Assembly: GCA_937899725.1 (NCBI GenBank)
Contig: CALCCA010000064.1
Location: 1 to 64,000, forward strand
Reading direction: 5' to 3'
Length of the DNA: 64,000 nucleotides
Origin: an uncultured Halomicronema sp.
GTDB lineage: Bacteria; Cyanobacteriota; Cyanobacteriia; Phormidesmidales; Phormidesmidaceae
The position numbers and the translations under genes were made by a program. Of the stretch, positions 1 through 64,000 are shown one piece after another. How positions within the stretch are numbered: the first letter of the stretch is position 1; every line of letters begins with the position of its first letter. Below the pieces are notes generated by a model. It was not told the DNA's origin. It did not search any database and saw nothing but the letters and a program-made list of their open reading frames with translations.

Positions 1-161
1 GCTCTAAACTTTCGACCACTTTAACCGATTAGACCTTTATGCGGATTGCTATAGCAGGCGTTTGGCAGTGTCAAACCCTGAGCGAAAGCGGTTCTGTCCT
101 GGGGAGATGATTTAAGCGCCGAGCCCTAAGGGCAGTCAAGGAACGACGTAGGGCGACCACG

Positions 162-3100
162 TCAGGCCACGTCAGCCGTGTTGTCATCAACCGCTTCGGC
201 TTCCGCCAGTTCGACGAGAAACTGCAGGGCTTTAGCCATGTAGAGGGCACAGGTTTTGGGCGATCGCCCATAAAACGCCGACCAAGCGGCTCCCTTTTGC
301 GCTTCGTACTGGCCGAGGCGATCATCCCGGCCATCCACCCAAGCCAGCCGCACGGCATGCCCCGTCAGCACATCAAGCGAGATATAGTCATCGAACTGCA
401 GATCGGGATTGCCTTGAAAAATCGCCGCCAGCTCGCGTAGGGCCTCGACGGTGAGATGACGGTATTCCGGCGCGTGAATTTTGGTCAGTAAGTGATCGAG
501 GCGGCGGGCAAAGTTGGCTTCACCGGGCGTCATTTCAGAAAGCACGGATTCGCTGTCGATGCGGTTGCGGCGATCGAGTTTGTCACCAATGATCACGCCT
601 TTGCAGTGGTGCAACAACTCCCACATTTGCTGATAGAAGGCTTCGGGCAGTCGCGTGAGTTCGCCATCAATCTGGCGCTGCCGCCACCAGTCCTCAACCT
701 CTAGGGTCACCGCTTCGACCTGGTCGGGCACGAGCCGCCACTGAATCGCCGATTTGGCTTTGATATGCAGGGATTCTTGCTTAAAGAGGGTGCGATTGAG
801 GCCGCTGTAGCTGGCCAAGACCTGCTGCAGCAGCATCTTCACTTCGTAGGGACTGAGAGACGTGAGGCGATCGTAGGCTTCGTCACGGGGCATGTGATGC
901 TCGCGAGCCATTTCACTAGTCAACAGGAGAATCAAGTAGCCCACCCGCAGCGTCAGCAAACCGTCGAAGAGGGTGGGTTCGGCTTTGATTAGCACGCTGA
1001 GATAGACCACAATCTCTTGGGTCAGGGCGCGATCGCGCTCATCTTCGCCACAGTATTGGACGATCTTATCCATGATGTCAGAGTGGGGCATCGGGTCCCG
1101 AATCAGCGACCCATCACTATAGGCTTTGCCGACGGTGACATACTTTTGCCGCACCAGCAGCTCCGTCACTGCATCGGAGAGGTTAACGTCGATTTTGCAG
1201 AGCAGGCCAGCGGTGCGTCGCACAATCAACCAATGTTCATGGCGTCCCGCCTTGACGTAAACCTCTTCCAGCAGATCGCGCAGGGTGAGGGGGTGCTCGG
1301 GCTGTCCCAAGGCCGTTTTAAACTCCAGTCCTTCCAACGCCAACAGGCGCGCCAGTAGCTCCACCTGTTCGTAGAGGTTGGTCGAATATTGCAGCGTATG
1401 GATCAAGCTGGCGGTGTCGGTCTCTTGCTCAATGTTAAACAGCTGCCAAACATCGAGAGGCTGCGTGGCTTCGGGCACCCACGCGAGGTAGGCCGACACC
1501 CAGGGCATATAGCGCAGCGAATGATCGCGCAGGGCATAGACGCCAATGTCGTCGATGCGCTCGGTGCCTGCCGTCAACAGCAGCTGATAGAGCGGCCCCA
1601 ACACGACGGGCACCGCCCCACACTTGCCGGTTTTCAGTTCTTGAATCAGCTGCAGCAGCGGCGATTCATGAATCGGTCGCCGCCCCAGCTCAAACATTTC
1701 GTGGGTCAGCAACAGCGTCATCGTGGGTCGCCCTAAGGCCTGCCAGTGATAGTGAATATAGGCCAATTCGCTGCGAATTTGCGCCACCAAAAAGTGGTAG
1801 TCGAGGGTAATGTAAAACTTCTGCGGATCAAGAAATGAAGGCAGAAACACCACCGTTTCGCCCTGAATGCGAAACACCTGAGCGGTCGTAAGGCCGCGCA
1901 GTCGCCGAATGGGTCGGCCCGTGAGTCCGAGCTTGGGGTTCCAACCAATTTGCGCATACACGGCCGACAATTCAGCCGACGGATAGACCTTGACCGGTTC
2001 TGCCTGGGCGGCAATTTGGGTCTCAATGCCGTAGTCGGCCAGTTCTTGACGCAGGGTTTCATTTTCGGCCAGCAGCGCGATCTGCACGGTCGATTGTCGC
2101 TGCCGCCCCACCCGCCCATGTCGTCCCAACGGATCGATGTCACCGGGGGTGAGCAGCCCCTCTTCTAAAAGTTGTCCGAGCAGATAGAGGCTTTGCGCCC
2201 AAATCAGCGGCACGTTGTCGTTCGGCAAGCGGCTCTGACTACCGGGGCGATCTCGTTCCGCCGCAATGCCCGCCTCAGGCACGTAATACAGCTCTGGCAG
2301 CAGGTGAAACCCGTCTTGGGCCACAGCGATCGCGTCTAGCCGCTGACGATAAAATCGCACGGCCCGCGCATCCTGGCGAAACAGTGCGTCTAAGTAAAGA
2401 TAGGAGAAGAATAGCGGCCACTCACATTCAATGTGCTCAAACTGCAGGAGTTCCTCAGGTTCGTAGTGCAGGCGCGTCGTGTCTTCGATCACCGCTTGGT
2501 GACCATCGCGCAAAAAGCGTTTGCAGCCGTAGCGACCCTGCAGCTTATCGACAATTTTTTCGCGTGTTTGGCGCACCAAATCAGCACTTTCGATCGCAAA
2601 GGCGGGATAGCTGATAATGCTGAGCACCGCTGCATCCACCTCTTTGGAGCCCGACTCGCGGGGCAGCAAAGATTCCAGCGTGAGGCGAGCGCGGGAAATC
2701 TCATCCGGCAGCACGTGAATCACCGAGGCCTGACCGCCCTGGATGCCAAACAGGTTGAGCCCATCCATGGCTTCTAGGGCCGCCTTGGCCATCCCGACAG
2801 AGCTAGCGTTCAGCTCGGGCTTGCCGTGGTTGAGCTTGTTGCCCCGCTCCCAAATACCATAGTCCGGTGTCCGATAGGCGCGGCCCACGTAATACACCAG
2901 ATTTTGAATAAAGCTCACCTCGTCCAGGGTGAAGACGATAGACAGCCCCGAGGCCGTCATTTGCGCCAGCATCAGCAAAAAGACTGAAGTGGCGTCAATC
3001 TGCAGGTGGCCCCACTCGTCATCGGCGACGACGGTGCTGCCGGTGGCCGTGTCATATTTGGCATGCAGCGCCGCTAGCGGCTCTTGGGCGGCTTTGAACC

Positions 3101-3422
3101 GTTCGACCTTATCGGCCTGCTGCATCATGGCAAAGAGCAGGCCCCGCATCAGCTTCGTCACACTCTGCTGCAGCTCATAAGTGCGGCCCTGATGGTCATC
3201 AATTTTGCGATAGGCGAGCGCCACCCCCCAAACGGCCAAAATGCTGTAAACGTTGTCGCGCACCCAGGCATCGGTGTAGTCACCGTGGGTCGTGACCGCC
3301 GTACTCGCGGGCAGCAGGCCACTGACCGGGTGCTGCCGGAGCAAAATCAAGTCTTTAACCTGGCGATAGTAGGCATCGAGGCGATCGCTCAAGGCCACGA
3401 GTGACGACATCTCTGAACCCAT
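162..3422 (-). CDS. GH15 / phosphorylase-kinase alpha-beta-like protein
   Basis: A 1086-residue protein of the glycoside hydrolase 15 type, related to the regulatory alpha/beta subunits of eukaryotic phosphorylase kinase. It probably acts in the cytoplasm on, or in control of, glycogen. Visible marks are the (alpha/alpha)6-barrel start with YTDAWVRDN (about residue 50) and the general-acid segment YGIWERGNK (about residue 190). The protein is far longer than a plain glucoamylase because of a long C-terminal extension, as is usual for cyanobacterial members. No signal peptide is seen. The start shown is an ATG; a second ATG four codons later (3410) is equally possible. It is divergent from argD. 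Whether it hydrolyses glucan or only binds it cannot be decided from sequence. Confidence 0.8.
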   Translation of the reverse strand: MGSEMSSLVALSDRLDAYYRQVKDLILLRQHPVSGLLPASTAVTTHGDYTDAWVRDNVYSILAVWGVALAYRKIDDHQGRTYELQQSVTKLMRGLLFAMMQQADKVERFKAAQEPLAALHAKYDTATGSTVVADDEWGHLQIDATSVFLLMLAQMTASGLSIVFTLDEVSFIQNLVYYVGRAYRTPDYGIWERGNKLNHGKPELNASSVGMAKAALEAMDGLNLFGIQGGQASVIHVLPDEISRARLTLESLLPRESGSKEVDAAVLSIISYPAFAIESADLVRQTREKIVDKLQGRYGCKRFLRDGHQAVIEDTTRLHYEPEELLQFEHIECEWPLFFSYLYLDALFRQDARAVRFYRQRLDAIAVAQDGFHLLPELYYVPEAGIAAERDRPGSQSRLPNDNVPLIWAQSLYLLGQLLEEGLLTPGDIDPLGRHGRVGRQRQSTVQIALLAENETLRQELADYGIETQIAAQAEPVKVYPSAELSAVYAQIGWNPKLGLTGRPIRRLRGLTTAQVFRIQGETVVFLPSFLDPQKFYITLDYHFLVAQIRSELAYIHYHWQALGRPTMTLLLTHEMFELGRRPIHESPLLQLIQELKTGKCGAVPVVLGPLYQLLLTAGTERIDDIGVYALRDHSLRYMPWVSAYLAWVPEATQPLDVWQLFNIEQETDTASLIHTLQYSTNLYEQVELLARLLALEGLEFKTALGQPEHPLTLRDLLEEVYVKAGRHEHWLIVRRTAGLLCKIDVNLSDAVTELLVRQKYVTVGKAYSDGSLIRDPMPHSDIMDKIVQYCGEDERDRALTQEIVVYLSVLIKAEPTLFDGLLTLRVGYLILLLTSEMAREHHMPRDEAYDRLTSLSPYEVKMLLQQVLASYSGLNRTLFKQESLHIKAKSAIQWRLVPDQVEAVTLEVEDWWRQRQIDGELTRLPEAFYQQMWELLHHCKGVIIGDKLDRRNRIDSESVLSEMTPGEANFARRLDHLLTKIHAPEYRHLTVEALRELAAIFQGNPDLQFDDYISLDVLTGHAVRLAWVDGRDDRLGQYEAQKGAAWSAFYGRSPKTCALYMAKALQFLVELAEAEAVDDNTADVA

Positions 3423-3776
3423 GAACTCACTACCCTCAGAAAGCTAAAGAAATCGTGAAACCAGACTACTGGATGTCAGGAATTTAAACCAGAGAACGGT
3501 TTGATGGCAGCCGTTGGTCCGCGTAAATTGCCCGTGAACCCCAATGATTGCTCCGATCATAGCCTCGGCGCGGCCAGCGATGCTAGCACTCACCGTCGTG
3601 ACCTCACCTTGTGGGCCATCCAGCCGATTCACGCACCCCTGACTATCTGCAATGATTTCGGCAAAAAGGTCAGCTTTCTACTGAATAATGGAGTCTAATC
3701 TAGTAACGCCCCCTGAGGGGCACGATCGCTCGCCACAACCGGGCAGCGATCGCCGAATCACGTTGAGGACTGTACT
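3423..3776. other. Intergenic region between GH15-like gene and argD
   Basis: This divergent spacer must carry promoters for both flanking genes. Near its right end it has two HIP1-like GCGATCG sites. Short ORFs on both strands show no family-like composition and were not called. A purine-rich TGAGGA about 9 nt before the argD GTG is a plausible ribosome binding site. Confidence 0.5.
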
Positions 3777-5057
3777 GTGAGTTTTGCCACCCAAATGCGG
3801 AATGCTTTCAAGGCGTTAGCGTCACCTAAAGTCAACGCCCCGGCGTTTGATGCGGTGACCTTTGACAGTGCCGTAATGAATACTTACGGGCGCTTTCCGC
3901 TAGCGCTAGAACGCGGCCAGGGCTGTCGCGTTTGGGATACCGACGGGCAAGAATACCTCGACTTTGTCGCAGGCATCGCCACCTGCACGCTAGGCCATGG
4001 CCATCCAGCGCTGGTTGAGGCGGTCACGCAACAAATGCAAAAGCTGCACCACGTTTCTAATCTCTACTACATTCCAGAACAGGGCCAGCTCGCCCAGTGG
4101 CTCACCCAGCATTCCTGCGCGGACAAAGCCTTTTTCTGTAACTCCGGCGCTGAGGCCAATGAGGCGGCCATTAAGCTGGCGCGCAAGTATGCTCACGTCA
4201 AGCGAGACATCGAGACCCCCATCATTTTGACGGCGAATGCCAGCTTCCACGGACGCACGCTGGCGACCGTCACCGCCACGGGCCAACCGAAATATCAGAA
4301 AAACTTCAGTCCGCTGGTACCCGGCTTTCACTACGTGCCCTTTAACGACATTGAAGCGCTCAAGGTGGCGATCGCCCAGCTCGATCAAGCTCAGCCCCAA
4401 GTCGCGGCCATTTTGCTAGAGCCCCTGCAGGGTGAGGGCGGCGTCAATCCCGGCGATCGCGACTACTTTCAACAGGTGCGGCAGCTCTGTAACGACACCG
4501 GCATTCTGCTGATTTTGGATGAGGTGCAGGTCGGCATGGGTCGTACGGGTCAGCTCTGGGGCTATCAAAACCTGGGCATTGAACCCGATATCTTCACCCT
4601 GGCGAAAGGCTTAGGGGGCGGCGTTCCCATCGGAGCGATGTTGTGTAAGCGCGACTGCGCCGTCTTTGAACCGGGCGATCACGCCAGCACCTTTGGCGGC
4701 AATCCCTTTGTTTGTGGGGTGGCAACGACGGTGTGCCAAACGCTGATGCAAGAGCAGCTGATCGACAATGTCACGGCGCGAGGCACCGAGCTGCGATCTG
4801 GGTTGACGGCGATCGCGCAGCAGCATCCCACCTTGTTCGCGGGAGTGCGCGGCTGGGGCCTGATCAACGGCCTGGTCTTAGCCGACGACGCCCCGATCAA
4901 ATCGATCGACGTGGTTAAAGCCGCCATGGCTCAGGGACTGTTATTGGTGCCTGCCGGGCCAAGCGTCGTGCGATTTGTGCCGCCGCTGATTGTCACCGCA
5001 GAGGAAGTGCAGGCAGCCTTAGCCAAACTGCGATCGGCCATTCTGACGCTGACCTGA
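3777..5057 (+). CDS. argD: Acetylornithine aminotransferase
   Basis: This class-III PLP aminotransferase converts N-acetylglutamate semialdehyde plus glutamate to N-acetylornithine in arginine synthesis. It is 426 residues long, normal for the family with a short N-terminal extension. Visible motifs are the early YGRFPLALERGQG segment, the FCNSGAEANEAAIKLAR pyridoxal-phosphate region, LILDEVQVGMGRTG, and the PLP lysine in LAKGLGGG (K277). The start is GTG, with TGAGGA upstream; the next in-frame ATG lies six codons in and is less well placed. The gene stands alone. Its pathway partner argJ is about 21 kb downstream. Related enzymes act on succinylornithine or GABA, but the overall pattern favours ArgD. 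Confidence 0.93.
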   Translation: MSFATQMRNAFKALASPKVNAPAFDAVTFDSAVMNTYGRFPLALERGQGCRVWDTDGQEYLDFVAGIATCTLGHGHPALVEAVTQQMQKLHHVSNLYYIPEQGQLAQWLTQHSCADKAFFCNSGAEANEAAIKLARKYAHVKRDIETPIILTANASFHGRTLATVTATGQPKYQKNFSPLVPGFHYVPFNDIEALKVAIAQLDQAQPQVAAILLEPLQGEGGVNPGDRDYFQQVRQLCNDTGILLILDEVQVGMGRTGQLWGYQNLGIEPDIFTLAKGLGGGVPIGAMLCKRDCAVFEPGDHASTFGGNPFVCGVATTVCQTLMQEQLIDNVTARGTELRSGLTAIAQQHPTLFAGVRGWGLINGLVLADDAPIKSIDVVKAAMAQGLLLVPAGPSVVRFVPPLIVTAEEVQAALAKLRSAILTLT

Positions 5058-5459
5058 TGCCTAAAGAGATTTCCCAGCAGAAATGCTCTTTTGTGAGGGG
5101 CGGTGAGCGTGACGCAACGCCCCCCACAAAAGGTATTGCTATCAACAGAAATCGCCTCAGCCGGCGGAGCCCAACAAAGATATGACCAGGCGCTTCGCGG
5201 CAAAACGGCTGCTAGAGGCTGTCATCCATTGCCGGATTTTTCCGCTAGCTGCATTACCCAGACCTGGTTTTATGGTGCAGACTGCTTAAGTGGGCGATCA
5301 TAACTGAACGTTACTGTAGAGCGTGTTGTGGTGCTGGCGCAGCCATGCCCGGAAGGCTATTCCGCCAGAGTTAACTTGGATCCGTCACGCTAGGCGATGA
5401 CCCACCCTACGACAATTAGGGCTTTCTACTTAATCTCAACAGACGACTGTCCGATCAAG
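5058..5459. other. Intergenic region after argD
   Basis: Apart from the hairpin at 5088-5132 I see no gene. A 66-codon ORF on the plus strand (5103-5303) runs through the hairpin and has no recognisable composition. The stretch near 5390-5420 (GATGACCCACCCTACGACAA) resembles short dispersed intergenic repeats of cyanobacteria, from memory only. Confidence 0.4.
5088..5132 (+). terminator. argD: Hairpin downstream of argD
   Basis: A 15-nt left arm (5088-5102, CTTTTGTGAGGGGCG) pairs with 5118-5132 with a single A-C mismatch and a 15-nt loop. It begins about 30 nt after the argD stop. There is no clear T-run after it, so it may be a 3'-end stabiliser or a factor-assisted terminator. Confidence 0.45.
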
Positions 5460-5681
5460 TTAGTAACTGTCTTCGCCATCCACGTTGTTGAGGGTCATGA
5501 GGTGATTGGCATCGTCTAAGCGATCAGCGATCTCTTGTCTCACCTCAATATCGACCTCTAAGTCAGCCAACACCTCAACGGCATCTTGACGATATTCAGC
5601 ACTTTGAGCGGTGTCTGCCTGATCTAGCTTTTCCAAATTTTCGTAGACTTTGTCGGGAGAGGGATGGGTGGGTAACGTCAT
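5460..5681 (-). CDS. Small acidic protein of unknown function
   Basis: A 73-residue, strongly acidic, probably cytoplasmic protein with no recognised domain. The start chosen is the ATG at 5681 (MTLPTHPSPDKVYENLEKL). A TTG eight codons upstream is also open, but nothing favours it. The sequence is helix-prone, and the C-terminus (LNNVDGEDSY) looks unstructured. It is flanked by long non-coding stretches and has no operon partner. Composition and reading-frame quality suggest a real gene. Similar short acidic proteins occur in cyanobacterial genomes, but I cannot name a family. Confidence 0.55.
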   Translation of the reverse strand: MTLPTHPSPDKVYENLEKLDQADTAQSAEYRQDAVEVLADLEVDIEVRQEIADRLDDANHLMTLNNVDGEDSY

Positions 5682-5705
5682 GGGATCGGCCTCGGTTATT
5701 GACAA

Positions 5706-6304
5706 GGGTCTGAGACTAAATCACAGAGGAGAACAGCACTAATGATGTGTTTTAGGCAGCAGTGAGCAATCGTGATGAAGGCTGAGACGGCCTCTCTGGA
5801 GCGAAAGTTTCTCTGCAATTTAGCTTCTAATTCACCATTGTCTGACATCTACAGATGGTTACCTAGGATACAGAAACGAACCGTCATAGTTATGTACTGA
5901 CTGAGGTGTTTATTCATATTTTGTAAGAACTGTCGCGGATAGACGCGATCGCCTTAAAAACTGCCCCCGTAATGACCGTAGCGTTATGGCCTCAATGTCA
6001 GCGCGTTGAAGCGATCGGTTAGATCAACGGTGATAAAACCTCACTGGCGTCAACAATTTTCCTCAGATTTTTGTGGCTAACTCGGCGACAACTTGCCTCG
6101 AATACCGTCAGCCAATCCTGGTTTTGATAAGAAATGATTCAGAAAACCGTAATGATATCTGACGATTTTCTTAAGTACAGCCGGAAAAGTAATTTTCTGG
6201 ATAGATAATTCTCCAACACGCCAACGCGATCGCGCCCGCAAGCCACGCTGGGTTGCACGATTGCCCTGGGTGATCCCCTGTGATGTTTAAGGCCCATATC
6301 AATA
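5706..6304. other. Long leader region upstream of gltB
   Basis: About 600 bp without a convincing gene, more AT-rich than the flanking coding DNA. It must contain the gltB promoter. The nearest match to an NtcA site (GTA-N8-TAC) is GTA at 6149 followed eight bases later by TGA, which breaks the consensus. No glutamine-riboswitch signature (GGACGGAAGTAGG) is present. A 41-codon ORF from ATG 5775 is possible but unsupported. Confidence 0.4.
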
Positions 6305-9300
6305 ATGATTCGTCAAACTCCGCCCGCCAAGCAAGGCCTTTACGATCCGCAGTTTGAGCATGATGCCTGTGGAGTCGGCTTCGTCGTGCAAATGAAGGGC
6401 AAACCCTCCCACGACATTGTTGAGCAGGCGTTGACCATTCTGTTGAATCTCAATCATCGTGGGGCCGTGGGCGCTGAGCCCAACACCGGGGATGGGGCGG
6501 GTATTTTGCTGCAGTTGCCCCACAAATTCATGAAAAAGGTGGCCGCTGCTGAGGGGATCACCCTGCCCGAGCCCGGTCAGTATGGGGTAGGCATGATGTA
6601 TGCCTCGCCCGATGCCGCTGTGCGACAGCAGAGTCGGCAGATTTTTGAGGAGATTGTCACAGGGGCCGGGCAGTCGGTGCTGGGCTGGCGCGATGTGCCG
6701 ACCAACCATGCCACGCTGGGGGCAACGGCGCAGGCAAGCGAGCCCTTTATGGAGCAGGTGTTCATTGGCCGCAGTCCTGACCTGACAGACGAGTTGGCCT
6801 TTGAACGCAAACTCTATGTGATTCGCAAGCAGTCGCACATGGCGACGCGACACTCCGGCATCGATCGCTACTGGTATCCCGCCAGCATTTCCTGCCGCAC
6901 CATCGTTTATAAGGGCATGTTGATGCCGGTGCAGGTCGGCGAGTATTACCCCGACCTCAGCGACCCCGATATCGAAAGCGCTTTGGGACTGGTGCATTCA
7001 CGCTTTAGCACCAACACCTTTCCCAGTTGGGAGCGATCGCACCCCTACCGCTACATCGCTCACAACGGCGAAATCAACACCATGCGCGGCAATATCAACT
7101 GGATGCACGCTCGCCAGTCGATGTTTGAGTCCGACCGGTTTGGTGACGACCTAAAAAAAGCGCAGCCCATCATTAATGTGGACGGCAGCGATTCCACCAT
7201 TTTCGACAACACGCTGGAGATGCTGACGCTGTCTGGGCGATCGCTGCCCCACGCGATGATGATGATGATTCCCGAGCCTTGGGCGGGGCACGAGTCGATG
7301 AGCGCGGCGAAAAAGGCGTTTTACGAATACCACTCTTGCTTGATGGAGCCGTGGGATGGCCCTGCGTCCATTGCTTTCACCGACGGCACGATGATGGGGG
7401 CCGTGCTCGATCGCAACGGTCTGCGCCCTTCGCGCTACTACGTCACGACGGATGATCGAGTGATCATGGCCTCGGAAGCAGGCGTGCTACCCGTCCCCCC
7501 AGAAGCCGTGGTGAAAAAAGGACGGTTGGAACCGGGTCGCATGTTCTTGGTGGATACCAGCCAGGGCCGCATCGTCTCGGATGACGAGATCAAACAGAGC
7601 ATCGCCACGGAGCAGCCCTATCAGGCCTGGCTCGACCAGAATTTGGTAAACCTGACGGATTTGCCCGGTCACGAACACACCAATGGGGCCAATGGCAATG
7701 GTCAACATCCTGTGGGGGCAAGGCATGCCTTGCCCCTGCCCCAACGACAACGGGCCTTTGGTTACACCTTTGAAGAACTGCGGCTGCTGCTCTCGCCCAT
7801 GGCGCAGAACGGCGTTGAGGCGATCGGGGCGATGGGCACCGACACGCCACTCGCAGTGCTGTCTAACCGACCGAAGCTGCTGTACGACTATTTTCAACAG
7901 CTGTTTGCTCAGGTAACGAACCCGCCGATTGACTCAATTCGCGAGGCGATTGTGACGTCGCCGATTACCACCATCGGCAGCGAGCGCAATTTGCTGCAGC
8001 CCGAGCCCGAGAGCTGTCGGCTGATTAAGCTAAACACGCCGGTGATCAGCAACGCCGAACTGGCCAAGCTGAAGGATATTCAAAATCCCCACTTCGCTTC
8101 GATCACGCTACCGATGCTGTTTGACCCGCAAGCGGGCGTGACGGGATTAAGCGCTGCCATTGACGCCCTCTGTCAGCAGGCCGATGCGGCGATCGCCACT
8201 GGCACCAACATCCTGATTCTCAGCGATCGCGACATCAGCCCGACCCAGGCTGCCATCCCCGCACTCCTGGCGGTTTCGGGCCTGCACCACCATTTGATTC
8301 GCAACGGCACCCGCACCCGCGTCGGCCTCGTGCTGGAGTCGGGCGAACCGCGCGAAGTGCACCACTATGCGGTGCTGCTGGGCTACGGCTGCGGCGCGAT
8401 TAATCCTTACCTGGCCTTTGAGACGATTGACGCCATGATCGCCGACGGCGTGATCAACGGCGTGGATTTTGCCACTGCCTGCAAAAACTACATCAAGGCA
8501 GTGACCAAAGGGGTGATCAAAATTGGCTCCAAGATTGGCGTTTCTACGATTCAGAGCTATCGCGGCGCGCAAATCTTTGAGGCGATCGGGCTCGATTCCA
8601 GTGTCATCGATCAGTACTTCACCTGGACGGCTTCGCGGCTGGAAGGGGCCGATCTAGCGGTGTTAACTGAAGAAGCGGTGCTGCGCCACGGCCATGCTTT
8701 CCCCGATCGCGACCTGCCCGATCACACGCTAGATGTGGGCGGCGACTATCAATGGCGCAAAGACGGCGAGGCTCACCTGTTCAGCCCCACCACGATTCAC
8801 ACGCTGCAGCAGGCAGTGCGGGCCGGTGACTACGCCCTGTACAAAAAGTATTCCGCCCAGATCAACGACCACGGCAAGCAGTTCTTCCGCATTCGCGACC
8901 TGCTGGAATTTAAAGATCGAGAGCCGATTTCCCTAGAAGAGGTGGAACCGGTCGAGGCGATCATGAGCCGCTTCAAAACTGGGGCGATGAGCTACGGTTC
9001 GATCTCGAAGGAAACCCACGAAGCGCTGGCGATCGCCATGAACCGCATTGGCGGCAAGTCCAACACCGGGGAGGGCGGCGAAGATCCGGAGCGCTATACC
9101 TGGACGAATGAGCAGGGCGACTCGAAAAACAGCGCCATTAAGCAGGTGGCCTCGGGGCGCTTTGGCGTCACCAGCCTGTATTTGTCGCAGGCAAGAGAGC
9201 TGCAGATCAAGATGGCCCAGGGCGCAAAGCCGGGCGAAGGCGGTCAGCTTCCCGGCAAAAAGGTGTATCCCTGGATTGCCAAGGTACGCCATTCTACCCC

Positions 9301-10927
9301 TGGCGTCGGTCTGATTTCGCCGCCGCCTCACCACGACATCTATTCCATTGAAGACCTGGCACAGCTGATCCACGACTTGAAGAATGCCAACCGCAAGGCG
9401 CGGGTCAGCGTCAAGCTGGTGTCAGAGGTGGGCGTCGGCACGGTCGCAGCAGGGGTGGCCAAGGCCCACGCCGATGTGGTGCTGATCTCAGGTTTTGATG
9501 GGGGCACGGGCGCTTCGCCTCAAACCTCCATTAAGCACGCGGGACTGCCCTGGGAACTGGGGCTGGCGGAAACTCACCAAACTCTGGTGCTGAACAACCT
9601 GCGCAGTCGCATCGCAGTGGAAACCGATGGTCAAATGAAAACGGGGCGCGACGTGGCGATCGCCACCCTCCTAGGGGCCGAAGAATACGGCTTCTCCACC
9701 GCGCCGCTGGTTTCCCTCGGCTGCATCATGATGCGGGTCTGTCACAAAAACACCTGCCCCGTCGGCGTCGCCACCCAAGATCCGGCCCTGCGCCAGAACT
9801 TCACCGGCGACCCACAACACACGGTCAACTTCATGACCTTTATTGCTCAAGAACTGCGAGAAATCATGGCCGAGCTGGGCTTCCGCAGCATTAATGAAAT
9901 GGTGGGCCGCACAGACGTATTGGAACCGAAGCAGGCGATCGACCACTGGAAGGCCAAGGGCATTGATGTCTCTAAGATTCTGCATCAGCCGGAGGTGGGG
10001 CCAGAGGTGGGCCGCTACTGCCAGATTCCTCAAGATCACGGTTTGGCTCAATCCCTCGATATGACGACGCTGTTGGATCTCTGTCAGCCCGCCATTGAAA
10101 AGGGCGAAAAGGTCAGCGCCACTCTGCCGATAACCAACGTGAATCGAGTGGTGGGCACCATTCTCGGCAATGAAATCAGCCAGCGCCATTGGGAAGGCCT
10201 ACCGGAAGACACTGTGCAATTGCACTTCCAGGGCAGCGCTGGACAAAGCTTCTCGGCCTTTGTGCCCAAGGGCGTGACGATGGAGCTGGAAGGAGACGCT
10301 AACGACTATCTGGGCAAGGGGCTCAGCGGCGGCAAGGTGATCCTCTATCCGCCCAAGGCATCAACCTTTGTGGCGGAAGAGAACATCATCGCGGGCAATG
10401 TCGCCTTTTACGGTGCGACGGGGGGCGAAGCCTACATTCGCGGTCTGGCCGGAGAGCGCTTCTGTGTGCGCAACTCCGGCGTGCGCGCGGTGGTGGAAGG
10501 CGTCGGCGACCACGGCTGTGAATACATGACCGGCGGCAAGACGGTGATCATTGGCCCCACCGGACGCAACTTTGCGGCGGGCATGAGCGGCGGCGTCGCC
10601 TATGTGCTGGATGAGGCGGGCGATTTTGCCACCCGCTGCAACACCGAAATGGTGGATCTAGAGCGGCTGGAAGATCCCGAGGAAATTCTCGAACTGCACG
10701 ACATGATTCAAAACCATGTGAAATATACCGGCAGTGCCAAGGGCGATCGCGTCCTCACCGCTTGGAACGACATAGTGCCGAAGTTCGTGAAGGTCATGCC
10801 CCGCGACTACAAGCGGGTGCTCCAGCACATTCAAAAGGCGCTGGCTGATGGCCTTGACGGCGACGATGCCCTCTCTGCCGCGTTTGAGGAAAACGCCCGC
10901 GACATCGCCCGCATTAGCGGCAGTTAG
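6305..10927 (+). CDS. gltB: Glutamate synthase large subunit (NAD(P)H-type inferred)
   Basis: The 1540-residue GOGAT alpha chain makes two glutamates from glutamine and 2-oxoglutarate. Domain order: class-II glutamine amidotransferase (its nucleophile Cys22 in HDACGVGF implies removal of a 21-residue propeptide), central domain, FMN-binding synthase domain (about 830-1240), and C-terminal beta-helix. The 3Fe-4S cysteines appear as C-x5-C-x4-C in [15 protein letters not shown] (about 1140). Pairing with a nearby gltD favours the pyridine-nucleotide enzyme over the ferredoxin type, which needs no small subunit. Oddity: about residues 455-482 form a Gly/Asn/His-rich linker that contains a perfect 22-bp DNA palindrome (7715-7736), apparently an in-frame repeat insertion. 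The reading frame is otherwise intact. Confidence 0.95.
7715..7736. repeat. Perfect 22-bp palindrome inside gltB
   Basis: Two 11-bp arms (GGGGCAAGGCA / TGCCTTGCCCC) meet with no spacer. The element codes for about residues 471-477 of GltB, in a linker between the amidotransferase and central domains. It resembles the short GC-rich palindromic repeats found between cyanobacterial genes (from memory). No second copy was seen in this window. Confidence 0.85.
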
Positions 10928-10949
10928 CGGGAGTTGATGCAATGCGTTC

Positions 10950-11082
10950 TGGAACCTCACCGCCTGCGGCACCTCTCCTTGCTAAGGAGAGGTTTATCCA
11001 CAATCCGGTTCCTCTCGCTCAGGAGCGATTTCAGGGCACTCCGGTGCCTCTCCTGGCTAAGGAGAGGCTAGGTGAGGTTCCA
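10950..11082. repeat. MITE-like repeat element after gltB
   Basis: A 133-bp element is bounded by 12-bp perfect inverted repeats, TGGAACCTCACC at 10950-10961 and its complement at 11071-11082. Inside are three related hairpin units: CCTCTCCTT-GCT-AAGGAGAGG at 10972-10992, a decayed copy starting at 11011, and another at 11047-11067. The second and third are preceded by TCCGGT. It encodes no protein of its own; an ORF spanning it is just the repeat in translation. It lies exactly between the gltB stop and the inserted accessory genes. Confidence 0.75.
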
Positions 11083-11155
11083 TACACATCGAACATCTCA
11101 GGGCAGTGTCCACTCAATCTAAACCGTCTCATGCCAAAACTAGCATAATGAGTGT

Positions 11156-11521
11156 ATGACACCCTCACCAAAGCCAGTTGAATGGGTCGGCAGTTCTCTC
11201 AAGGATCTTCAGGAGTTTCCAGAAACCGTTCGGCAGGATATTGGTTATGCCTTGTACTTGGCTCAATGCGGAGATAAGCACCCTTCAGCCAAACCACTTA
11301 AGGGGTTCAAAGGAGGTGGAGTACTAGAAGTTGTAGAAAATTTTGATGGAGATACGTATCGAACCGTTTACACCGTCAAACTAGCTGATGTGCTCTACGT
11401 TTTACATGCTTTTCAAAAGAAGTCTAAACAGGGCATTACAACACCCAAGCAAGACATTGATCTAATTGCAAAAAGGCTTAAACTCGCGCAGAAGCATTAC
11501 TCAGAAAAATATGGTAGCTAG
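11156..11521 (+). CDS. HigB/Gp49-like toxin
   Basis: A 121-residue protein of the phage-derived Gp49/HigB-like group (RelE/ParE superfamily). In characterised members the toxin is a ribosome-dependent or related mRNA interferase. Recognisable segments are EFPETVRQDIGYALYLAQ, the basic KPLKGFKGGGVLEV strand, TYRTVYTVKLADVLYVLHAFQKKS, and the C-terminal helix with DIDLIAKRLKLAQ. The ATG start follows the MITE-like element by about 70 bp. The antitoxin-like gene begins 15 nt after its stop, so the toxin-first order matches HigBA modules. Toxicity is inferred from family, not shown. Confidence 0.85.
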   Translation: MTPSPKPVEWVGSSLKDLQEFPETVRQDIGYALYLAQCGDKHPSAKPLKGFKGGGVLEVVENFDGDTYRTVYTVKLADVLYVLHAFQKKSKQGITTPKQDIDLIAKRLKLAQKHYSEKYGS

Positions 11522-11536
11522 AAGGAGCAGAAAGGC

Positions 11537-11866
11537 ATGACCCCATCAATGGATGTTCAAACCGGCAGCGGCAATATCTTTGAAGATTTAGCCCTCGAAA
11601 ACTCAGATGAATTGCTGATCAAAGCGGAGCTAGCCCGCAAGATTAGCGGTATTTTGACTGGCCAAAAGATGACTCAGTCTGAAGCAGCAGAGCTTTTAGG
11701 AATTGATCAACCCAAAGTGTCTGCATTGATCAACGGTAAATTATCAGGCTTCTCAACCTCGCGGCTGTTTCGCTTTTTAAATGCCCTGGGACGCGACGTC
11801 GAAATTGTCGTCAAGCCGAAGTCTTTGTCACAAGCTCAGACGCGAATTGTTGCCTCCTCACTGTAG
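11537..11866 (+). CDS. XRE-family antitoxin (HigA-like)
   Basis: A 109-residue helix-turn-helix protein, probably the DNA-binding antitoxin partner of the preceding Gp49-like toxin. The Cro/C1-type HTH lies at about residues 45-90, with MTQSEAAELLGIDQPKVSALINGK as helices two and three, and a C-terminal IVVKPK strand typical of this subgroup. The ribosome binding site AAGGAG lies 11 nt before the ATG, in the 15-nt spacer after the toxin stop, so translation is likely coupled. As in related modules, it probably autoregulates the pair from a site upstream of 11156; no operator was identified. Confidence 0.87.
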   Translation: MTPSMDVQTGSGNIFEDLALENSDELLIKAELARKISGILTGQKMTQSEAAELLGIDQPKVSALINGKLSGFSTSRLFRFLNALGRDVEIVVKPKSLSQAQTRIVASSL

Positions 11867-11940
11867 TAGGGTAGGCAATATTTAAACCTCCAAAATCTTA
11901 GAGTCGATCCTGAAATAAAACCATTACTGAATTTTGAACC

Positions 11941-12594
11941 GTGAGAAAACCGCAAACCGTAAAATCTCTAGAGGAATTGGGCAGAGTTCGACTCTCAAAA
12001 AAATTTTTCATGAGAGAGTTTCTCTATTCGGAAATCTCTCAAGTTGAAAAAGTTGCCAATATTCCTGACAATCCAGATTTAGCGATTGAGGCAGGTCAAA
12101 ATCTTTGTGAAAAGATATTAGAACCTATGCAGGATGCCTTAGGCAGAATAAGTGTACGGTCTGCCTATCGTTCTTCCGCTGTTAATGGAAAAGGTGCAGA
12201 AAACGGTAATCAATACAATTGCGCGAGTAATGCAAAGAACTATGCAGGCCATATTTGGGATAGGCGCGACGAAAATGATTTTATGGGTGCGACGGCTTGC
12301 ATCATCGTGACATCATTTATCCCTTACTATGAATCTACTAAAGACTGGACGGCATTAGCCTGGTGGGTTCATGATCGGGTTCCCCACTACGCCAAAATGA
12401 TGTTTTTCCCAAAATATGCTGCATTTAACATCTCTTGGCATGAGGATCCTAATTTTGAGAAAAGTATTTATGGACAAGTTGCCAATCCCCATACCAATAA
12501 AAAAGGTTATTTAACTAGACGTGGAATGGAAAATTTTGCCGGAGATCACAGTGAGTTTTATGCGTCCTTTCTCAAAGAACTTTCGCTAGCTTAA
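11941..12594 (+). CDS. Degenerate M15-type (DD-peptidase-like) protein
   Basis: A 217-residue protein with no signal peptide. Its central part resembles the peptidase M15A/hedgehog fold: VRSAYRSSAVN corresponds to the usual SxYRxxxxN segment, NYAGHIWDRRD to the H-x6-D zinc-binding segment, and NISWHEDP to the last His. The spacing is unusual: a 60-residue insert (FIPYYES...WWVHDRVP) separates the two His segments. I infer a cytoplasmic protein, perhaps of accessory or phage origin. The gene is AT-richer than gltB and gltD and has no GCGATCGC, which suggests horizontal transfer. The start is GTG without a clear ribosome binding site, kept because the LSKKFFMREFLYSEIS segment before the next ATG looks conserved. 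Function unknown. Confidence 0.6.
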   Translation: MRKPQTVKSLEELGRVRLSKKFFMREFLYSEISQVEKVANIPDNPDLAIEAGQNLCEKILEPMQDALGRISVRSAYRSSAVNGKGAENGNQYNCASNAKNYAGHIWDRRDENDFMGATACIIVTSFIPYYESTKDWTALAWWVHDRVPHYAKMMFFPKYAAFNISWHEDPNFEKSIYGQVANPHTNKKGYLTRRGMENFAGDHSEFYASFLKELSLA

Positions 12595-12665
12595 CGTCTG
12601 ATTTCAACTAGGCTATGCCCTACCTCACAGCTCACACGACTTTCACCACCAACTGACTTAAAATC

Positions 12666-14150
12666 ATGGGAAAACCGACCGGCTTTATGGAATTTCTGCG
12701 CGAGGCGGCGACCGAAGTCGCCCCTAGCGATCGCATCCGCAATTGGGATGAATTCCACCTGCACATGCCCGAAGCGAGCCTGCAGACCCAGGGCGCGCGC
12801 TGCATGGATTGCGGCACCCCCTTCTGCCACACCGGCATGGAAATCAACCGGGCCGCGAGCGGTTGCCCTATCAATAACCTGATCCCTGAGTGGAATGACC
12901 TGATCTATCAGGGACGTTGGCAAGAGGCGCTGGATCGCCTCCACAAAACCAACAATTTCCCCGAATTTACGGGCCGCGTGTGTCCCGCCCCCTGTGAAGG
13001 CGCTTGCGTGCTAGGCATCATCGAGCCGCCGGTCACCATCAAAAACATCGAATATTCCATCGCGGAAAAAGGCTGGGAAGAAGGCTGGATTACGCCGCAG
13101 ATTCCGAGTAAGCGAACGGGCAAAAAAGTGGCGATTGTGGGTTCTGGCCCGGCGGGACTCTCTGCGGCGGCTCAGCTGAACTCTGCCGGTCATTGGGTGA
13201 CGGTGTATGAACGGAGAGATCGCCCCGGTGGCCTGCTGATGTATGGCATCCCCAACATGAAGCTGGAAAAGGAAAAGGTGGTGATGCGCCGTTTAGACGT
13301 GCTGGAAGCGGAGGGTGTCACCTTTGTCTGCAACACCGAAATTGGCAAAGACCTGCCCACCGAACAGCTGGTGAACGACTTTGATGCGGTCGTCCTCTGC
13401 ACCGGCTCCACCCGACCTCGTGACCTCTCGATCGCAGGGCGCGATCTCAAGGGCATTCATTTCGCGATGGAGTTCTTGACGGCGAATACGCAGGCGGTAC
13501 TGAACGGCGAATCGGGCGATAACTACATCTCTGCTGCCGGTAAGGATGTCGTGATCATCGGCGGCGGCGACACCGGCACTGACTGCGTCGGCACCTCCAT
13601 TCGTCACGGTTGCAACAGCGTCACCCAGCTCGAAATCATGCCCCAGCCGCCTGCAACCCGTGCCGCCAATAACCCTTGGCCCGAATGGCCCAAAATCTAT
13701 CGCCTCGACTACGGCCAAGAAGAGGCGGCAGCGATGTTTGGCGACGACCCTCGGGCTTATACCCGTACAGCCACGAAATTTGAAGGGGATGAGAATGGTC
13801 AGTTAAAAGCAGTGCATACCGTGCAGGTTGAATGGGCAAAGGATGACAATGGACGCTTCATTCCCCAACATGTGGCGGGCACGGAGCAAGTGCTGCCCGC
13901 GCAACTGGTGCTCCTGGCGATGGGGTTCCTCGGCCCCGAACAACCCATCATTGACGCCCTCGGCCTAGAGCAAGATGGCCGCAGCAACATCAAAGCCGAA
14001 CACGAGCAATATACCACCAGCATTCCGGGCGTCTTCGCGGCGGGCGATTGTCGACGTGGGCAAAGCCTGGTGGTATGGGCGTTTAATGAAGGGCGCGGCG
14101 TAGCGCGGGAGTGCGATCGCTTCCTCATGGGCACTACCGAGCTACCTTAG
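12666..14150 (+). CDS. gltD: Glutamate synthase small subunit
   Basis: A 494-residue beta chain of NAD(P)H-dependent glutamate synthase. It passes electrons from NAD(P)H through FAD and iron-sulfur clusters to GltB. N-terminal cysteine clusters are [18 protein letters not shown] and CPAPCEGAC. The FAD-binding Rossmann motif is [13 protein letters not shown] (about residue 157), and the NAD(P)H-binding motif is [13 protein letters not shown] (about 300). [12 protein letters not shown] near the C-terminus is the second FAD contact. The length is normal. It would be expected directly after gltB, but 1.7 kb of accessory DNA lies between, so it may now depend on its own promoter or on read-through. 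A strong terminator follows. Confidence 0.95.
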
Positions 14151-14159
14151 TCTGTATCC

Positions 14160-14196
14160 AGAACCCCGGTTTCTTGAAGAAACCGGGGTTCTTTTT
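14160..14196 (+). terminator. gltD: Rho-independent terminator after gltD
   Basis: A near-perfect inverted repeat, AGAACCCCGGTTTCTT / AAGAAACCGGGGTTCT around one G, is followed by TTTTT. It begins ten bases after the gltD stop. The core GAACCCCGGTTTCTT is also the kind of sequence that recurs between cyanobacterial genes, so it may double as a dispersed repeat. Confidence 0.9.
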
Positions 14197-14255
14197 GGTT
14201 TTGCTAAATTGAGAGGCAAGTCCGAGAGGCTTAACGTGTTGCATTGAGACAGAAG

Positions 14256-14900
14256 ATGGCAACATCACCTGCTGCTGAAGCCCTGCCGATCGCCCCTGGA
14301 GAAAACCGAGTCGCCTTCCAGGGGATGGATTGGGTTGCCTACCAGCAAATGAAAGCCTTGCTCAATGAACGGACTCGGGCACGGCTAACGTACGATCGCG
14401 GCACCCTTGAAATCACCATGCCTTCCGAACTGCATGAGTTTTATGCCCGCTTGATTGAACGCTTCATCGTCATTCTGGTGGTAGAACTCGGGCTGAAAAT
14501 CAAAACCCTCGGCTCAACTACCCTGGATCGCGAGGACTTGGAGCGAGGAGCCGAACCCGATAACGGCTACTACATTCAAAACCAACCCCGAGTTGCCGGA
14601 CGCCCGATTAATTTAGAGACTGATCCGCCACCGGATTTAGTCGTCGAAGTCGATATTAAGCACACCGACATTGATAAAAACGCGCTCTATGCGGCGATGG
14701 GGGTGCCAGAATTTTGGCGGTTTAATGGCAAAGCTTGGCGCATTTACCACTTAAGAGACGGCGAGTATGTTGAATGCGATCGCTCGCCAATATTCCCCAG
14801 CATCGCTAAAGCCGAACTCTATCAGTTTCTTGTCACCTGCCAGCAAGATGAGGTGGCAGCGGAACTCGATTTGCGATCGCGACTTAGAGAGCAATCTTAG
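14256..14900 (+). CDS. Uma2-family (DUF820) putative nuclease
   Basis: A 214-residue protein of the Uma2 family, greatly expanded in cyanobacteria and predicted to have a PD-(D/E)XK nuclease fold. The core motif is PPPDLVVEVDIKHTD at about residues 125-140, where the D, the E and the following K form the presumed catalytic set. An earlier conserved part is RLTYDRGTLEITMPS. The ATG at 14256 was chosen over a TTG four codons earlier. It is a single gene after the gltD terminator. Its biological role and DNA target are unknown. Confidence 0.82.
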   Translation: MATSPAAEALPIAPGENRVAFQGMDWVAYQQMKALLNERTRARLTYDRGTLEITMPSELHEFYARLIERFIVILVVELGLKIKTLGSTTLDREDLERGAEPDNGYYIQNQPRVAGRPINLETDPPPDLVVEVDIKHTDIDKNALYAAMGVPEFWRFNGKAWRIYHLRDGEYVECDRSPIFPSIAKAELYQFLVTCQQDEVAAELDLRSRLREQS

Positions 14901-15056
14901 CGGTACCAAAGACCAATATTCTGATACCGAGATCGCGGCATCATGGACACACCAAACTCTTAATGAGCATGAGCCCTAACGCTTTTCTCCAGACTTAGTC
15001 ATCGATTGCAGTTGCGAAATCGTCAGCAGTTACTATTCAAAAATTGATAGAGCCTG

Positions 15057-15551
15057 TTAAGGCAAAACAAATGAGACCCCCTCTCTGCGCAACATCTCGA
15101 AAGTTCGAATATAGGGAACACCGAAGGCACAGCAAGCTGCTGGAATTTTGATCTTGCTCTTTCCCGGTTGCTCAGGATTAAAGACTTCATGGGTAACCAC
15201 GGTATATTCATGAGCCTTGGCATAAGCAACTAGCAAGGGATCCGCGACTGATAGAAACTCACGCTTGGCGTCTCCGCGATAATCTCCATTCTGTGCCCAT
15301 TGACTGACCTCACTCATAGCTAGGCTGGCATCTTGATTAAAAGGCAGGAAAAACTTGCTGCCCTGCGCTTTGGCCCAATCTGTCAACTCATCCTCACCAC
15401 GAGTCAACTCGCCTTGAACAGGGGCAATACTGAACACTGTACCCACCTGATTTTGTTGTTCTAACCACGTCCAAAAGCCTGGACACAAATCAAAGCCGTA
15501 GTACTCATTTTTGGCTTGAATGAAGATGTTGGTGTCGAGGAGGTAGGCCAT
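15057..15551 (-). CDS. DUF4411 PIN-like toxin candidate
   Basis: A 164-residue protein of the DUF4411 family, a PIN-domain-like group predicted to be RNase toxins. Acidic active-site positions appear as LLDTNIF (D6), QGELTRGEDEL (about 46) and SVADPLLVAYA (about 112). TVVTHEVFNP is the last conserved block. The start is the ATG at 15551; a longer open frame overlaps the upstream gene and is unlikely. It lies 7 nt downstream of an XRE/ImmA-IrrE gene, the standard partner of DUF4411. Together they look like a two-gene toxin-antitoxin module. Activity is inferred from family and context only. Confidence 0.82.
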   Translation of the reverse strand: MAYLLDTNIFIQAKNEYYGFDLCPGFWTWLEQQNQVGTVFSIAPVQGELTRGEDELTDWAKAQGSKFFLPFNQDASLAMSEVSQWAQNGDYRGDAKREFLSVADPLLVAYAKAHEYTVVTHEVFNPEQPGKSKIKIPAACCAFGVPYIRTFEMLRREGVSFVLP

Positions 15552-15558
15552 TGGCGGA

Positions 15559-16710
15559 TTAAACGGAGACCGAAAGTTCTCGAGCGAGTTGTTTGAAGGT
15601 TTCGACCTTAGGCAGTTTGAGTAGCCGGAGAGCATCCCGATAAGGGGTGCGTCCCTCTAAAGTGCTCTCGACCAAGGCTGTAAGAAATTGATTGCTAAAC
15701 CGGGAGATTTGTGTGCGGTAGAAATCCCCTCCGCCTGTTTTTTCACTTGAAGAAGCTTGAAACCGTTCCTGCTCGGCCTGATACCGTTGCTGGAAAGTGC
15801 TGCTAGAAATCAATTCTCGGTCATTCAGTCGGCGCAAAACTACCAGAGTGCTGACTTTGAAGCGCTGGGTCAGGGGTTTCAGCCAATCTTCTTGAGAAGC
15901 GGCTTCGGCCCATGCCTGCCTCAGTTCGGCTGCTGGGACAAGCAACTCAGCGGCTACTTGGTTGCAGAATCTCTCCACGTCGTTATGGTCGGCGTACGTT
16001 TTGTCGAAGTTAGAAACGCCAGACACACCTACCCAGATATGCACTAATTCATGAGCCAGAGTGAACATCTGGGCTCCTTTAGAATCGCTGGAATTGATGA
16101 AAATTAGGGGCGCATAGTCATCATTCAAGGCAAAGCCCCGAAACTCATCAACAGAGAGCTTACGGTGATTATTGAGGCCAACGACACCATTCCGCATGAC
16201 TAAAACCCCTGTAGTTTCAATTTGCTCCGTTTGCTGCTTCAGGGCGTCCTCCCAGGTGCGAGCATCTCGGTTAATCGCGAAGTTGATGACCTCACGGATG
16301 CGAGCTGCAGCAGTTTCAATCGGTGTTTCTTGAGACAGGCTACCAACGAAATGAAGAGGGGGTTCGCCTCGGGCAATCAACTCATCTCGAAACCAGCTCT
16401 GAATCTGCTGCGCCTGATCCAGAATGTCGAGCAAGTCAGAGCTGGGCTGACGCATTTCCTCGTTACGGAGAGTGCGGAAGTCGGGAATCGAGAGCGTCTC
16501 TTGAGGCGGCTCTGGTAAATAGAGGTAACCAAAAGGCGTGTAGGTTATATTTGCTAGCTTTTCGGCCTGCTTGAAGGTCAGCTCTCCGTTCCCTTCCCAG
16601 TCTGTGACTCGTTCTGGCTTAACACTCATTTTCTTGGCCAGCGCATCCACACTCAGCCCGGCGCGTTCTCGTGCCCAGCGCAAAAGTATTGGTTGCAGGC
16701 TGATCTTCAT
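15559..16710 (-). CDS. XRE-HTH ImmA/IrrE metallopeptidase
   Basis: A 383-residue protein with an N-terminal Cro/C1-type HTH (about 15-65, including AGLSVDALAKKMSVKPERV) and a central ImmA/IrrE-type zinc-peptidase domain. The zinc motif is AHELVH (H220, E221, H224), and a further glutamate sits in NQVAAELLVP. Family members cleave or bind repressors and often serve as antitoxin-regulators. Here the gene directly precedes a DUF4411 toxin candidate with 7 nt between them, which suggests co-transcription. The C-terminal 100 residues have no known domain. It starts at ATG 16710 and is divergent from sipA. Confidence 0.85.
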   Translation of the reverse strand: MKISLQPILLRWARERAGLSVDALAKKMSVKPERVTDWEGNGELTFKQAEKLANITYTPFGYLYLPEPPQETLSIPDFRTLRNEEMRQPSSDLLDILDQAQQIQSWFRDELIARGEPPLHFVGSLSQETPIETAAARIREVINFAINRDARTWEDALKQQTEQIETTGVLVMRNGVVGLNNHRKLSVDEFRGFALNDDYAPLIFINSSDSKGAQMFTLAHELVHIWVGVSGVSNFDKTYADHNDVERFCNQVAAELLVPAAELRQAWAEAASQEDWLKPLTQRFKVSTLVVLRRLNDRELISSSTFQQRYQAEQERFQASSSEKTGGGDFYRTQISRFSNQFLTALVESTLEGRTPYRDALRLLKLPKVETFKQLARELSVSV

Positions 16711-17012
16711 AACTGGGTAAGCAATGAGGCTGATTTAGATTACTTTGAATTATGAGTAGTGCAAACGATCTTACTGACATTGTCGCTCAATTTGCTGCTC
16801 ACTACACACTTCTTGCTAACCAAGAAGCTCCTTTTCCGACAGCAGTTCTGTAATGTGGTTGCCAGAGAAGTCGTGTTCTGTCGTCCCTTCTGCGGCGGCT
16901 TTTTCAATATAATTGCTTTCTGAAAGGGATAAGGACGATCGCGATCGCTCACTTGCTATTCTCTAGGGGAGATCGCATTGAGAGTGACTCGGTTCTAACA
17001 AAAATTGCTGGT
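16711..17012. other. Divergent spacer between ImmA-like gene and sipA
   Basis: About 300 bp, AT-rich on the left and with GCGATCGC copies near 16940. It presumably holds both promoters. Short ORFs here have no family-like composition. Confidence 0.4.
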
Positions 17013-17261
17013 ATGACTCAACCCTTTTTGATGGGCGATCTCGTTCGCCTCAAGTCAGCTCCGCCCTATATCAAAACCGCTGACACCATGCCCATGCTGC
17101 GTCCCGGCGATTTAGTTGCCGTCGGTTCTGAAGGTGTGGTGACGGCTCAAAACCCTGGCGGCTATTGGACGATCAAGTTCGATCAAGGCTCATTTTTAGT
17201 CGATAGCGGCTATCTCGAAAAGGCCACAACTGAAGCGGAGCCCGCCGAACCCAAGCCGTAG
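17013..17261 (+). CDS. sipA: SipA (NblS-interacting regulatory protein)
   Basis: An 82-residue beta-rich protein matching SipA (Ssl3451 in Synechocystis), a small cytoplasmic protein that binds the sensor kinase NblS (Hik33) and stimulates it. Plant and algal relatives are linked to NDH assembly. Hallmarks are LVRLKSAPPYIKTADTMPMLRPGDLV and the GGYWTIKFDQGSFLVDSGYLE end. The start is ATG 17013 (MTQPF), as in homologues; the 20-codon upstream extension is open but not family-like. It is convergent with malQ, with about 80 bp between. Confidence 0.87.
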   Translation: MTQPFLMGDLVRLKSAPPYIKTADTMPMLRPGDLVAVGSEGVVTAQNPGGYWTIKFDQGSFLVDSGYLEKATTEAEPAEPKP

Positions 17262-17339
17262 AGGAGATTGCTCCCATACATGCGTTCGAGTGGACTCGCG
17301 ATCGCGGTTTGCTCAGCTCCAGCCGTCCCCGTCCGGTGA

Positions 17340-18851
17340 TTATTGCCAGTGGGGTGGCGTGCGGCCATAGAGCCGAATGAGTTCGCGCAATCGTTCGCGC
17401 AGTTCACCGGTCAACATCTCGGTGCGATACCGCCAAGCCCAGTTGCCGTCAGCTTTACCGGGCGAATTCATGCGAGCAAAGCTGCCCAAGCCCAGCACAT
17501 CTTGCAGCGGCACGATCGCCTGATTCGCGATCGAGCCCAATGCCAGGCGAATCATGCTCCAGTGAATGCCGTCGCCGCTGAGGCCACCGACATACCGTAG
17601 GGTGCGATCGCGCTCATATTCTGACGCCTGATCAAACCAGCCCACCGTCGTATCGTTGTCGTGAGTGCCGGTGTAGATCAGGCAATTACGCACGCAGTTA
17701 AAGGGCAGATAGGGGTTAGAGGCATTGTCCCCAAAGGCAAACTGCAGAATTTTCATACCAGGGAAACCAAACTGATCGCGCAGCGCCTCGACCTCTGGCG
17801 TAATCACCCCGAGATCTTCGGCCAAGATCGGCAGACTGCCAAACTCCGCTTTCACCGCGTTAAAAAAGGCTTCGCCCGGCGCTTCTATCCACTCGCCATT
17901 CAGCGCCGTCTGTTCGCCTTCGGGGACGGCCCAATAGGCCTGAAAGCCGCGAAAATGATCAATCCGGGTCAGATCGACATATTCCAGCAGGGCTTTGACG
18001 CGCTGCAGCCACCAGCTGAAGCCGGTTTTTTGCAGGGTCTCCCAATTGTAGGTGGGATTACCCCATAGCTGTCCCGTTTCACTGAAATAGTCCGGCGGCA
18101 CGCCCGCCATTTCGGAAGGCTCTAGCGTTTCCTCATCGATCATAAAGTTCTCCGGAAACGCCCACACGTCGGCGCTGTCGTGGGCGACATAAATCGGCAT
18201 ATCACCCACCACTTGAATGTGGCGATCGTTGGCATACTGCTTGAGCGCCGCCCACTGGCGATAAAACTCAAATTGAAAATACTTGTGCTCAGCGATCAGG
18301 CCTGAGAGCTTGTCATGCCAGAGGGCCATGGCTGGGGCTTCTCGCCGCGCCAACGCCGGTTCCCACTGGCTCCAACTGGCCCCGCCGTTCGCCTTTTTTA
18401 ACGCCATAAAAAAGGCATAGTCATCGAGCCAAAACGCTCGCTCTTGGCAAAACTGCTCGTACTGTGTGCGTGTCGCTTTATCGGTGGACGCACTAAAGGC
18501 CTCAGCCGCTTTTTCTAACAGCTGCAGCTTGGTGGGCAAAACCCGGCCATAATCGACCGCATCTTCGGGAAAGTGGGGAAACGCCTCCAGATCAGCTTGC
18601 GTCAGCAGGCCCACATCCTGCAGGTGCTCAAGACTGATGAGCATGTGGTTGCCCGCCATCGCGGAGTAAGACATGTAGGGGGAGTTGCCGTGGCCCGTCG
18701 GGCCGATCGGCAAAATCTGCCACATCTGCTGACCCGTCTCAGCCAAAAAATCGACAAACTCGTAAGCCATCGGCCCGATGTCGCCCATTCCAAAGGGGCC
18801 AGGTAACGAGGTAGGGTGCAGGAGAATACCACTAGCGCGCTGAAAAGGCAT
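17340..18851 (-). CDS. malQ: 4-alpha-glucanotransferase
   Basis: A 503-residue GH77 amylomaltase/disproportionating enzyme that transfers alpha-1,4-glucan segments in glycogen and maltodextrin metabolism. It starts RASGILLHPTSLPGPFGMGDIG. Catalytic motifs are LTRIDHFRGF (nucleophile Asp), LPILAEDLGVITPEV (acid/base Glu) and YTGTHDNDTT (transition-state Asp). The ATG at 18851 is preferred because GGGAGAGG sits just upstream; another ATG four codons earlier is possible. The length is normal. It is probably monocistronic. Its substrate fits with the GH15-like protein at the window start. Confidence 0.95.
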   Translation of the reverse strand: MPFQRASGILLHPTSLPGPFGMGDIGPMAYEFVDFLAETGQQMWQILPIGPTGHGNSPYMSYSAMAGNHMLISLEHLQDVGLLTQADLEAFPHFPEDAVDYGRVLPTKLQLLEKAAEAFSASTDKATRTQYEQFCQERAFWLDDYAFFMALKKANGGASWSQWEPALARREAPAMALWHDKLSGLIAEHKYFQFEFYRQWAALKQYANDRHIQVVGDMPIYVAHDSADVWAFPENFMIDEETLEPSEMAGVPPDYFSETGQLWGNPTYNWETLQKTGFSWWLQRVKALLEYVDLTRIDHFRGFQAYWAVPEGEQTALNGEWIEAPGEAFFNAVKAEFGSLPILAEDLGVITPEVEALRDQFGFPGMKILQFAFGDNASNPYLPFNCVRNCLIYTGTHDNDTTVGWFDQASEYERDRTLRYVGGLSGDGIHWSMIRLALGSIANQAIVPLQDVLGLGSFARMNSPGKADGNWAWRYRTEMLTGELRERLRELIRLYGRTPPHWQ

Positions 18852-19028
18852 GGCCTCTCCCATAACATCCCATAGACTTTAACATGGGGATTCTATGGAA
18901 TACGTGGACAGCAGAGAGATGTGGGGCGAAAAATTTTAGCCGCTGTAAAGTGGCGCATTTCCCCGACCGATCGCTGACCGAATCTTCTATGGTGATGACC
19001 AGAAAGTTTTGTTGTTGATGCTTGCCCT

Positions 19029-19457
19029 GTGACCTACCGCAACCCAGCTCCTACGGTCGATATCATTATTGAGCTGCGCGATCGCCCCCATCGCCCCATT
19101 GTGCTAATCGAGCGCCGCAACGAACCTTTTGGCTGGGCGATTCCCGGTGGCTTTGTGGACTATGGCGAATCGGTTGAAGCCGCTGCCGGGCGTGAAGCTT
19201 TAGAAGAAACTCAACTAGCGGTAGAGCTGCTTGAACAGTTCCACGTTTACTCCGATCCGCGCCGTGATCCGCGCAAACACACGCTCAGCATTGTCTTTTT
19301 AGCCTCTGCCACGGGCACGCCCGTCGCTGATGATGACGCCAAAGCGATCGCGCTCTTTAACCCTTGGGAAGTGCCAACCCAGCTCTGCTTTGACCACGAC
19401 CGTATTTTGCAAGACTATTGGCGCTATCGACATTATGGGATGCGCCCTCAGCTGTAG
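19029..19457 (+). CDS. Nudix hydrolase
   Basis: A 142-residue Nudix protein. The complete Nudix box [21 protein letters not shown] matches G-x5-E-x7-REUxEE (about residues 40-61). The overall layout is that of ADP-ribose/NAD-sugar pyrophosphatase-like members, but the substrate cannot be read from sequence. The start is GTG, beginning [14 protein letters not shown]. It is convergent with rimO, with only about 40 bp between the stops, and its own promoter lies in the 165-bp spacer after the malQ start. Confidence 0.85.
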
Positions 19458-19498
19458 TCTGTGGCGCACACCTTATAGACGGCGATGTCAGGGAGTGT

Positions 19499-20824
19499 TC
19501 AGCTCACAACAGAGCCGTACAGATCGTAAACGTCTGCGGATTCAAGGTGGACTTGGGCCAACTGCCCTAAAGCCGCAGCGCCTTTGAGATAGACCAAGCC
19601 ATCCACATCAGGGGCAAAGCGCGCCGATCGCCCAATCATTTCTCCCGTGGCGGGGTTTACCTGCTCAACGAGCACGTCTACAGTTTTGTCTACCTCAGCT
19701 TGATTGCGCTTGAGCGAAATCGGCTGCTGAGCCTGCATCAAGCGATCACGGCGATCGTCCATCACGGCCTGATCGATCTGGTGGGGCAGCGTGGCCCCGG
19801 GTGTCCCCTCTTCGGCGGAATAGGTGAAGACGCCGACATGGTCAAACTCGTGGCGCTGTACGAAGGCCAGCAAATGCTCGAACTGCGCTTCCGTCTCGCC
19901 GGGAAAGCCGACAATAAACGTGGTGCGCATTACGGCGTCCGGCAGCGCGGCTTTGATGCGATGGATGATGTCATCGTTGACGCGCCCTTGCCAGGGCCGA
20001 TTCATCGCCCGCAACACGTCAGGGTGCGAATGCTGTAGGGGCAAATCTAAGTAGGGCAGCACGTTGGGCACATCTTTAATGGCAGTGATCACCGCCGGGG
20101 TGAGCCCCGTGGGGTAGGCATAGTGCATGCGAATCCACGGAATGTTGACCTCGCCGAGGGCGTATAGCAGCTCCGCTAGCTGCGGTTTGCCGTAGAGGTC
20201 AACGCCATAGTTGGTGGTGATTTGGGAGATGAGCACCAGCTCTTGTACGCCTTCGCTGGCCAGCTGGTGAGCTTCGGCCACGATCGACTCAATGGAGCGC
20301 GATCGCTGATCGCCCCGCAGATGCGGAATGATGCAAAACGCACAGCGGTAGTTACAGCCCTCGGCCACTCTCAGATAGGCCGTGCCTTCGGCCGTGGTGC
20401 GATAGCGGGGCACGGTTTCATCAGCAATGTAGGTGGGTTCGACCGAGACGGCCTTGACGCGCTCACCCGTCTCGGCGCGCTCAATCACGTCCACAATTTT
20501 GTGGTAATCCCCCGTGCCGACCAGTGCCACCGCTTCCGGAATTTCCTCCAGCAGTTCATCTTTAAAGTGCTGAGCCAAACAGCCGGTAATCACAATTTTT
20601 TTGTCGGCGGCGGCGAGTTCTACCAGGGTGCGCACCGACTCTTCGCGGGCCGACTCGATGAAGCTGCAGGTATTAACGATGACGTAATCGGCCAGCTCTT
20701 CATTGGCATCCACACCATACCCTGCCTGCACCAACAGTCCCAGCATGTGCTCCGTGTCAACTCGATTTTTTTCGCAGCCTAAGTGCGTGACAGCAATGGT
20801 GGGACGGGGCGCAGCAACAGTCAT
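19499..20824 (-). CDS. rimO: Ribosomal protein S12 methylthiotransferase
   Basis: A 441-residue radical-SAM enzyme that methylthiolates an aspartate of ribosomal protein S12. The N-terminal MTTase domain carries its three cluster cysteines in [22 protein letters not shown] and ITGCLAQ. The radical-SAM motif C-x3-C-x2-C is CNYRCAFC, followed by [17 protein letters not shown] domain ends the protein. The start is the ATG at 20824; the upstream extension to 20902 has no family similarity. RimO is preferred over MiaB because of the PHLRG signature and TRAM end. The gene stands alone. Confidence 0.93.
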
Positions 20825-21099
20825 AAGCAATCCAGAAATTCCAAGCAGGGTGGTAGAGGTCGAACCGGCGTAGCCCGGTCGCAAGGTTAGGGCTCGCCGC
20901 ATTCGTTTCGCGGCTCACCAATCTCTCATCGTAGAGGCTTTACGGCGTTTTGTGGGGGCCACGCTCGCCTAGGCCCGACTGGAGCGCAAAAGGAACCACA
21001 AGAATGATAGCGCTTGGGGTAAATTGGGTTAATGGCACAGCGACTTTAGGGCGCTTGGCTAGATCAGCGATTTAGTCTTCGCATTCGAGACCAGTTCAC

Positions 21100-21945
21100 G
21101 TGAGTTTAACGACTATTTTTAAGGCCACAACCCCCGTGATTGGGGTCGTCCATCTCTTGCCCCTGCCCACTTCGCCCCGGTGGGGCGGCGATCTGCAAAG
21201 GGTGATTGACCGAGCCGAGCAAGAAGCAACGGCGTTGGCGTCGGGGGGCGTCAGTGGCATTATTGTGGAAAACTTTTTCGACTCACCCTTTCCGAAGGAT
21301 CAGGTCGATCCGGCTGTGGTCAGCGCGATGAGTTTGATTGTGCATCGTTTGCAGCAGCTCGTGGCGGTGCCGGTCGGTATCAACGTACTGAGAAACGATG
21401 CCCGCAGTGCCATGGCGATCGCCACCTGCGTCAACGCGCAGTTTATTCGCGTGAATGTGTTGACGGGTGTCATGGCGACGGATCAAGGTCTGATCGAAGG
21501 CTGTGCTTACGAGCTATTGCGGTATCGTCGGGAACTCGGCAGCGAGGTCAAAATTTTGGCCGATGTGCTGGTCAAACACGCCCGCCCCCTCGGCTCACCC
21601 AATCTCACCACCGCTGTGGAAGAAACGATTCATCGCGGTTTGGCTGATGGCATTATTCTCTCCGGTTGGGCGACCGGCAGTCCACCCAGTTTAGAAGATC
21701 TGGAATTGGCGAAAACCGCCGCTAAAGAAATTCCTGTTTTCATCGGTAGCGGCGCTAATTGGGAAAATATTGGCCAGCTAATTCAGTCGGCGGATGGGGC
21801 GATCGTGGCAAGTTCGCTCAAGCGCAAGGGCGATATCAATCAGCCGATCGATCCGATTCGGGTGCGTCAATTTATCGAGTCTTTAGAAGCCGGTGTCTCT
21901 ATTCGCGAATCAGCGACGGAGTATCGACCGGTTACGGCTGTCTGA
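21100..21945 (+). CDS. btpA: BtpA family photosystem I biogenesis protein
   Basis: A 281-residue BtpA/SgcQ-family TIM-barrel-like protein. In Synechocystis, BtpA is a thylakoid-associated factor needed for stable photosystem I. Family features are PVIGVVHLLPLPTSPRW near the N-terminus, GIIVENFFDSPF, INVLRNDARSAMAIA, FIRVNVLTGVMATDQG, and the GSGANWENI loop near the end. The start is GTG, 11 residues before the conserved start of the fold. The gene is monocistronic and convergent with the small gene at 22270. Confidence 0.92.
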   Translation: MSLTTIFKATTPVIGVVHLLPLPTSPRWGGDLQRVIDRAEQEATALASGGVSGIIVENFFDSPFPKDQVDPAVVSAMSLIVHRLQQLVAVPVGINVLRNDARSAMAIATCVNAQFIRVNVLTGVMATDQGLIEGCAYELLRYRRELGSEVKILADVLVKHARPLGSPNLTTAVEETIHRGLADGIILSGWATGSPPSLEDLELAKTAAKEIPVFIGSGANWENIGQLIQSADGAIVASSLKRKGDINQPIDPIRVRQFIESLEAGVSIRESATEYRPVTAV

Positions 21946-22269
21946 TTTGTTCTCTGGGTACTTGAGAAGCCGCCCAAACAAGCTCAGCCGATTCGGTCGG
22001 GTTCCGCCACGAAGGTTGAGATGAATCGGCCTGATGCCTGAGCCACCTGGATCTGTCGCTTCTCGGGGAGACGACCACGGGTTGCGGCTCGCTTGGGGGC
22101 TTACGGGCTGAAACCAGCAACTGTGTCCGGCCTTGATTGTCCCAGCGCTCCCCACCCGTCCGACGCTGGCTAGGCTGACGACCTTCGCCGACAACATCGC
22201 TCTGTCTCTGCGGTGTTTAAGGAAACGGCCTGCGGGTGCAATGGCGACCCAATTGCACCCGCAGGACCA
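21946..22269. other. Convergent spacer with inverted repeat
   Basis: About 320 bp between convergent genes, GC-rich, with no convincing ORF. The one clear structure is the inverted repeat at 22229-22265. I could not match the rest to a known RNA. Confidence 0.4.
22229..22265. terminator. 13-bp inverted repeat between convergent genes
   Basis: The arms CCTGCGGGTGCAA (22229-22241) and TTGCACCCGCAGG (22253-22265) pair perfectly around an 11-nt loop. The repeat lies four bases from the stop of the minus-strand gene. No T-run follows on either strand, so it is a terminator or 3'-end structure by position only. Confidence 0.5.
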
Positions 22270-22692
22270 TCAGCTGTCGGTTGGTGGTGGTAGATGCTTG
22301 TTCTCTAACCGTGACGAGGTCAAGACGGATTTTGTGGCCAGTACGATCGCCAGCTCTGCGGTCAGGGCATCCTCGGCGCGATACGCTTCCCACGTGCCCG
22401 AGTCAAAACAGCCGATGCGCCAATGGCCATACATATAGCTGCCATCTGCCGCCAGCGTTCCGCTATAGCGGATCGGGCTGGGCGAAGACATCAAATAGCG
22501 CTTGACGAAAAAAATGCGGTTGCCCAACAATTCGCCTGTGATCCAGGCTTCGCCTAAATAGTTGGCATCCAAAATGCGCCCATCTAAAATATTGCCCCCT
22601 TGAACCAGGGTGGCGGCAAATTGCGTGGGGTGTCCGGCTTGCCAATAGGTGCCGCCCCAATCTCCACTCATGTTGATAGCGATGGGTGTCAT
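22270..22692 (-). CDS. Small beta-rich protein of unknown function
   Basis: A 140-residue protein with no recognised domain. The chosen start is ATG 22692 (MTPIAINMSGDWGG); the open frame extends 52 codons upstream, but that part is low-quality and Arg/Ser-rich. The body contains alternating strands such as MSGDWGGTYWQAG, QFAATLVQGGNILDG, AWITGELLGNRIFFV and RYSGTLAADGSYMYGHWRIG. Together these resemble a lipocalin-like or small barrel fold seen in several cyanobacterial hypotheticals. No signal peptide. Function unknown. Confidence 0.6.
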   Translation of the reverse strand: MTPIAINMSGDWGGTYWQAGHPTQFAATLVQGGNILDGRILDANYLGEAWITGELLGNRIFFVKRYLMSSPSPIRYSGTLAADGSYMYGHWRIGCFDSGTWEAYRAEDALTAELAIVLATKSVLTSSRLENKHLPPPTDS

Positions 22693-23246
22693 ACGTCTGC
22701 GTTCAAAGGAAATCAAAGGTGGGGTAGATTGGGATACGGCATCGAGAATCCTTGGCCCCGCGCTCTGAATAGGGCGAGTTCCGATGTCGGGCCGTCGCGA
22801 GCGGGAGGCATGCAGTCCTTTGGGCCTACCCAAGAGGGGACTAGACATATTGTCCCCAGCCTCGTGTCAAGTCGCTGCACCGGGTTAAACGCCGCCTTGC
22901 GCCAAGGCTGAAGGCTCGATCAAGAGATTCAAAAAGAGACTTGATCAGCACCAAGCCAGATGCCAGACAGTCTCGATATCAGCTATGTTCAGGCTGCTGA
23001 TCTGGGTCGCGATCGCACAGGGTCAGCGCAAATTCTAGCGTTGGGCTCGGCATCCGTGTGCAGGGCTCGGCGCTGATCCAACATTTTCAGGTTAAATACG
23101 TTCTCTATCTGGGGCACTGTTCAACCCAGATAGTCCGCACCCGATTTATGAGTACCGGCTTAACGGCGCTGAGCGACTGAGATCCTCATCTCGGTATAAA
23201 CCCCAGGCCAGTAGGATAAATAAGAAGACTTGCGAATTGGTTCACC
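22693..23246. other. Divergent intergenic region
   Basis: About 550 bp without a convincing gene. A hairpin lies at 23106-23132 (TATCTGGG / CCCAGATA, 11-nt loop). Near the downstream gene, GAGAT-CCTC-ATCTC at about 23179-23192 is followed by TATAAA, which could be an operator plus -10 region. One GCGATCGC is present. Confidence 0.35.
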
Positions 23247-24083
23247 ATGAGACTCTACGTAATTTCGGCTTTAGTGATAGCGTTCCTTGCTATCTTATTC
23301 GCGCTGCAAAACACTAATCTGGTGACAATTCAACTTTTCCTGTGGGAATATCGGCAATCTCTGGCGCTAATTTTGTTGGTTACTTTAGCGATTGGGGTGA
23401 TTATTGGCCTACTGGTATCCGTCCCGGCCCTGATTCGTCGCAACCTCAAAACCGCGCGCGTCCAAAAGCAAGCCGACAGTCTCACCGACACAATTCAAGC
23501 CAAAGAGCAGGCGATCGCCACGGCCACCCAAACGACCTATACGACGCAGCAAAACTACGAGGAACTGCTGCAATCGCTCGGCGTGCTTGATCCCGTTACC
23601 GGGCTGATTCGGCAAGACTTGATGCCGCAAACGGTGTCGGCCCAGCTCACCCATTTTCAGAAGCGCGAAGAGGTGGCTCAACTCCCGGCGCTGAGCGTGC
23701 TCGTATTCAAAGTGCTGCCCGTGCTCGAAGACGGCTATCCCCTGGAAGCGATGTTTGCCTCCGTGGCCGAGCTGCTACGGCAACGGGCGTCTTTTAAGAC
23801 CTGGTTTTATAGCGATGGGCGCGGGCTGTTTGCCGCTACCCTGACGGGCCTCGACACCAAAGCCATGACCCACTACAGCGAAGAGCTACAGGCCGCAATT
23901 CTAGAGCATCCGCCCGTGTTGCCCACGGGTAAGACGATGGAGCTGGATGTCAGCGTCGGCGGCGCGATCGCCGAAACCCCCACCGTGATCGATGGTCACC
24001 AGCTCGTGCAAACGGCTGAAAAAGCCCTGGCAGAAGCGCTGCAGCGCGGCCGCAATCGCGTCAGAATCTTGCAGGCCTCATAG
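23247..24083 (+). CDS. LapA-domain protein with degenerate GGDEF domain
   Basis: A 278-residue inner-membrane protein. Residues 1-62 form a LapA/DUF1049 domain with two membrane segments (VISALVIAFLAILFALQN and ALILLVTLAIGVIIGLLV). Residues about 65-105 are helical, probably coiled coil. Residues about 110-275 look like a GGDEF domain: DPVTGLIRQDLM resembles the start, and AEKALAEALQRGRNRV the end. The signature itself reads SDGRG at residues 189-193, so the catalytic GG(D/E)EF is lost and cyclase activity is unlikely. It may bind a nucleotide or only a partner. The ATG start is well supported by the LapA start MRLYVIS. recR follows 137 bp downstream. Confidence 0.75.
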   Translation: MRLYVISALVIAFLAILFALQNTNLVTIQLFLWEYRQSLALILLVTLAIGVIIGLLVSVPALIRRNLKTARVQKQADSLTDTIQAKEQAIATATQTTYTTQQNYEELLQSLGVLDPVTGLIRQDLMPQTVSAQLTHFQKREEVAQLPALSVLVFKVLPVLEDGYPLEAMFASVAELLRQRASFKTWFYSDGRGLFAATLTGLDTKAMTHYSEELQAAILEHPPVLPTGKTMELDVSVGGAIAETPTVIDGHQLVQTAEKALAEALQRGRNRVRILQAS

Positions 24084-24087
24084 GATG

Positions 24088-24117
24088 AAGAAAAGGCTCT
24101 TTGCTGCGGCCTTTCTT
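24088..24117 (+). terminator. Weak terminator-like hairpin after LapA-GGDEF gene
   Basis: AAGAAAAGGC pairs with GCCTTTCTT, leaving one bulged A, a few bases after the stop. A short T-rich stretch is within the right arm. It would separate this gene from recR. Confidence 0.35.
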
Positions 24118-24220
24118 CCTCAACCCAAGCTAAAATCAACGACTTGTCACCCCAGCGATTGCGCGATCGTGGGTGGCCAGCCCTCAACGGCTGTTCTGAC
24201 CTGATAGGAGCATTAGTCCC

Positions 24221-24814
24221 ATTTACGCTCGCCCCCTCTCTCGACTTATCGAAGAACTCCAGAAGCTGCCCGGCGTGGGGCCCAAGACCGCTCAGCGGCT
24301 GGCGCTGCATCTGCTCAAACGACCGGATGGTGAGGTGCAAGCCCTAGCCCAAGCCCTGATCGACGCCAAGTCTCAGATGGGGTACTGCTCGATCTGTTTT
24401 CATCTGTCGGCTGAGCCGGTGTGCGATATCTGCAAATCCACCAGCCGTGATTTGCAAACGCTGTGCGTTGTGGCTGATTCTCGGGATGTCATCGCGCTGG
24501 AAAGAACCCGCGAGTACAAAGGCAGATATCACGTGTTGGGTGGGATGATTTCGCCGATGGATGGCATTGGCCCTGAGCAACTCAACATCGGACCGCTGGT
24601 GCACCGGGTTAACAAAGAAAACATTCAGGAGGCCATCATTGCGATCAGTCCCAGTATCGAGGGCGACACGACGACGCTTTATTTGGGACAGCTGCTCAAA
24701 CCATTTACCAAAGTGACCCGCATTGCCTTTGGCTTGCCGATGGGCGGTGATCTGGAATATGCCGATGAGGTAACCCTCGCCCGCGCCCTCGAAGGTCGGC
24801 GGCAGCTGGACTAG
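24221..24814 (+). CDS. recR: Recombination protein RecR, apparent ATT start
   Basis: RecR acts with RecF/RecO in RecA loading and gap repair. Counting from ATT 24221 it has 197 residues. Family parts are visible in order: [26 protein letters not shown] (helix-hairpin-helix), a C4 zinc finger in [16 protein letters not shown], and a TOPRIM domain with [15 protein letters not shown] and GRYHVLGG. Between the in-frame TGA at 24197 and GTG 24275 there is no ATG, GTG or TTG. The GTG would delete most of the helix-hairpin-helix. ATT 24221, with AGGAG ten bases upstream, fits the family N-terminus (usually VYTRPL). I infer a non-standard start; a sequencing error is the alternative. Confidence 0.9.
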
Positions 24815-25132
24815 GTGAGCGATCGCCCCAGTTCTGCCTGACAAGGGGGCGCGAGCGTCGGGCAATAAACAAGAATTGATGTGAATTCTTGCCCAACTGT
24901 GCAGGGACTGCCCGCTGCCTCTATTCGGGGAAATTACATATAAATTTTTAGAAAACTCCTCGGGTCGTCCGCGATCGCTGAGAAAAGAGGAATGGATGGC
25001 TCAACTCCGTAGCCAATGTTCGGCAGACTACACTGATAGTGCAGACGATTGCTACCGTGATGCTGCGAAAGATTCGGGATTGCCTGCCAGCTTGAGCCCC
25101 ACCCTGTCATTTCATCGAGCAACCTGCGACCT
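24815..25132. other. Intergenic region after recR
   Basis: About 320 bp with no convincing ORF. An inverted repeat CAAGAATT-GATGTG-AATTCTTG lies at 24870-24891 and may be a 3' structure for recR. Two HIP1-like sites occur. Confidence 0.4.
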
Positions 25133-25753
25133 GTGTCACCTACGATCAAAACAGTTGAGCAATTCCTCGCTGCTTACCAGGGCGGTCAGCATGAGTTTTT
25201 GCAGCTCTCTTTGCCCGGGGCGAAGCTGGCTGAGCAATATCTCCCTTTTATCACGCTTGAGGATGTTGACTTCGAGCAGGCCAACTTACGGAGTGCTGTG
25301 CTGACGGGAGCCTCTCTAATTCGGGCCAACCTGGAGCAAGCTAATCTCCAGCGGACGAATCTGATCGGTGCGGATTTGATCAGAGCGAATCTGCTGAAAG
25401 CGCGCCTGGTGAATGTCTTACTCGCCTCCGCTAATTTATCGGGGGCGTATTTGAGTGGCGCTGATCTGCGGGGGGCAAGCCTCGCCGGAGCCAATTTGAA
25501 CGGGGCAAATTTGCGCGGTGCTGATTTGCGAGAGGCTAACCTTACGGGGGCCACCCTATTCGGCACTGACCTGACCAACGCTAACTTGCGGGGTGTCTCC
25601 CTTGAGGAGGCCAAACTTAGCTATACGATTATGCCCAACGGCTATTGCTTGGTCGGTGAAAACGACGTTGACGCCGACCCTAATCATTCTCAGGTCTCTC
25701 TGACTAACATTGCTGCCTATTCTCGCTTATCGCAAAAATTCAAAAAGTCTTAG
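25133..25753 (+). CDS. Pentapeptide-repeat protein
   Basis: A 206-residue protein. Residues about 45-165 are built from A(N/D)LXX pentapeptides (ANLRS, ANLEQ, ANLQR, ADLIR, ANLSG, ADLRG, ANLNG and more), which fold as a right-handed beta-helix. The N-terminal 40 residues (TIKTVEQFLAAYQ...) are a short helical cap. The C-terminal 40 residues fall outside the repeat. No signal peptide. Such proteins are abundant in cyanobacteria, and most have unknown roles. The start is GTG. No neighbour suggests a function. Confidence 0.88.
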   Translation: MSPTIKTVEQFLAAYQGGQHEFLQLSLPGAKLAEQYLPFITLEDVDFEQANLRSAVLTGASLIRANLEQANLQRTNLIGADLIRANLLKARLVNVLLASANLSGAYLSGADLRGASLAGANLNGANLRGADLREANLTGATLFGTDLTNANLRGVSLEEAKLSYTIMPNGYCLVGENDVDADPNHSQVSLTNIAAYSRLSQKFKKS

Positions 25754-26041
25754 GTCTGGCGGCAAGGCACTGAACCGAGTCAAAATCAGGTGCCTCTGTC
25801 GGTGCCTCTACCAGTGAGAATCGTCCAGACTATCAGGAGACAGGAGATTTGTGGGGTGGCTGGCGGCTTAGGGATGTCGAGGTGGGCCGTCATGATCGCG
25901 ACTGAATCCCTCGAATGCTGCACCCAAAAGTCATCCTGAGAGTGGCGTAACCCACTCAGTCAGGCTGATTGAGGGTGTGCCCGCCAGAGCAGAGTCGTAT
26001 AATCAAAACTCGCAAGTCAACAAATAGAGAGTCAAGACGAC

Positions 26042-27283
26042 ATGGCGGACTGGCAAGTGGTTGAGGGGGGCGTCACCGCACCGAAAGGATTTCGCGCGGC
26101 GGGGGTGGCCGCTGGGCTCAAGCCGTCAGGGGCGACAGATTTGGCGCTAATTGTGTCTGATACTGATGCGATCGCGGCGGGAGTGTATACCCTGAGCCAA
26201 GTCCGCGCGGCCTGCGTCGATTATTGTCAGCAGCGGCTTGAAGCCAAGCCCTATGCCCAGGCAATCGTAATCAATGCGGGTCAAGCCAATGCCTGCACCG
26301 GCCCCCAGGGGTGGCAAGATGCCGTCACCACCTGTCAGCAAGTGGCGGCAGCACTGCAGATTCCGGTGGCATCAGTGCTGGTCGCCTCAACCGGGGTGAT
26401 TGGGCAGCGCATCAAAATGGCAGCGCTGTCAGCGGGCATTCCCCAGGCGATAGCCAGCCTTTCTGAAACGGGCTCTGCCGCCGCCGCCGAGGCGATTATT
26501 ACCACTGACCTGGTGACTAAGTCGATCGCCCTAGAGATGGATTGGGAAGGCCGCCCGATTCGCGTCGGCGGTATCGCTAAGGGGTCAGGCATGATTCACC
26601 CCAACATGGCGACAATGCTGGCCTTTGTGACCTGTGACGCCACCGTGTCACCCGCGCTGTGGCAATCGATGTTGGGCCGAGCGATCGCCCACAGCTTTAA
26701 TCAAATCACGGTCGATGGCGATACCAGCACGAATGACTGTGTGCTGGCACTGGCTAATGGTGAGTCGCGCACTCCGGCGATTACCGAGCCCGGTCCGGCT
26801 GCTGACCGCTTAGAGGCCATGCTGACGGCGGTTTGTGATCACTTAGCGAAGGCGATCGCTCGTGATGGCGAAGGGGCCACCTGCCTGATTGAGGTCGTGG
26901 TGACGGGGGCACCTGATGATGTCTCAGCTCGTCAAGTGGCTAAGACGATTGCCGGTTCATCCCTGCTGAAATGTGCCATTTTTGGTCATGACCCCAACTG
27001 GGGCCGCATTGCGATGGCCGCCGGTCGCGCTGGGGTGCCCTTTGATCAAGGCGATCTGCGGATTCAGCTCGGCGACTTTTTGCTGATGCAGCATGGGCAG
27101 CCGCAGCCCTTTGACCGCGACGCGGCCAGCCAATATCTTAAGCAAACCACCGACGGCGACTACCTCAAAACCGACACCGTCATGATGCAAGTGGGGCTGG
27201 GGCACGGCACGGGCACAGGCATCGCCTGGGGCTGCGACTTTAGCTACGACTACGTGCGCATCAACGCCGAATACACCACCTGA
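26042..27283 (+). CDS. argJ: Bifunctional ornithine acetyltransferase / N-acetylglutamate synthase
   Basis: A 413-residue ArgJ recycles the acetyl group from N-acetylornithine to glutamate, and may also make N-acetylglutamate from acetyl-CoA. The protein self-cleaves before the threonine of the ATML motif, seen here as HPNMATMLAF with T191 as the new N-terminal nucleophile. Other family parts are GFRAAGVAAGLKPSG near the start and GHDPNWGRIAMAAGRAGV. It starts at an ATG. It complements argD, which is far upstream. Whether it is bi- or monofunctional cannot be told from sequence. The next gene starts 48 bp on. Confidence 0.95.
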   Translation: MADWQVVEGGVTAPKGFRAAGVAAGLKPSGATDLALIVSDTDAIAAGVYTLSQVRAACVDYCQQRLEAKPYAQAIVINAGQANACTGPQGWQDAVTTCQQVAAALQIPVASVLVASTGVIGQRIKMAALSAGIPQAIASLSETGSAAAAEAIITTDLVTKSIALEMDWEGRPIRVGGIAKGSGMIHPNMATMLAFVTCDATVSPALWQSMLGRAIAHSFNQITVDGDTSTNDCVLALANGESRTPAITEPGPAADRLEAMLTAVCDHLAKAIARDGEGATCLIEVVVTGAPDDVSARQVAKTIAGSSLLKCAIFGHDPNWGRIAMAAGRAGVPFDQGDLRIQLGDFLLMQHGQPQPFDRDAASQYLKQTTDGDYLKTDTVMMQVGLGHGTGTGIAWGCDFSYDYVRINAEYTT

Positions 27284-27330
27284 TCGCGCCCCGGTGACTG
27301 CCGATGACCGGCTTCCAGTAAGGTTAAGCT

Positions 27331-29163
27331 TTGAACGTTTTTAGGGCTCTGATTGTCGTGGCTGAGAATACTCCCTATCCCCTGCGATCGCTTAGTTTGG
27401 GGCTGCTCAAAAGCGCCCAACAGAGCCTCGCGCCCACGCCTCGCACCGGCCATCATCCTCGTGTCCGCTGGTGGTTGGGGCTAACCTTGCTCTACAGCAC
27501 CCTCATCGCCGTGCTGATTGGGGATTCGATCTCGGGCAACCCCTATGCCCTGGCGGACGATGCCCGGCAGCACGTATTTTGGATGCTGCGCTTCACCGAT
27601 CCGGCGCTGTTTGCCAACGACTGGATTGCCGATTATTACCAGTCGGTGTCGCCCATTGGCTATATCTGGCTATATCGCCTGGCGGCCCTGGTGGGCCTCT
27701 CGCCCTTGCTGTTGTGTAAGCTGCTGCCGCCCGTGCTCATCGTGCTGACGGCAGGGATCACCTTTTTCACCGTGTTAGAGCTGAGCGCCCTGCCCGCCGC
27801 TGGTTTCGCAGCCTCAGCCCTGCTGACCCAGTCGGTGGAATATACCGGCACCGTGGCCTCTGGCACCTCTAAAGCCTTTGTCTATGGGTTGATGCTGCTC
27901 TTTATATATGCCTGGCTGCGAAAATCGCTGGTCTGGAGCTGGAGCGCGATCGCCCTGCAGGGGATGTTTTATCCCCAGACGGTGCTGCTCACGGCGGGGC
28001 TGTTGGTGTTGGGCCTAGTGGAGCGGCGACAAGGGCGCTGGCGACTGAGTCCGGATCGTCAGCGGTGGTGGCTCACTGGCGGCGGCTTGATCATCGCGAC
28101 GCTGGTGATTCTGTATTACGCGCTCTCGACCAGTCAGTTTGGCCCCACCATGACCGCCGCTGAAGCCCTCACCATGCCCGAATTTTTTCGCGGCGGGCGC
28201 ACTAACTTTTTTCAAACTACCTGGCTGGACGCGTTGCTCTATGGTCGCGGCGGTCTGCGGCTGGATACGGCAATGACGCCCGTGACTAACTTGCTGGGAC
28301 TGCTGCTGCCGCTGATGATCCGTTGGCCCCGCCGCTTTCCGCTGGCCCCATCCATCCGCCCCGAGATCGATCTGTTGCCTAAGCTGGTGGTCACAGCGGT
28401 GTTTTGGTTTGTTGCTGCCCACGCGCTGCTATTTAAACTTTATCTGCCCAGTCGCTATACAGGGCGCTTTCTCTTAATCGTGTTTGTGCTGGCGGGGGGC
28501 ATCGCCACGGTGGTGCTGATCGAGTCGTTGCTGCGCGGGGCGATCGCCCTGCTGCAGCTCACCGCAACGGGTCGGGCCACGCGCCGCAGCGGGCTGGCCA
28601 GTTTACCGACGGCCCTGGCTGGCGCCCTCGCCTTGCTCGTGGTGCTGTATCCCTTGACGATGCCCGGCTATCCTTCCACCTCGATGGTGCGTGGCAACGC
28701 CCCCGAGCTGTATACCTTTTTGGCCACAACGCCCAAAGAGAGTCTGGTGGCCAGCCTATCGGTGGAAACCAGCAACATTCCCAGCTTTTCCCAACGGGCG
28801 GTGCTGCTCAGTTCTGAAATTGCCATCCCTTATCACGCTGGCTACTACGAAGAAATTCGGCAGCGGGCCAAGGCCCTGATCGCCGCTCAATACAGCGCCG
28901 ATCCGCAAGTCGTGACGGCGTTTATCGAACGTTATGGCGTCACCCACTGGCTGTTAGAAACCACCGCCTTTGATGTTCATGCCCTCAACCGAGATCGCTG
29001 GGTGCAGCAATATCAGCCCGAAGCCGGTCAGGCCACCACCGTCCTCGCCAACGGGCAAAGTCCCCTATTGCAAACGCTCGGCGATCGCTGCGTCACCTTT
29101 CAAACCCCGCAACATACTGTGCTCGATGCCCGCTGCATTGTGAGCGCGATCGCCCCATCCTGA
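27331..29163 (+). CDS. Polytopic membrane protein, GT-C-like
   Basis: A 610-residue integral membrane protein with about ten to twelve hydrophobic segments, from WWLGLTLLYSTLIAVLIG to LAGALALLVVLYPLTM, then a soluble C-terminal domain of about 160 residues. The first periplasmic loop has acidic DDARQHVFWMLRF, where GT-C glycosyltransferases carry their catalytic acid. That suggests a lipid-linked sugar transferase, but the match is weak. The start is uncertain: TTG 27331 or GTG 27358. It is convergent with a GT2 glycosyltransferase, and similar pairs occur in surface-polysaccharide loci. I do not recognise a named family. Confidence 0.65.
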   Translation: MNVFRALIVVAENTPYPLRSLSLGLLKSAQQSLAPTPRTGHHPRVRWWLGLTLLYSTLIAVLIGDSISGNPYALADDARQHVFWMLRFTDPALFANDWIADYYQSVSPIGYIWLYRLAALVGLSPLLLCKLLPPVLIVLTAGITFFTVLELSALPAAGFAASALLTQSVEYTGTVASGTSKAFVYGLMLLFIYAWLRKSLVWSWSAIALQGMFYPQTVLLTAGLLVLGLVERRQGRWRLSPDRQRWWLTGGGLIIATLVILYYALSTSQFGPTMTAAEALTMPEFFRGGRTNFFQTTWLDALLYGRGGLRLDTAMTPVTNLLGLLLPLMIRWPRRFPLAPSIRPEIDLLPKLVVTAVFWFVAAHALLFKLYLPSRYTGRFLLIVFVLAGGIATVVLIESLLRGAIALLQLTATGRATRRSGLASLPTALAGALALLVVLYPLTMPGYPSTSMVRGNAPELYTFLATTPKESLVASLSVETSNIPSFSQRAVLLSSEIAIPYHAGYYEEIRQRAKALIAAQYSADPQVVTAFIERYGVTHWLLETTAFDVHALNRDRWVQQYQPEAGQATTVLANGQSPLLQTLGDRCVTFQTPQHTVLDARCIVSAIAPS

Positions 29164-29246
29164 CAATTACCCCGCTGCTCCAAAATCTGCCCCCCAGCTC
29201 CCCTTGCCCCGCCGCTCCCCATCTCCCCTACCCGATCTCGTCAGCC

Positions 29247-30161
29247 CTAAAACCGCGTCGTCCGCTTATCAATCATGTCCGCCAGAAGCGCAAAAATCGT
29301 GATCTGAATGGCAGTCACAAACATCAGCAGCGTCGTGTCGGTGATGTCTTGCTGAATGAAAATATCGATTACCAGCGAAACGCCAAAGCCGCCAAAGAAA
29401 AATCCGGCAATGGGCAAAAAGATGCGCAGAGGGGCAAAATAAACGCCCGTTCTGAGAATCAGCTGGACGAATCGCAACGTGTCGCGGATCGGCTTGATTT
29501 TGCTGCGGCCTTTGCGATGAAAGTAATCGATTGGGTGGTAGTAAACCACATAATTATTGGTCAGCATGGCCAGCGTAATCGTGGTCGTAAAGCTAAAGGT
29601 ATCGGGCAAAATGCCGAGAAACTTTTTGACCACGCCGGTGCGAAACACGCGCATGCCGCTATTGATGTCGGGAATGGGCTGCTGGGCGATCCACTGGGCG
29701 AAGGCCACGAGAAAAAACTTGGGCACGCTCCGCAGTTTGGAATAGGTGACGTTCGCCCCCGTGCGCGCGCCCACGACCATATCCGCTTCTTGGGCCAGCG
29801 CAATCAGCTCGGAGAGGCGATCGTTGGGATAGGTGCCGTCAGCATCGGTAATCGCCACTAGGGGATATTTGGCATGGGCAATGCCGGACTTGAGCGCCGC
29901 ACCGTAGCCTCGATTGCGCCGATGCTGAATCAGTTGAATATCGATGCGGGTGCTGAGAATGTCGGCGGTGCGATCGCGGGAGCCGTCATCCACCACCACA
30001 ATTTCATAGATGCAGTGAGCCTGACGCAAAACCTGATGCAGCTCATTTAAGGTTTGTTCGACCCCATCCTCTTCATTAAAGACCGGTATCACGACCGATA
30101 CTGCCGCTGTCTCACTGTCTGCTGTCATGCTCTCGACCGTTTCTGCGTTCTGTTCACCCAT
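29247..30161 (-). CDS. Family 2 glycosyltransferase, DPM1-like with membrane anchor
   Basis: A 304-residue GT2 enzyme, probably transferring a sugar from a nucleotide to a polyprenyl phosphate. The GT-A domain shows SVVIPVFNEEDGVEQTL, IVVVDDGSRDRT and the metal-binding DxD as ITDADGTYP. NSGMRVFR and YHPIDYFHRKGRSK match the dolichyl-phosphate-mannose-synthase-like group. Two C-terminal membrane helices (FLPIAGFFFGGFGVSLVI and LMFVTAIQITIFALLA) anchor it. The start is the first ATG of the frame. It is convergent with the membrane protein, with an 83-bp pyrimidine-rich spacer. Sugar donor unknown. Confidence 0.87.
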   Translation of the reverse strand: MGEQNAETVESMTADSETAAVSVVIPVFNEEDGVEQTLNELHQVLRQAHCIYEIVVVDDGSRDRTADILSTRIDIQLIQHRRNRGYGAALKSGIAHAKYPLVAITDADGTYPNDRLSELIALAQEADMVVGARTGANVTYSKLRSVPKFFLVAFAQWIAQQPIPDINSGMRVFRTGVVKKFLGILPDTFSFTTTITLAMLTNNYVVYYHPIDYFHRKGRSKIKPIRDTLRFVQLILRTGVYFAPLRIFLPIAGFFFGGFGVSLVIDIFIQQDITDTTLLMFVTAIQITIFALLADMIDKRTTRF

Positions 30162-30744
30162 GATGTTCCTGGCGTTGCCGATCGCGGTCTCCCTAGCGGA
30201 AAGACCAAAAGCTCTAAACTCTCAAGGCTTGATAGTGCATTCGCGGGACGACCGTCAGCCACTGTGAGCGATCGCCCTGCCCGCTGATGCAGACTACAGC
30301 GTCCAAGCGATTGAACCGCTCCTGGCACCGAAGCCCCGTCCCTGAGCATCGTGCCTACTGCCTACCTGTGCATTGAGAGGAAGTTCTTAGCATAAACGTC
30401 CATGTCGCTGCCGCCCTAGCGAGTTCGACCTTAACAGGTGCGATCGCTCCCTGTATGCCGCCGTGAATATCGCGGGTGCCGTCGCTGATTTGCTGTAGTT
30501 CATCAAAAACTCATATGACAGCTTGACACTTTTTCCTGATTCAGAATTTTCCGATTTGAAAACAGAATTAGTGAACTGAGTCTTGCAGGACGATGTCGCT
30601 CAGGCAAACCGGCATTTTTTCTATTTCCCAGCCTCAATTTAAGCGATCGCAGTCAGCTCTCAAGCGGCTAGATTTGCCTTCGCCAGGGGGGCTTGCCGAG
30701 CGCTTCTATCAGTCTCTTTTCCCTAACCTACCTTCGAGTTGTGA
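30162..30744. other. Divergent intergenic region
   Basis: About 580 bp between divergent genes, with no convincing ORF. AT-richer near 30500-30570. HIP1 sites near 30440 and 30640. The promoters for the GT2 gene and the TPR gene must lie here. Confidence 0.4.
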
Positions 30745-33057
30745 GTGCATCCTGTGAATAATCGTCTAAGTCCGAGCCGTTGGTCGCCCATCGCTGACTA
30801 TGCCTTGTTGTTAGGGTCAGGGGCCGGGGCGATCGCCTCGATTGCCACCCAAAACGCGACTGTCGCCACGGTGCCGATGACCGCACTGGTGGCAATGGGT
30901 CTGTTGAATCGCCGCCGGATTGACCGCTACCTGCAGCAAACCGACGACAACCTGGCGATTCTAGAAGGCCAAATGGTGTCGGAAGTTTCGATTTTGACCG
31001 AGCAGGTGTCGGCCCTGCCCACGCCCGAAGCCATTAACCAGCTGCAGCGGTCGGCGATGGAACATAGCGATCGCCGGTATGTGCAATTTTCTGAGGCGAT
31101 CGCGGCGACTGAGAGCAACTTCCGTCAGCGCCTTGAGGCGATCGAACGGCCCGATTTGAGCCATATTCAGCAAGACATGGCTCAACTACAGGATCAATAC
31201 ACCTATGTCAGCACGACTATCGGCAACCTGAGCAAGCAGATTGAGCGGCTGTCTCACCAGCCCCGCATGGAAGCGACGGAAAGTGACGTGTCGCAGCTGC
31301 AAACTGAGGTCATGCAGCTGCGAGTTAGTTTGGAAAGCCTGGGCAGCGAAAGTAAAACGGCCCAAGCCACGTTGCAAGATGCGGTGCGCCATCTCGATCG
31401 GCGACTGCGTCAGGCCCCCAACAGCGCCGACCCCAACATGTTGAAGGGTGAGGTGAGAGAACTTATCAAAGCCATGGCCGACCTCGTGCCCCGCCGTGAC
31501 TTTAATGCCCTATCGGAAAAAACTCGCGCCCTGCACGCCAGTCAAGAGAGCCTGCAGCAAAGTGTTGATCGCCTGCGATCGGCTCAGCCCAATGCAGATC
31601 CAGACGATCCAAACGGTATCGCGCGGCAGGCTGACCTGCAGACGTTGCAGGCCGACTTGATGATCATGGCGGAAAGCTTGCAGCAGATTGAAGGTCGCTT
31701 AGAAGACATTTCAGTGCCCTTCGACATCACCTCAGAAATTCGGGGTACCACCGCCACTTATCTCAGCGGCCTGCAGTGGCAGCTCTCGCTGCTAGAGCAA
31801 CAGACCCAAGAGCTGATGGATCAGCAAAAAACTGAAATCGCTGCCGCCCCGAGTCATGCCTCTGTGGCCGCTTTGCCGCCGGGGACCGCGCCGCCAGTGC
31901 CTGACGCCGATGGCTCCTTGCAGTGGCTCATGGCATTTCGCGGTCAGTCGCCGACTGAGGCTTGGTCCGCCATTGACCAGGCGCTGCTGCAAGCCTTAGA
32001 TGATGCTTCTGAACGGCTCGTATTGGTGTGGCCCTGGTCCGCTGCCGTGCCGCTTGACGAGACCTTGATCGAGCGATTTCATGACATTTTGGCCAGTGGC
32101 TGTCGGCTCGAAATCGGCTGGTGTCATCCCGGCGATCGCCACGAAGGTCGCCTGCTTAAACAGATTACTCAACAGTGGCATCTCACCACGGCCCAACGGC
32201 AGTTGTTGAAGTCAACGTTGAATTTGCTGCTGCCGCTCAAAGAGCAATATCCTCACCTGTTCTCGTTCAAAATTTTGGGCACTAAAGAGCAGTTCATCGT
32301 TTGTGATGATCGCTATGCGATTGTCGGCATCGATGCCTTACCCGCCGCTAGCAGCATTTTCCCAGAGCTGGATGTGCGGGTTAAAACCACTGAAACGAGC
32401 GTGATTGATCAGCTGCTCCATCGCTTTGAGCATCCCGATGCGCTGCCCGAAGATGCCGTGGCCTATTTCAACCGGGCGGTGACTCGCTACGATTTGCGGG
32501 ATGCGGAGGGGGCGATCGCTGATTTTGCCCACGTGTTGCGCCTTGCCCCGAAGGATGCCGTCGCGCTGAACAATCGGGGCCTGATCTGGGCCGAAAAGCA
32601 ACAGTATCAGCGAGCACTCGATGACTTTGATCATGCCCTGAGCAGCGATCCGCGACTGTTTGCCGCCTGGTGCAATCGCGGCTGGTTACACCTGCATCGA
32701 GGCCAATTGGAGGCCGCGATCGCGGATTTCAATCAGGCAATTGAAGCGAATACGGCTTCAGCGATTCCCTACTTTTATCGGGGCATGGCGCGACAGCGGG
32801 TGGGCGATAGCCTGGGGGCGATCGCAGATTTCACCACCGCGATTCAAAAAAGCTCTCAGATGGCGCTGCCCTACTGTCATCGCGGCGCGGCTTACCAGCG
32901 CCAAGGCGATATCAGCCGCGCCATCACCGACCTCGAAATGGCGGCCTCTCTGCTGCATGCTCAGGGCAACCATCGCTCTCTGGCACAGGTCACTCAGGTC
33001 TTATCCTCGTTGAAGAAAACGGCCCTCTCGCAGCCGGTGAAGCTACATTCTGCCTAA
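30745..33057 (+). CDS. Coiled-coil, degenerate PLD-like and TPR protein
   Basis: A 770-residue protein without a known name. Order: a hydrophobic N-terminal stretch (ADYALLLGSGAGAIASIATQ, then VPMTALVAMGLL) that may anchor it in the membrane; a long coiled coil (about 60-350); a domain at about 395-560 reminiscent of phospholipase-D-like folds; then five TPRs (about 570-750) such as AVALNNRGLIWAEKQQYQRALDDF. In the PLD-like part the HxK-x4-D motif is replaced by KEQFIVCD (about residues 514-521), so catalysis is doubtful. The start is GTG, with another GTG three codons on. I infer a membrane-tethered scaffold. Confidence 0.7.
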   Translation: MHPVNNRLSPSRWSPIADYALLLGSGAGAIASIATQNATVATVPMTALVAMGLLNRRRIDRYLQQTDDNLAILEGQMVSEVSILTEQVSALPTPEAINQLQRSAMEHSDRRYVQFSEAIAATESNFRQRLEAIERPDLSHIQQDMAQLQDQYTYVSTTIGNLSKQIERLSHQPRMEATESDVSQLQTEVMQLRVSLESLGSESKTAQATLQDAVRHLDRRLRQAPNSADPNMLKGEVRELIKAMADLVPRRDFNALSEKTRALHASQESLQQSVDRLRSAQPNADPDDPNGIARQADLQTLQADLMIMAESLQQIEGRLEDISVPFDITSEIRGTTATYLSGLQWQLSLLEQQTQELMDQQKTEIAAAPSHASVAALPPGTAPPVPDADGSLQWLMAFRGQSPTEAWSAIDQALLQALDDASERLVLVWPWSAAVPLDETLIERFHDILASGCRLEIGWCHPGDRHEGRLLKQITQQWHLTTAQRQLLKSTLNLLLPLKEQYPHLFSFKILGTKEQFIVCDDRYAIVGIDALPAASSIFPELDVRVKTTETSVIDQLLHRFEHPDALPEDAVAYFNRAVTRYDLRDAEGAIADFAHVLRLAPKDAVALNNRGLIWAEKQQYQRALDDFDHALSSDPRLFAAWCNRGWLHLHRGQLEAAIADFNQAIEANTASAIPYFYRGMARQRVGDSLGAIADFTTAIQKSSQMALPYCHRGAAYQRQGDISRAITDLEMAASLLHAQGNHRSLAQVTQVLSSLKKTALSQPVKLHSA

Positions 33058-33174
33058 CAGTCTGCCCTCAAAGTGTCAGCCAATGCAGCACCTTGCGGTA
33101 GAGGGGCGCTGCCGGGAAGTCCAATCGTTAACGGCTGCCATCCTGCTCACTGGCCAGAAACAGCAACAGTGAGC

Positions 33175-33762
33175 TTACTTGCCCATTTGGCGCTTCAGCT
33201 CATCGAGTTCCGTTTCGGTTTCCCACCGCTGAAAGGTCTCTTCCAAGGGATCAACCGGCTTGCTGAAGCTTTGATAGGGGCTTTGCTGCCAACCCGCTGT
33301 TTGACCGCTCGGTTCGGCGGCGGTGGCTTGAGCAGCGGCTCGGTTAGCCTCGGCAGCAGCCATTTTGACTTTGAGCTCACGGCGTCGTTCATGAATCTGA
33401 CGCTGCAGCTGGCGAGTTTGCTCAACTCGACCTTTGACGCCCTGCATTTGGCCCCAGATGTGATTCCCCTGACGCAGTAAGGCGGCCTCGCGCTCTTGAG
33501 CCGATTGTGCCAAATCTTCCCGATTGGCGGCTTTAGCCTGGGCTGCTCTTGTATGCCAACGCTGAATCTCTTGCGCGGTTGATAGAATGCTGTCTTCGAT
33601 CTGCTTTTCTCGACGCTTCAGGTCGCCCAGCAGATTGATCGCGTCCTCTTCTTGCCCTCGCAGCTGCTCTTCCAGCGCCATCAGTTCTAAGTGAGGATTT
33701 GCCTTGAGAAATTCGTCTAAACGGCTTTCTAAAAAACGACTCAGATCTTCAAACAAGCCCAT
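33175..33762 (-). CDS. TIGR04376-family coiled-coil protein
   Basis: A 195-residue, highly charged helical protein of a family confined to cyanobacteria (TIGR04376). It begins MGLFEDLSRFLESRLDEFLKANPHLEL, and residues about 25-140 are continuous coiled coil rich in Glu, Gln and Arg, faintly like PspA/Vipp1. The C-terminus has a Pro/Ala/Gln linker and a conserved short end (FQRWETETELDELKRQMG). No membrane segment. It lies 48 bp downstream of the GspC-like gene on the same strand, probably in one transcript. Function unknown. Confidence 0.8.
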   Translation of the reverse strand: MGLFEDLSRFLESRLDEFLKANPHLELMALEEQLRGQEEDAINLLGDLKRREKQIEDSILSTAQEIQRWHTRAAQAKAANREDLAQSAQEREAALLRQGNHIWGQMQGVKGRVEQTRQLQRQIHERRRELKVKMAAAEANRAAAQATAAEPSGQTAGWQQSPYQSFSKPVDPLEETFQRWETETELDELKRQMGK

Positions 33763-33810
33763 GCCGCTCGACTCCTCCCGTGAACTGTCATCACTTTAGG
33801 ATAAGCCGAC

Positions 33811-34818
33811 CTAGAACTGCTGGCCAATGTAGAGGGTTCTGACCTCCCCATTACGCCGGACAACGGCCTCTTCGTTCGCCACTGAGACTAACGACCAGCC
33901 ACTGTTGGCAATGCGCTCGCCAATGTAAACCCGTTGGGGCACATCCTCAATTTCAAACAGGGCAGCAGAGCGATCGCCCAGCTCTAACACGCCCAATAGC
34001 TTATGGGAGTTAGCCGCGACCGCGGCGACCGCGCCTGATCCAGTCGCCGGAGTTCCGGTCGCGGCCCCAGTTGTTGGGGGGCCGACGGCAGCGGCAGTTG
34101 AAGGGTAGGGTACATAAACCCGCTCGATGACGTTAACCGCACCGGGTGCCGAAGGCACCCCCGCTGACGAGGGGGATGGCAAAGCATTGCTGCCAATGGG
34201 CGGTAGGCCGACGGCACTGCCACTGTTGAGCGCCACTGTTACGTCGGGCACGCCGGTGGTCGCGGTCGGGGCAGCGGGCGCATCTTGGGCAATCACTTCT
34301 AGCGATCGCCGCAAATACTCCAAAAACTCGACCTCGCTGCCGACGGTGGGCACCTCGACTGGTGAAGCAGCTGGAGCCGTTGCGGCCAGAGGTACCTGCT
34401 GACGTTGATGCACCCAAAGGCCAATCGTCGCTATGATCGAAAGCCCAGCGGCGCCTAACAACGCTCGATTCATCGTCCAAAACCGCCGCCAGCTTTGAGG
34501 CGCGGCAGTCGGCGCTGCCGTCTCGGAGCTCGCCTCTGGAGACCACTGAGTGAGTGTATCCTCAGCGGCATGATCGAGCAAAACAGCCGGCAGCCCCCCT
34601 TCCGTAAAGCTCAGGGTCAGCTCCGATGCGGCTGGAGTCTCGGCAATATCTGGCTGCTGGGGAACTTCTAACGCCTCAACGTCGCCTTCCAAGGCTCTCT
34701 CGACGCCGTCAAACAGATCATTCATCAAGCGATCGGCTGAGGCATCCGCCATCTGCTCGGGCTGCGGTGGCGCGGCAGCCGACTGAGAATCTGAAAGGGA
34801 AGCTTTGCGGTCAATCAT
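33811..34818 (-). CDS. Single-pass membrane protein with GspC/PilP-like C-terminus
   Basis: A 335-residue protein with a long acidic cytoplasmic N-terminus (1-115), one membrane helix (ALLGAAGLSIIATIGLWVHQ, about 118-137), and a periplasmic Ala/Pro/Thr/Gly-rich linker. A compact beta domain follows (about 272-335, KLLGVLELGDRSAALFEI ... RTLYIGQQF). That last domain resembles the HR/PilP-type domain of GspC, which links inner and outer membrane parts of secretion or pilus machines; the similarity is by pattern only. It starts at an ATG and forms a likely two-gene transcript with the TIGR04376 gene. Confidence 0.6.
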   Translation of the reverse strand: MIDRKASLSDSQSAAAPPQPEQMADASADRLMNDLFDGVERALEGDVEALEVPQQPDIAETPAASELTLSFTEGGLPAVLLDHAAEDTLTQWSPEASSETAAPTAAPQSWRRFWTMNRALLGAAGLSIIATIGLWVHQRQQVPLAATAPAASPVEVPTVGSEVEFLEYLRRSLEVIAQDAPAAPTATTGVPDVTVALNSGSAVGLPPIGSNALPSPSSAGVPSAPGAVNVIERVYVPYPSTAAAVGPPTTGAATGTPATGSGAVAAVAANSHKLLGVLELGDRSAALFEIEDVPQRVYIGERIANSGWSLVSVANEEAVVRRNGEVRTLYIGQQF

Positions 34819-35211
34819 GCCTTAATTCTCACGGAAACACCGTCAAACGACTCTTGTAGAAACAACCTGCGGCCAAAAATACTCCATAGACGTTAGCAAG
34901 CCAGAGAAGAATGCAACGCGTAGATCTAAAATTGTTAAGAAAGTTAACAACAACTCTCCGCAATTGCAAATTCTTGTAAGCGTAGCGGTCATGTCGTGGA
35001 GCCGCAGGAGGCACTGCCGGGGCATCGCCCCAATAGGGTGGCGGTGGGTGATGCGGCTTGGGGCCTTTGCGACAAGATTTCGCCTGTGGAGTGAGGGATA
35101 TCGACTGAGAGAGTGTGAGTGCGATCGCAACTCTAGGGGAATTATCGTCGTCTAATTCTCTAAAGCAAAGCCATTAGCCTGCTGTGCTAGTATTTGGAGT
35201 GTCTTGGGTTA
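34819..35211. other. Intergenic region upstream of tRNA-Pro
   Basis: About 390 bp without a convincing gene. A small inverted repeat TTGTTAA-GAAAG-TTAACAA sits at 34932-34950, in an AT-rich part that may serve the promoter of the GspC-like gene. Confidence 0.4.
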
Positions 35212-35285
35212 CGGGATGTAGCGCAGCTTGGTAGCGCGCCTGCTTTGGGAGCAGGATGTCGCAGGTTCGAATCCTGTCATCCCGA
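35212..35285 (+). tRNA. tRNA-Pro (anticodon TGG)
   Basis: A 74-nt cloverleaf. The acceptor stem CGGGATG pairs with CATCCCG. The D arm is GCGC-AGCTTGGTA-GCGC. The anticodon stem CCTGC/GCAGG has loop TTTGGGA, so the anticodon is TGG. The T arm contains GGTTCGAATCC. The discriminator is A, and CCA is not encoded. Confidence 0.97.
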
Positions 35286-35482
35286 TTTGCTGGAACATGC
35301 TTAGGGTTGGGGCTATCGGTTAGAGGTCTGCCGTTGTTTCGCAATTATTGCTAGCATGGCTGCGAGCTGATGGCGGGCTTGGTTGCTTCGGTTGGCAAGG
35401 TGGGGCGGAGGCAAGACTCTCGCCCCAGTGGGCCAGCATTACCGGGTAGAGACCTCGTCGTTTATTGAATCTAGGGAATTGT

Positions 35483-36229
35483 ATGCAAGGGATTTTTCGT
35501 CGGTTAGCTTCTACGGGTCTGGCCGGAATGGCGATCGTGAGTAGTGCATTGTTAGCCGCGCCTGCCTGGGCTTTATCTGAGCAGCAAATTTTAGAGAAGC
35601 TCGGCCAAATTCCCGTCTTTTTGATCGTCAATCCCGAGGGGCAGTCGCTGACCGCTAGTGTCAACATTGATGAAGAGACTGAGCTAGAGGTGCCCATCGT
35701 CTTTGTGGACTCTCAAGAAGCCGAATCGTTCTTGGCAGAGGCAGAGAACGAGGGTGAGGCCCTGGCTGATGATGCCCAGATCGCTATCTTGCCGCTGAGT
35801 GATGTCTATGCTGAGGCCAGTGAGCAGTTAGAGAGCGCCGATTCGTTGGTCTATGTACCCAGCGCGCGATCGCTCAGTCAAGCGACTCAGATTGTGGATC
35901 AAGAAATCCAAGGCGTGCCTTTATATGCCGCCGTCGATCTAGAGAGCAATCAATATTTATTGACGTCGGACAATACCCTGCCAATGTTCTTTTCTCTCAA
36001 TGATTTACAGTCGCAGGTTTCTCTCCTCATCGAAGCAAACCCTGGGGTCGCCGAATCGATTGGCGTCGAGGTCACGACGTTTGAAACCATCCTGCAGAGT
36101 ATGTCAGAAGAGGATGCTGAGGCCGATCAGCTACTAGAGCTGATTCGATTTGTGCCCTCGTCGCAAACGCTGGAATATCTGCGAAACTTATCCGGCGAGG
36201 CGGCTCCAGCCGAATCTAGTGGTCAGTAA
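35483..36229 (+). CDS. Tic22-family periplasmic protein
   Basis: A 248-residue protein of the Tic22 family. Cyanobacterial Tic22 sits in the periplasm/thylakoid region and helps outer-membrane protein biogenesis; the plastid homologue is an import chaperone. A signal peptide is clear: RRLASTG, a hydrophobic core (LAGMAIVSSALLAA), then AWA-LS as the likely cleavage site. The mature part has the repeated alpha/beta layout (VFLIVNPEGQSLTAS, VPIVFVDSQEAESFL, VPLYAAVDLESNQYLL, IPLF-like PMFFSLNDLQ). ATG 35483 is preferred over a TTG six codons upstream. It is convergent with the MerR gene. Confidence 0.87.
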   Translation: MQGIFRRLASTGLAGMAIVSSALLAAPAWALSEQQILEKLGQIPVFLIVNPEGQSLTASVNIDEETELEVPIVFVDSQEAESFLAEAENEGEALADDAQIAILPLSDVYAEASEQLESADSLVYVPSARSLSQATQIVDQEIQGVPLYAAVDLESNQYLLTSDNTLPMFFSLNDLQSQVSLLIEANPGVAESIGVEVTTFETILQSMSEEDAEADQLLELIRFVPSSQTLEYLRNLSGEAAPAESSGQ

Positions 36230-36297
36230 GGTGGGTTTTGTCCGCACTCAAGCGCTTTGAGGCCGGTTTCTTAAGTGCTCCGGTCTCTGCCAGTAAC

Positions 36298-36741
36298 TCA
36301 GCTGCTAGTTGACTCAGCTGACGCCTCGCCAGCATGTTCGATGATGGGGCAATAATCAGCATCTAAGCCCTCTCGCTCATCGGCTTCTGCGATCAAAATC
36401 TGCAGCTGCTCCTTCAGTTGCTGCAGCTGCTGCATGCGTTCGTCAATTTCTGAGATTTTTTCTTGAAACTTGTGGCGCACACTTTTGCAAGGGCGTTGTC
36501 CCGAATCGGCAATCCCCAAAATATCTTGGATGTCGTTGAGGCTCAGTCCCAAAGCCTGCGATCGCCGAATGAAACTGAGCCGCGATAGCACCGAGGGCGT
36601 AAACAGGCGAAAGCCACCGGATGTGCGCTTGGCCGTTTGAATTAAACCCCGTTCTTCATAAAAGCGAATGGTTTTGACCGGTAGCTGACTGTGGTCGCTT
36701 ACCTGACCAATTCGTAAAAGTTCGGTTTGGGCTTCTGACAT
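36298..36741 (-). CDS. MerR-family transcriptional regulator
   Basis: A 147-residue MerR protein with an N-terminal winged-helix (LRIGQVSDHSQLPVKTIRFYEERGLI), the usual FRLFTPSVLSRLSFIRRSQALGLSLNDI segment, and a dimerisation helix (about 80-120). The C-terminal effector part has cysteines in QRPCKSVRHKF (about 83) and ADYCPIIEH (about 131), as in heavy-metal or thiol-responsive members. The metal, if any, cannot be deduced. A palindrome upstream suggests autoregulation. No efflux pump or metal gene lies next to it, so its targets are elsewhere or it controls only itself. Confidence 0.87.
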   Translation of the reverse strand: MSEAQTELLRIGQVSDHSQLPVKTIRFYEERGLIQTAKRTSGGFRLFTPSVLSRLSFIRRSQALGLSLNDIQDILGIADSGQRPCKSVRHKFQEKISEIDERMQQLQQLKEQLQILIAEADEREGLDADYCPIIEHAGEASAESTSS

Positions 36742-36782
36742 GGTGCCGCCCTCTGAATAGCAATTATTCTTCCAGCTTACCC

Positions 36783-36810
36783 TATATCTCTAGTTGGCTG
36801 GAGAGTATAT
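36783..36810. promoter_or_regulatory. Candidate MerR operator
   Basis: An imperfect palindrome, ATATCTCTAG-TTGG-CTGGAGAGTATAT, about 45 bp upstream of the merR-like start. Read on the minus strand it is ACTCTCCAG...CTAGAGA followed by TATAGG, which could be the -10. Length and arms resemble known MerR-family operators set in a long promoter spacer. Confidence 0.5.
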
Positions 36811-37014
36811 CGTTTTTTGTAAAGCGGCGCTCTTTGGAGAGCGCTTGGCGTTTCCTAAAATTGCGTGCTGCTCGTCTCAAGTCGGGGCTATTTGGCGTAG
36901 GGCGTGACGTTAAGGCAGCTGCTCGAACATCGCATCCCGCTCACCAGGGTTTGGCACGGTCCAATCCCTGCCGAAAATTGTCTTGACTTGAGGATATGAT
37001 TCGACTGCAGATGC

Positions 37015-37716
37015 TTAACTGTCAGCCGACGTTGAATCACCTCGAATATCGAGCGTTTTGCGCGTCACGTCTAAGGCTTCTGAGGCGCGCTTCAGTTTGG
37101 CCTCTAAATATTGCTTTTGGCTAACCAGTTGACGCAGTTGCTGATTGCGCGCGATCGCCTGACTCACCGCGCCCAACTCATCAGGCGGGCAGGCTTGACA
37201 CTGAATCTGGCCATCGGCATCAAGACTGCAGAGGCGATATTGGCTGTCGTGGGCCTGCGCTGCGGGCTGAGCTTGCTGAGCGAGCTTTTCGATATAGGCC
37301 GCAACTTGCTCGGGGTCACCATGCCGTAATACTGCCGCATGTTCATCGAGCTCGGCTTGGGTGGCTTGTCGATTCACGGCTTCTAGCCAGCCATCAACGA
37401 TGGGCCCGGCCGTGTAGAGCTGCTGAATCTCGGCCAACGTGACCCTCAACGCTTGGTGCCAGCCGACGATCGCCGTCTGCACATCGGCCAACAGGTCTAA
37501 TGCCAGGGCGGCTTTAGCGTCGTTGCGATGACTACTAAAGCTGGGGCGTTTGGCGCGAGGCAACAAGGGTAGGGCTGCTGGCTCTACCGCCACTGATTTT
37601 TCGACCGGGTAAGAGACCGATGACGTGGCGTGGGCTTTGGCCGTGATTGCTTTGGTTGAGGCGTTTGCCGGCTGCACAAAAGAGGGTAAATCAAGAGAAG
37701 CCGAATTTTTAGCCAT
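37015..37716 (-). CDS. Coiled-coil protein of unknown function
   Basis: A 233-residue soluble protein without a recognised family. The first 60 residues are Ala/Ser/Lys-rich and probably disordered. The rest is mostly helical (ALALDLLADVQTAIVGWHQAL, AYIEKLAQQAQPAAQ, NQQLRQLVSQKQYLEAKLKRASEALDV). One short cysteine pair region, YRLCSLDADGQIQCQACPP (about 160-178), resembles a small loop rather than a full zinc finger. It starts at an ATG with AAGGAA upstream. It is alone on its strand beside a long non-coding stretch. No function assigned. Confidence 0.6.
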   Translation of the reverse strand: MAKNSASLDLPSFVQPANASTKAITAKAHATSSVSYPVEKSVAVEPAALPLLPRAKRPSFSSHRNDAKAALALDLLADVQTAIVGWHQALRVTLAEIQQLYTAGPIVDGWLEAVNRQATQAELDEHAAVLRHGDPEQVAAYIEKLAQQAQPAAQAHDSQYRLCSLDADGQIQCQACPPDELGAVSQAIARNQQLRQLVSQKQYLEAKLKRASEALDVTRKTLDIRGDSTSADS

Positions 37717-39007
37717 ATTCCTTATCCTGTAATCAGCGCGATCGCTCCCCGATTTCTAAGCACAGGCTGATGTTTTTGAGACCTTGGTAGCGCATCCACG
37801 GGCAGAGGGTTGGGCTGGCTGACGCCAACATCAGCACGGGGCTCAACAACTAGCGCTATGCCTAGTGCTACCAAGCTTTGCGCCTCAATCAAAGCACGTC
37901 AGTTATTAATCGCACCCTTCAATTAAAAGAATGCAACAAAACTCTTGATTTGCAACATTTTTTCTGGATTTTGGTCAGATTCGTCTGCCAAATAGCGTTC
38001 CTTTAAACTTTCTAAGGTGAGTTTGCTAAAGCTATCTACCAGCATGTCTGACTAAACCTCATCAGGAGCCGCTCGCCCGCTGAGGCAGTTCAACCTGAGG
38101 CGATCGCTGCGTCGTTATGAGTGATCCCGATGCTCGGTAATCCGGCTCGAAGTTTAGCGACTCGATTTCTCCACGTGGCTAAGTTCGTTTTGAAGGTCAA
38201 ATCATTCAGAACTGGGACTACTACCGCGTTGCTGACTACGGGATTGCCCTTGAGTGCTAACGCGACCGGTGGAGACAAACGAGTTATCCCAAAAAGTTAT
38301 GCTTCCTCCTGTTTGAGAGATCTGATCAATTAGGGACATTCAAGATGCGGCGAGCAAACCCAATATCGTCGGCGCGCTTGCCGGCCTTGATAGCACTGAC
38401 AATAGTTGCCTAGCGCATTAAGTAGGTTGGGGTATAAAGTTCGCAGTTCATGAAGAAAAGTAAACGACCTCAAGCCCTCCATCTGGAAACGAACTCAGGC
38501 GATCAAGCACATCTTTTTATACCTCGGTTTAATTAGCCGTACCTACTTACCTTCTGCGGTGGAGTCACCGGAGTTATTGGCGATCGAGAGCAGCTTCGCG
38601 AGTATTTTTGTCCGTGCATTGAAGAATAAAGCTGCCTCGAAAGTTTCTATACTCAATCAGGACAAAACCTTCAGACTGATGAGAGATGTTAGTTGCTATG
38701 AGCATTGAGAATTGCCAAAGATCCTGCTATGCACACATCCAAACTGGCATCTACTAAAAGCCTGAGATTTTGAGCAAGATCTTGATAGTAAAGATAGATC
38801 TTAATGAGGGAACTGCCTGTAAAGCGCTTGAAATATTGGACGAATATTAGTTGATCTGCTTGCGAACCCTCATAAGGATGGTCTCTGCCGAAAGTTAGAT
38901 ATTTACAGAAAGGTATCGAATACCTCAAATTTTGAGGATCTTATTCGGTTAAGTGTCTACAACAGCTTCCCCTTTTTGAGACGTTAGATTATTTACCTTT
39001 GGCGACT
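37717..39007. other. 1.3-kb region without a convincing gene
   Basis: Short ORFs occur on both strands (for example 38121-38333 plus, 38689-38928 minus), but none shows a known motif. The part 38640-38960 is clearly more AT-rich than its surroundings and lacks GCGATCGC, like decayed acquired DNA. A 9-bp inverted repeat CTTGGTAGC (37783-37791) / GCTACCAAG (37867-37875) is present. The symporter promoter should lie near 38930-39000. Confidence 0.4.
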
Positions 39008-40462
39008 ATGTTTACTCTCAGAGATGTCTTTTTTGCCTTTATCTGGATTGCACTTTTAATTCTAGCTGGGCGATATTTCAAACAAAAAAGCCGCTGGTTG
39101 CAGCGGCTTTTTCTCCCAGAATCTATCGTAGCCGGTGTGCTTGCCCTAATGTTGGGGCCGCAAATATTAGGTGCCATTGTGACTAGCATCGCGGGTGAAG
39201 ATGCTCTACTAGCCAGCGGGGTTTTTACCGAACCGATCCGCACCGCTTGGGCTCAAGCTCCTGGCATCTTTATCAACATCGTATTTGCGGCTCTCTTTTT
39301 GGGCGAAAGAATTCCTAATCCCCGCGCTATTTGGCGTAAAGCTGCGCCCCAAGTTGTCTTTGGTCAGACGCTCGCTTGGGGACAATACGTGGTTGGCATC
39401 TTGATCACCTTCGCAGTGTTGATTCCGCTATTTGATGCCAACCCAATTTCGGCAGCGCTGATCGAAATTGGCTTCGAAGGCGGCCATGGAACTGCCGGCG
39501 GCATGGCAGAGACCTTTGGTGAGCTGGACTTTCCCGAAGGTGCGGATCTGGCACTAGGGCTCGCAACCGTCGGCATTATCTCAGGCATCGTAGTCGGGAC
39601 AGCACTTGCTAATTGGGGGCGTAGTCGAGGGCATATTCAGTCAGATACAGGCCCAGTGGAAGATTTAGATGGCGTGCCTGAATTTTCTCACACTGAAACT
39701 CGCGATGTTCAAGAGCGCCGCTCTCAGCTTATGCGAGGTCTGTTAATTGATCCGCTGTCGATTAACTTCGGTATTGTCGGGATTGCGATCGTGGTGGGCT
39801 GGCTTATTCTCCAAGGGCTCATTTGGATCGAGTCAGTGACCTGGGGCGCTACCGGTTTCGAGGTCATGATCTATGTACCCCTGTTTCCGATGGCTTTGGT
39901 GGGCGGTATCTTAGTGCAACTCACCTTCGAACGTCTGGGCTTGGAACCTCTCGTGATTCAGCCGTTGATGAAAAATATTGCTGGCTTGGCGTTAGATGTG
40001 GTCGTCGTGACCGCTCTTGCCTCCATCTCTCTGCAAGTGATTGGGAGCAATCTCGGTGTGTTTCTCATTTTAAGTGTGGTCGGCATTGCCTGGAACTTGC
40101 TGTTCTTCCTCCACTATGCGCCGCGCCTCTTTCCTGACCACTGGTTTGAGAAGGGCATTGGCGATTTGGGTCAATCGATGGGGGTCACAGCAACCGGGAT
40201 TTTGCTCCTAAGAATGGTCGATCCGCACAACGATTCTGGAGCCTTTGAGAGTTTTGCTTATAAGCAGCTGTTTTTTGAACCCATTGTTGGGGGTGGACTA
40301 TTTACCGCAGCAGCACCTGCCCTCATCGCCCGATTTGGGCTTGGCGGTATGTTGTTGATTACAGGCAGCCTACTTGTATTTTGGCTGGGGATGGGGGCGA
40401 TTCTCATCAAGCAAAACAAACAAAAGCAGAGATCGCCGCAGCGTCAAAAAGTGCTGCACTAA
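39008..40462 (+). CDS. Sodium/glutamate symporter-like protein (GltS family)
   Basis: A 484-residue membrane carrier of the ESS/GltS family, expected to import glutamate with Na+. Two inverted halves of membrane helices are visible. The reentrant-loop signature GFEGGHGTAGGMAETF (about residue 155) is the hallmark GGHGT motif. The second half ends with DLGQSMGVTATGILLLRMVDP. The start is ATG 39008 (MFTLRDVFFAF); a TTG three codons earlier is open. A terminator-like hairpin lies within codons about 26-36. It is convergent with the 436-aa gene. It is larger than E. coli GltS (about 400 aa), with a longer middle loop, so substrate identity is inferred. Confidence 0.85.
   Translation: MFTLRDVFFAFIWIALLILAGRYFKQKSRWLQRLFLPESIVAGVLALMLGPQILGAIVTSIAGEDALLASGVFTEPIRTAWAQAPGIFINIVFAALFLGERIPNPRAIWRKAAPQVVFGQTLAWGQYVVGILITFAVLIPLFDANPISAALIEIGFEGGHGTAGGMAETFGELDFPEGADLALGLATVGIISGIVVGTALANWGRSRGHIQSDTGPVEDLDGVPEFSHTETRDVQERRSQLMRGLLIDPLSINFGIVGIAIVVGWLILQGLIWIESVTWGATGFEVMIYVPLFPMALVGGILVQLTFERLGLEPLVIQPLMKNIAGLALDVVVVTALASISLQVIGSNLGVFLILSVVGIAWNLLFFLHYAPRLFPDHWFEKGIGDLGQSMGVTATGILLLRMVDPHNDSGAFESFAYKQLFFEPIVGGGLFTAAAPALIARFGLGGMLLITGSLLVFWLGMGAILIKQNKQKQRSPQRQKVLH
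39085..39112 (+). promoter_or_regulatory. Terminator-like hairpin inside symporter CDS
   Basis: AAAAAGCCGCTG (39085-39096) and CAGCGGCTTTTT (39101-39112) pair perfectly around GTTG. GC-rich stem plus a T-run is the form of an intrinsic terminator, placed about 80-100 nt into the coding region. It could be an attenuator or a coincidence of coding constraint (KSRWLQRLF). Confidence 0.45.
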
Positions 40463-40624
40463 TCAGTCCTAGATTCTACACAGCCGCCGCTACCAGATGA
40501 GCAGTTGCTGGCCACATTTGATAGGCTCCCTTAAACCTCTATAGGCAAAGGCTTGACTGATGCTAATTCTGGGGGATTTGGGAGCCATCATCAAGCAGCT
40601 CTCGCTTGGGATCAGCAACCGCTC

Positions 40625-40664
40625 AAAAACGCCAGCTATCTACTAGAGAGTGGCTAGCGTTTTT
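40625..40664. terminator. Bidirectional terminator between convergent genes
   Basis: AAAAACGCCAGC (40625-40636) pairs with GCTAGCGTTTTT (40653-40664) through one G-T-type mismatch. T-runs lie at the 3' side on both strands. The right arm codes for the last few residues of the minus-strand gene, whose TAG stop is at 40643-40645. Confidence 0.7.
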
Positions 40665-41953
40665 GTCTGTGGGGTCAAAAAGCAGGATATATCGGTTGAG
40701 CCAAAGGTCATGCTCAAAGCGATATTCAAATTTTCCAGCATCTTGACCAACCACTCAACATTGTTCTGGATAGCGGTTTCGTAGTGATTGAAGAGGGTCG
40801 AAAAGCGGCGCTCAAGGTAGGGTCTAATCTTCCGGCAAAGTAGAACGACCTTGAGCAATAGCCCTGTGGTTGATAAAGGGCCGAGGTTGTTAATGAGATC
40901 AATAAACACGAAGTGCTGAGGACACGCCGATGACTCCAACACTAGAAAGTTGAGGAGCTGCCCGCAGGTTCTAATCATCAAAAAATCATTCAGGGGCTGA
41001 TCTTCGTTTTCAGGCAGGGTGTTTTCTAGCTGGTAGGTCAATAGCTTATTGAACTTGCGGCGGCCGTAAGCCGGATCAACACTGGACCCTAGATAGTCAT
41101 ACAGCTCTCGCTTGAACTCACCAAACTTGAGGGATTGATTACGTTCTAGAAAAACTTGAGCGCCATCAGCATAACTGCGACCCTGGTCAACCTTGCCAGA
41201 AAATTGATTGAGAGAACTCACCAGTTCGCGATCGCTGAGCAGCGTCGGATTACTAATCGGGCGTAGTCGAGCCACTGCCTCTGGGTCTGAATGTTGTTTT
41301 TTAAGGCGAGCCTGACGCACCCGATAGGTAACGTATTGCGACAGATTGACCTCGAACTTTTGTTGCGCTTTCGCTTGTATACGGCGAATGTTGTCGTGAT
41401 ATTCTTCAGGGCTATCTTCGCTGACCAAGCAATGTTCGTACAGATAGGGATACCGCTGGATGAGATTGCCGAGGGGGCGATTTTTATTTTCCGCAGGCCG
41501 CTCGGCCTCTACAAGCCGTGACAGACGCTTAAGCGTGAGGTATTGCTCGGTTTCTGTAAACCCTTTGATGACTTGGCGTAAGGTGCGAATCTGACGACTC
41601 CGAGAGAACTCTGTCACGTTCTGACAGGGTTCAAGCTCAAACAGATCGATCAATGAAGGCACGGCGTACTGCAGTTGTGTATGGCCTTGCCAGCGGTTGA
41701 CTAAAATGTGACAGCAGCGGTTGACGACAAAGTGAAAATATTCTTCGACGTCTCGATCAGACACAATCTGATCAAGGGCCGCAACAATCTCTTGATCGGG
41801 ATATCCAACGCCGTCAATAAATAGTGCTTGAAACCGCTCAATCAGATTCTCCGGCGTTTCACACTCGGCATAGGCCAGCAAGTGCCCGTAGAGTGTTTGC
41901 TCTTGAACGCTGATGGAACGAGTTTGATAGGCTGCCCTTTGATTCACAATCAC
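40643..41953 (-). CDS. Conserved-looking 436-aa protein of unknown function
   Basis: A soluble, helix-rich protein with no domain I recognise. It is rich in Arg, Gln and Leu. Segments that look structured are FHFVVNRCCHILVNRWQ (about 77-93), TYRVRQARLKKQ (basic, about 208), KFNKLLTYQL (about 304) and VFIDLINNLGPLSTTGLLLKVVLLCRKIRPYLERRFSTLF (about 348-388). The start is GTG, strongly supported by GGGAGG 6 nt upstream. An 865-bp stretch without a gene lies upstream. Composition and frame quality say it is real; a cyanobacterial lineage-specific family is likely but unproven. Confidence 0.65.
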   Translation of the reverse strand: MIVNQRAAYQTRSISVQEQTLYGHLLAYAECETPENLIERFQALFIDGVGYPDQEIVAALDQIVSDRDVEEYFHFVVNRCCHILVNRWQGHTQLQYAVPSLIDLFELEPCQNVTEFSRSRQIRTLRQVIKGFTETEQYLTLKRLSRLVEAERPAENKNRPLGNLIQRYPYLYEHCLVSEDSPEEYHDNIRRIQAKAQQKFEVNLSQYVTYRVRQARLKKQHSDPEAVARLRPISNPTLLSDRELVSSLNQFSGKVDQGRSYADGAQVFLERNQSLKFGEFKRELYDYLGSSVDPAYGRRKFNKLLTYQLENTLPENEDQPLNDFLMIRTCGQLLNFLVLESSACPQHFVFIDLINNLGPLSTTGLLLKVVLLCRKIRPYLERRFSTLFNHYETAIQNNVEWLVKMLENLNIALSMTFGSTDISCFLTPQTKTLATL

Positions 41954-42818
41954 AAATGCCTCCCTTCAGTAGGCACCGATAAATGATTTTTACACTGGTG
42001 ATCAACCCTGATAGCTGTTTGTCGATGTGACTAACGTCTGCTGACTTAAATTAACTAGATGCTATTCAACCAATCTAGATCGCCTAAGTATGTATGACGT
42101 CAGTTTTTACACCTGAAACACGGGTTCTTTCTCTCACCATACCTGGTGCAAACACCGAAACTGGAAAGCTTGAGCCAAGATTGCATGAAGAAACTGTCAA
42201 GCTTCCATGAATTGAACCTTATATGAGGGACTATGCCTCAACCGGGACGATTTCAAAGATTCAAAATCAAATTGTTAAATAAATCTAATATCTTTATCCT
42301 CATTGGACACGATCTAATTGCTTTTGTAAAGTCGTCTTCACAAACTGTAGGCAATTAGGCGAGCTCGCTGGTTAGTCGGGGTGGGCGTCCTGCAATCCTT
42401 GTATTGTCGAAATATTTAGCCCGTGGCCCATTGGTCTCAAGAAGAGCCAGGTAGCAGGTTTGTTCCTGGAGCGTGGGAACTGGCAAGGCGCAGCGTGTCA
42501 AGAAGGGGGTCGGGCATGGGATAATTCTTGCCTGCTTGAGATATGCGCGGGGATAGGTGACTGAGAGCCCCATTGACTAAGGGCTGGGGCAATTGCTCAA
42601 GGCTAGCCAGTGCTGGCCTTAGGCACGTCATGATTAATTCGGTACACCAACGATTGCAACGCGCATTCTCGCGCTCGCTTGACCCACTCAGCTGATGGCT
42701 GGACTCATCTTTCTGCCAGCTTTAGACCCATGATGGATGGCTGCCCCGAGCACCGCTTAGAGGCCATCAAGCGACGAGCTTTGTTAGCAACATCGCCTTG
42801 TAAATAGGGAGTAATGTA
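41954..42818. other. 865-bp region without a convincing gene
   Basis: It contains promoters for the divergent 436-aa gene and murF. The left 350 bp is AT-rich. An imperfect hairpin lies at 42163-42206 (GGAAAGCTTGA / TCAAGCTTCC, one bulge). Two overlapping minus-strand ORFs at 42355-42631 have no family-like composition. Confidence 0.4.
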
Positions 42819-44186
42819 TTGACCTTTCAAATCTCATGGCAGACATTGGCCGAGGTGACGGCCGCATCGCTCCACAGTGTCAAAAACCATCTTCCTGCAG
42901 TTAACGTGACTGGCGTTTCGACGGATACTCGAAGCATCAGAAAGAACGACCTGTTTCTGGCTTTAAAGGGCGATCGCTTCGACGGTCATCGGTTTGTTCA
43001 ACAGGCCATCGATCTAGGCGCGGCGGGAGTGATTGTGCAAGAGCCGGTCAATGCTGGCCCGCAGTTGCGAGTGCCAGATACCTTGGTGGCTTACCATGCG
43101 ATCGCTCGCTGGTGGCGCCAACAGCTCAATACGCCGCTGGTGGCGATTACGGGCTCCGTGGGTAAAACGACGACCAAAGAGCTGGTGGCAGCGGCACTGT
43201 CAACCCAAGGTGGTGCCGTGCTCAAGACCCAAGCCAACTACAACAATGAAATTGGCGTTCCTAAAACCTTGTTAGCCCTTGATGCTAGTCATCATTACGG
43301 GGTCATTGAAATGGGGATGCGAGGGCCTGGACAAATTGCGCTGCTAACCCAGACGACTCGGCCCAATGTGGCGGTTATCACCAATGTCGGGACAGCTCAC
43401 ATCGAACTGTTGGGCTCAGAGCAAGCGATCGCTGATGCTAAATGTGAGCTGTTTCAAGGTCTTGACACTGACGGCGTTGCGGTATTGAACCAAAACGACG
43501 AGCGGCTGATGAAAACTGCCGCAAGGGTCTGGTCGGGTGAGCAAATTACCTTTGGGCTGGAAGCTGGAGATGTCGCTGGCCGGCTGATTGATAGTGACTG
43601 GTTAGAGGTAGAAGGGGTTAAGCTGCCGCTGCCGTTACCCGGCAAACACAATGCCACCAATTTGTTGGCGGCGATCGCCGTCATGCAAGCCCTGGGCTTG
43701 GATTGGCAAACGCTGCAATCCGGCCTCAAAGTTGATGTGCCCAGTGGGCGGTCAACTCGGGTGACTTTGCCGCATCATCTTGTTTTTTTAGATGAAACCT
43801 ACAATGCCGGGGTTGAGTCGATGACCGCCGCTCTCACCTTGTTGAAAGAAACGCCTGGCCGCCGCCACATCGCGGTCTTGGGAACGATGAAAGAACTGGG
43901 AGCGCATTCTGTCCGGTTGCACCGACAGGTTGGTCAAGCCGTCAAAGATTTGTCTCTTGATGCCCTGTTTACGTTGGCTGAGCCGACTGAAGCCGCAGCC
44001 TTCGCTAGCGGTGCGAGCCCCATCCCCACTGAGTCTTTTCACGATCCGCACGCCTTGCAGGAGCGGTTAAAGGAACTGCTACAGCCTGGTGATTGTGTCC
44101 TTTTCAAGGCTTCTCGGGCGATCGCGCTAGACCAGGTCGTCAATCATTTGAAGGAACATTTCACCGGCCCATCTGCCCCAGATTAA
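42819..44186 (+). CDS. murF: UDP-MurNAc-tripeptide D-Ala-D-Ala ligase
   Basis: A 455-residue cytoplasmic ligase that adds D-Ala-D-Ala to the UDP-MurNAc-tripeptide, the last soluble step of the peptidoglycan precursor. The N-terminal domain has VSTDTRSIRKNDLFLALKG. The ATP-binding P-loop is ITGSVGKTTTKELV (about 110). Further motifs are NYNNEIGVPKTLL, VITNVGTAHIELLGS, and LPGKHNATNLLAAIAV in the C-terminal part. The start is TTG; no ATG precedes the conserved SWQTLAEVT start. Thirty bases after the stop, the JAMM-peptidase open frame begins, so co-transcription is possible. Confidence 0.94.
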   Translation: MTFQISWQTLAEVTAASLHSVKNHLPAVNVTGVSTDTRSIRKNDLFLALKGDRFDGHRFVQQAIDLGAAGVIVQEPVNAGPQLRVPDTLVAYHAIARWWRQQLNTPLVAITGSVGKTTTKELVAAALSTQGGAVLKTQANYNNEIGVPKTLLALDASHHYGVIEMGMRGPGQIALLTQTTRPNVAVITNVGTAHIELLGSEQAIADAKCELFQGLDTDGVAVLNQNDERLMKTAARVWSGEQITFGLEAGDVAGRLIDSDWLEVEGVKLPLPLPGKHNATNLLAAIAVMQALGLDWQTLQSGLKVDVPSGRSTRVTLPHHLVFLDETYNAGVESMTAALTLLKETPGRRHIAVLGTMKELGAHSVRLHRQVGQAVKDLSLDALFTLAEPTEAAAFASGASPIPTESFHDPHALQERLKELLQPGDCVLFKASRAIALDQVVNHLKEHFTGPSAPD

Positions 44187-44238
44187 AGAACGTCAAGCAA
44201 ACTTTCAGGCGACTGTTTTGTCATGGATAGGCCGCGCT

Positions 44239-44718
44239 ATGACGTTAATTCTGACCAAAGTGCACTTGCAAATAATGACCGACCATGCGGAGGCCATCTA
44301 TCCGGCTGAATGCTGTGGCCTACTACTCGGCCGCCAAGATTTAGCCACCGATCACCGCTGGGTTCACGAGCTGAGACCCTTGGCAAATCAATGGACTCCC
44401 GAGGTGAATCCCTTTGATGACAAAGATGCCGTAACCCCAGTCAGCCAAGAAAATCGCTATTGGATTGAGCCGCGATCGCTGATGACGGCTCAGCGTGACA
44501 GCCGCGATCGTGGCTGGATCATTTTGGGCGTTTATCATTCTCACCCTGATGCTCCGGCAGTGCCCTCAGAGCGCGATCGGCAATTGGCCTGGTCGGGTTA
44601 TTCGTACCCGATTTTGTCCGTTGTGAGAGGGCAAGTGGCCACGATATCAAGCTGGCGATTGGACAGCAACGAACAGTTCTCGGTTGAGGCGATCGCTACC
44701 CAGACATCAATCTCTTGA
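44239..44718 (+). CDS. JAMM/MPN (M67) metallopeptidase
   Basis: A 159-residue JAB1/MPN-fold protein. The zinc-binding JAMM signature is complete: an upstream Glu (AECCGLLLG region) and HSHPDAPAVPSERD, which matches H-x-H-P-x7-S-x2-D. Bacterial relatives remove C-terminal residues from ubiquitin-like sulfur carrier proteins in cysteine, thiamin or cofactor synthesis. No such carrier gene is next to it, so the substrate is open. ATG 44239 was chosen over TTG 44218. It follows murF by about 50 bp on the same strand. Confidence 0.85.
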   Translation: MTLILTKVHLQIMTDHAEAIYPAECCGLLLGRQDLATDHRWVHELRPLANQWTPEVNPFDDKDAVTPVSQENRYWIEPRSLMTAQRDSRDRGWIILGVYHSHPDAPAVPSERDRQLAWSGYSYPILSVVRGQVATISSWRLDSNEQFSVEAIATQTSIS

Positions 44719-44897
44719 GTGCATCAACTGGGCGAGTTTGTGACTACCCCACTGGCCGCAATTTACCCTGGGCCGATGCCCCTGCCAAGGCGACTGTCAT
44801 GACTCAGAACTACTGCCCAGATTTTGTGGTAGTGGCGTGTGAGAGAGGCTTTGCTTGAAGACGATATTGGTAAAGCCCTCTCGCCCACAATCTCTAG

Positions 44898-44927
44898 TTG
44901 ACATTATCTTCTTGATTAGCAGATAAT
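44898..44927 (+). promoter_or_regulatory. Sigma-70-type promoter for rplU-rpmA
   Basis: TTGACA (44898-44903) and GATAAT (44922-44927) are separated by 18 bp, near the group-1 sigma consensus. The rplU start lies about 80 bp downstream, which leaves room for an L21-type leader. Confidence 0.65.
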
Positions 44928-45010
44928 CAGGGTTCGTCTATAAACAGCTCGGATCAGGCTCAACTCAAAACAGCAGCGCTGTGCCTGTACGGCGATCGCA
45001 AGGAAAGCAA

Positions 45011-45445
45011 ATGACTTACGCAATTATTGAGGCCGGTGGTACGCAGCTGCGCGTTGAGGCCGGTCGATTTTATGACTTAAATCGGCTGCATGTGGAAGAA
45101 GATGGCAATGTCACCATCGACCAAGTTTTGTTCGTCTCCCACGACGGAGAAAGCTTAGTGGGGCAGCCGCTGGTTGAAGGGGCTATGGTTTCAGGCACGG
45201 TGATGCGCCACCTTCGGGGCCGCAAGATCATTGTCTATAAAATGAAACCCAAAAAGAAGACTCGCAAGAAGCGTGGGCATCGTCAAGAACTGACGCGTTT
45301 GATGGTCGATTCAATTAGCTTGAAGGGTAAAGTTTTGGCCGGTAATGCGGATGAAGCCAAGGAGCCACCAGCTGATGATGCGGTGAATGAGTCTGCTACC
45401 GTAGAGGTTGTAGCTAGTAGCCCAGCGGCCACCGAAGAAGAATAA
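45011..45445 (+). CDS. rplU: 50S ribosomal protein L21 with C-terminal extension
   Basis: A 144-residue L21. Residues 1-103 are the ordinary protein ([18 protein letters not shown] at the start, [16 protein letters not shown] as the RNA-binding basic loop). About 40 further residues are acidic and Ala/Pro-rich ([16 protein letters not shown] and on), longer than the typical L21. ATG 45011 has AAGGAAAG upstream; the longer GTG frame is not needed. It is the first gene of rplU-rpmA, with a 44-bp gap. Confidence 0.96.
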
Positions 45446-45489
45446 GCATTCCCGTAGTTTGCTGAGAATTTAGTTGTTAGGAAGAGATT

Positions 45490-45750
45490 ATGGCTCACAA
45501 GAAAGGAACCGGTAGTACTCGCAACGGTCGCGACTCTAATGCCAAGCGCCTAGGCGTCAAGCGCTACGGCGGGCAAGCCGTCACGGCAGGCAGCATTTTG
45601 GTGCGGCAACGCGGTACAAAGTTTCACCCTGGCAATAACGTTGGCCGGGGCGGTGACGACACTTTATTCGCGCTCGCTGATGGCATCGTCACCTTTGAGC
45701 GCAAAGGCAAAGATCGCAAGAAGATCAGTGTTTATCCAGTCCAGGCTTAA
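45490..45750 (+). CDS. rpmA: 50S ribosomal protein L27
   Basis: An 86-residue L27 of normal length, located near the peptidyl-transferase centre. It starts [22 protein letters not shown]. It lacks the N-terminal cleavage peptide known from Firmicutes. Core motifs are [22 protein letters not shown] and [20 protein letters not shown]. It is the last gene of the rplU-rpmA pair and is followed by two strong hairpins. Confidence 0.98.
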
Positions 45751-45775
45751 CCGACTGTCTAGGTGTTTCTGAAAG

Positions 45776-45815
45776 TAAAGCGGGTGGCGTTGATGGATCA
45801 ACGCCACCCGCTTTA
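45776..45815 (+). terminator. rpmA: Long hairpin after rpmA
   Basis: Two 19-bp arms (TAAAGCGGGTGGCGTTGAT and its complement, 45776-45794 and 45797-45815) pair perfectly around GG. It begins 26 nt after the rpmA stop. The GC-rich stem is not followed by a long T-run, though the right arm ends CTTTA. Confidence 0.75.
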
Positions 45816-45866
45816 CGGTAGAAGCCCTTGTCAGTCATGATTAACCATCAACATCAACCGATAAAC

Positions 45867-45922
45867 TCTGAACTAAAAAGGGATGTCAGGCTAATTAGCC
45901 TGACATCCCTTTTTAGTTCAGA
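45867..45922. terminator. 56-bp perfect palindrome, bidirectional terminator
   Basis: Two 28-bp arms (45867-45894 and 45895-45922) are exact reverse complements with no loop. The centre is GCTAATTAGC and the arms contain AAAAAGGGATGTCAGGC. CCCTTTTT appears on each strand near the stem end. It lies between rpmA and the convergent repeat-protein gene, so it probably ends both transcripts. Confidence 0.85.
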
Positions 45923-45961
45923 TGTGAAATGTTTCAATATTGCGCTAAAACAGCTCACTAC

Positions 45962-46405
45962 TTAGTCAAGGTAGCCCATCAATACAGAAGGGATGGGATC
46001 AACCACATCGTTGGAAGCAATGGGGCGATTGCCAGGCAAAAAGTGCAGGTCGGCGACAGGCAGTTTGCTCACCGCAACAGGCCGATGACCCGGCAGCAAA
46101 TCAGTCGTGGCAACTTCAAAAGTGTTGGCCATGATGGGGCGGTTACCAGCGATATCTAAACTGCCCACAACTTCGAACTCGCTCAATCCCACCGGACGAT
46201 GGTTGGGCAAATACTCTGTCGGTGTGATGCTGGTAGCGTCGTTTAAAACAAACACCACCTGGCCGCTATCTTTTTCCTCGGCTTTGACCAAGGTGCTTTT
46301 AGACTGACGACGACTCGTGGATTTGGTGGTCGTTGTTTTGGCACTTGTTGTGCTGTCTGCCTTATCGGTAGATTGTCCGTTGCTGGTTTCGTTCTGGCTG
46401 GTCAT
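45962..46405 (-). CDS. Protein with exact 19-residue (H/N)RP repeats
   Basis: A 147-residue protein of unknown function. Residues 1-47 are Ser/Thr/Lys-rich and probably disordered. Residues 63-130 hold four units at an exact 19-residue period, centred on NHRPV (R70), GNRPI (R89), GHRPV (R108) and GNRPI (R127). HRPV and NRPI alternate, so the basic unit may be 38 residues. Between the RP motifs run short strand-like stretches (LSEFEVVGS, ANTFEVATTD, VSKLPVADL). No signal peptide. I recall similar short NRP-repeat proteins in cyanobacteria but no function. The start is the first ATG of the frame. It is convergent with rpmA. Confidence 0.7.
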   Translation of the reverse strand: MTSQNETSNGQSTDKADSTTSAKTTTTKSTSRRQSKSTLVKAEEKDSGQVVFVLNDATSITPTEYLPNHRPVGLSEFEVVGSLDIAGNRPIMANTFEVATTDLLPGHRPVAVSKLPVADLHFLPGNRPIASNDVVDPIPSVLMGYLD

Positions 46406-46777
46406 GCGTCAACCTCTCACTGCTTCGGCGTTAATATAATTCCTTCAAGAGCACTAGCCTGAAACATGTCAATCTGCCGTCGGCTAGTGGCCCATATGTC
46501 AGGCATTATGGTGGGTATGCTTCAGAACCCTGCGGCTCTAAACCCGCAAAATCAGAGATCTTTAGCAATCATTAAGTAATTATTATAGGTAAAAACGGGC
46601 ACGGTTGTGTTTATAAAAGGTGATTGGTCTGATAACCCTGGTGATCGCGACAGGGCTCATGGCTGAGAGCAATCATCCTGGACTACTGTGGAGTGCCTTT
46701 TTCAGACGGGCAGTCGGCTGTTCGGTAAACCCACACCCGAGATTGGCGATAGATACGTTACTGTAGAGATCAACCAA
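46406..46777. other. Spacer between repeat-protein gene and tmRNA
   Basis: About 370 bp, AT-rich in the middle, with no convincing ORF. The tmRNA promoter should lie at about 46740-46770; TTGGCG (46743) and TGTAGAGAT (46762) are weak candidates with a short 15-bp spacer. Confidence 0.4.
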
Positions 46778-47160
46778 GGGGCCGTAACGGTTTCGACGTT
46801 TTGACGAAAGTCGCTTTGTGATTCAGACCGAGAGCGAGTCTACTCTCGTAAATCCAGGCTCAAAACAAACGTAACTGCGAACAACATCGTTCCTTTTGCT
46901 CGTAAAGCTGCACCTGTTGCTGCTTAATAACAAACGTTAGCGAGCGTCTGTGGTCTGACTCCGTTAAGGATCATGGACAAACCCCAACGGATGCTCCTAA
47001 AGCGTTTCTCTAGTGGTGCTTTAGGCTAAGACTTCATTAGAGAATCCCACCGCTAGGGATAATTAGCGGTTCCCGCCTTGAGGGTCAGATAGGCTAAGTC
47101 TGTGAATGAATGGAGCGTTACTACTCGAAGCGGACACGGGTTCGACTCCCGTCGGCTCCA
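46778..47160 (+). ncRNA. ssrA: Transfer-messenger RNA (tmRNA)
   Basis: A 383-nt one-piece tmRNA. The acceptor stem is GGGGCCG (46778-46784) with CGGCTCC near 47159, followed by discriminator A; CCA is not encoded. The start GGGGCCGTAACGGTTTCGAC and the T-arm GGTTCGACTCC are diagnostic. The resume codon GCG at 46877 opens the tag ANNIVPFARKAAPVAA, which ends in TAA TAA (46925-46930). The ANNIV start and hydrophobic A-rich end are typical of cyanobacterial tags. It rescues stalled ribosomes and marks proteins for degradation. Confidence 0.97.
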
Positions 47161-47327
47161 CTTTGTGAACTTTATTGTTCTTTGTTGAACATTATTTCCA
47201 CCTAGAGTTTGTGGCTCGAACTTTAGAATTTGGGCATGTTTATACTTGAGAGACATGGCTTTGACGTTGACAGTCGATATGCCAGCGCTTCGCGTTATCT
47301 CAACTGTAAATTTGACCTTCACATGCC

Positions 47328-47507
47328 ATGAATTCTCAGTACAATCCCCATAAATTTCCGGCTTGGGCTTATCTGAAACAGCCTATTTTTAGCTCTACTT
47401 ACAAACTCAAGCTTAATCCCTGGACGTTTTGGCACGGGCATCGCCTCAATCACCTAGAAAGGTGCTGGGTCAAGGCATTCAACCCAGAAGAGCACTCTAA
47501 TTCTTGA
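47328..47507 (+). CDS. Possible 59-aa protein downstream of tmRNA
   Basis: A 59-codon ORF from ATG 47328 to TGA 47505-47507. The peptide has a protein-like mix with aromatic and basic residues (KFPAWAYLKQP, KLKLNPWTFWHGHRL, NHLERCWVKAFNPEEH) and no membrane segment. No clear ribosome binding site precedes it. About 170 bp separate it from tmRNA, and about 210 bp from the next gene. I do not recognise the family. It could be a chance frame, but the composition argues for a real or recently real gene. Confidence 0.4.
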   Translation: MNSQYNPHKFPAWAYLKQPIFSSTYKLKLNPWTFWHGHRLNHLERCWVKAFNPEEHSNS

Positions 47508-47719
47508 TAATTTTACGAAAAATAGCTCACCGCTAGTCATTTTTGCAAGTACATATGTCTATGTTTGTTGGCACCTTAAGATTTTGCTGTACTGCGATTT
47601 TAAGTGTTATTGCATGCGAAGTCTCCTGGAGCAAAATTTTCTGGTGAAGATTTTGTTTTGCGATTGGGAACTCTGATGGAGTATTCGCCTTTCGCTGATG
47701 AATTTCTCTAAGAAAGTGT
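47508..47719. other. Spacer before sulfotransferase-like gene
   Basis: About 210 bp, AT-rich, with no ORF. It joins the 167-bp stretch after tmRNA as promoter space for the small ORF and the sulfotransferase-like gene. Confidence 0.35.
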
Positions 47720-48535
47720 ATGAAAATTTCTAATGATCTATCCTACAAGGCAGGCTCTGTAGCTAGAAAGATCAGGGCAAAACTAAAGCTGCCTGTGAAT
47801 CAGAGATTGATTCGGTTCTGTGGCATTCAGCGCACAGGTAATCATGCGCTCATCAACTGGATCATTGCTCAAGAGCAGTTAGAAACTTGCTACATTAACG
47901 GCGCTTTTCCAGGAGTCAACCCTTGGCAAGAAAACTGGGGAATCTCCTACCCTAATTTTCCCTATTGGCCTGAAGAGCGGGATGCCAGAGGAGAACTCGT
48001 CGGGAAGGAACTGCTGTTGGTTTCTTATGAAAATCGACCTTTGGATGAGGTCGCTGCGGATCGAGATGACATATCGCGATACATCGGCGTCAGCAAGTCG
48101 GATCGCTGTGTCTTAGTGCTGCGAGATCCCTACAATACTTTCGCTAGTTGGTTAAAGCGAGACACTCCCGTGACCCAGGCTGTTGTCGACCTCTGGAAAA
48201 CTTATGCCTACGAGTTCCTCGGCAAACAAAATGTTTTAGGGACAAAAGTCTGTATTAGTTTCAATGAGTGGTTTTTGAGCCGCGATTACCGATGCAAGTT
48301 GGCTCAACAGCTAGGCTTACGCTTTACTGATCGGGGTGTCGATGTCGTGAGTCATCATGGGGGCGGTAGTTCTTTCGATGGGCAAGCCCTTAAGGGGCAA
48401 ACTAAAAGTATGAAAGTATTGACCCGCTATCATCATTATTTAGATAATCCTGACTTTAAAGGCATATTTGAGGCTGATCCAGAACTTGAATACTTGTCTT
48501 ACGAAATTTTTGGCGATCTGCCAGCACAACCGTAA
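47720..48535 (+). CDS. Sulfotransferase-like protein
   Basis: A 271-residue protein with the two PAPS-contact regions of sulfotransferases. The 5'-phosphosulfate loop is FCGIQRTGNHALINWI (about 33-48), and the 3'-phosphate site is CVLVLRDPYNTFASWLKR (about 133-150), with Arg and Ser in the expected order. The rest (KVCISFNEWFLSRDYR, then QQLGLRF) fits a P-loop-type fold. The C-terminal third has no known match. Acceptor unknown. It starts at an ATG. Codon and base use are AT-richer than most neighbours, a possible sign of transfer. A long inverted repeat follows the stop. Confidence 0.7.
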   Translation: MKISNDLSYKAGSVARKIRAKLKLPVNQRLIRFCGIQRTGNHALINWIIAQEQLETCYINGAFPGVNPWQENWGISYPNFPYWPEERDARGELVGKELLLVSYENRPLDEVAADRDDISRYIGVSKSDRCVLVLRDPYNTFASWLKRDTPVTQAVVDLWKTYAYEFLGKQNVLGTKVCISFNEWFLSRDYRCKLAQQLGLRFTDRGVDVVSHHGGGSSFDGQALKGQTKSMKVLTRYHHYLDNPDFKGIFEADPELEYLSYEIFGDLPAQP

Positions 48536-48552
48536 TGTTTGAGGGTCTGCAA

Positions 48553-48616
48553 TCGACCTGAGGAAACTGAAAACTAACCTGGATAGAAAAGACTTGTCCA
48601 TTTCTCCTCAGGTCGA
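48553..48616 (+). repeat. 12-bp inverted repeat after sulfotransferase-like gene
   Basis: TCGACCTGAGGA (48553-48564) and TCCTCAGGTCGA (48605-48616) are exact complements with a 40-nt loop. It lies about 20 bp after the stop. It could be a 3' RNA structure or the remains of a small inverted-repeat element. Confidence 0.55.
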
Positions 48617-48707
48617 CTCAATACACTCGATGAGTCCAAATGTTTTCTCTCTGGTGCATGAGGCTAATTCCTTCGAATGAAGCCGAATTATCCGCAATGA
48701 TGGAGGG

Positions 48708-51128
48708 ATGGATACTCAACTTACCCCCATTATTATCTGGTTTGCCCAGCAGCGTTGGCAGCCTCTCGCTTTTCAGCAGCACGTCTGGCAAGCCTATCTG
48801 TCCGGTGGCAGTGGGCTGATTCAGGTGCCAACGGGCTCTGGCAAAACCTATGCAGCTGTGATGGGGCCGATCGCTGAAATGTTGGCGACGCCGGGTGTGG
48901 GATTGCAGCTACTGTATCTCACGCCGCTGCGCGCGCTATCGCGAGATATTGAGCAATCGATTCAGTGCCCGATTGATGAAATGGGCTGGCCCCTGCGGGT
49001 AGAATCGCGGACGGGGGACACCAGTTCGGCACAGAAGGCGCGGCAGCTGAAGAAGATGCCTGATATTCTCATCACGACGCCTGAGTCGCTCTCGGTCATG
49101 CTGTCCTACCAGGATGGTGCCAAGCGCTTTCAGCATTTGCGCTGTGTCGTGCTCGATGAATGGCATGAACTGATGAGTTCAAAACGAGGTACCCAGGCCG
49201 AACTCGGACTCTCGCGACTACGGCAATTTGCTCCGACGCTGCGAACTTGGAGCGTGTCGGCCACGTTGGGCAACTTGACAGAAGCGGCACAAACGGCAGT
49301 GGGCCTAACGACTGCGCCAGTGATTGTGCAATCTGATCTGCAGCGGCCAACAGTGATTCACAGCATCTTGCCGGCGGCGGTGGATAGCTTCCCGTGGGCG
49401 GGGCACTTAGGGCTGCGCATGTTTGAGGAACTGGTTGCAGCCTTAGATATTGCAAAATCGACGTTGATTTTTACGAATACGCGCACTCAGGCCGAGCGCT
49501 GGTATCAAGCGCTGCAGTTTTCTCTGCCGGAGCACGAAGCGCAGATTGCCCTGCACCACGGCTCAATTGATAAAAAAGAGCGTGAGGCGATCGAGGCGGG
49601 TGTCAAGCAGGGCGACATCAAATGGGTCGTTTGTACATCGTCGCTCGATTTGGGTGTCGATTTTCAGCCGGTAGAGCGGGTGGTTCAAATTGGCAGTGCT
49701 AAAAACCTAGCGCGACTATTGCAGCGAGCGGGCCGCTCTGCCCATGTGCCAGAGGGGACTTCAGAAGTCTTTTTCTTACCGACGAATGCGCTGGAGCTGT
49801 TGGAAATTTCTGCCTTTCGCCGCGGTTTGGCGGCGGGGGCGATCGAAACTCGCGGCCCGCGTGACAAACCTTACGATGTGCTGGTGCAGCATTTGGTGAC
49901 CTTGGCCTGTGGCGATGGCTTTGACCCAGAGCAAACGCTGGCTGCCGTTCGTCAGACTGTGGCCTATCAGCACCTAACGGATGAAGAATTTCGTTGGGTA
50001 TTGGCATTTATTGAAAAGGGTGGCAAATGCTTGGGAGCCTATCCCCGCTATCAAAAAGTCCAATTAGCAGCGAATCAGTATCGAGTTGCCGATCCCAAAA
50101 TCACGCGGATGCACCGGATGGGAATTGGAACGATCACGGGCAATCAGGCAGTGAAAATTGTTTACACTAACCGCCGTGAGATTGGGACGGTTGAGGAAAG
50201 TTTTGTGTCTCGCTTGAAACCGGGAGACGTTTTTTTCTTTGCGGGCCGGCAGCTGGAATTCTTTCAAATGAAAGACATGATGGTGTATGTGAAAAACACT
50301 CGGCGTCGCTCGACTGTGACGCCCTCTTGGGGCGGTGGCCAAATCGCGATTTCGGATACGTTGAGCACTCACCTTCGGCGTGAATTGGAAGGGACGCGTC
50401 AGCTTGATGCGAAAAATCCCGAGATCCACTGCATTGCACCAATTGTGGCCACGCAGGCGCGACTTTCTCACATTCCCACCACGGCAGAGCTGTTGGTGGA
50501 ATGTTTTAAAACTCGGGAAGGCCAGCATCTCTCGGTGTTTCCGTTTGAAGGGCGGTTTGTGCATGAGGGCTTAGGTTTTCTCTGGGGCTACCGGTTTGCC
50601 CGTCAGCAAACGACGACGTTCACGATTTCGGTCAACGATTATGGGTTCGAAATTCTAGCGCCAAAGGGTTATCCGTTTCGATCGCTCTTTTCAGAGTCCT
50701 TTTTTAGTCAGCAAAACTTAGAGAATGACATCAAGGCCAGCCTCAACATTTCAGAGCTGACCCAGCGCAAATTTCGCGGCGTGGCGCAGGTCGCAGGGCT
50801 CGTTTTTAAGGGCTATCCGGGTTCGCAAAAAACGGCGTCGCAACTGCAGGTGAGTTCGTCACTGCTGTATGAAGTGTTTAGCAAATATGAGCCCGATAAC
50901 CTACTGCTGCGGCAGGCGGAGCGAGAAGTCTTGCAAGAGCAGCTTGAAACCCACCGGTTGGCAAACACACTGCAGCAGCTTAGTCAGTTGTCTGTCGTTT
51001 GGCAAGACACGGTGCGGCCATCGCCCCTAGCGTTTCCGCTATTGGTAGAACGGTGGGGGACGCGGATGTCGAACGAAACCCTGATGGAGCGCATTGAGCG
51101 GTTGAAGCAGCAGTGGTCAAAAAAGTAG
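48708..51128 (+). CDS. Lhr-like DEXH helicase (ligase-associated type)
   Basis: An 806-residue superfamily-2 helicase of the group called ligase-associated DEXH-box helicase (TIGR04121, Lhr-core). Motifs: Walker A VPTGSGKT (K46), Ia YLTPLRALSRD, II DEWH (D150-H153), III SATLGN, then V/VI TSSLDLGVDFQPVERVVQ and RLLQRAGRSAH. The C-terminal half contains the WH and Lhr-specific beta domains. It probably unwinds or anneals DNA in repair. Elsewhere it often sits with an ATP-dependent ligase, a nuclease and a phosphoesterase, but none of these is nearby. The ATG has GGAGGG just upstream. Confidence 0.9.
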   Translation: MDTQLTPIIIWFAQQRWQPLAFQQHVWQAYLSGGSGLIQVPTGSGKTYAAVMGPIAEMLATPGVGLQLLYLTPLRALSRDIEQSIQCPIDEMGWPLRVESRTGDTSSAQKARQLKKMPDILITTPESLSVMLSYQDGAKRFQHLRCVVLDEWHELMSSKRGTQAELGLSRLRQFAPTLRTWSVSATLGNLTEAAQTAVGLTTAPVIVQSDLQRPTVIHSILPAAVDSFPWAGHLGLRMFEELVAALDIAKSTLIFTNTRTQAERWYQALQFSLPEHEAQIALHHGSIDKKEREAIEAGVKQGDIKWVVCTSSLDLGVDFQPVERVVQIGSAKNLARLLQRAGRSAHVPEGTSEVFFLPTNALELLEISAFRRGLAAGAIETRGPRDKPYDVLVQHLVTLACGDGFDPEQTLAAVRQTVAYQHLTDEEFRWVLAFIEKGGKCLGAYPRYQKVQLAANQYRVADPKITRMHRMGIGTITGNQAVKIVYTNRREIGTVEESFVSRLKPGDVFFFAGRQLEFFQMKDMMVYVKNTRRRSTVTPSWGGGQIAISDTLSTHLRRELEGTRQLDAKNPEIHCIAPIVATQARLSHIPTTAELLVECFKTREGQHLSVFPFEGRFVHEGLGFLWGYRFARQQTTTFTISVNDYGFEILAPKGYPFRSLFSESFFSQQNLENDIKASLNISELTQRKFRGVAQVAGLVFKGYPGSQKTASQLQVSSSLLYEVFSKYEPDNLLLRQAEREVLQEQLETHRLANTLQQLSQLSVVWQDTVRPSPLAFPLLVERWGTRMSNETLMERIERLKQQWSKK

Positions 51129-51398
51129 TTTAATCAGCTTTGCCGTCGTCTTTGTAACACTGTGCCGAGTCGTCGCTGACAATTGCGGCCAAGGGCGGCA
51201 GAATGACCGTAGATCACCTCTACTGCCACGATCGCCCAACCGAGCAATGGTTTTTGCGGGTGATTTCAGGTTCGCAATAACAGTCCTTATTTTTGCCTCT
51301 CGACCTTCCGCTTAAATTCGCGTTGATTTGCCTTAGGAGTGATGTGATGGCTAGATGGCCTGAGAGACGGGCATTCTTGCTATCAAAGGCTGGGTTGT

Positions 51399-54300
51399 GT
51401 GAGCTTCCCTGGCGCGTTGAGTGCGACTAACTGTCAACCAAATCCACTGGTTATGATGAACGATCGCTGTTTTGAGCCGCAAACGCCTGCCCTCTTGCAG
51501 GCCATCAACCAGCAAGGCCAAATTACTGCGGTGAGCGATCGCTGGCTAGCTTGGTTGGGATATCAGCGAGCTGAGGTGATTGGGGCCTCGTGGCAAGACT
51601 TTTTGACGGAGGCCTCGCGGGCGCAGCTGATGACTAGTCAGCCGGTGCAGCCGGTGCCGACACCGCCGCTGCAGGATTTGACATGGCAGTGGGTGGCTCG
51701 TTCAGGCGCGATCGCGGACGTGACGATAGCGACGACTGGCTGTTGGAATGAAGCCGGTGAACTGGATGGCTATGTAATGGGTCTGACCGATATCACAGCA
51801 GCATTGCAAATTGAACGCGACCTGGCTGCCTGTCGAGAACGCTTAGAACAGCTCGTCAGCGATCGCACCGCCGAACTCACCCAGGTCAATCAGCAACTGC
51901 AGCGCGAAATCAGTCGTCGTGAAGCAACTGAAACCCGCCTGTATCGTCGTGATCAAACCTATCGAGCGAGCTTTGATGCGGCCCCCCTCGGCATTATTCA
52001 TACGACGCTGGACTGTCGATTTGAGCGAGCAAACGCACGATTTTGCGAACTGCTGGGCTACAGCTTGGCCGAAGTCAGCAGCCTAGACGTGCAAACGATT
52101 ACGCATCCTGACGATCGCGGCAAACATGCCTCTGAATATGCTCAGCTGCTAGCCAAAGACAGCAGCATGGCGCATTTCACGGTCGAAAAGCGCTATCGCC
52201 GCAAAGATGGCAGTACTCTGTGGGCCAACACCACTGTTTCCATCGTGCGCGATGAAGCGGACGCACCGCTGTTTGCGATCGCTATTATTGCTGATATCAC
52301 CGATTACAAACGGGCTCAGCTCGCCCAGCAAACATTAGAAAGACGACTGCAGCTGATTGCGAAAACCGTCAGCGATGTGTTTCGGATTGATGATGCTCGC
52401 ACTCAACGCCCAGTCTACAGCAGCCCTAACTTCGAGCCCCTTTGGGGGATGCCCGTCACCGCGATCGACAACGGGTTTTCAGCGCTCACAGAACGGGTGC
52501 ATCACGAGGACAGAGCTGATTTCCAACATCAAACGCAGCAGGCCTTTGCCAGCTTAGAGCCGATTGAATTTGAATTTCGGATTCACCGGGACGGCACCTG
52601 GCGATGGCTATCCCAGCGCTGTTTTCCGGTCCTTGATGAGACGGGTCGTCTCCATCAGGTTGTGGGCGTTACGCGCGATATCACGCCACGCAAAGTGGCT
52701 GAACTAGCCTTACAAAAGTCGGAAGAGCGGTTTCGCCTCTTGGCAGACAATGTGCAGGACGTGTTTTGGCTCAGAGATGCCGCAACGGCACAAGTGCTAT
52801 ACATCAGTCCGGCGTTTGAGCGCCTATGCCAGATGCCGCTGGCGACGATTTTAGAAAATTCACTGGCGTTTTTAGACCGGGTACATCCTGACGATTTGGC
52901 GCAATTGACCGCTAAGATTCAAGCTAGTTTGATTGACCAGCAACCGTTTCAAGCGGAATATCGCTTGGTGCTACCGGATGGCACGCGGCGTTGGGTCAGC
53001 GATCGCGGCACTACGATTTTCGACGCCTCGGGCTGCCCCAACAAAATTGTGGGCATCGCGACAGATATCACTGAGCGCAAACGAGCCGAGGCCTCACTCA
53101 AACAGTATGAGCGCATCATTGCCCACAACCCTGATCCGGTTTGTCTGGTCGACGCTGACTACACCTACCGTTTAGTGAATGCCACCTTTCAGACTTGGAC
53201 AGGGCTGACGGTGGATCTGATGGGTGAGCATATTGTTGAGTTCATTGGGGAAGACTTTTTCACCACGGTGGCTAAAGACCGGTTCGATCGCACCTTAGCC
53301 GGTGAAATTCAGTATTTTGAGGAGTGGGCCTTCAACCCCAACCAGTCAGCAGCGCAGTTTATCAGCATTACCTACACGCCCTACTACGAAGATGACGGCA
53401 CCATTTCTGGGGTCATCAATAGCATTCGCGATTTGACCGCGCTGCAACAAGCCCGCGATCGCCTGGCCGCAACCACGGAACGGCTGCAGCTGCATATTCA
53501 AAACTCACCGCTCGCAGTAATTGAGTGGGATCAAGATCAACGGATTCAAAGCTGGTCAGCTCAAGCCAGCACGATGTTTGGCTGGTCGGCCACAGCCATG
53601 GTGGGGCAGCATGTCAGTGAGGTACCGCTGTTTCGGCTTGAGCGGTTGAGCGACGTCGAGGCTCACATCGAGGCTCTGCGGCAAAATACGACCCATCACC
53701 AAACGGTGTTGAGTCGCAACCTCACACGTACAGGCGATGAAATTTATTGCGAGTGGTTTAACTCTGCCCTGGTAGATGACGCCGGGCAGCTCATTTCAAT
53801 TTTGTCATTCGTGCAGGATGTGACCCAGCGCTATCGCACTCAAACTGCGCTGCAAGCCAGTGAAGAACGCTGGCAGTTGGCCCTACAGGGAAGCAACGAA
53901 GGCATTTGGGATTGGCAGATAGTCACGGGCAAGGTGTTTCACTCACCTCGCTGGAAGGCGCTTTTGGGCTTTGCGGCCGAGGAACTGAGCGATACTTACG
54001 AAACTTGGTACGATCGCATTCATCCTGATGATCAGGCACCGGTGACGGCGGCGATTGCGGCTCATTTGCAGCGAGAGACTCCCACCTACTCGGTGGAATA
54101 TCGCATTCGCCATCGATCAGGTGAATACATTTGGATGTCATCGCGGGGACAAGCAGTGTTCGACGACGCCGGTCAGCCGGTGCGGTTTGTGGGGTCGTCT
54201 GGCGACATCAGCGATCGTAAACAGGCGGAATTGGCCTTGCGATCGTCGCAACAGTTGCTGCAGCTAGTTTTTGACAATATGCCCCAGCGGGTATTTTGGA

Positions 54301-57300
54301 AAAATCTCGCCGGTCAATTTTTAGGCTGCAACCAAGCCTTTGCCGCTGACATGGGAGAAACCGACCCTGTGACCATTATCGGCAAAACTGATCAGGAACT
54401 ATCCGCCCTTGATCCCGCTTGTGCCAGCGCTTATCGAGAGCACGATCGAGCCGTTTTAGAGGCCGACCAACGCCTGACTCGGGAAGAGCAGCCGCTTTAT
54501 AGTGACGGGACTTTTCGGTGGGTCTCGACCACAAAATTGCCGTTGCGAACCGCCCAGAACGAACTGATCGGTGTGTTTGGCAGCTATGAAGACATCACCG
54601 ATCGCGTCTTAGCCAGACAGTCACTGCAGCGCTACGTTCACATGGTGGAAGCCGCGAAGGATGGCATTTGCCTGATCGATACCGACTATCGCTACCAGAT
54701 TATTAACAGCACTTATCGAGAGTGGTACGGCGATGGCGAGCGACCGATTTTAGGTCAGACCATCGCTGAGGTGCTGGGGCAAGACACCTTTGAGCAGCGG
54801 CTTAAACCCCTACACGATCGCTGCCTCCGGGGTGAAACGATTCGCTATGCTGACTGGTTCAACTTTCCTGATCGGGAGCGCTGCTTTCGTAGCGTCACCA
54901 TGACCCCCTATGTCGAAAACAACGGCGACATTACGGGCATTGTGACCAACATTCGCGATCTGACACCGTTCAAGCAGAGTGAACTCAAACAGCAACAGCT
55001 GCTCGAAGATCGCGTGCAGGCAGAAATTGCCCAGCGTCAAAGTGAGGCAGGCTTTAGAGCCCTCTTTGAGCAGTCTGCCGTGAGCATGGCGCAAATTGCC
55101 CTCGACGGCACCTATCTCAAAGTCAATCCAGCGTTTTGTCAGCTGTTGGATTGTCAGGCGGCAGATTTGCTCAATGAGCACTACGCCGAGTTTATTCACC
55201 CAGACGATCGGGCCACCGCGCGATCGCGGGTAGATGAAGTGGCATCGGGGGTCGTGCCGTCCCACTTAATTGCTCAACGATTTTTGCAGGCGGATGGGGC
55301 CATTCATCATGTGCAAGCCATGGTGACGGCAATGCAGGGCCATGCCGACTCGCCGGAATTCTTGGCCTGTGTCTATAACAACGTGACTGAGCAAGTGATT
55401 GCTGAAAAAGCAGTGCACAACATCCTTGAGGGTACAGCATCCGTCACTGGCGCCGAGTTTTTTCCCGCCTTGGCCCGCCACTTAGCCGACAGTCTCGGCG
55501 TTGACCATATCTTGATCAACCAGCTTACTGATGAGAACACCTTGAGCACACTGGCCTTTTGGAGTGGCGGTGCACTGCAGCCGACATTCACCTATGGCCT
55601 TTCCCAGACGCCCTGTGAACGTACCTTAGCGGCAGGCTGGTTCTACTGCCCAGACGGCGTGCAAGTGGCATTCCCCCATGATGCGGATCTTGCTCTTTTG
55701 CATGCAGAAAGTTATCTGGGCCTTGCTTTGGCTGGTGAAGATGGGCAGGTATTAGGGGAAATTTGTGCCATTCATAGCCAGCCGATGCAGAACTTTGACA
55801 ACTCCATGGCGCTGCTCCGTATCTTTGCGGCTCGGGCCAGCGCTGAATTAGAGCGCCAGCGGTCAAATCAGGTCCTCGTGGCGACTGAGGCTAAATGGCG
55901 CAACATGCTCGATCACATGCCGGTGCTGCTGGATGCCGTTGATAGTGATGGTATCGTCACCCTGTGGAATCGGGAGTGTGAGCGAGTAACCGGGTATAGC
56001 GCTGATGAGGTGATAGGCAATCCGGAGGCCTTTGCTTGGTTTTATCCCGATGTGACCTATCGTCAGGAGATGATCAGCGCCTGGGAGGCACGCGGTAACA
56101 ACTACCGTGACTGGGAATGGCCATTGACCTGCAAGGATGGTCGCCAACGCCTGATCGCCTGGTCGAATCTGTCTGATTTGTTCCCGATTCCTGAATTGGG
56201 GGTTTGGGGCATTGGGGTTGATGTGACCGATCGCCGCCGTGCCGAAGATGCCTTGCGCCGTAGTGAGGCTCGATATCAGCGATTAGCGGCCAATATGCCG
56301 GGCGTGATCTATCGCTATCACCAGCTGCCCGAAAGTGCTGATTACTTCAGCTATGTCAGCCCTGGTAGCCGCCAACTCTGGGAGCTCGAACCGGCCGCCG
56401 TGATGGCCGACGCCAGCGCTGTATGGAGCCTCCTGCACCCAGCCGATGAAGCGGGATTTAACACCTCGATCGCGGCGGCAATTGCCGCGGATCGCCCTTG
56501 GTTTTACGAACATCGCATTGTGACCCCTTCGGGCCAGCAGAAGTGGATACAAGGAACGGCAAAAGCGGCTCAACAAGATGACGGTAGCTACGTCTGGGAT
56601 GGCATTTTGGTTGATGTCACTGATCGCAAACAGGCTGAAACTGACTTGATCGCCAGCGAATCGCGCTTTCAACGGCTGGCAACCAACATGCCCGGCATTA
56701 TCTATCGTTATCATCGGCAGCCTGATGGGAGCGATAGTTTCAGCTACCTCAGCGCCGCCTGTCGGGAGATTTTGGCAGTCGAGCCCCAACAAGGCATACA
56801 AGACAGCGATTTGATTTGGCACTTGACTCACCCGGTCGATCGCCCCCGGCTGGAAGCCGCGATCACTGACTCAGCGCAGCGACTGATGCCGTTGGTGATC
56901 GACTATCGGATCGTGACCGGTACGAACCAGCTCAAATGGCTGCAGATGATTGCTCGCCCGGTACAAGAACCCAATGGTGACTGCCTATGGGATGGCATCA
57001 TCATCGACATTACTCGCCAAAAAGCGACCCAAGCCGCCCTGCAAGAGAGTGAAGCACTCAATCGAGCCATTTTGCAGGCTTTGCCCGATCTCCTCATGCG
57101 CATGCGTCGAGATGGCCTCTGTCTGGATATGCAATATCCCAGTGACTTCAACGTGATGTGCCCCAAGGAAAAACAGATTGGGCAGCGGGTGCAAGACATA
57201 CTGCCCGCAGCGATGGCGACAAATCGCTTGCAAATGATCGAGCAGGCATTGGTGACTGGCAAAACGCAGATCTATGAGTACGAGTTGCTCATAGCTGAAC

Positions 57301-58928
57301 AACCACGTTGGGAGGAAGCGCGGATTGTGCCGATGTCAGACGATCAGGTGCTGGTCTTAGTGCGTGATATTGATGATCGCAAACGCGCCGAACAAGCGCT
57401 GCAGCAAAGTGCCGCCCTCAACCGAGCAATTGTCACCGCCTTGCCTGACCTGCTGGTGCGCATGACCTGTGACGGCGTTTGTCTCAGCGTTCAACAACCG
57501 GCTGGTTTTCCGGTGGCGACTGACTCGACTCAGGGCATCGGCTGGCATATTCGCGATGTCTTACCACCAGTGCTGGCGGCGCAGCGCCTGACCCAGATTG
57601 AGCAAGCTATGCTCACCCAACAAACTCAGGTTTATGAATATCAAATCGAAGTCAACGATCAACTGCGCTGGGAAGAAGCGCGGGTCGTGCCGCTCGCCGA
57701 TGATGAAGTCTTGGTTTTAGTGCGAGACACCCATGAACGGCGGCAGGCCGAAGATGAAGTTCGCCGCCTCAATCAGATGTTAGAAGGACAAAATCAACAG
57801 CTAGAGGAGTTAGTCGAGCTGCGCACCGCCGAACTGCTGACCTTCATGAATGCCCTGCCTGATCAGATTTTTGTGATTGACCGTGAACACAATGCGCTGG
57901 CCTTTGGTAATCAAGTCGTGATTGACTTTGCCAATAAGCGTAGCCGCCAAGAGTTTGAAGGCAGAAGCGTTTATGACTGCTTTACGCCGGAGCAAGCTGC
58001 TCAGTACGATGCGCAAAATCGCCAGGTATTTGAGACGGGAGAAATCCTCCACATTGCCGAAGAAGTGGCAGAAACGACCGATGGAGTATCGTACTTAGAC
58101 ACCTATAAAATTCCGTTGAAGCGAGCTGATGGCGAGACCTATGCCCTGATCGGAACGTCCCGTGATGTGACAGAGCTCGTGCAGGCCCGCCAATTGTTAG
58201 AAGCTCAGGCGAGACAGCTAGAGACGACGAACCAAGAGCTCCAAGCCTTTTCCTATTCGGTCTCCCATGACTTAAGGGCCCCTTTACGCCACGTCAATGG
58301 GTTTGTGGCGGCCTTGAAACAGCGTTTAGCAGCCACGGCCGTCCCCCCCGATGCCAAAATCAGCCACTACCTAGACGTGATTGAAAACAGCAGTCATAAA
58401 ATGGGGCTGCTGATTGATGGCTTGTTGACGTTGTCGCGTGTGGGTCGACGAGAGATGACGTTATATCCCGTGCCTTTGGGGCCGATTGTGGAGCAGGCGA
58501 TCGCCCTCATCCAAGACTTACCGGAAAATGATCGCGATCGCGTGCAAATTACCATTGACGAGCTGCCGATGGTAAACGGCGACGCCACGTTGCTAGAGCA
58601 AGTATTCAGTAATCTGATTAGCAATGCGGTGAAATTTAGCCGCGATCGCACCCCAGCCGTCATTCAAATTGGCCAGCGCACCGCTGATGGCGCGATCTTT
58701 GTATGCGATAACGGCGTGGGATTCGACATGACCTATGCTGACAAGCTCTTTAGCCCATTTCAGCGGTTACACAAGTCAGCAGAATTCGAGGGCACCGGGA
58801 TCGGGCTGGCGATCGTCAATCGAGTCATTCATCGTCACGGCGGCCGCATTTGGGCTGAGAGCACCGTGGGGCAGGGCACGACCTTTTATTTCACCCTATC
58901 GGCTGAGTCCACACCGACTGATGCATGA
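51399..58928 (+). CDS. Giant multi-PAS sensor histidine kinase
   Basis: A 2509-residue soluble histidine kinase. I count about 16 PAS/PAC units, one GAF domain (about 1340-1490, between PAS10 and PAS11), then HisKA and HATPase. The phospho-acceptor is H2290 in FSYSVSHDLRAPLRHV. The N box is NLISNAVKFS, G1 is DNGVGF (D2437) and G2 is GTGIGLAIV, so the kinase core looks active. There is no receiver domain and no membrane helix. PAS12/13 (NMPGVIYRYH / NMPGIIYRYH) and PAS14/15 (NRAILQALPDLL / NRAIVTALPDLL) are tandem duplicates. The start is GTG 51399; ATG 51453 is possible. Signals are unknown, and no response regulator is adjacent. Confidence 0.92.
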   Translation: MSFPGALSATNCQPNPLVMMNDRCFEPQTPALLQAINQQGQITAVSDRWLAWLGYQRAEVIGASWQDFLTEASRAQLMTSQPVQPVPTPPLQDLTWQWVARSGAIADVTIATTGCWNEAGELDGYVMGLTDITAALQIERDLAACRERLEQLVSDRTAELTQVNQQLQREISRREATETRLYRRDQTYRASFDAAPLGIIHTTLDCRFERANARFCELLGYSLAEVSSLDVQTITHPDDRGKHASEYAQLLAKDSSMAHFTVEKRYRRKDGSTLWANTTVSIVRDEADAPLFAIAIIADITDYKRAQLAQQTLERRLQLIAKTVSDVFRIDDARTQRPVYSSPNFEPLWGMPVTAIDNGFSALTERVHHEDRADFQHQTQQAFASLEPIEFEFRIHRDGTWRWLSQRCFPVLDETGRLHQVVGVTRDITPRKVAELALQKSEERFRLLADNVQDVFWLRDAATAQVLYISPAFERLCQMPLATILENSLAFLDRVHPDDLAQLTAKIQASLIDQQPFQAEYRLVLPDGTRRWVSDRGTTIFDASGCPNKIVGIATDITERKRAEASLKQYERIIAHNPDPVCLVDADYTYRLVNATFQTWTGLTVDLMGEHIVEFIGEDFFTTVAKDRFDRTLAGEIQYFEEWAFNPNQSAAQFISITYTPYYEDDGTISGVINSIRDLTALQQARDRLAATTERLQLHIQNSPLAVIEWDQDQRIQSWSAQASTMFGWSATAMVGQHVSEVPLFRLERLSDVEAHIEALRQNTTHHQTVLSRNLTRTGDEIYCEWFNSALVDDAGQLISILSFVQDVTQRYRTQTALQASEERWQLALQGSNEGIWDWQIVTGKVFHSPRWKALLGFAAEELSDTYETWYDRIHPDDQAPVTAAIAAHLQRETPTYSVEYRIRHRSGEYIWMSSRGQAVFDDAGQPVRFVGSSGDISDRKQAELALRSSQQLLQLVFDNMPQRVFWKNLAGQFLGCNQAFAADMGETDPVTIIGKTDQELSALDPACASAYREHDRAVLEADQRLTREEQPLYSDGTFRWVSTTKLPLRTAQNELIGVFGSYEDITDRVLARQSLQRYVHMVEAAKDGICLIDTDYRYQIINSTYREWYGDGERPILGQTIAEVLGQDTFEQRLKPLHDRCLRGETIRYADWFNFPDRERCFRSVTMTPYVENNGDITGIVTNIRDLTPFKQSELKQQQLLEDRVQAEIAQRQSEAGFRALFEQSAVSMAQIALDGTYLKVNPAFCQLLDCQAADLLNEHYAEFIHPDDRATARSRVDEVASGVVPSHLIAQRFLQADGAIHHVQAMVTAMQGHADSPEFLACVYNNVTEQVIAEKAVHNILEGTASVTGAEFFPALARHLADSLGVDHILINQLTDENTLSTLAFWSGGALQPTFTYGLSQTPCERTLAAGWFYCPDGVQVAFPHDADLALLHAESYLGLALAGEDGQVLGEICAIHSQPMQNFDNSMALLRIFAARASAELERQRSNQVLVATEAKWRNMLDHMPVLLDAVDSDGIVTLWNRECERVTGYSADEVIGNPEAFAWFYPDVTYRQEMISAWEARGNNYRDWEWPLTCKDGRQRLIAWSNLSDLFPIPELGVWGIGVDVTDRRRAEDALRRSEARYQRLAANMPGVIYRYHQLPESADYFSYVSPGSRQLWELEPAAVMADASAVWSLLHPADEAGFNTSIAAAIAADRPWFYEHRIVTPSGQQKWIQGTAKAAQQDDGSYVWDGILVDVTDRKQAETDLIASESRFQRLATNMPGIIYRYHRQPDGSDSFSYLSAACREILAVEPQQGIQDSDLIWHLTHPVDRPRLEAAITDSAQRLMPLVIDYRIVTGTNQLKWLQMIARPVQEPNGDCLWDGIIIDITRQKATQAALQESEALNRAILQALPDLLMRMRRDGLCLDMQYPSDFNVMCPKEKQIGQRVQDILPAAMATNRLQMIEQALVTGKTQIYEYELLIAEQPRWEEARIVPMSDDQVLVLVRDIDDRKRAEQALQQSAALNRAIVTALPDLLVRMTCDGVCLSVQQPAGFPVATDSTQGIGWHIRDVLPPVLAAQRLTQIEQAMLTQQTQVYEYQIEVNDQLRWEEARVVPLADDEVLVLVRDTHERRQAEDEVRRLNQMLEGQNQQLEELVELRTAELLTFMNALPDQIFVIDREHNALAFGNQVVIDFANKRSRQEFEGRSVYDCFTPEQAAQYDAQNRQVFETGEILHIAEEVAETTDGVSYLDTYKIPLKRADGETYALIGTSRDVTELVQARQLLEAQARQLETTNQELQAFSYSVSHDLRAPLRHVNGFVAALKQRLAATAVPPDAKISHYLDVIENSSHKMGLLIDGLLTLSRVGRREMTLYPVPLGPIVEQAIALIQDLPENDRDRVQITIDELPMVNGDATLLEQVFSNLISNAVKFSRDRTPAVIQIGQRTADGAIFVCDNGVGFDMTYADKLFSPFQRLHKSAEFEGTGIGLAIVNRVIHRHGGRIWAESTVGQGTTFYFTLSAESTPTDA

Positions 58929-59084
58929 TCAGTCTGCGCGCCCGCATGCTCTATGGCAGTATTCGGAATGCCGCATACCCTTCGGGAAGTGCAGAGCCCT
59001 ACGAAAGTCGGAGTTGAAAAGCCCACCCAATAGTGATTTCAGTGATCTGTAATGATCTCATCATATCAAGTCCGGATGCAGAGG
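58929..59084. other. Spacer after the giant kinase gene
   Basis: A short non-coding stretch between the kinase stop and the transposase remnant. No clear terminator was seen. Confidence 0.3.
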
Positions 59085-59641
59085 CCCAATTAAGGAGGAG
59101 AGACGGTAGGCGACCACTGCCACTAGAGTCAGCCCTCGAATTAAGTCGGGACGCTTCCACAGTTCCGGACAGCGATAGCAGAGGGCTGCTGCCCCGCTCT
59201 CGATGGTTTCGCAAGACTGGGGAGAGATCGCTTTGTGGATCAATGGCCATTATCTTTTGGCTGGTTACCACGCCGGCGAATCGGGCGGTCGAAAGACCCG
59301 GTGCCTCCCCTCGGGAAGGACGAGCGTTTGAGTCGGGTGTCATCGGGCTTGCTCCAGCACCCACACAAGCTGCTGCTTGGTACGCACTCCAAAAGGTGGG
59401 GCAAAATCCAGCCGGACTCGGCTACCGCTCTCGGTCTTCACTCGCGGTATCAGCCACCAGTCGGTTTGCCCCGTCGGCAGACACCCAAAGCCGTCAAGCC
59501 AAAACCATTGAAATTCCTGAGGCAACTTTTTCCCACGCCACGGGGGGCTGTTCATCGACGTCGAGATTGTGGGGGTGAGGCACCCGCAGGGGATATGTCA
59601 TGGCCTTGAGATACTCCCAACCTCGCTGGCGATTGAAATGA
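59085..59641 (-). pseudogene. IS630-family transposase remnant
   Basis: Read on the minus strand from the end of murB, three pieces match the C-terminal two-thirds of an IS630-type transposase. First comes HFNRQRGWEYLKAMTYPL and VPHPH (the PRPRH-like end of the winged-helix part). After a frameshift near 59560 comes KKLPQEF, later LDFAPPFGVRTKQQLVWVLEQAR (like FAQAFGV...LLVLDQAGWH). Then, past a TGA at 59340, come HPTQTLVLPEG, PPDSPAW, and PAKR-stop-WPL ... PDLIRGLT (like PYSPELQPAERLWPL ... LIRGLT). In-frame stops are at 59340, 59265 and 59250. The N-terminus is missing. Dead element; exact ends unknown. Confidence 0.78.
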
Positions 59642-60583
59642 TTAGGAAGTTCTGAATTGAGGGCCATCAAAGTTGCCCAACAGACGCACTTCAGGATGTA
59701 GCAAGATATTCCATTGGTCTTGGACTCGGTCTTGTACAGACCGAATCAGATTCAAAACATCTTCGGCGGTGGCTCCGCCCACATTCACAATAAAGTTGGC
59801 GTGCATGGGTGAGACCTGGGCTTGGCCAATCTGCAACGCCTTCAGCCCGGTTTGCTCAATCAGCCAGCCCGCTTTGTGGGAGCTTGGGTTACGAAAGACA
59901 CTGCCACAGCTGGGTAAGTGATAAGGCTGAGTTGAGCGTCGCTGGGCGATCGCGGCTTGAGTATCAGCCATGACCTCGGCGACAGCATCCCCAGGCGTTA
60001 ACTGAAACGTGGCCTGAGTCACCATACAGAGCTTCGACTGCAGGCTAGAGGTGCGATAGGAAAAGTTCAGCTCTTGAGGCGAGAGCATGATGGAGTCACC
60101 CGCCAGCGTGACCCCATGAGCTTGCATCAAGCTGTCTGCGGTGCAGGCTCGATGAGCGCCCGCGTTCATAAAAACTGCTCCACCGACCGTGCCGGGAATG
60201 CCCACAGCCCATTCCAAACCGCGCCAGCCGCGTCGTGCCGCTTTCCAAGCGAGATTGGGTAGCGGTTCACCGGCGGCAGCTGTCAATTGGCCGGTCGTTT
60301 CATCAAAGTCAACGCCCCGCAGATGACGGGTACAGACGACGAGGCCCTGCAAGCCGCGATCGCTCACTAGTAAATTAGACCCCGCGCCTAAAAAGGTCAC
60401 AGGTAACTCATGGATTTGAGCCCACTGCAAACTAGCGGCGATATCGCTAGACGTCTTCGGCAGAGTAAACCAGTCGGCTTTGCCGCCTACTCGATAAGAG
60501 GTGAAAGCCGCCAGTGAAATTCGCTGCTGCAGAGGAAACGTCGGCTCTTTGACCACGTCAATCGCATCCAGGGAAAGTACCAC
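59642..60583 (-). CDS. murB: UDP-N-acetylenolpyruvoylglucosamine reductase
   Basis: A 313-residue FAD enzyme that reduces UDP-GlcNAc-enolpyruvate to UDP-MurNAc in peptidoglycan synthesis. The FAD-binding part shows FTSYRVGGKADWF, VTFLGAGSNLLVSDRG and GIPGTVGGAVFMNAGAH. The catalytic serine region is PSCGSVFRNPSSHKAGWLIE, and the end is HANFIVNVGGATAEDV...LLHPEVRLLGNF. The type-I layout with a YRTSS loop is present. The start is GTG 60583. It lies 34 bp after murC on the same strand, so the two are almost certainly co-transcribed. The transposase remnant abuts its stop, but the protein is full length. Confidence 0.95.
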   Translation of the reverse strand: MVLSLDAIDVVKEPTFPLQQRISLAAFTSYRVGGKADWFTLPKTSSDIAASLQWAQIHELPVTFLGAGSNLLVSDRGLQGLVVCTRHLRGVDFDETTGQLTAAAGEPLPNLAWKAARRGWRGLEWAVGIPGTVGGAVFMNAGAHRACTADSLMQAHGVTLAGDSIMLSPQELNFSYRTSSLQSKLCMVTQATFQLTPGDAVAEVMADTQAAIAQRRSTQPYHLPSCGSVFRNPSSHKAGWLIEQTGLKALQIGQAQVSPMHANFIVNVGGATAEDVLNLIRSVQDRVQDQWNILLHPEVRLLGNFDGPQFRTS

Positions 60584-60617
60584 AGTCTATCTCCGCCAAA
60601 GTTCGCAACAACGGCAG

Positions 60618-62108
60618 CTATGCCTGTCGCACTGCCTGTATCTCTGCGTTCATGAAGGGTTCCATCACATCCGGAATAATTCGGTTGAGATTGCCAGCCC
60701 CTAAAAACAGAGCCATGTCACCCGGTTGTAGACGCTCGACCAAGACAGCACTGACGGCTTCTAAAGATGAGCAGTACTGCACATGGGGATGATAGGCCGC
60801 GATCGCATTGGCTACTGTTTTAGCAGAAAACCCTGGCGGCTCAACTTCACCCGCGCTGTACACATCCGTGACAATCACTTCATCCGCATCTTTGAAGGCT
60901 TGAGCAAAGTCTTCCAAGAAAGCAGCGATCCGACTGTAGCGGTGCGGCTGAAAAACGGCAAAAACGCGTTTTACATGACACCCCAGTGGGCGATCAGCTT
61001 TTTTCAGTAAACCGGCAGTTGCCAAGGTGACCTTAATCTCACTGGGGTGATGAGCATAGTCATCCACAAACTGAATGCCGTTATAAAATCCACGACTCTC
61101 AAAGCGGCGGCGCGCGCCTTCAAACTCGGCGAGTCCTGTGGCCAAGTCCTCAAAACTAGCGCCGACTTGACGACCAGCGGCAATCACCGCGAGAGCATTG
61201 CTCAGATTATGTTTGCCTGGCACTGAGAGACGCAATATGCCCAGCCGATGACCGCGTTCCCAAACCACCGCTCGGGTACCCGTAGCACCGTAGACCACTT
61301 CGCTAACGGTGTAATCAGCTTCCCCGCCGACTTCTACGGCATAGGTAATATCCGGCTCAATAAAGGAGCGAATAGTGGCGCAGTCGGCGGAAGCAATCAC
61401 GGTTTCTGCCTGCTCAGCAAACTGCCGAAAAATATCCACGACGTCGTCGAGACTACTGTAGTGGTCGGGATGATCCAACTCAATGTTGGTGATAATGCCG
61501 ATCTTCGGCGATAGCTTCACCAGCGAGCCATCAGACTCATCCGCCTCGGCCACAAACCAGTCGCTGCGGCCCAGATGAGCGTTGCCTTCCCAGGCCGAAA
61601 CTTCGCCCCCTACGACAATCGTGGGGTCAATATTGGCAGCTAAGAGGGCGTAGCCCATCATGCTGCTCGTGGTGGTTTTGCCATGGGTGCCAGCAACGGC
61701 AATGCTCTTTTGCTGCTGCATTAAGGCTGCTAACAGGTCAGAGCGATGAAAGATGGGACAGCCCATGGCCTTAGCGGCGCGGTATTCATCATTACTTTCG
61801 TTGATGGCCGTTGAGCAGATGACTTGAGGGAGGCTGACCGGCTGATGAGCACGGTTAGACACTCGGGCCTGATGGCCGTAGTCGCCGTTAACGTCACGCT
61901 CAAAAAAACTTAAATTCTCTGCTTCTTGTTTCCAAAAAACGTGAGCCCCTGATTCTTGCAGGCGCTGAGTTATGTGACTCAACCGCAAATCTGATCCTGA
62001 AACCGGTAGTCGCTGCTGCGTTAAGACATAAGCCAACGCAGACATTCCAATCCCGCCAATTCCAATGAAATGGAAGGGCCTACCGCTGAAATCCACAGAA
62101 TTCAGCAT
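60618..62108 (-). CDS. murC: UDP-N-acetylmuramate--L-alanine ligase
   Basis: A 496-residue Mur ligase that attaches L-Ala to UDP-MurNAc. The N-terminal Rossmann part is FHFIGIGGIGMSALAYVL and VSGSDLRLS. The ATP-binding loop is VAGTHGKTTTSSMM, followed by NIELDHPDHYSSL and FVDDYAHHPSEIKVTL. The C-terminal domain has RVFAVFQPHRYSR and DVYSAGE. ATG 62108 was chosen because GAGGAG lies 7 nt upstream; the GTG at 62135 would add nine residues. It is first of the murC-murB pair and divergent from the AlkA-type gene across about 1 kb. Confidence 0.96.
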   Translation of the reverse strand: MLNSVDFSGRPFHFIGIGGIGMSALAYVLTQQRLPVSGSDLRLSHITQRLQESGAHVFWKQEAENLSFFERDVNGDYGHQARVSNRAHQPVSLPQVICSTAINESNDEYRAAKAMGCPIFHRSDLLAALMQQQKSIAVAGTHGKTTTSSMMGYALLAANIDPTIVVGGEVSAWEGNAHLGRSDWFVAEADESDGSLVKLSPKIGIITNIELDHPDHYSSLDDVVDIFRQFAEQAETVIASADCATIRSFIEPDITYAVEVGGEADYTVSEVVYGATGTRAVVWERGHRLGILRLSVPGKHNLSNALAVIAAGRQVGASFEDLATGLAEFEGARRRFESRGFYNGIQFVDDYAHHPSEIKVTLATAGLLKKADRPLGCHVKRVFAVFQPHRYSRIAAFLEDFAQAFKDADEVIVTDVYSAGEVEPPGFSAKTVANAIAAYHPHVQYCSSLEAVSAVLVERLQPGDMALFLGAGNLNRIIPDVMEPFMNAEIQAVRQA

Positions 62109-63103
62109 CTTACACTCCTCGACATGCCACACCACACCAATATCAGGCGTATCATACCAGGTATCCCTAGGATGACCTAAAAACCGGCTCTAATTCACTA
62201 GACTAAGCATTATGCTTAGCTTTTAGCAATTTTGAATACACCCTGATCGAACAGATTCTGCTCAGGTTTAGTTGCATTTAACTACTTAGTGCAGCGATCG
62301 CAGCGGCAATGTGATGAGTTCAAATTCACGCCGCGATCAGCTTTTTCCACTGTTCTAAATGAAGGGTTGAGAAACGGTTTTATAGCTCTCTATACAGCCT
62401 CCTATTAATGGTTCCCGAATATAGCAAGAGATTTGGGTTTGAGAACATTGATGGCCGCGAATGTTACAGACAGCGCCTGGAAATTAAGTTTTCAGTCTAT
62501 TAATCGCTTTCCTCCTGGGGCAGCGCTATGGTGGTTTGCCCTAACATGCTGACCGGTAGGCAGATGGGTTTGACCTCAGCTCATTCAGCGACAGGCGACG
62601 GAAAGCTGATGCCTGGATTGAGTAATTGATTTCGGCAGCGCGATCAGCACAGTTTTGATCCTCGATTCAGTGGAGCCGTGCCCGGTTGAATGCAGCGCTC
62701 ATATCAAGTTTCAGTAGTTGGCCAATTCTCAGCGATAAATTATTCGTTGATCGCCCACCCAGGGCAACTTAAAAATTGAGCCAAGTGCGGAAAAATTCTG
62801 TTTTAGTGACTCGGTATATCTAGAACGGCGTCTCTGAGCAGGTTGACCCAGCTTATTCGCAGCTAACATCCGAGAGCGCTGATCGAGGCTCATGTTTAGC
62901 AAGGGTTTAAAGATGCCGCAACCTGACAGAAAAAGGTAGACACTGACGGTAGCTTGCCAACTCGCGGCCAGATCAAGGGGTTGAGTTGACTGGCCAGGTC
63001 TCTCAGGTTGGCGGCTAGAACGTTTGCTGCCAGGTCCGAAAATGGCGAGACAGCCTAGGGGACTTCTCCTATGCTGGGGCTGTCTTATTCAAAGACGGAT
63101 TGT
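62109..63103. other. 1-kb divergent intergenic region
   Basis: Between murC and the AlkA-type gene I find no convincing gene on either strand. A small hairpin CTAAGCA-TTA-TGCTTAG lies at 62203-62219. A compound hairpin at 63049-63084 (GACAGCC / GGCTGTC outside, TAGGGGA / TCTCCTA inside) sits just upstream of the AlkA start and covers an alternative upstream ATG at 63071. Confidence 0.45.
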
Positions 63104-64000
63104 ATGCTGACAGATGATCAACATTATCAAGCCCTCCTGAGTCGCGATCGCCGGTTTGATGGCGTCTTTTTTGTCGGTGTCGCGAGCACAGGGATTTACT
63201 GCCGTACGGTCTGTACAGCGAAACCGCCACAGCGCAAAAACTGCACGTTTTATCCCAGCGCTGCCGCTGCTGAGCGAGCCGGCTATCGACCCTGCCTGCG
63301 CTGTCGGCCTGAGTTAGCGCCAGGCCAGGCGAAGATTGACGCGATTGGACGGCTAGCGGCCGCCGCCGCTGGGCAGATTGAGAATGGCGTGCTGACGGAG
63401 CGATCAGTCGCAGAGTTAGCCCAGTTGCTGGGGGTGAGCGATCGCCATTTACGGCGGGTGCTGCGGCAAGAGTTGGGCGTGTCGCCGATTCAACTGGCAC
63501 AGACCCAGCGCTTGTTGTTGGCCAAACGGCTGTTGACCGACAGCCCCCTCTCGATTGCCGAAGTGGCGTTTGCCAGCGGCTTTTCGAGTGTGAGACGGCT
63601 GAACGTTCTCTTTAAAGAGCGCTATCGACTGCGACCCACCGACCTGCGCAAAACGCAACGGCCAACGAGCCGCTCGGGGCCTGAGACTCTCCGTTGTGAA
63701 CTGGCCTATCGGCCGCCGTTTCACTGGGCCAAACTGCTCGATTTTTTGGCGGGGCGAGCGATTGCTGGCGTGGAGCAAATTGAGCGCGATCGCTACCAGC
63801 GCACCGTGCAGATTGGCCCACATCAAGGCTGGATTTGCATATCGCCCCTGCCGACTCAAGACAAGCTGCAGGTCGAACTGTCGGTATCGTTGGTGGCGGC
63901 GATTTTACCTGTCCTCACACGGGTCAAAGCCCTCTTTGATCTGGCCGCTGATCCGGTTGCCATCGCCACGCATTTAGAGCAAGCGAACTTGGGTCAATGG
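63104..64000 (+). CDS. Ada-type regulator / AlkA DNA-3-methyladenine glycosylase, partial
   Basis: An open frame of 299 codons that runs off the right edge. Residues 1-75 are an Ada zinc domain: FFVGVASTGIYCRTVC and YRPCLRC give the four cysteines C33, C37, C64 and C67, with C33 the methyl acceptor of phosphotriesters in Ada. Residues about 80-185 are an AraC-type double HTH (ELAQLLGVSDRHLRRVLRQE and SIAEVAFASGFSSVRRLNVLFKE). From about 200 the AlkA N-terminal domain begins (LAYRPPFHWAKLLDFLAGRA); the catalytic HhH part lies beyond the window. ATG 63104 suits the family, and ATG 63071 is in frame too. The expected function is alkylation-damage repair and its control. Confidence 0.9.
   Translation, partial: MLTDDQHYQALLSRDRRFDGVFFVGVASTGIYCRTVCTAKPPQRKNCTFYPSAAAAERAGYRPCLRCRPELAPGQAKIDAIGRLAAAAAGQIENGVLTERSVAELAQLLGVSDRHLRRVLRQELGVSPIQLAQTQRLLLAKRLLTDSPLSIAEVAFASGFSSVRRLNVLFKERYRLRPTDLRKTQRPTSRSGPETLRCELAYRPPFHWAKLLDFLAGRAIAGVEQIERDRYQRTVQIGPHQGWICISPLPTQDKLQVELSVSLVAAILPVLTRVKALFDLAADPVAIATHLEQANLGQW

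Follow-up and report, generated by a model that had tools for sequence, protein, structure and literature searches.

Where does translation of recR begin when its reading frame offers no ATG, GTG or TTG ahead of the conserved protein? The gene lies on the + strand of the window, by which we mean the whole stretch of DNA analysed here (64,000 nucleotides from an uncultured Halomicronema sp.), and an in-frame stop, TGA 24197–24199, stands upstream of it. From that stop the frame runs CCT GAT AGG AGC ATT AGT CCC ATT TAC GCT CGC CCC CTC, and the first canonical codon (ATG, GTG or TTG) to follow is GTG 24275, within the helix-hairpin-helix; the mechanical open reading frame, which allows ATG, GTG and TTG starts, spans 24275–24814 (179 aa) and opens on that GTG. 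The initial annotation, made from the sequence alone, had noted that no canonical codon lies between the stop and GTG 24275 and had placed the start at ATT 24221, with AGGAG ten bases before it. In-frame reading confirms the absence, and the motif stands at the distance given (AGGAG 24206–24210, spacing 10 nt). A second in-frame ATT, at 24212 and 1 nt past the AGGAG, had gone unmentioned. The features that bear on the start are these:

24221–24814, + strand: recR coding sequence, 197 codons plus stop, counted from ATT; start placed by comparison of relatives
24221–24223, + strand: proposed start codon ATT; ATT in 33 and ATC in 23 of 56 family regions, at the onset of amino-acid conservation
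24206–24210, + strand: Shine-Dalgarno (SD) motif AGGAG, 10 nt before ATT; a family motif within 22 nt in 56/56
24197–24199, + strand: in-frame upstream stop TGA, which bounds the possible start
24218–24220, + strand: CCC adjoining the start; 55/56 family regions have pyrimidines at both positions just ahead of codon −1
24212–24214, + strand: second in-frame ATT, rejected as start; ATT here in 3/56, 1 nt from AGGAG
24239–24367, + strand: RecR helix-hairpin-helix PF21176, residues 14–56 of P0001; contains the first canonical codon
24275–24277, + strand: first in-frame canonical codon, GTG; callers restricted to ATG/GTG/TTG begin here, 18 residues short

The product is RecR. It scores 265.9 bits against TIGR00615 (cut-off 162.55) and carries the full RecR domain set of helix-hairpin-helix PF21176, zinc finger, Toprim and C-terminal parts (PF21176, PF02132, PF13662, PF21175), with a RecR_HhH domain score of 73.3 bits; the solved RecR structure 3vdp_A aligns to residues 8–202, and recR has one match in its own genome. 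At the recR start of the window, a promoter and terminator scan returned no promoter-like site and nothing that explains the start, RNA folding of the start region gave nothing unusual (z 0.29), and an Rfam search at gathering thresholds likewise found nothing that explains it.

Start of recR within the family

A search of the same family matched 58 of 63 genomes, from which we read 57 start regions (in G029 only residues 156–204 are matched); with duplicates removed and L058 included, these form a set of 56 distinct start regions. We number codons backward from the conserved Tyr of Y(T/A)RPL. Codon −1, which is ATT 24221 in the window, is ATT in 33 regions and ATC in 23, and is ATG in none. 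The initial annotation had proposed comparing the first codon of recR among relatives: no canonical codon occurs within six codons of the Tyr (−6 to −1) in any of the 56, and ATT or ATC occupies the homologous codon in every one. In 47 of them there is no canonical codon anywhere from the upstream stop to the Tyr, and in the other nine the only ones lie at least 12 codons upstream. AGGA, GGAG or GAGG precedes the start within 22 nt in all 56 regions at a median spacing of 8 nt. The AGGAG letters around codons −5/−6 are preserved in more than one frame, which points to an RNA signal and not to protein.

Across the family, codons −8 to −2 have an amino-acid entropy between 2.0 and 3.8 bits; it falls to 0 at −1 and stays at or below 1 bit over the next 21 codons, and synonymous codons vary within the conserved stretch that follows the start. 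A longer N-terminus shared by relatives, which the initial annotation had named as evidence that would tell against its start, does not appear, nor has the other such outcome, a standard codon at 24221, come about. We also considered an upstream extension of RecR, and rejected it because the family comparison reveals no conserved N-terminus before codon −1.

Variation between ATT and ATC at codon −1 is no evidence by itself, since the internal Ile codon 9 shows a similar mixture (29 ATT and 27 ATC in the 56 family regions). As the sequences stand, the argument for the start rests on stop-bounded loci and on lineages with ATG at the homologous codon. In L011, L025 and L027 a stop is followed by only CCC and then ATC or ATT before the Tyr, and further stop-bounded starts read TAA ACC ATT (L089), TAG CTT ATT (L097), TAG ACC ATT (L160) and TAA ACT ATT (L264). 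Comparison therewith gives strong support to ATT 24221 as the position at which RecR almost certainly starts.

Two control genes were included. Matches were obtained in 54 of 60 genomes for argJ and 55 of 60 for recO, and 30 loci of each were read. By the same procedure as for recR, argJ has ATG at the aligned start in 30/30 loci; recO has ATG within 7 codons of the aligned start in 30/30. An SD motif precedes the start in 5/30 argJ and 7/30 recO loci (17-base window).

Start codons and Shine-Dalgarno motifs across the class

In a class panel, 376 of 386 genomes were matched and 110 loci were read among the matches listed, 30 of them given and 80 chosen (two of the given loci were already in the set, and L058 repeats L046). 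A named set contributed 118 loci, again among the matches listed, through a pattern that demands Tyr plus CGN or CCN and so misses genes differing there. An outgroup search yielded loci from 30 of 32 genomes, giving 29 distinct regions. Altogether 313 recR loci reduce to 289 distinct regions, 24 having been dropped as identical over the 150-nt start region.

Codons −6 to −1 hold no canonical codon in 87/107 further class-panel regions and in 81/97 named regions, both among the matches listed. Across all 289 distinct regions, ACG at −2 is found in 102 (103 when a region with CTG after ACG is included), ATT, ATC or ATA at −1 in 94 (68, 25 and 1, respectively), CTG in 18, GTT, GTC or GTA in 13, ACG at −1 in one and other codons in three; L135, L157 and L400 fall outside the start-codon classes. 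The remaining 58 are canonical, with the codon exactly at −1 in 20 and at −2 in 20. Scored as canonical are L204, L268 and L272, whose TTG at −6 overlaps the SD motif, and this places three regions without SD in the window used among the canonical ones. Named records of Nostoc, Anabaena and Calothrix show ACG (e.g., L174, L198, L222). Within the single genus g58, codon −1 is ATT in L089, ATA in L150 and ATG in L151. From these alignments the weak recR start is seen to extend far beyond the genome of the window, with a codon that differs between lineages, which the initial annotation had not described.

In the outgroup set 22 of the 29 regions are canonical; the seven that are not include six CTG regions of family f20, itself within the class. 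Among regions truly outside the class, 19/20 have a canonical codon at −6 to −1, the exception being L400, and ATG is present in the Gloeobacterales record L167 and the melainabacterium L191. A canonical recR start is thus probably ancestral. A tree of 207 proteins, built with the first 8 residues after the start omitted, has 26 start-codon changes among seven labels on its best topology. Switches between canonical starts and the rest number nine on that tree, of which only three are forced by supported branches; their number must be regarded as uncertain because only 27 of the 201 inner branches are well supported.

Family f20, which probably represents picocyanobacteria, has some features of its own. 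Its recR has an apparent CTG start, mostly CTG AGC GGC TTC (L162–L165, L374–L377, L380, L403) and usually without an SD motif; L164 has an in-frame stop two codons before the CTG, and L382 and L383 carry TTG at the CTG position. In two of its genomes, G402 and G430, the recR match is split in two (query 9–138/139 and 140/142–203) by gaps of 93 and 54 bases, a pattern suggestive of an insertion midway through RecR.

An SD motif (AGGA, GGAG or GAGG at −20 to −4) accompanies 209/228 non-canonical regions from all sets, vs 4/36 canonical regions of the panel and named sets, the panel and named regions in both counts being among the matches listed and the 36 including the melainabacterium L191 (Fisher 1.2e-23, for regions that are related to one another). 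The canonical regions of the outgroup set have the motif in 3/22. For AUU, AUC and AUA regions of all sets the count is 87/94 in the 17-base window, leaving 7/94 without it. CTG regions are the exception, with the motif in 6/18 and none in 12/18. Only three independent pairs could be drawn on supported branches; a mean of 0.9 agreed with the association between SD motif and start class, 0 opposed it and 2.1 did not differ. The association of SD motif and weak start is strong by counts and comprises few independent events.

Explanations for a retained weak start

The alignments demonstrate the absence of canonical starts, the start position, its conservation and the motif with its spacing. To explain them we propose that translation would begin at AUU 24221, directed by AGGAG 24206–24210, and that initiator tRNA would set formyl-methionine there despite the mismatch. 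Selection may retain a poorly initiating codon in much of Cyanobacteriia, AUU or AUC here and ACG, CUG or GUU elsewhere, mostly coupled to a strong SD motif that would make up part of the lost initiation. RecR would thereby be kept low, at a level set by the start-codon discrimination of initiation factor IF3. We infer that recR is likely a weak-start gene filtered by IF3 as infC and Streptomyces sigR are, a reading that includes initiation at AUU, formyl-methionine and IF3 repression. It seems somewhat probable that what selection favours is a RecR dose that is low or can be adjusted. More tentatively, and just short of what we would call probable, it may be the start's weakness that selection holds and not the particular codon, with AUU, AUC, ACG, CUG and GUU interchanging under IF3 gating and ACG serving as a regular start codon, kept for a long time in Nostoc-like lineages.

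A less likely account, though one to be taken seriously, accepts the same start and regards its weakness as tolerated: little RecR is needed, a strong SD motif suffices, and codons drift without any role for IF3 or dose. It departs from our preferred explanation in the inferred part only, and the likelihoods of the two overlap. Turnover of codon identity, as in the 26 changes on the best tree, is consistent with drift, as is the presence of ATG, TTG or GTG in some lineages (the 36 canonical panel and named regions, among the matches listed). However, a single base change would convert ATT or ATC to ATG, yet ATG occupies codon −1 in 0/56 family regions, and non-canonical starts prevail in the class panel (the 87/107 regions above, among the matches listed). 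A start-switch study likewise argues against easy drift, with only 1 AUU and 2 CUG among the descendants of 61,358 ancestral AUG starts (PMC5622118).

For the ACG lineages in particular, it is conceivable but unlikely that the real start is the GTT that follows, or that ACG is edited to AUG at the RNA level, as happens in plant chloroplasts. GTT does follow ACG in 96/103 ACG regions, 13 other regions have GTT, GTC or GTA at −1 without ACG or CTG, and chloroplast ACG-to-AUG editing is mentioned in PMC9845219. The spacing nevertheless fits ACG: the median distance from SD motif to ACG is 8 (exactly 8 in 70/102), like that of the family AUU and AUC regions, and to the next codon it is 11. ACG is also retained where the next codon is GCT (four regions) or CTG, AAC or ATC (one each). 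Among Thr codons at −2 before Val or Ala, 100/107 are ACG, vs 10/75 in the stretch formed by the Tyr codon and the 29 codons after it; these ACG-lineage regions are related and their counts are not independent. CTG stands at −3 in 6/7 of the non-ACG Thr regions vs 0/100 ACG regions, and the stop-bounded L201 reads TAG ACA ACG TAT. RNA editing of ACG would moreover be unable to explain ATT.

It is very improbable that RecR begins at some other upstream non-canonical codon such as ATT 24212, which is in frame and has an ATT counterpart in L002 and L003. This codon is 1 nt from the AGGAG and is matched in 3/56 family regions only (L001, L002 and L003), so the conserved position is 24221; the residues between 24212 and 24221 are not conserved. 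Hardly credible are a start at GTG 24275 (which a caller that allows only ATG/GTG/TTG would choose), a sequencing or assembly error, or a frameshift joining recR to another frame, given that the codons before 24275 keep their amino acids as synonymous codons vary, that GTG occurs at this codon (codon 18) in 13/56 family regions only, that the pattern is repeated in 57 start regions of separate family genomes, and that 28/231 non-canonical regions have, within 60 nt, an out-of-frame ATG whose frame runs open as far as the recR start.

Retention of a weak start by a repair gene in a large part of a class, even as the codon turns over, would suggest that start weakness is itself a selected trait. 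If our explanation holds, a single gene would supply ACG, CUG and GUU as further natural start codons, the amount of a recombination mediator would depend on the condition of the translation machinery, and a connection between IF3 and recombination could be put to the test in laboratory strains. In practical terms, gene callers that accept only ATG/GTG/TTG will truncate RecR or give it a false extension in many cyanobacterial genomes, as happened here.

Comparison with infC, sigR and other known starts

Well-characterised bacterial genes with non-canonical starts are few according to PMC5472188, which describes IF3 as a repressor of the non-canonical starts of infC (ATT, ATC) and sigR (GTC). 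infC is autoregulated through such a start, ATT in E. coli and ATC in Streptomyces (PMC5472188).

In the family of the window, the conserved part of cyanobacterial-type infC is preceded by ATC or ATT in frame in 15/15 loci read, and 12 of these 15 have no canonical codon there; L309, L312 and L313 have TTG nine codons before the aligned start. The infC of the window's own genome reads TTG GAG GCA ATC GCT ATC GTT AGA, and the sole in-frame canonical codon, TTG, overlaps the GGAG. The initial annotation had likened the recR start to the ATT start through which infC is autoregulated by IF3. This parallel holds as an analogy, favoured by the ATC codons behind GGAG in the genome's own intact infC and weakened by the overlapping TTG. 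recR of the family resembles infC in having a conserved AUU or AUC start behind an SD motif, and differs in that its codon identity shifts across lineages. Since RecR is not a translation factor, any IF3 control of recR would act in one direction, without the feedback loop of infC.

Many genomes of the family give two IF3-type matches (L284–L297, L299–L313). In the higher-scoring type an ATG mostly lies shortly upstream of the conserved part; the cyanobacterial type has ATC or ATT in frame. Outside the window, the genome's own second IF3-type gene (L296; G000:C125:19710-20210; 233 bits) contains an in-frame TGA, and its length near the N-terminus differs from that of the close relative L293, whose frame is open; its sequence suggests either a pseudogene or an error in the assembly. 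The other IF3 gene of the genome (L404) has an open frame.

One study reportedly deals with genes that prefer non-AUG starts (arXiv:2008.10758). A literature search on non-AUG starts, in a partial library, found nothing on recR start codons among the titles and abstracts listed. Proteogenomics of Nostoc sp. PCC 7120 revised eight genes that reportedly use ATA and ATT starts, and recR is absent from the main text of that report (PMC8557916). These genes are cyanobacterial as well, whereas the named Nostoc recR records analysed here point to ACG.

The closest likeness outside translation is to sigR. In Streptomyces its GTC start holds the protein dose down, and the start is misannotated in available streptomycete genomes, according to PMC5472188. 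recR would share with sigR a non-canonical start in a gene outside translation, with IF3 repression setting the dose. The two differ in that sigR involves one codon in one genus and has been demonstrated experimentally, whereas recR, known from sequence, spans much of a class with AUU/AUC, ACG, CUG and GUU. Taken together, recR is best read as a weak-start gene of the infC and sigR kind, one whose codon turns over through much of a class.
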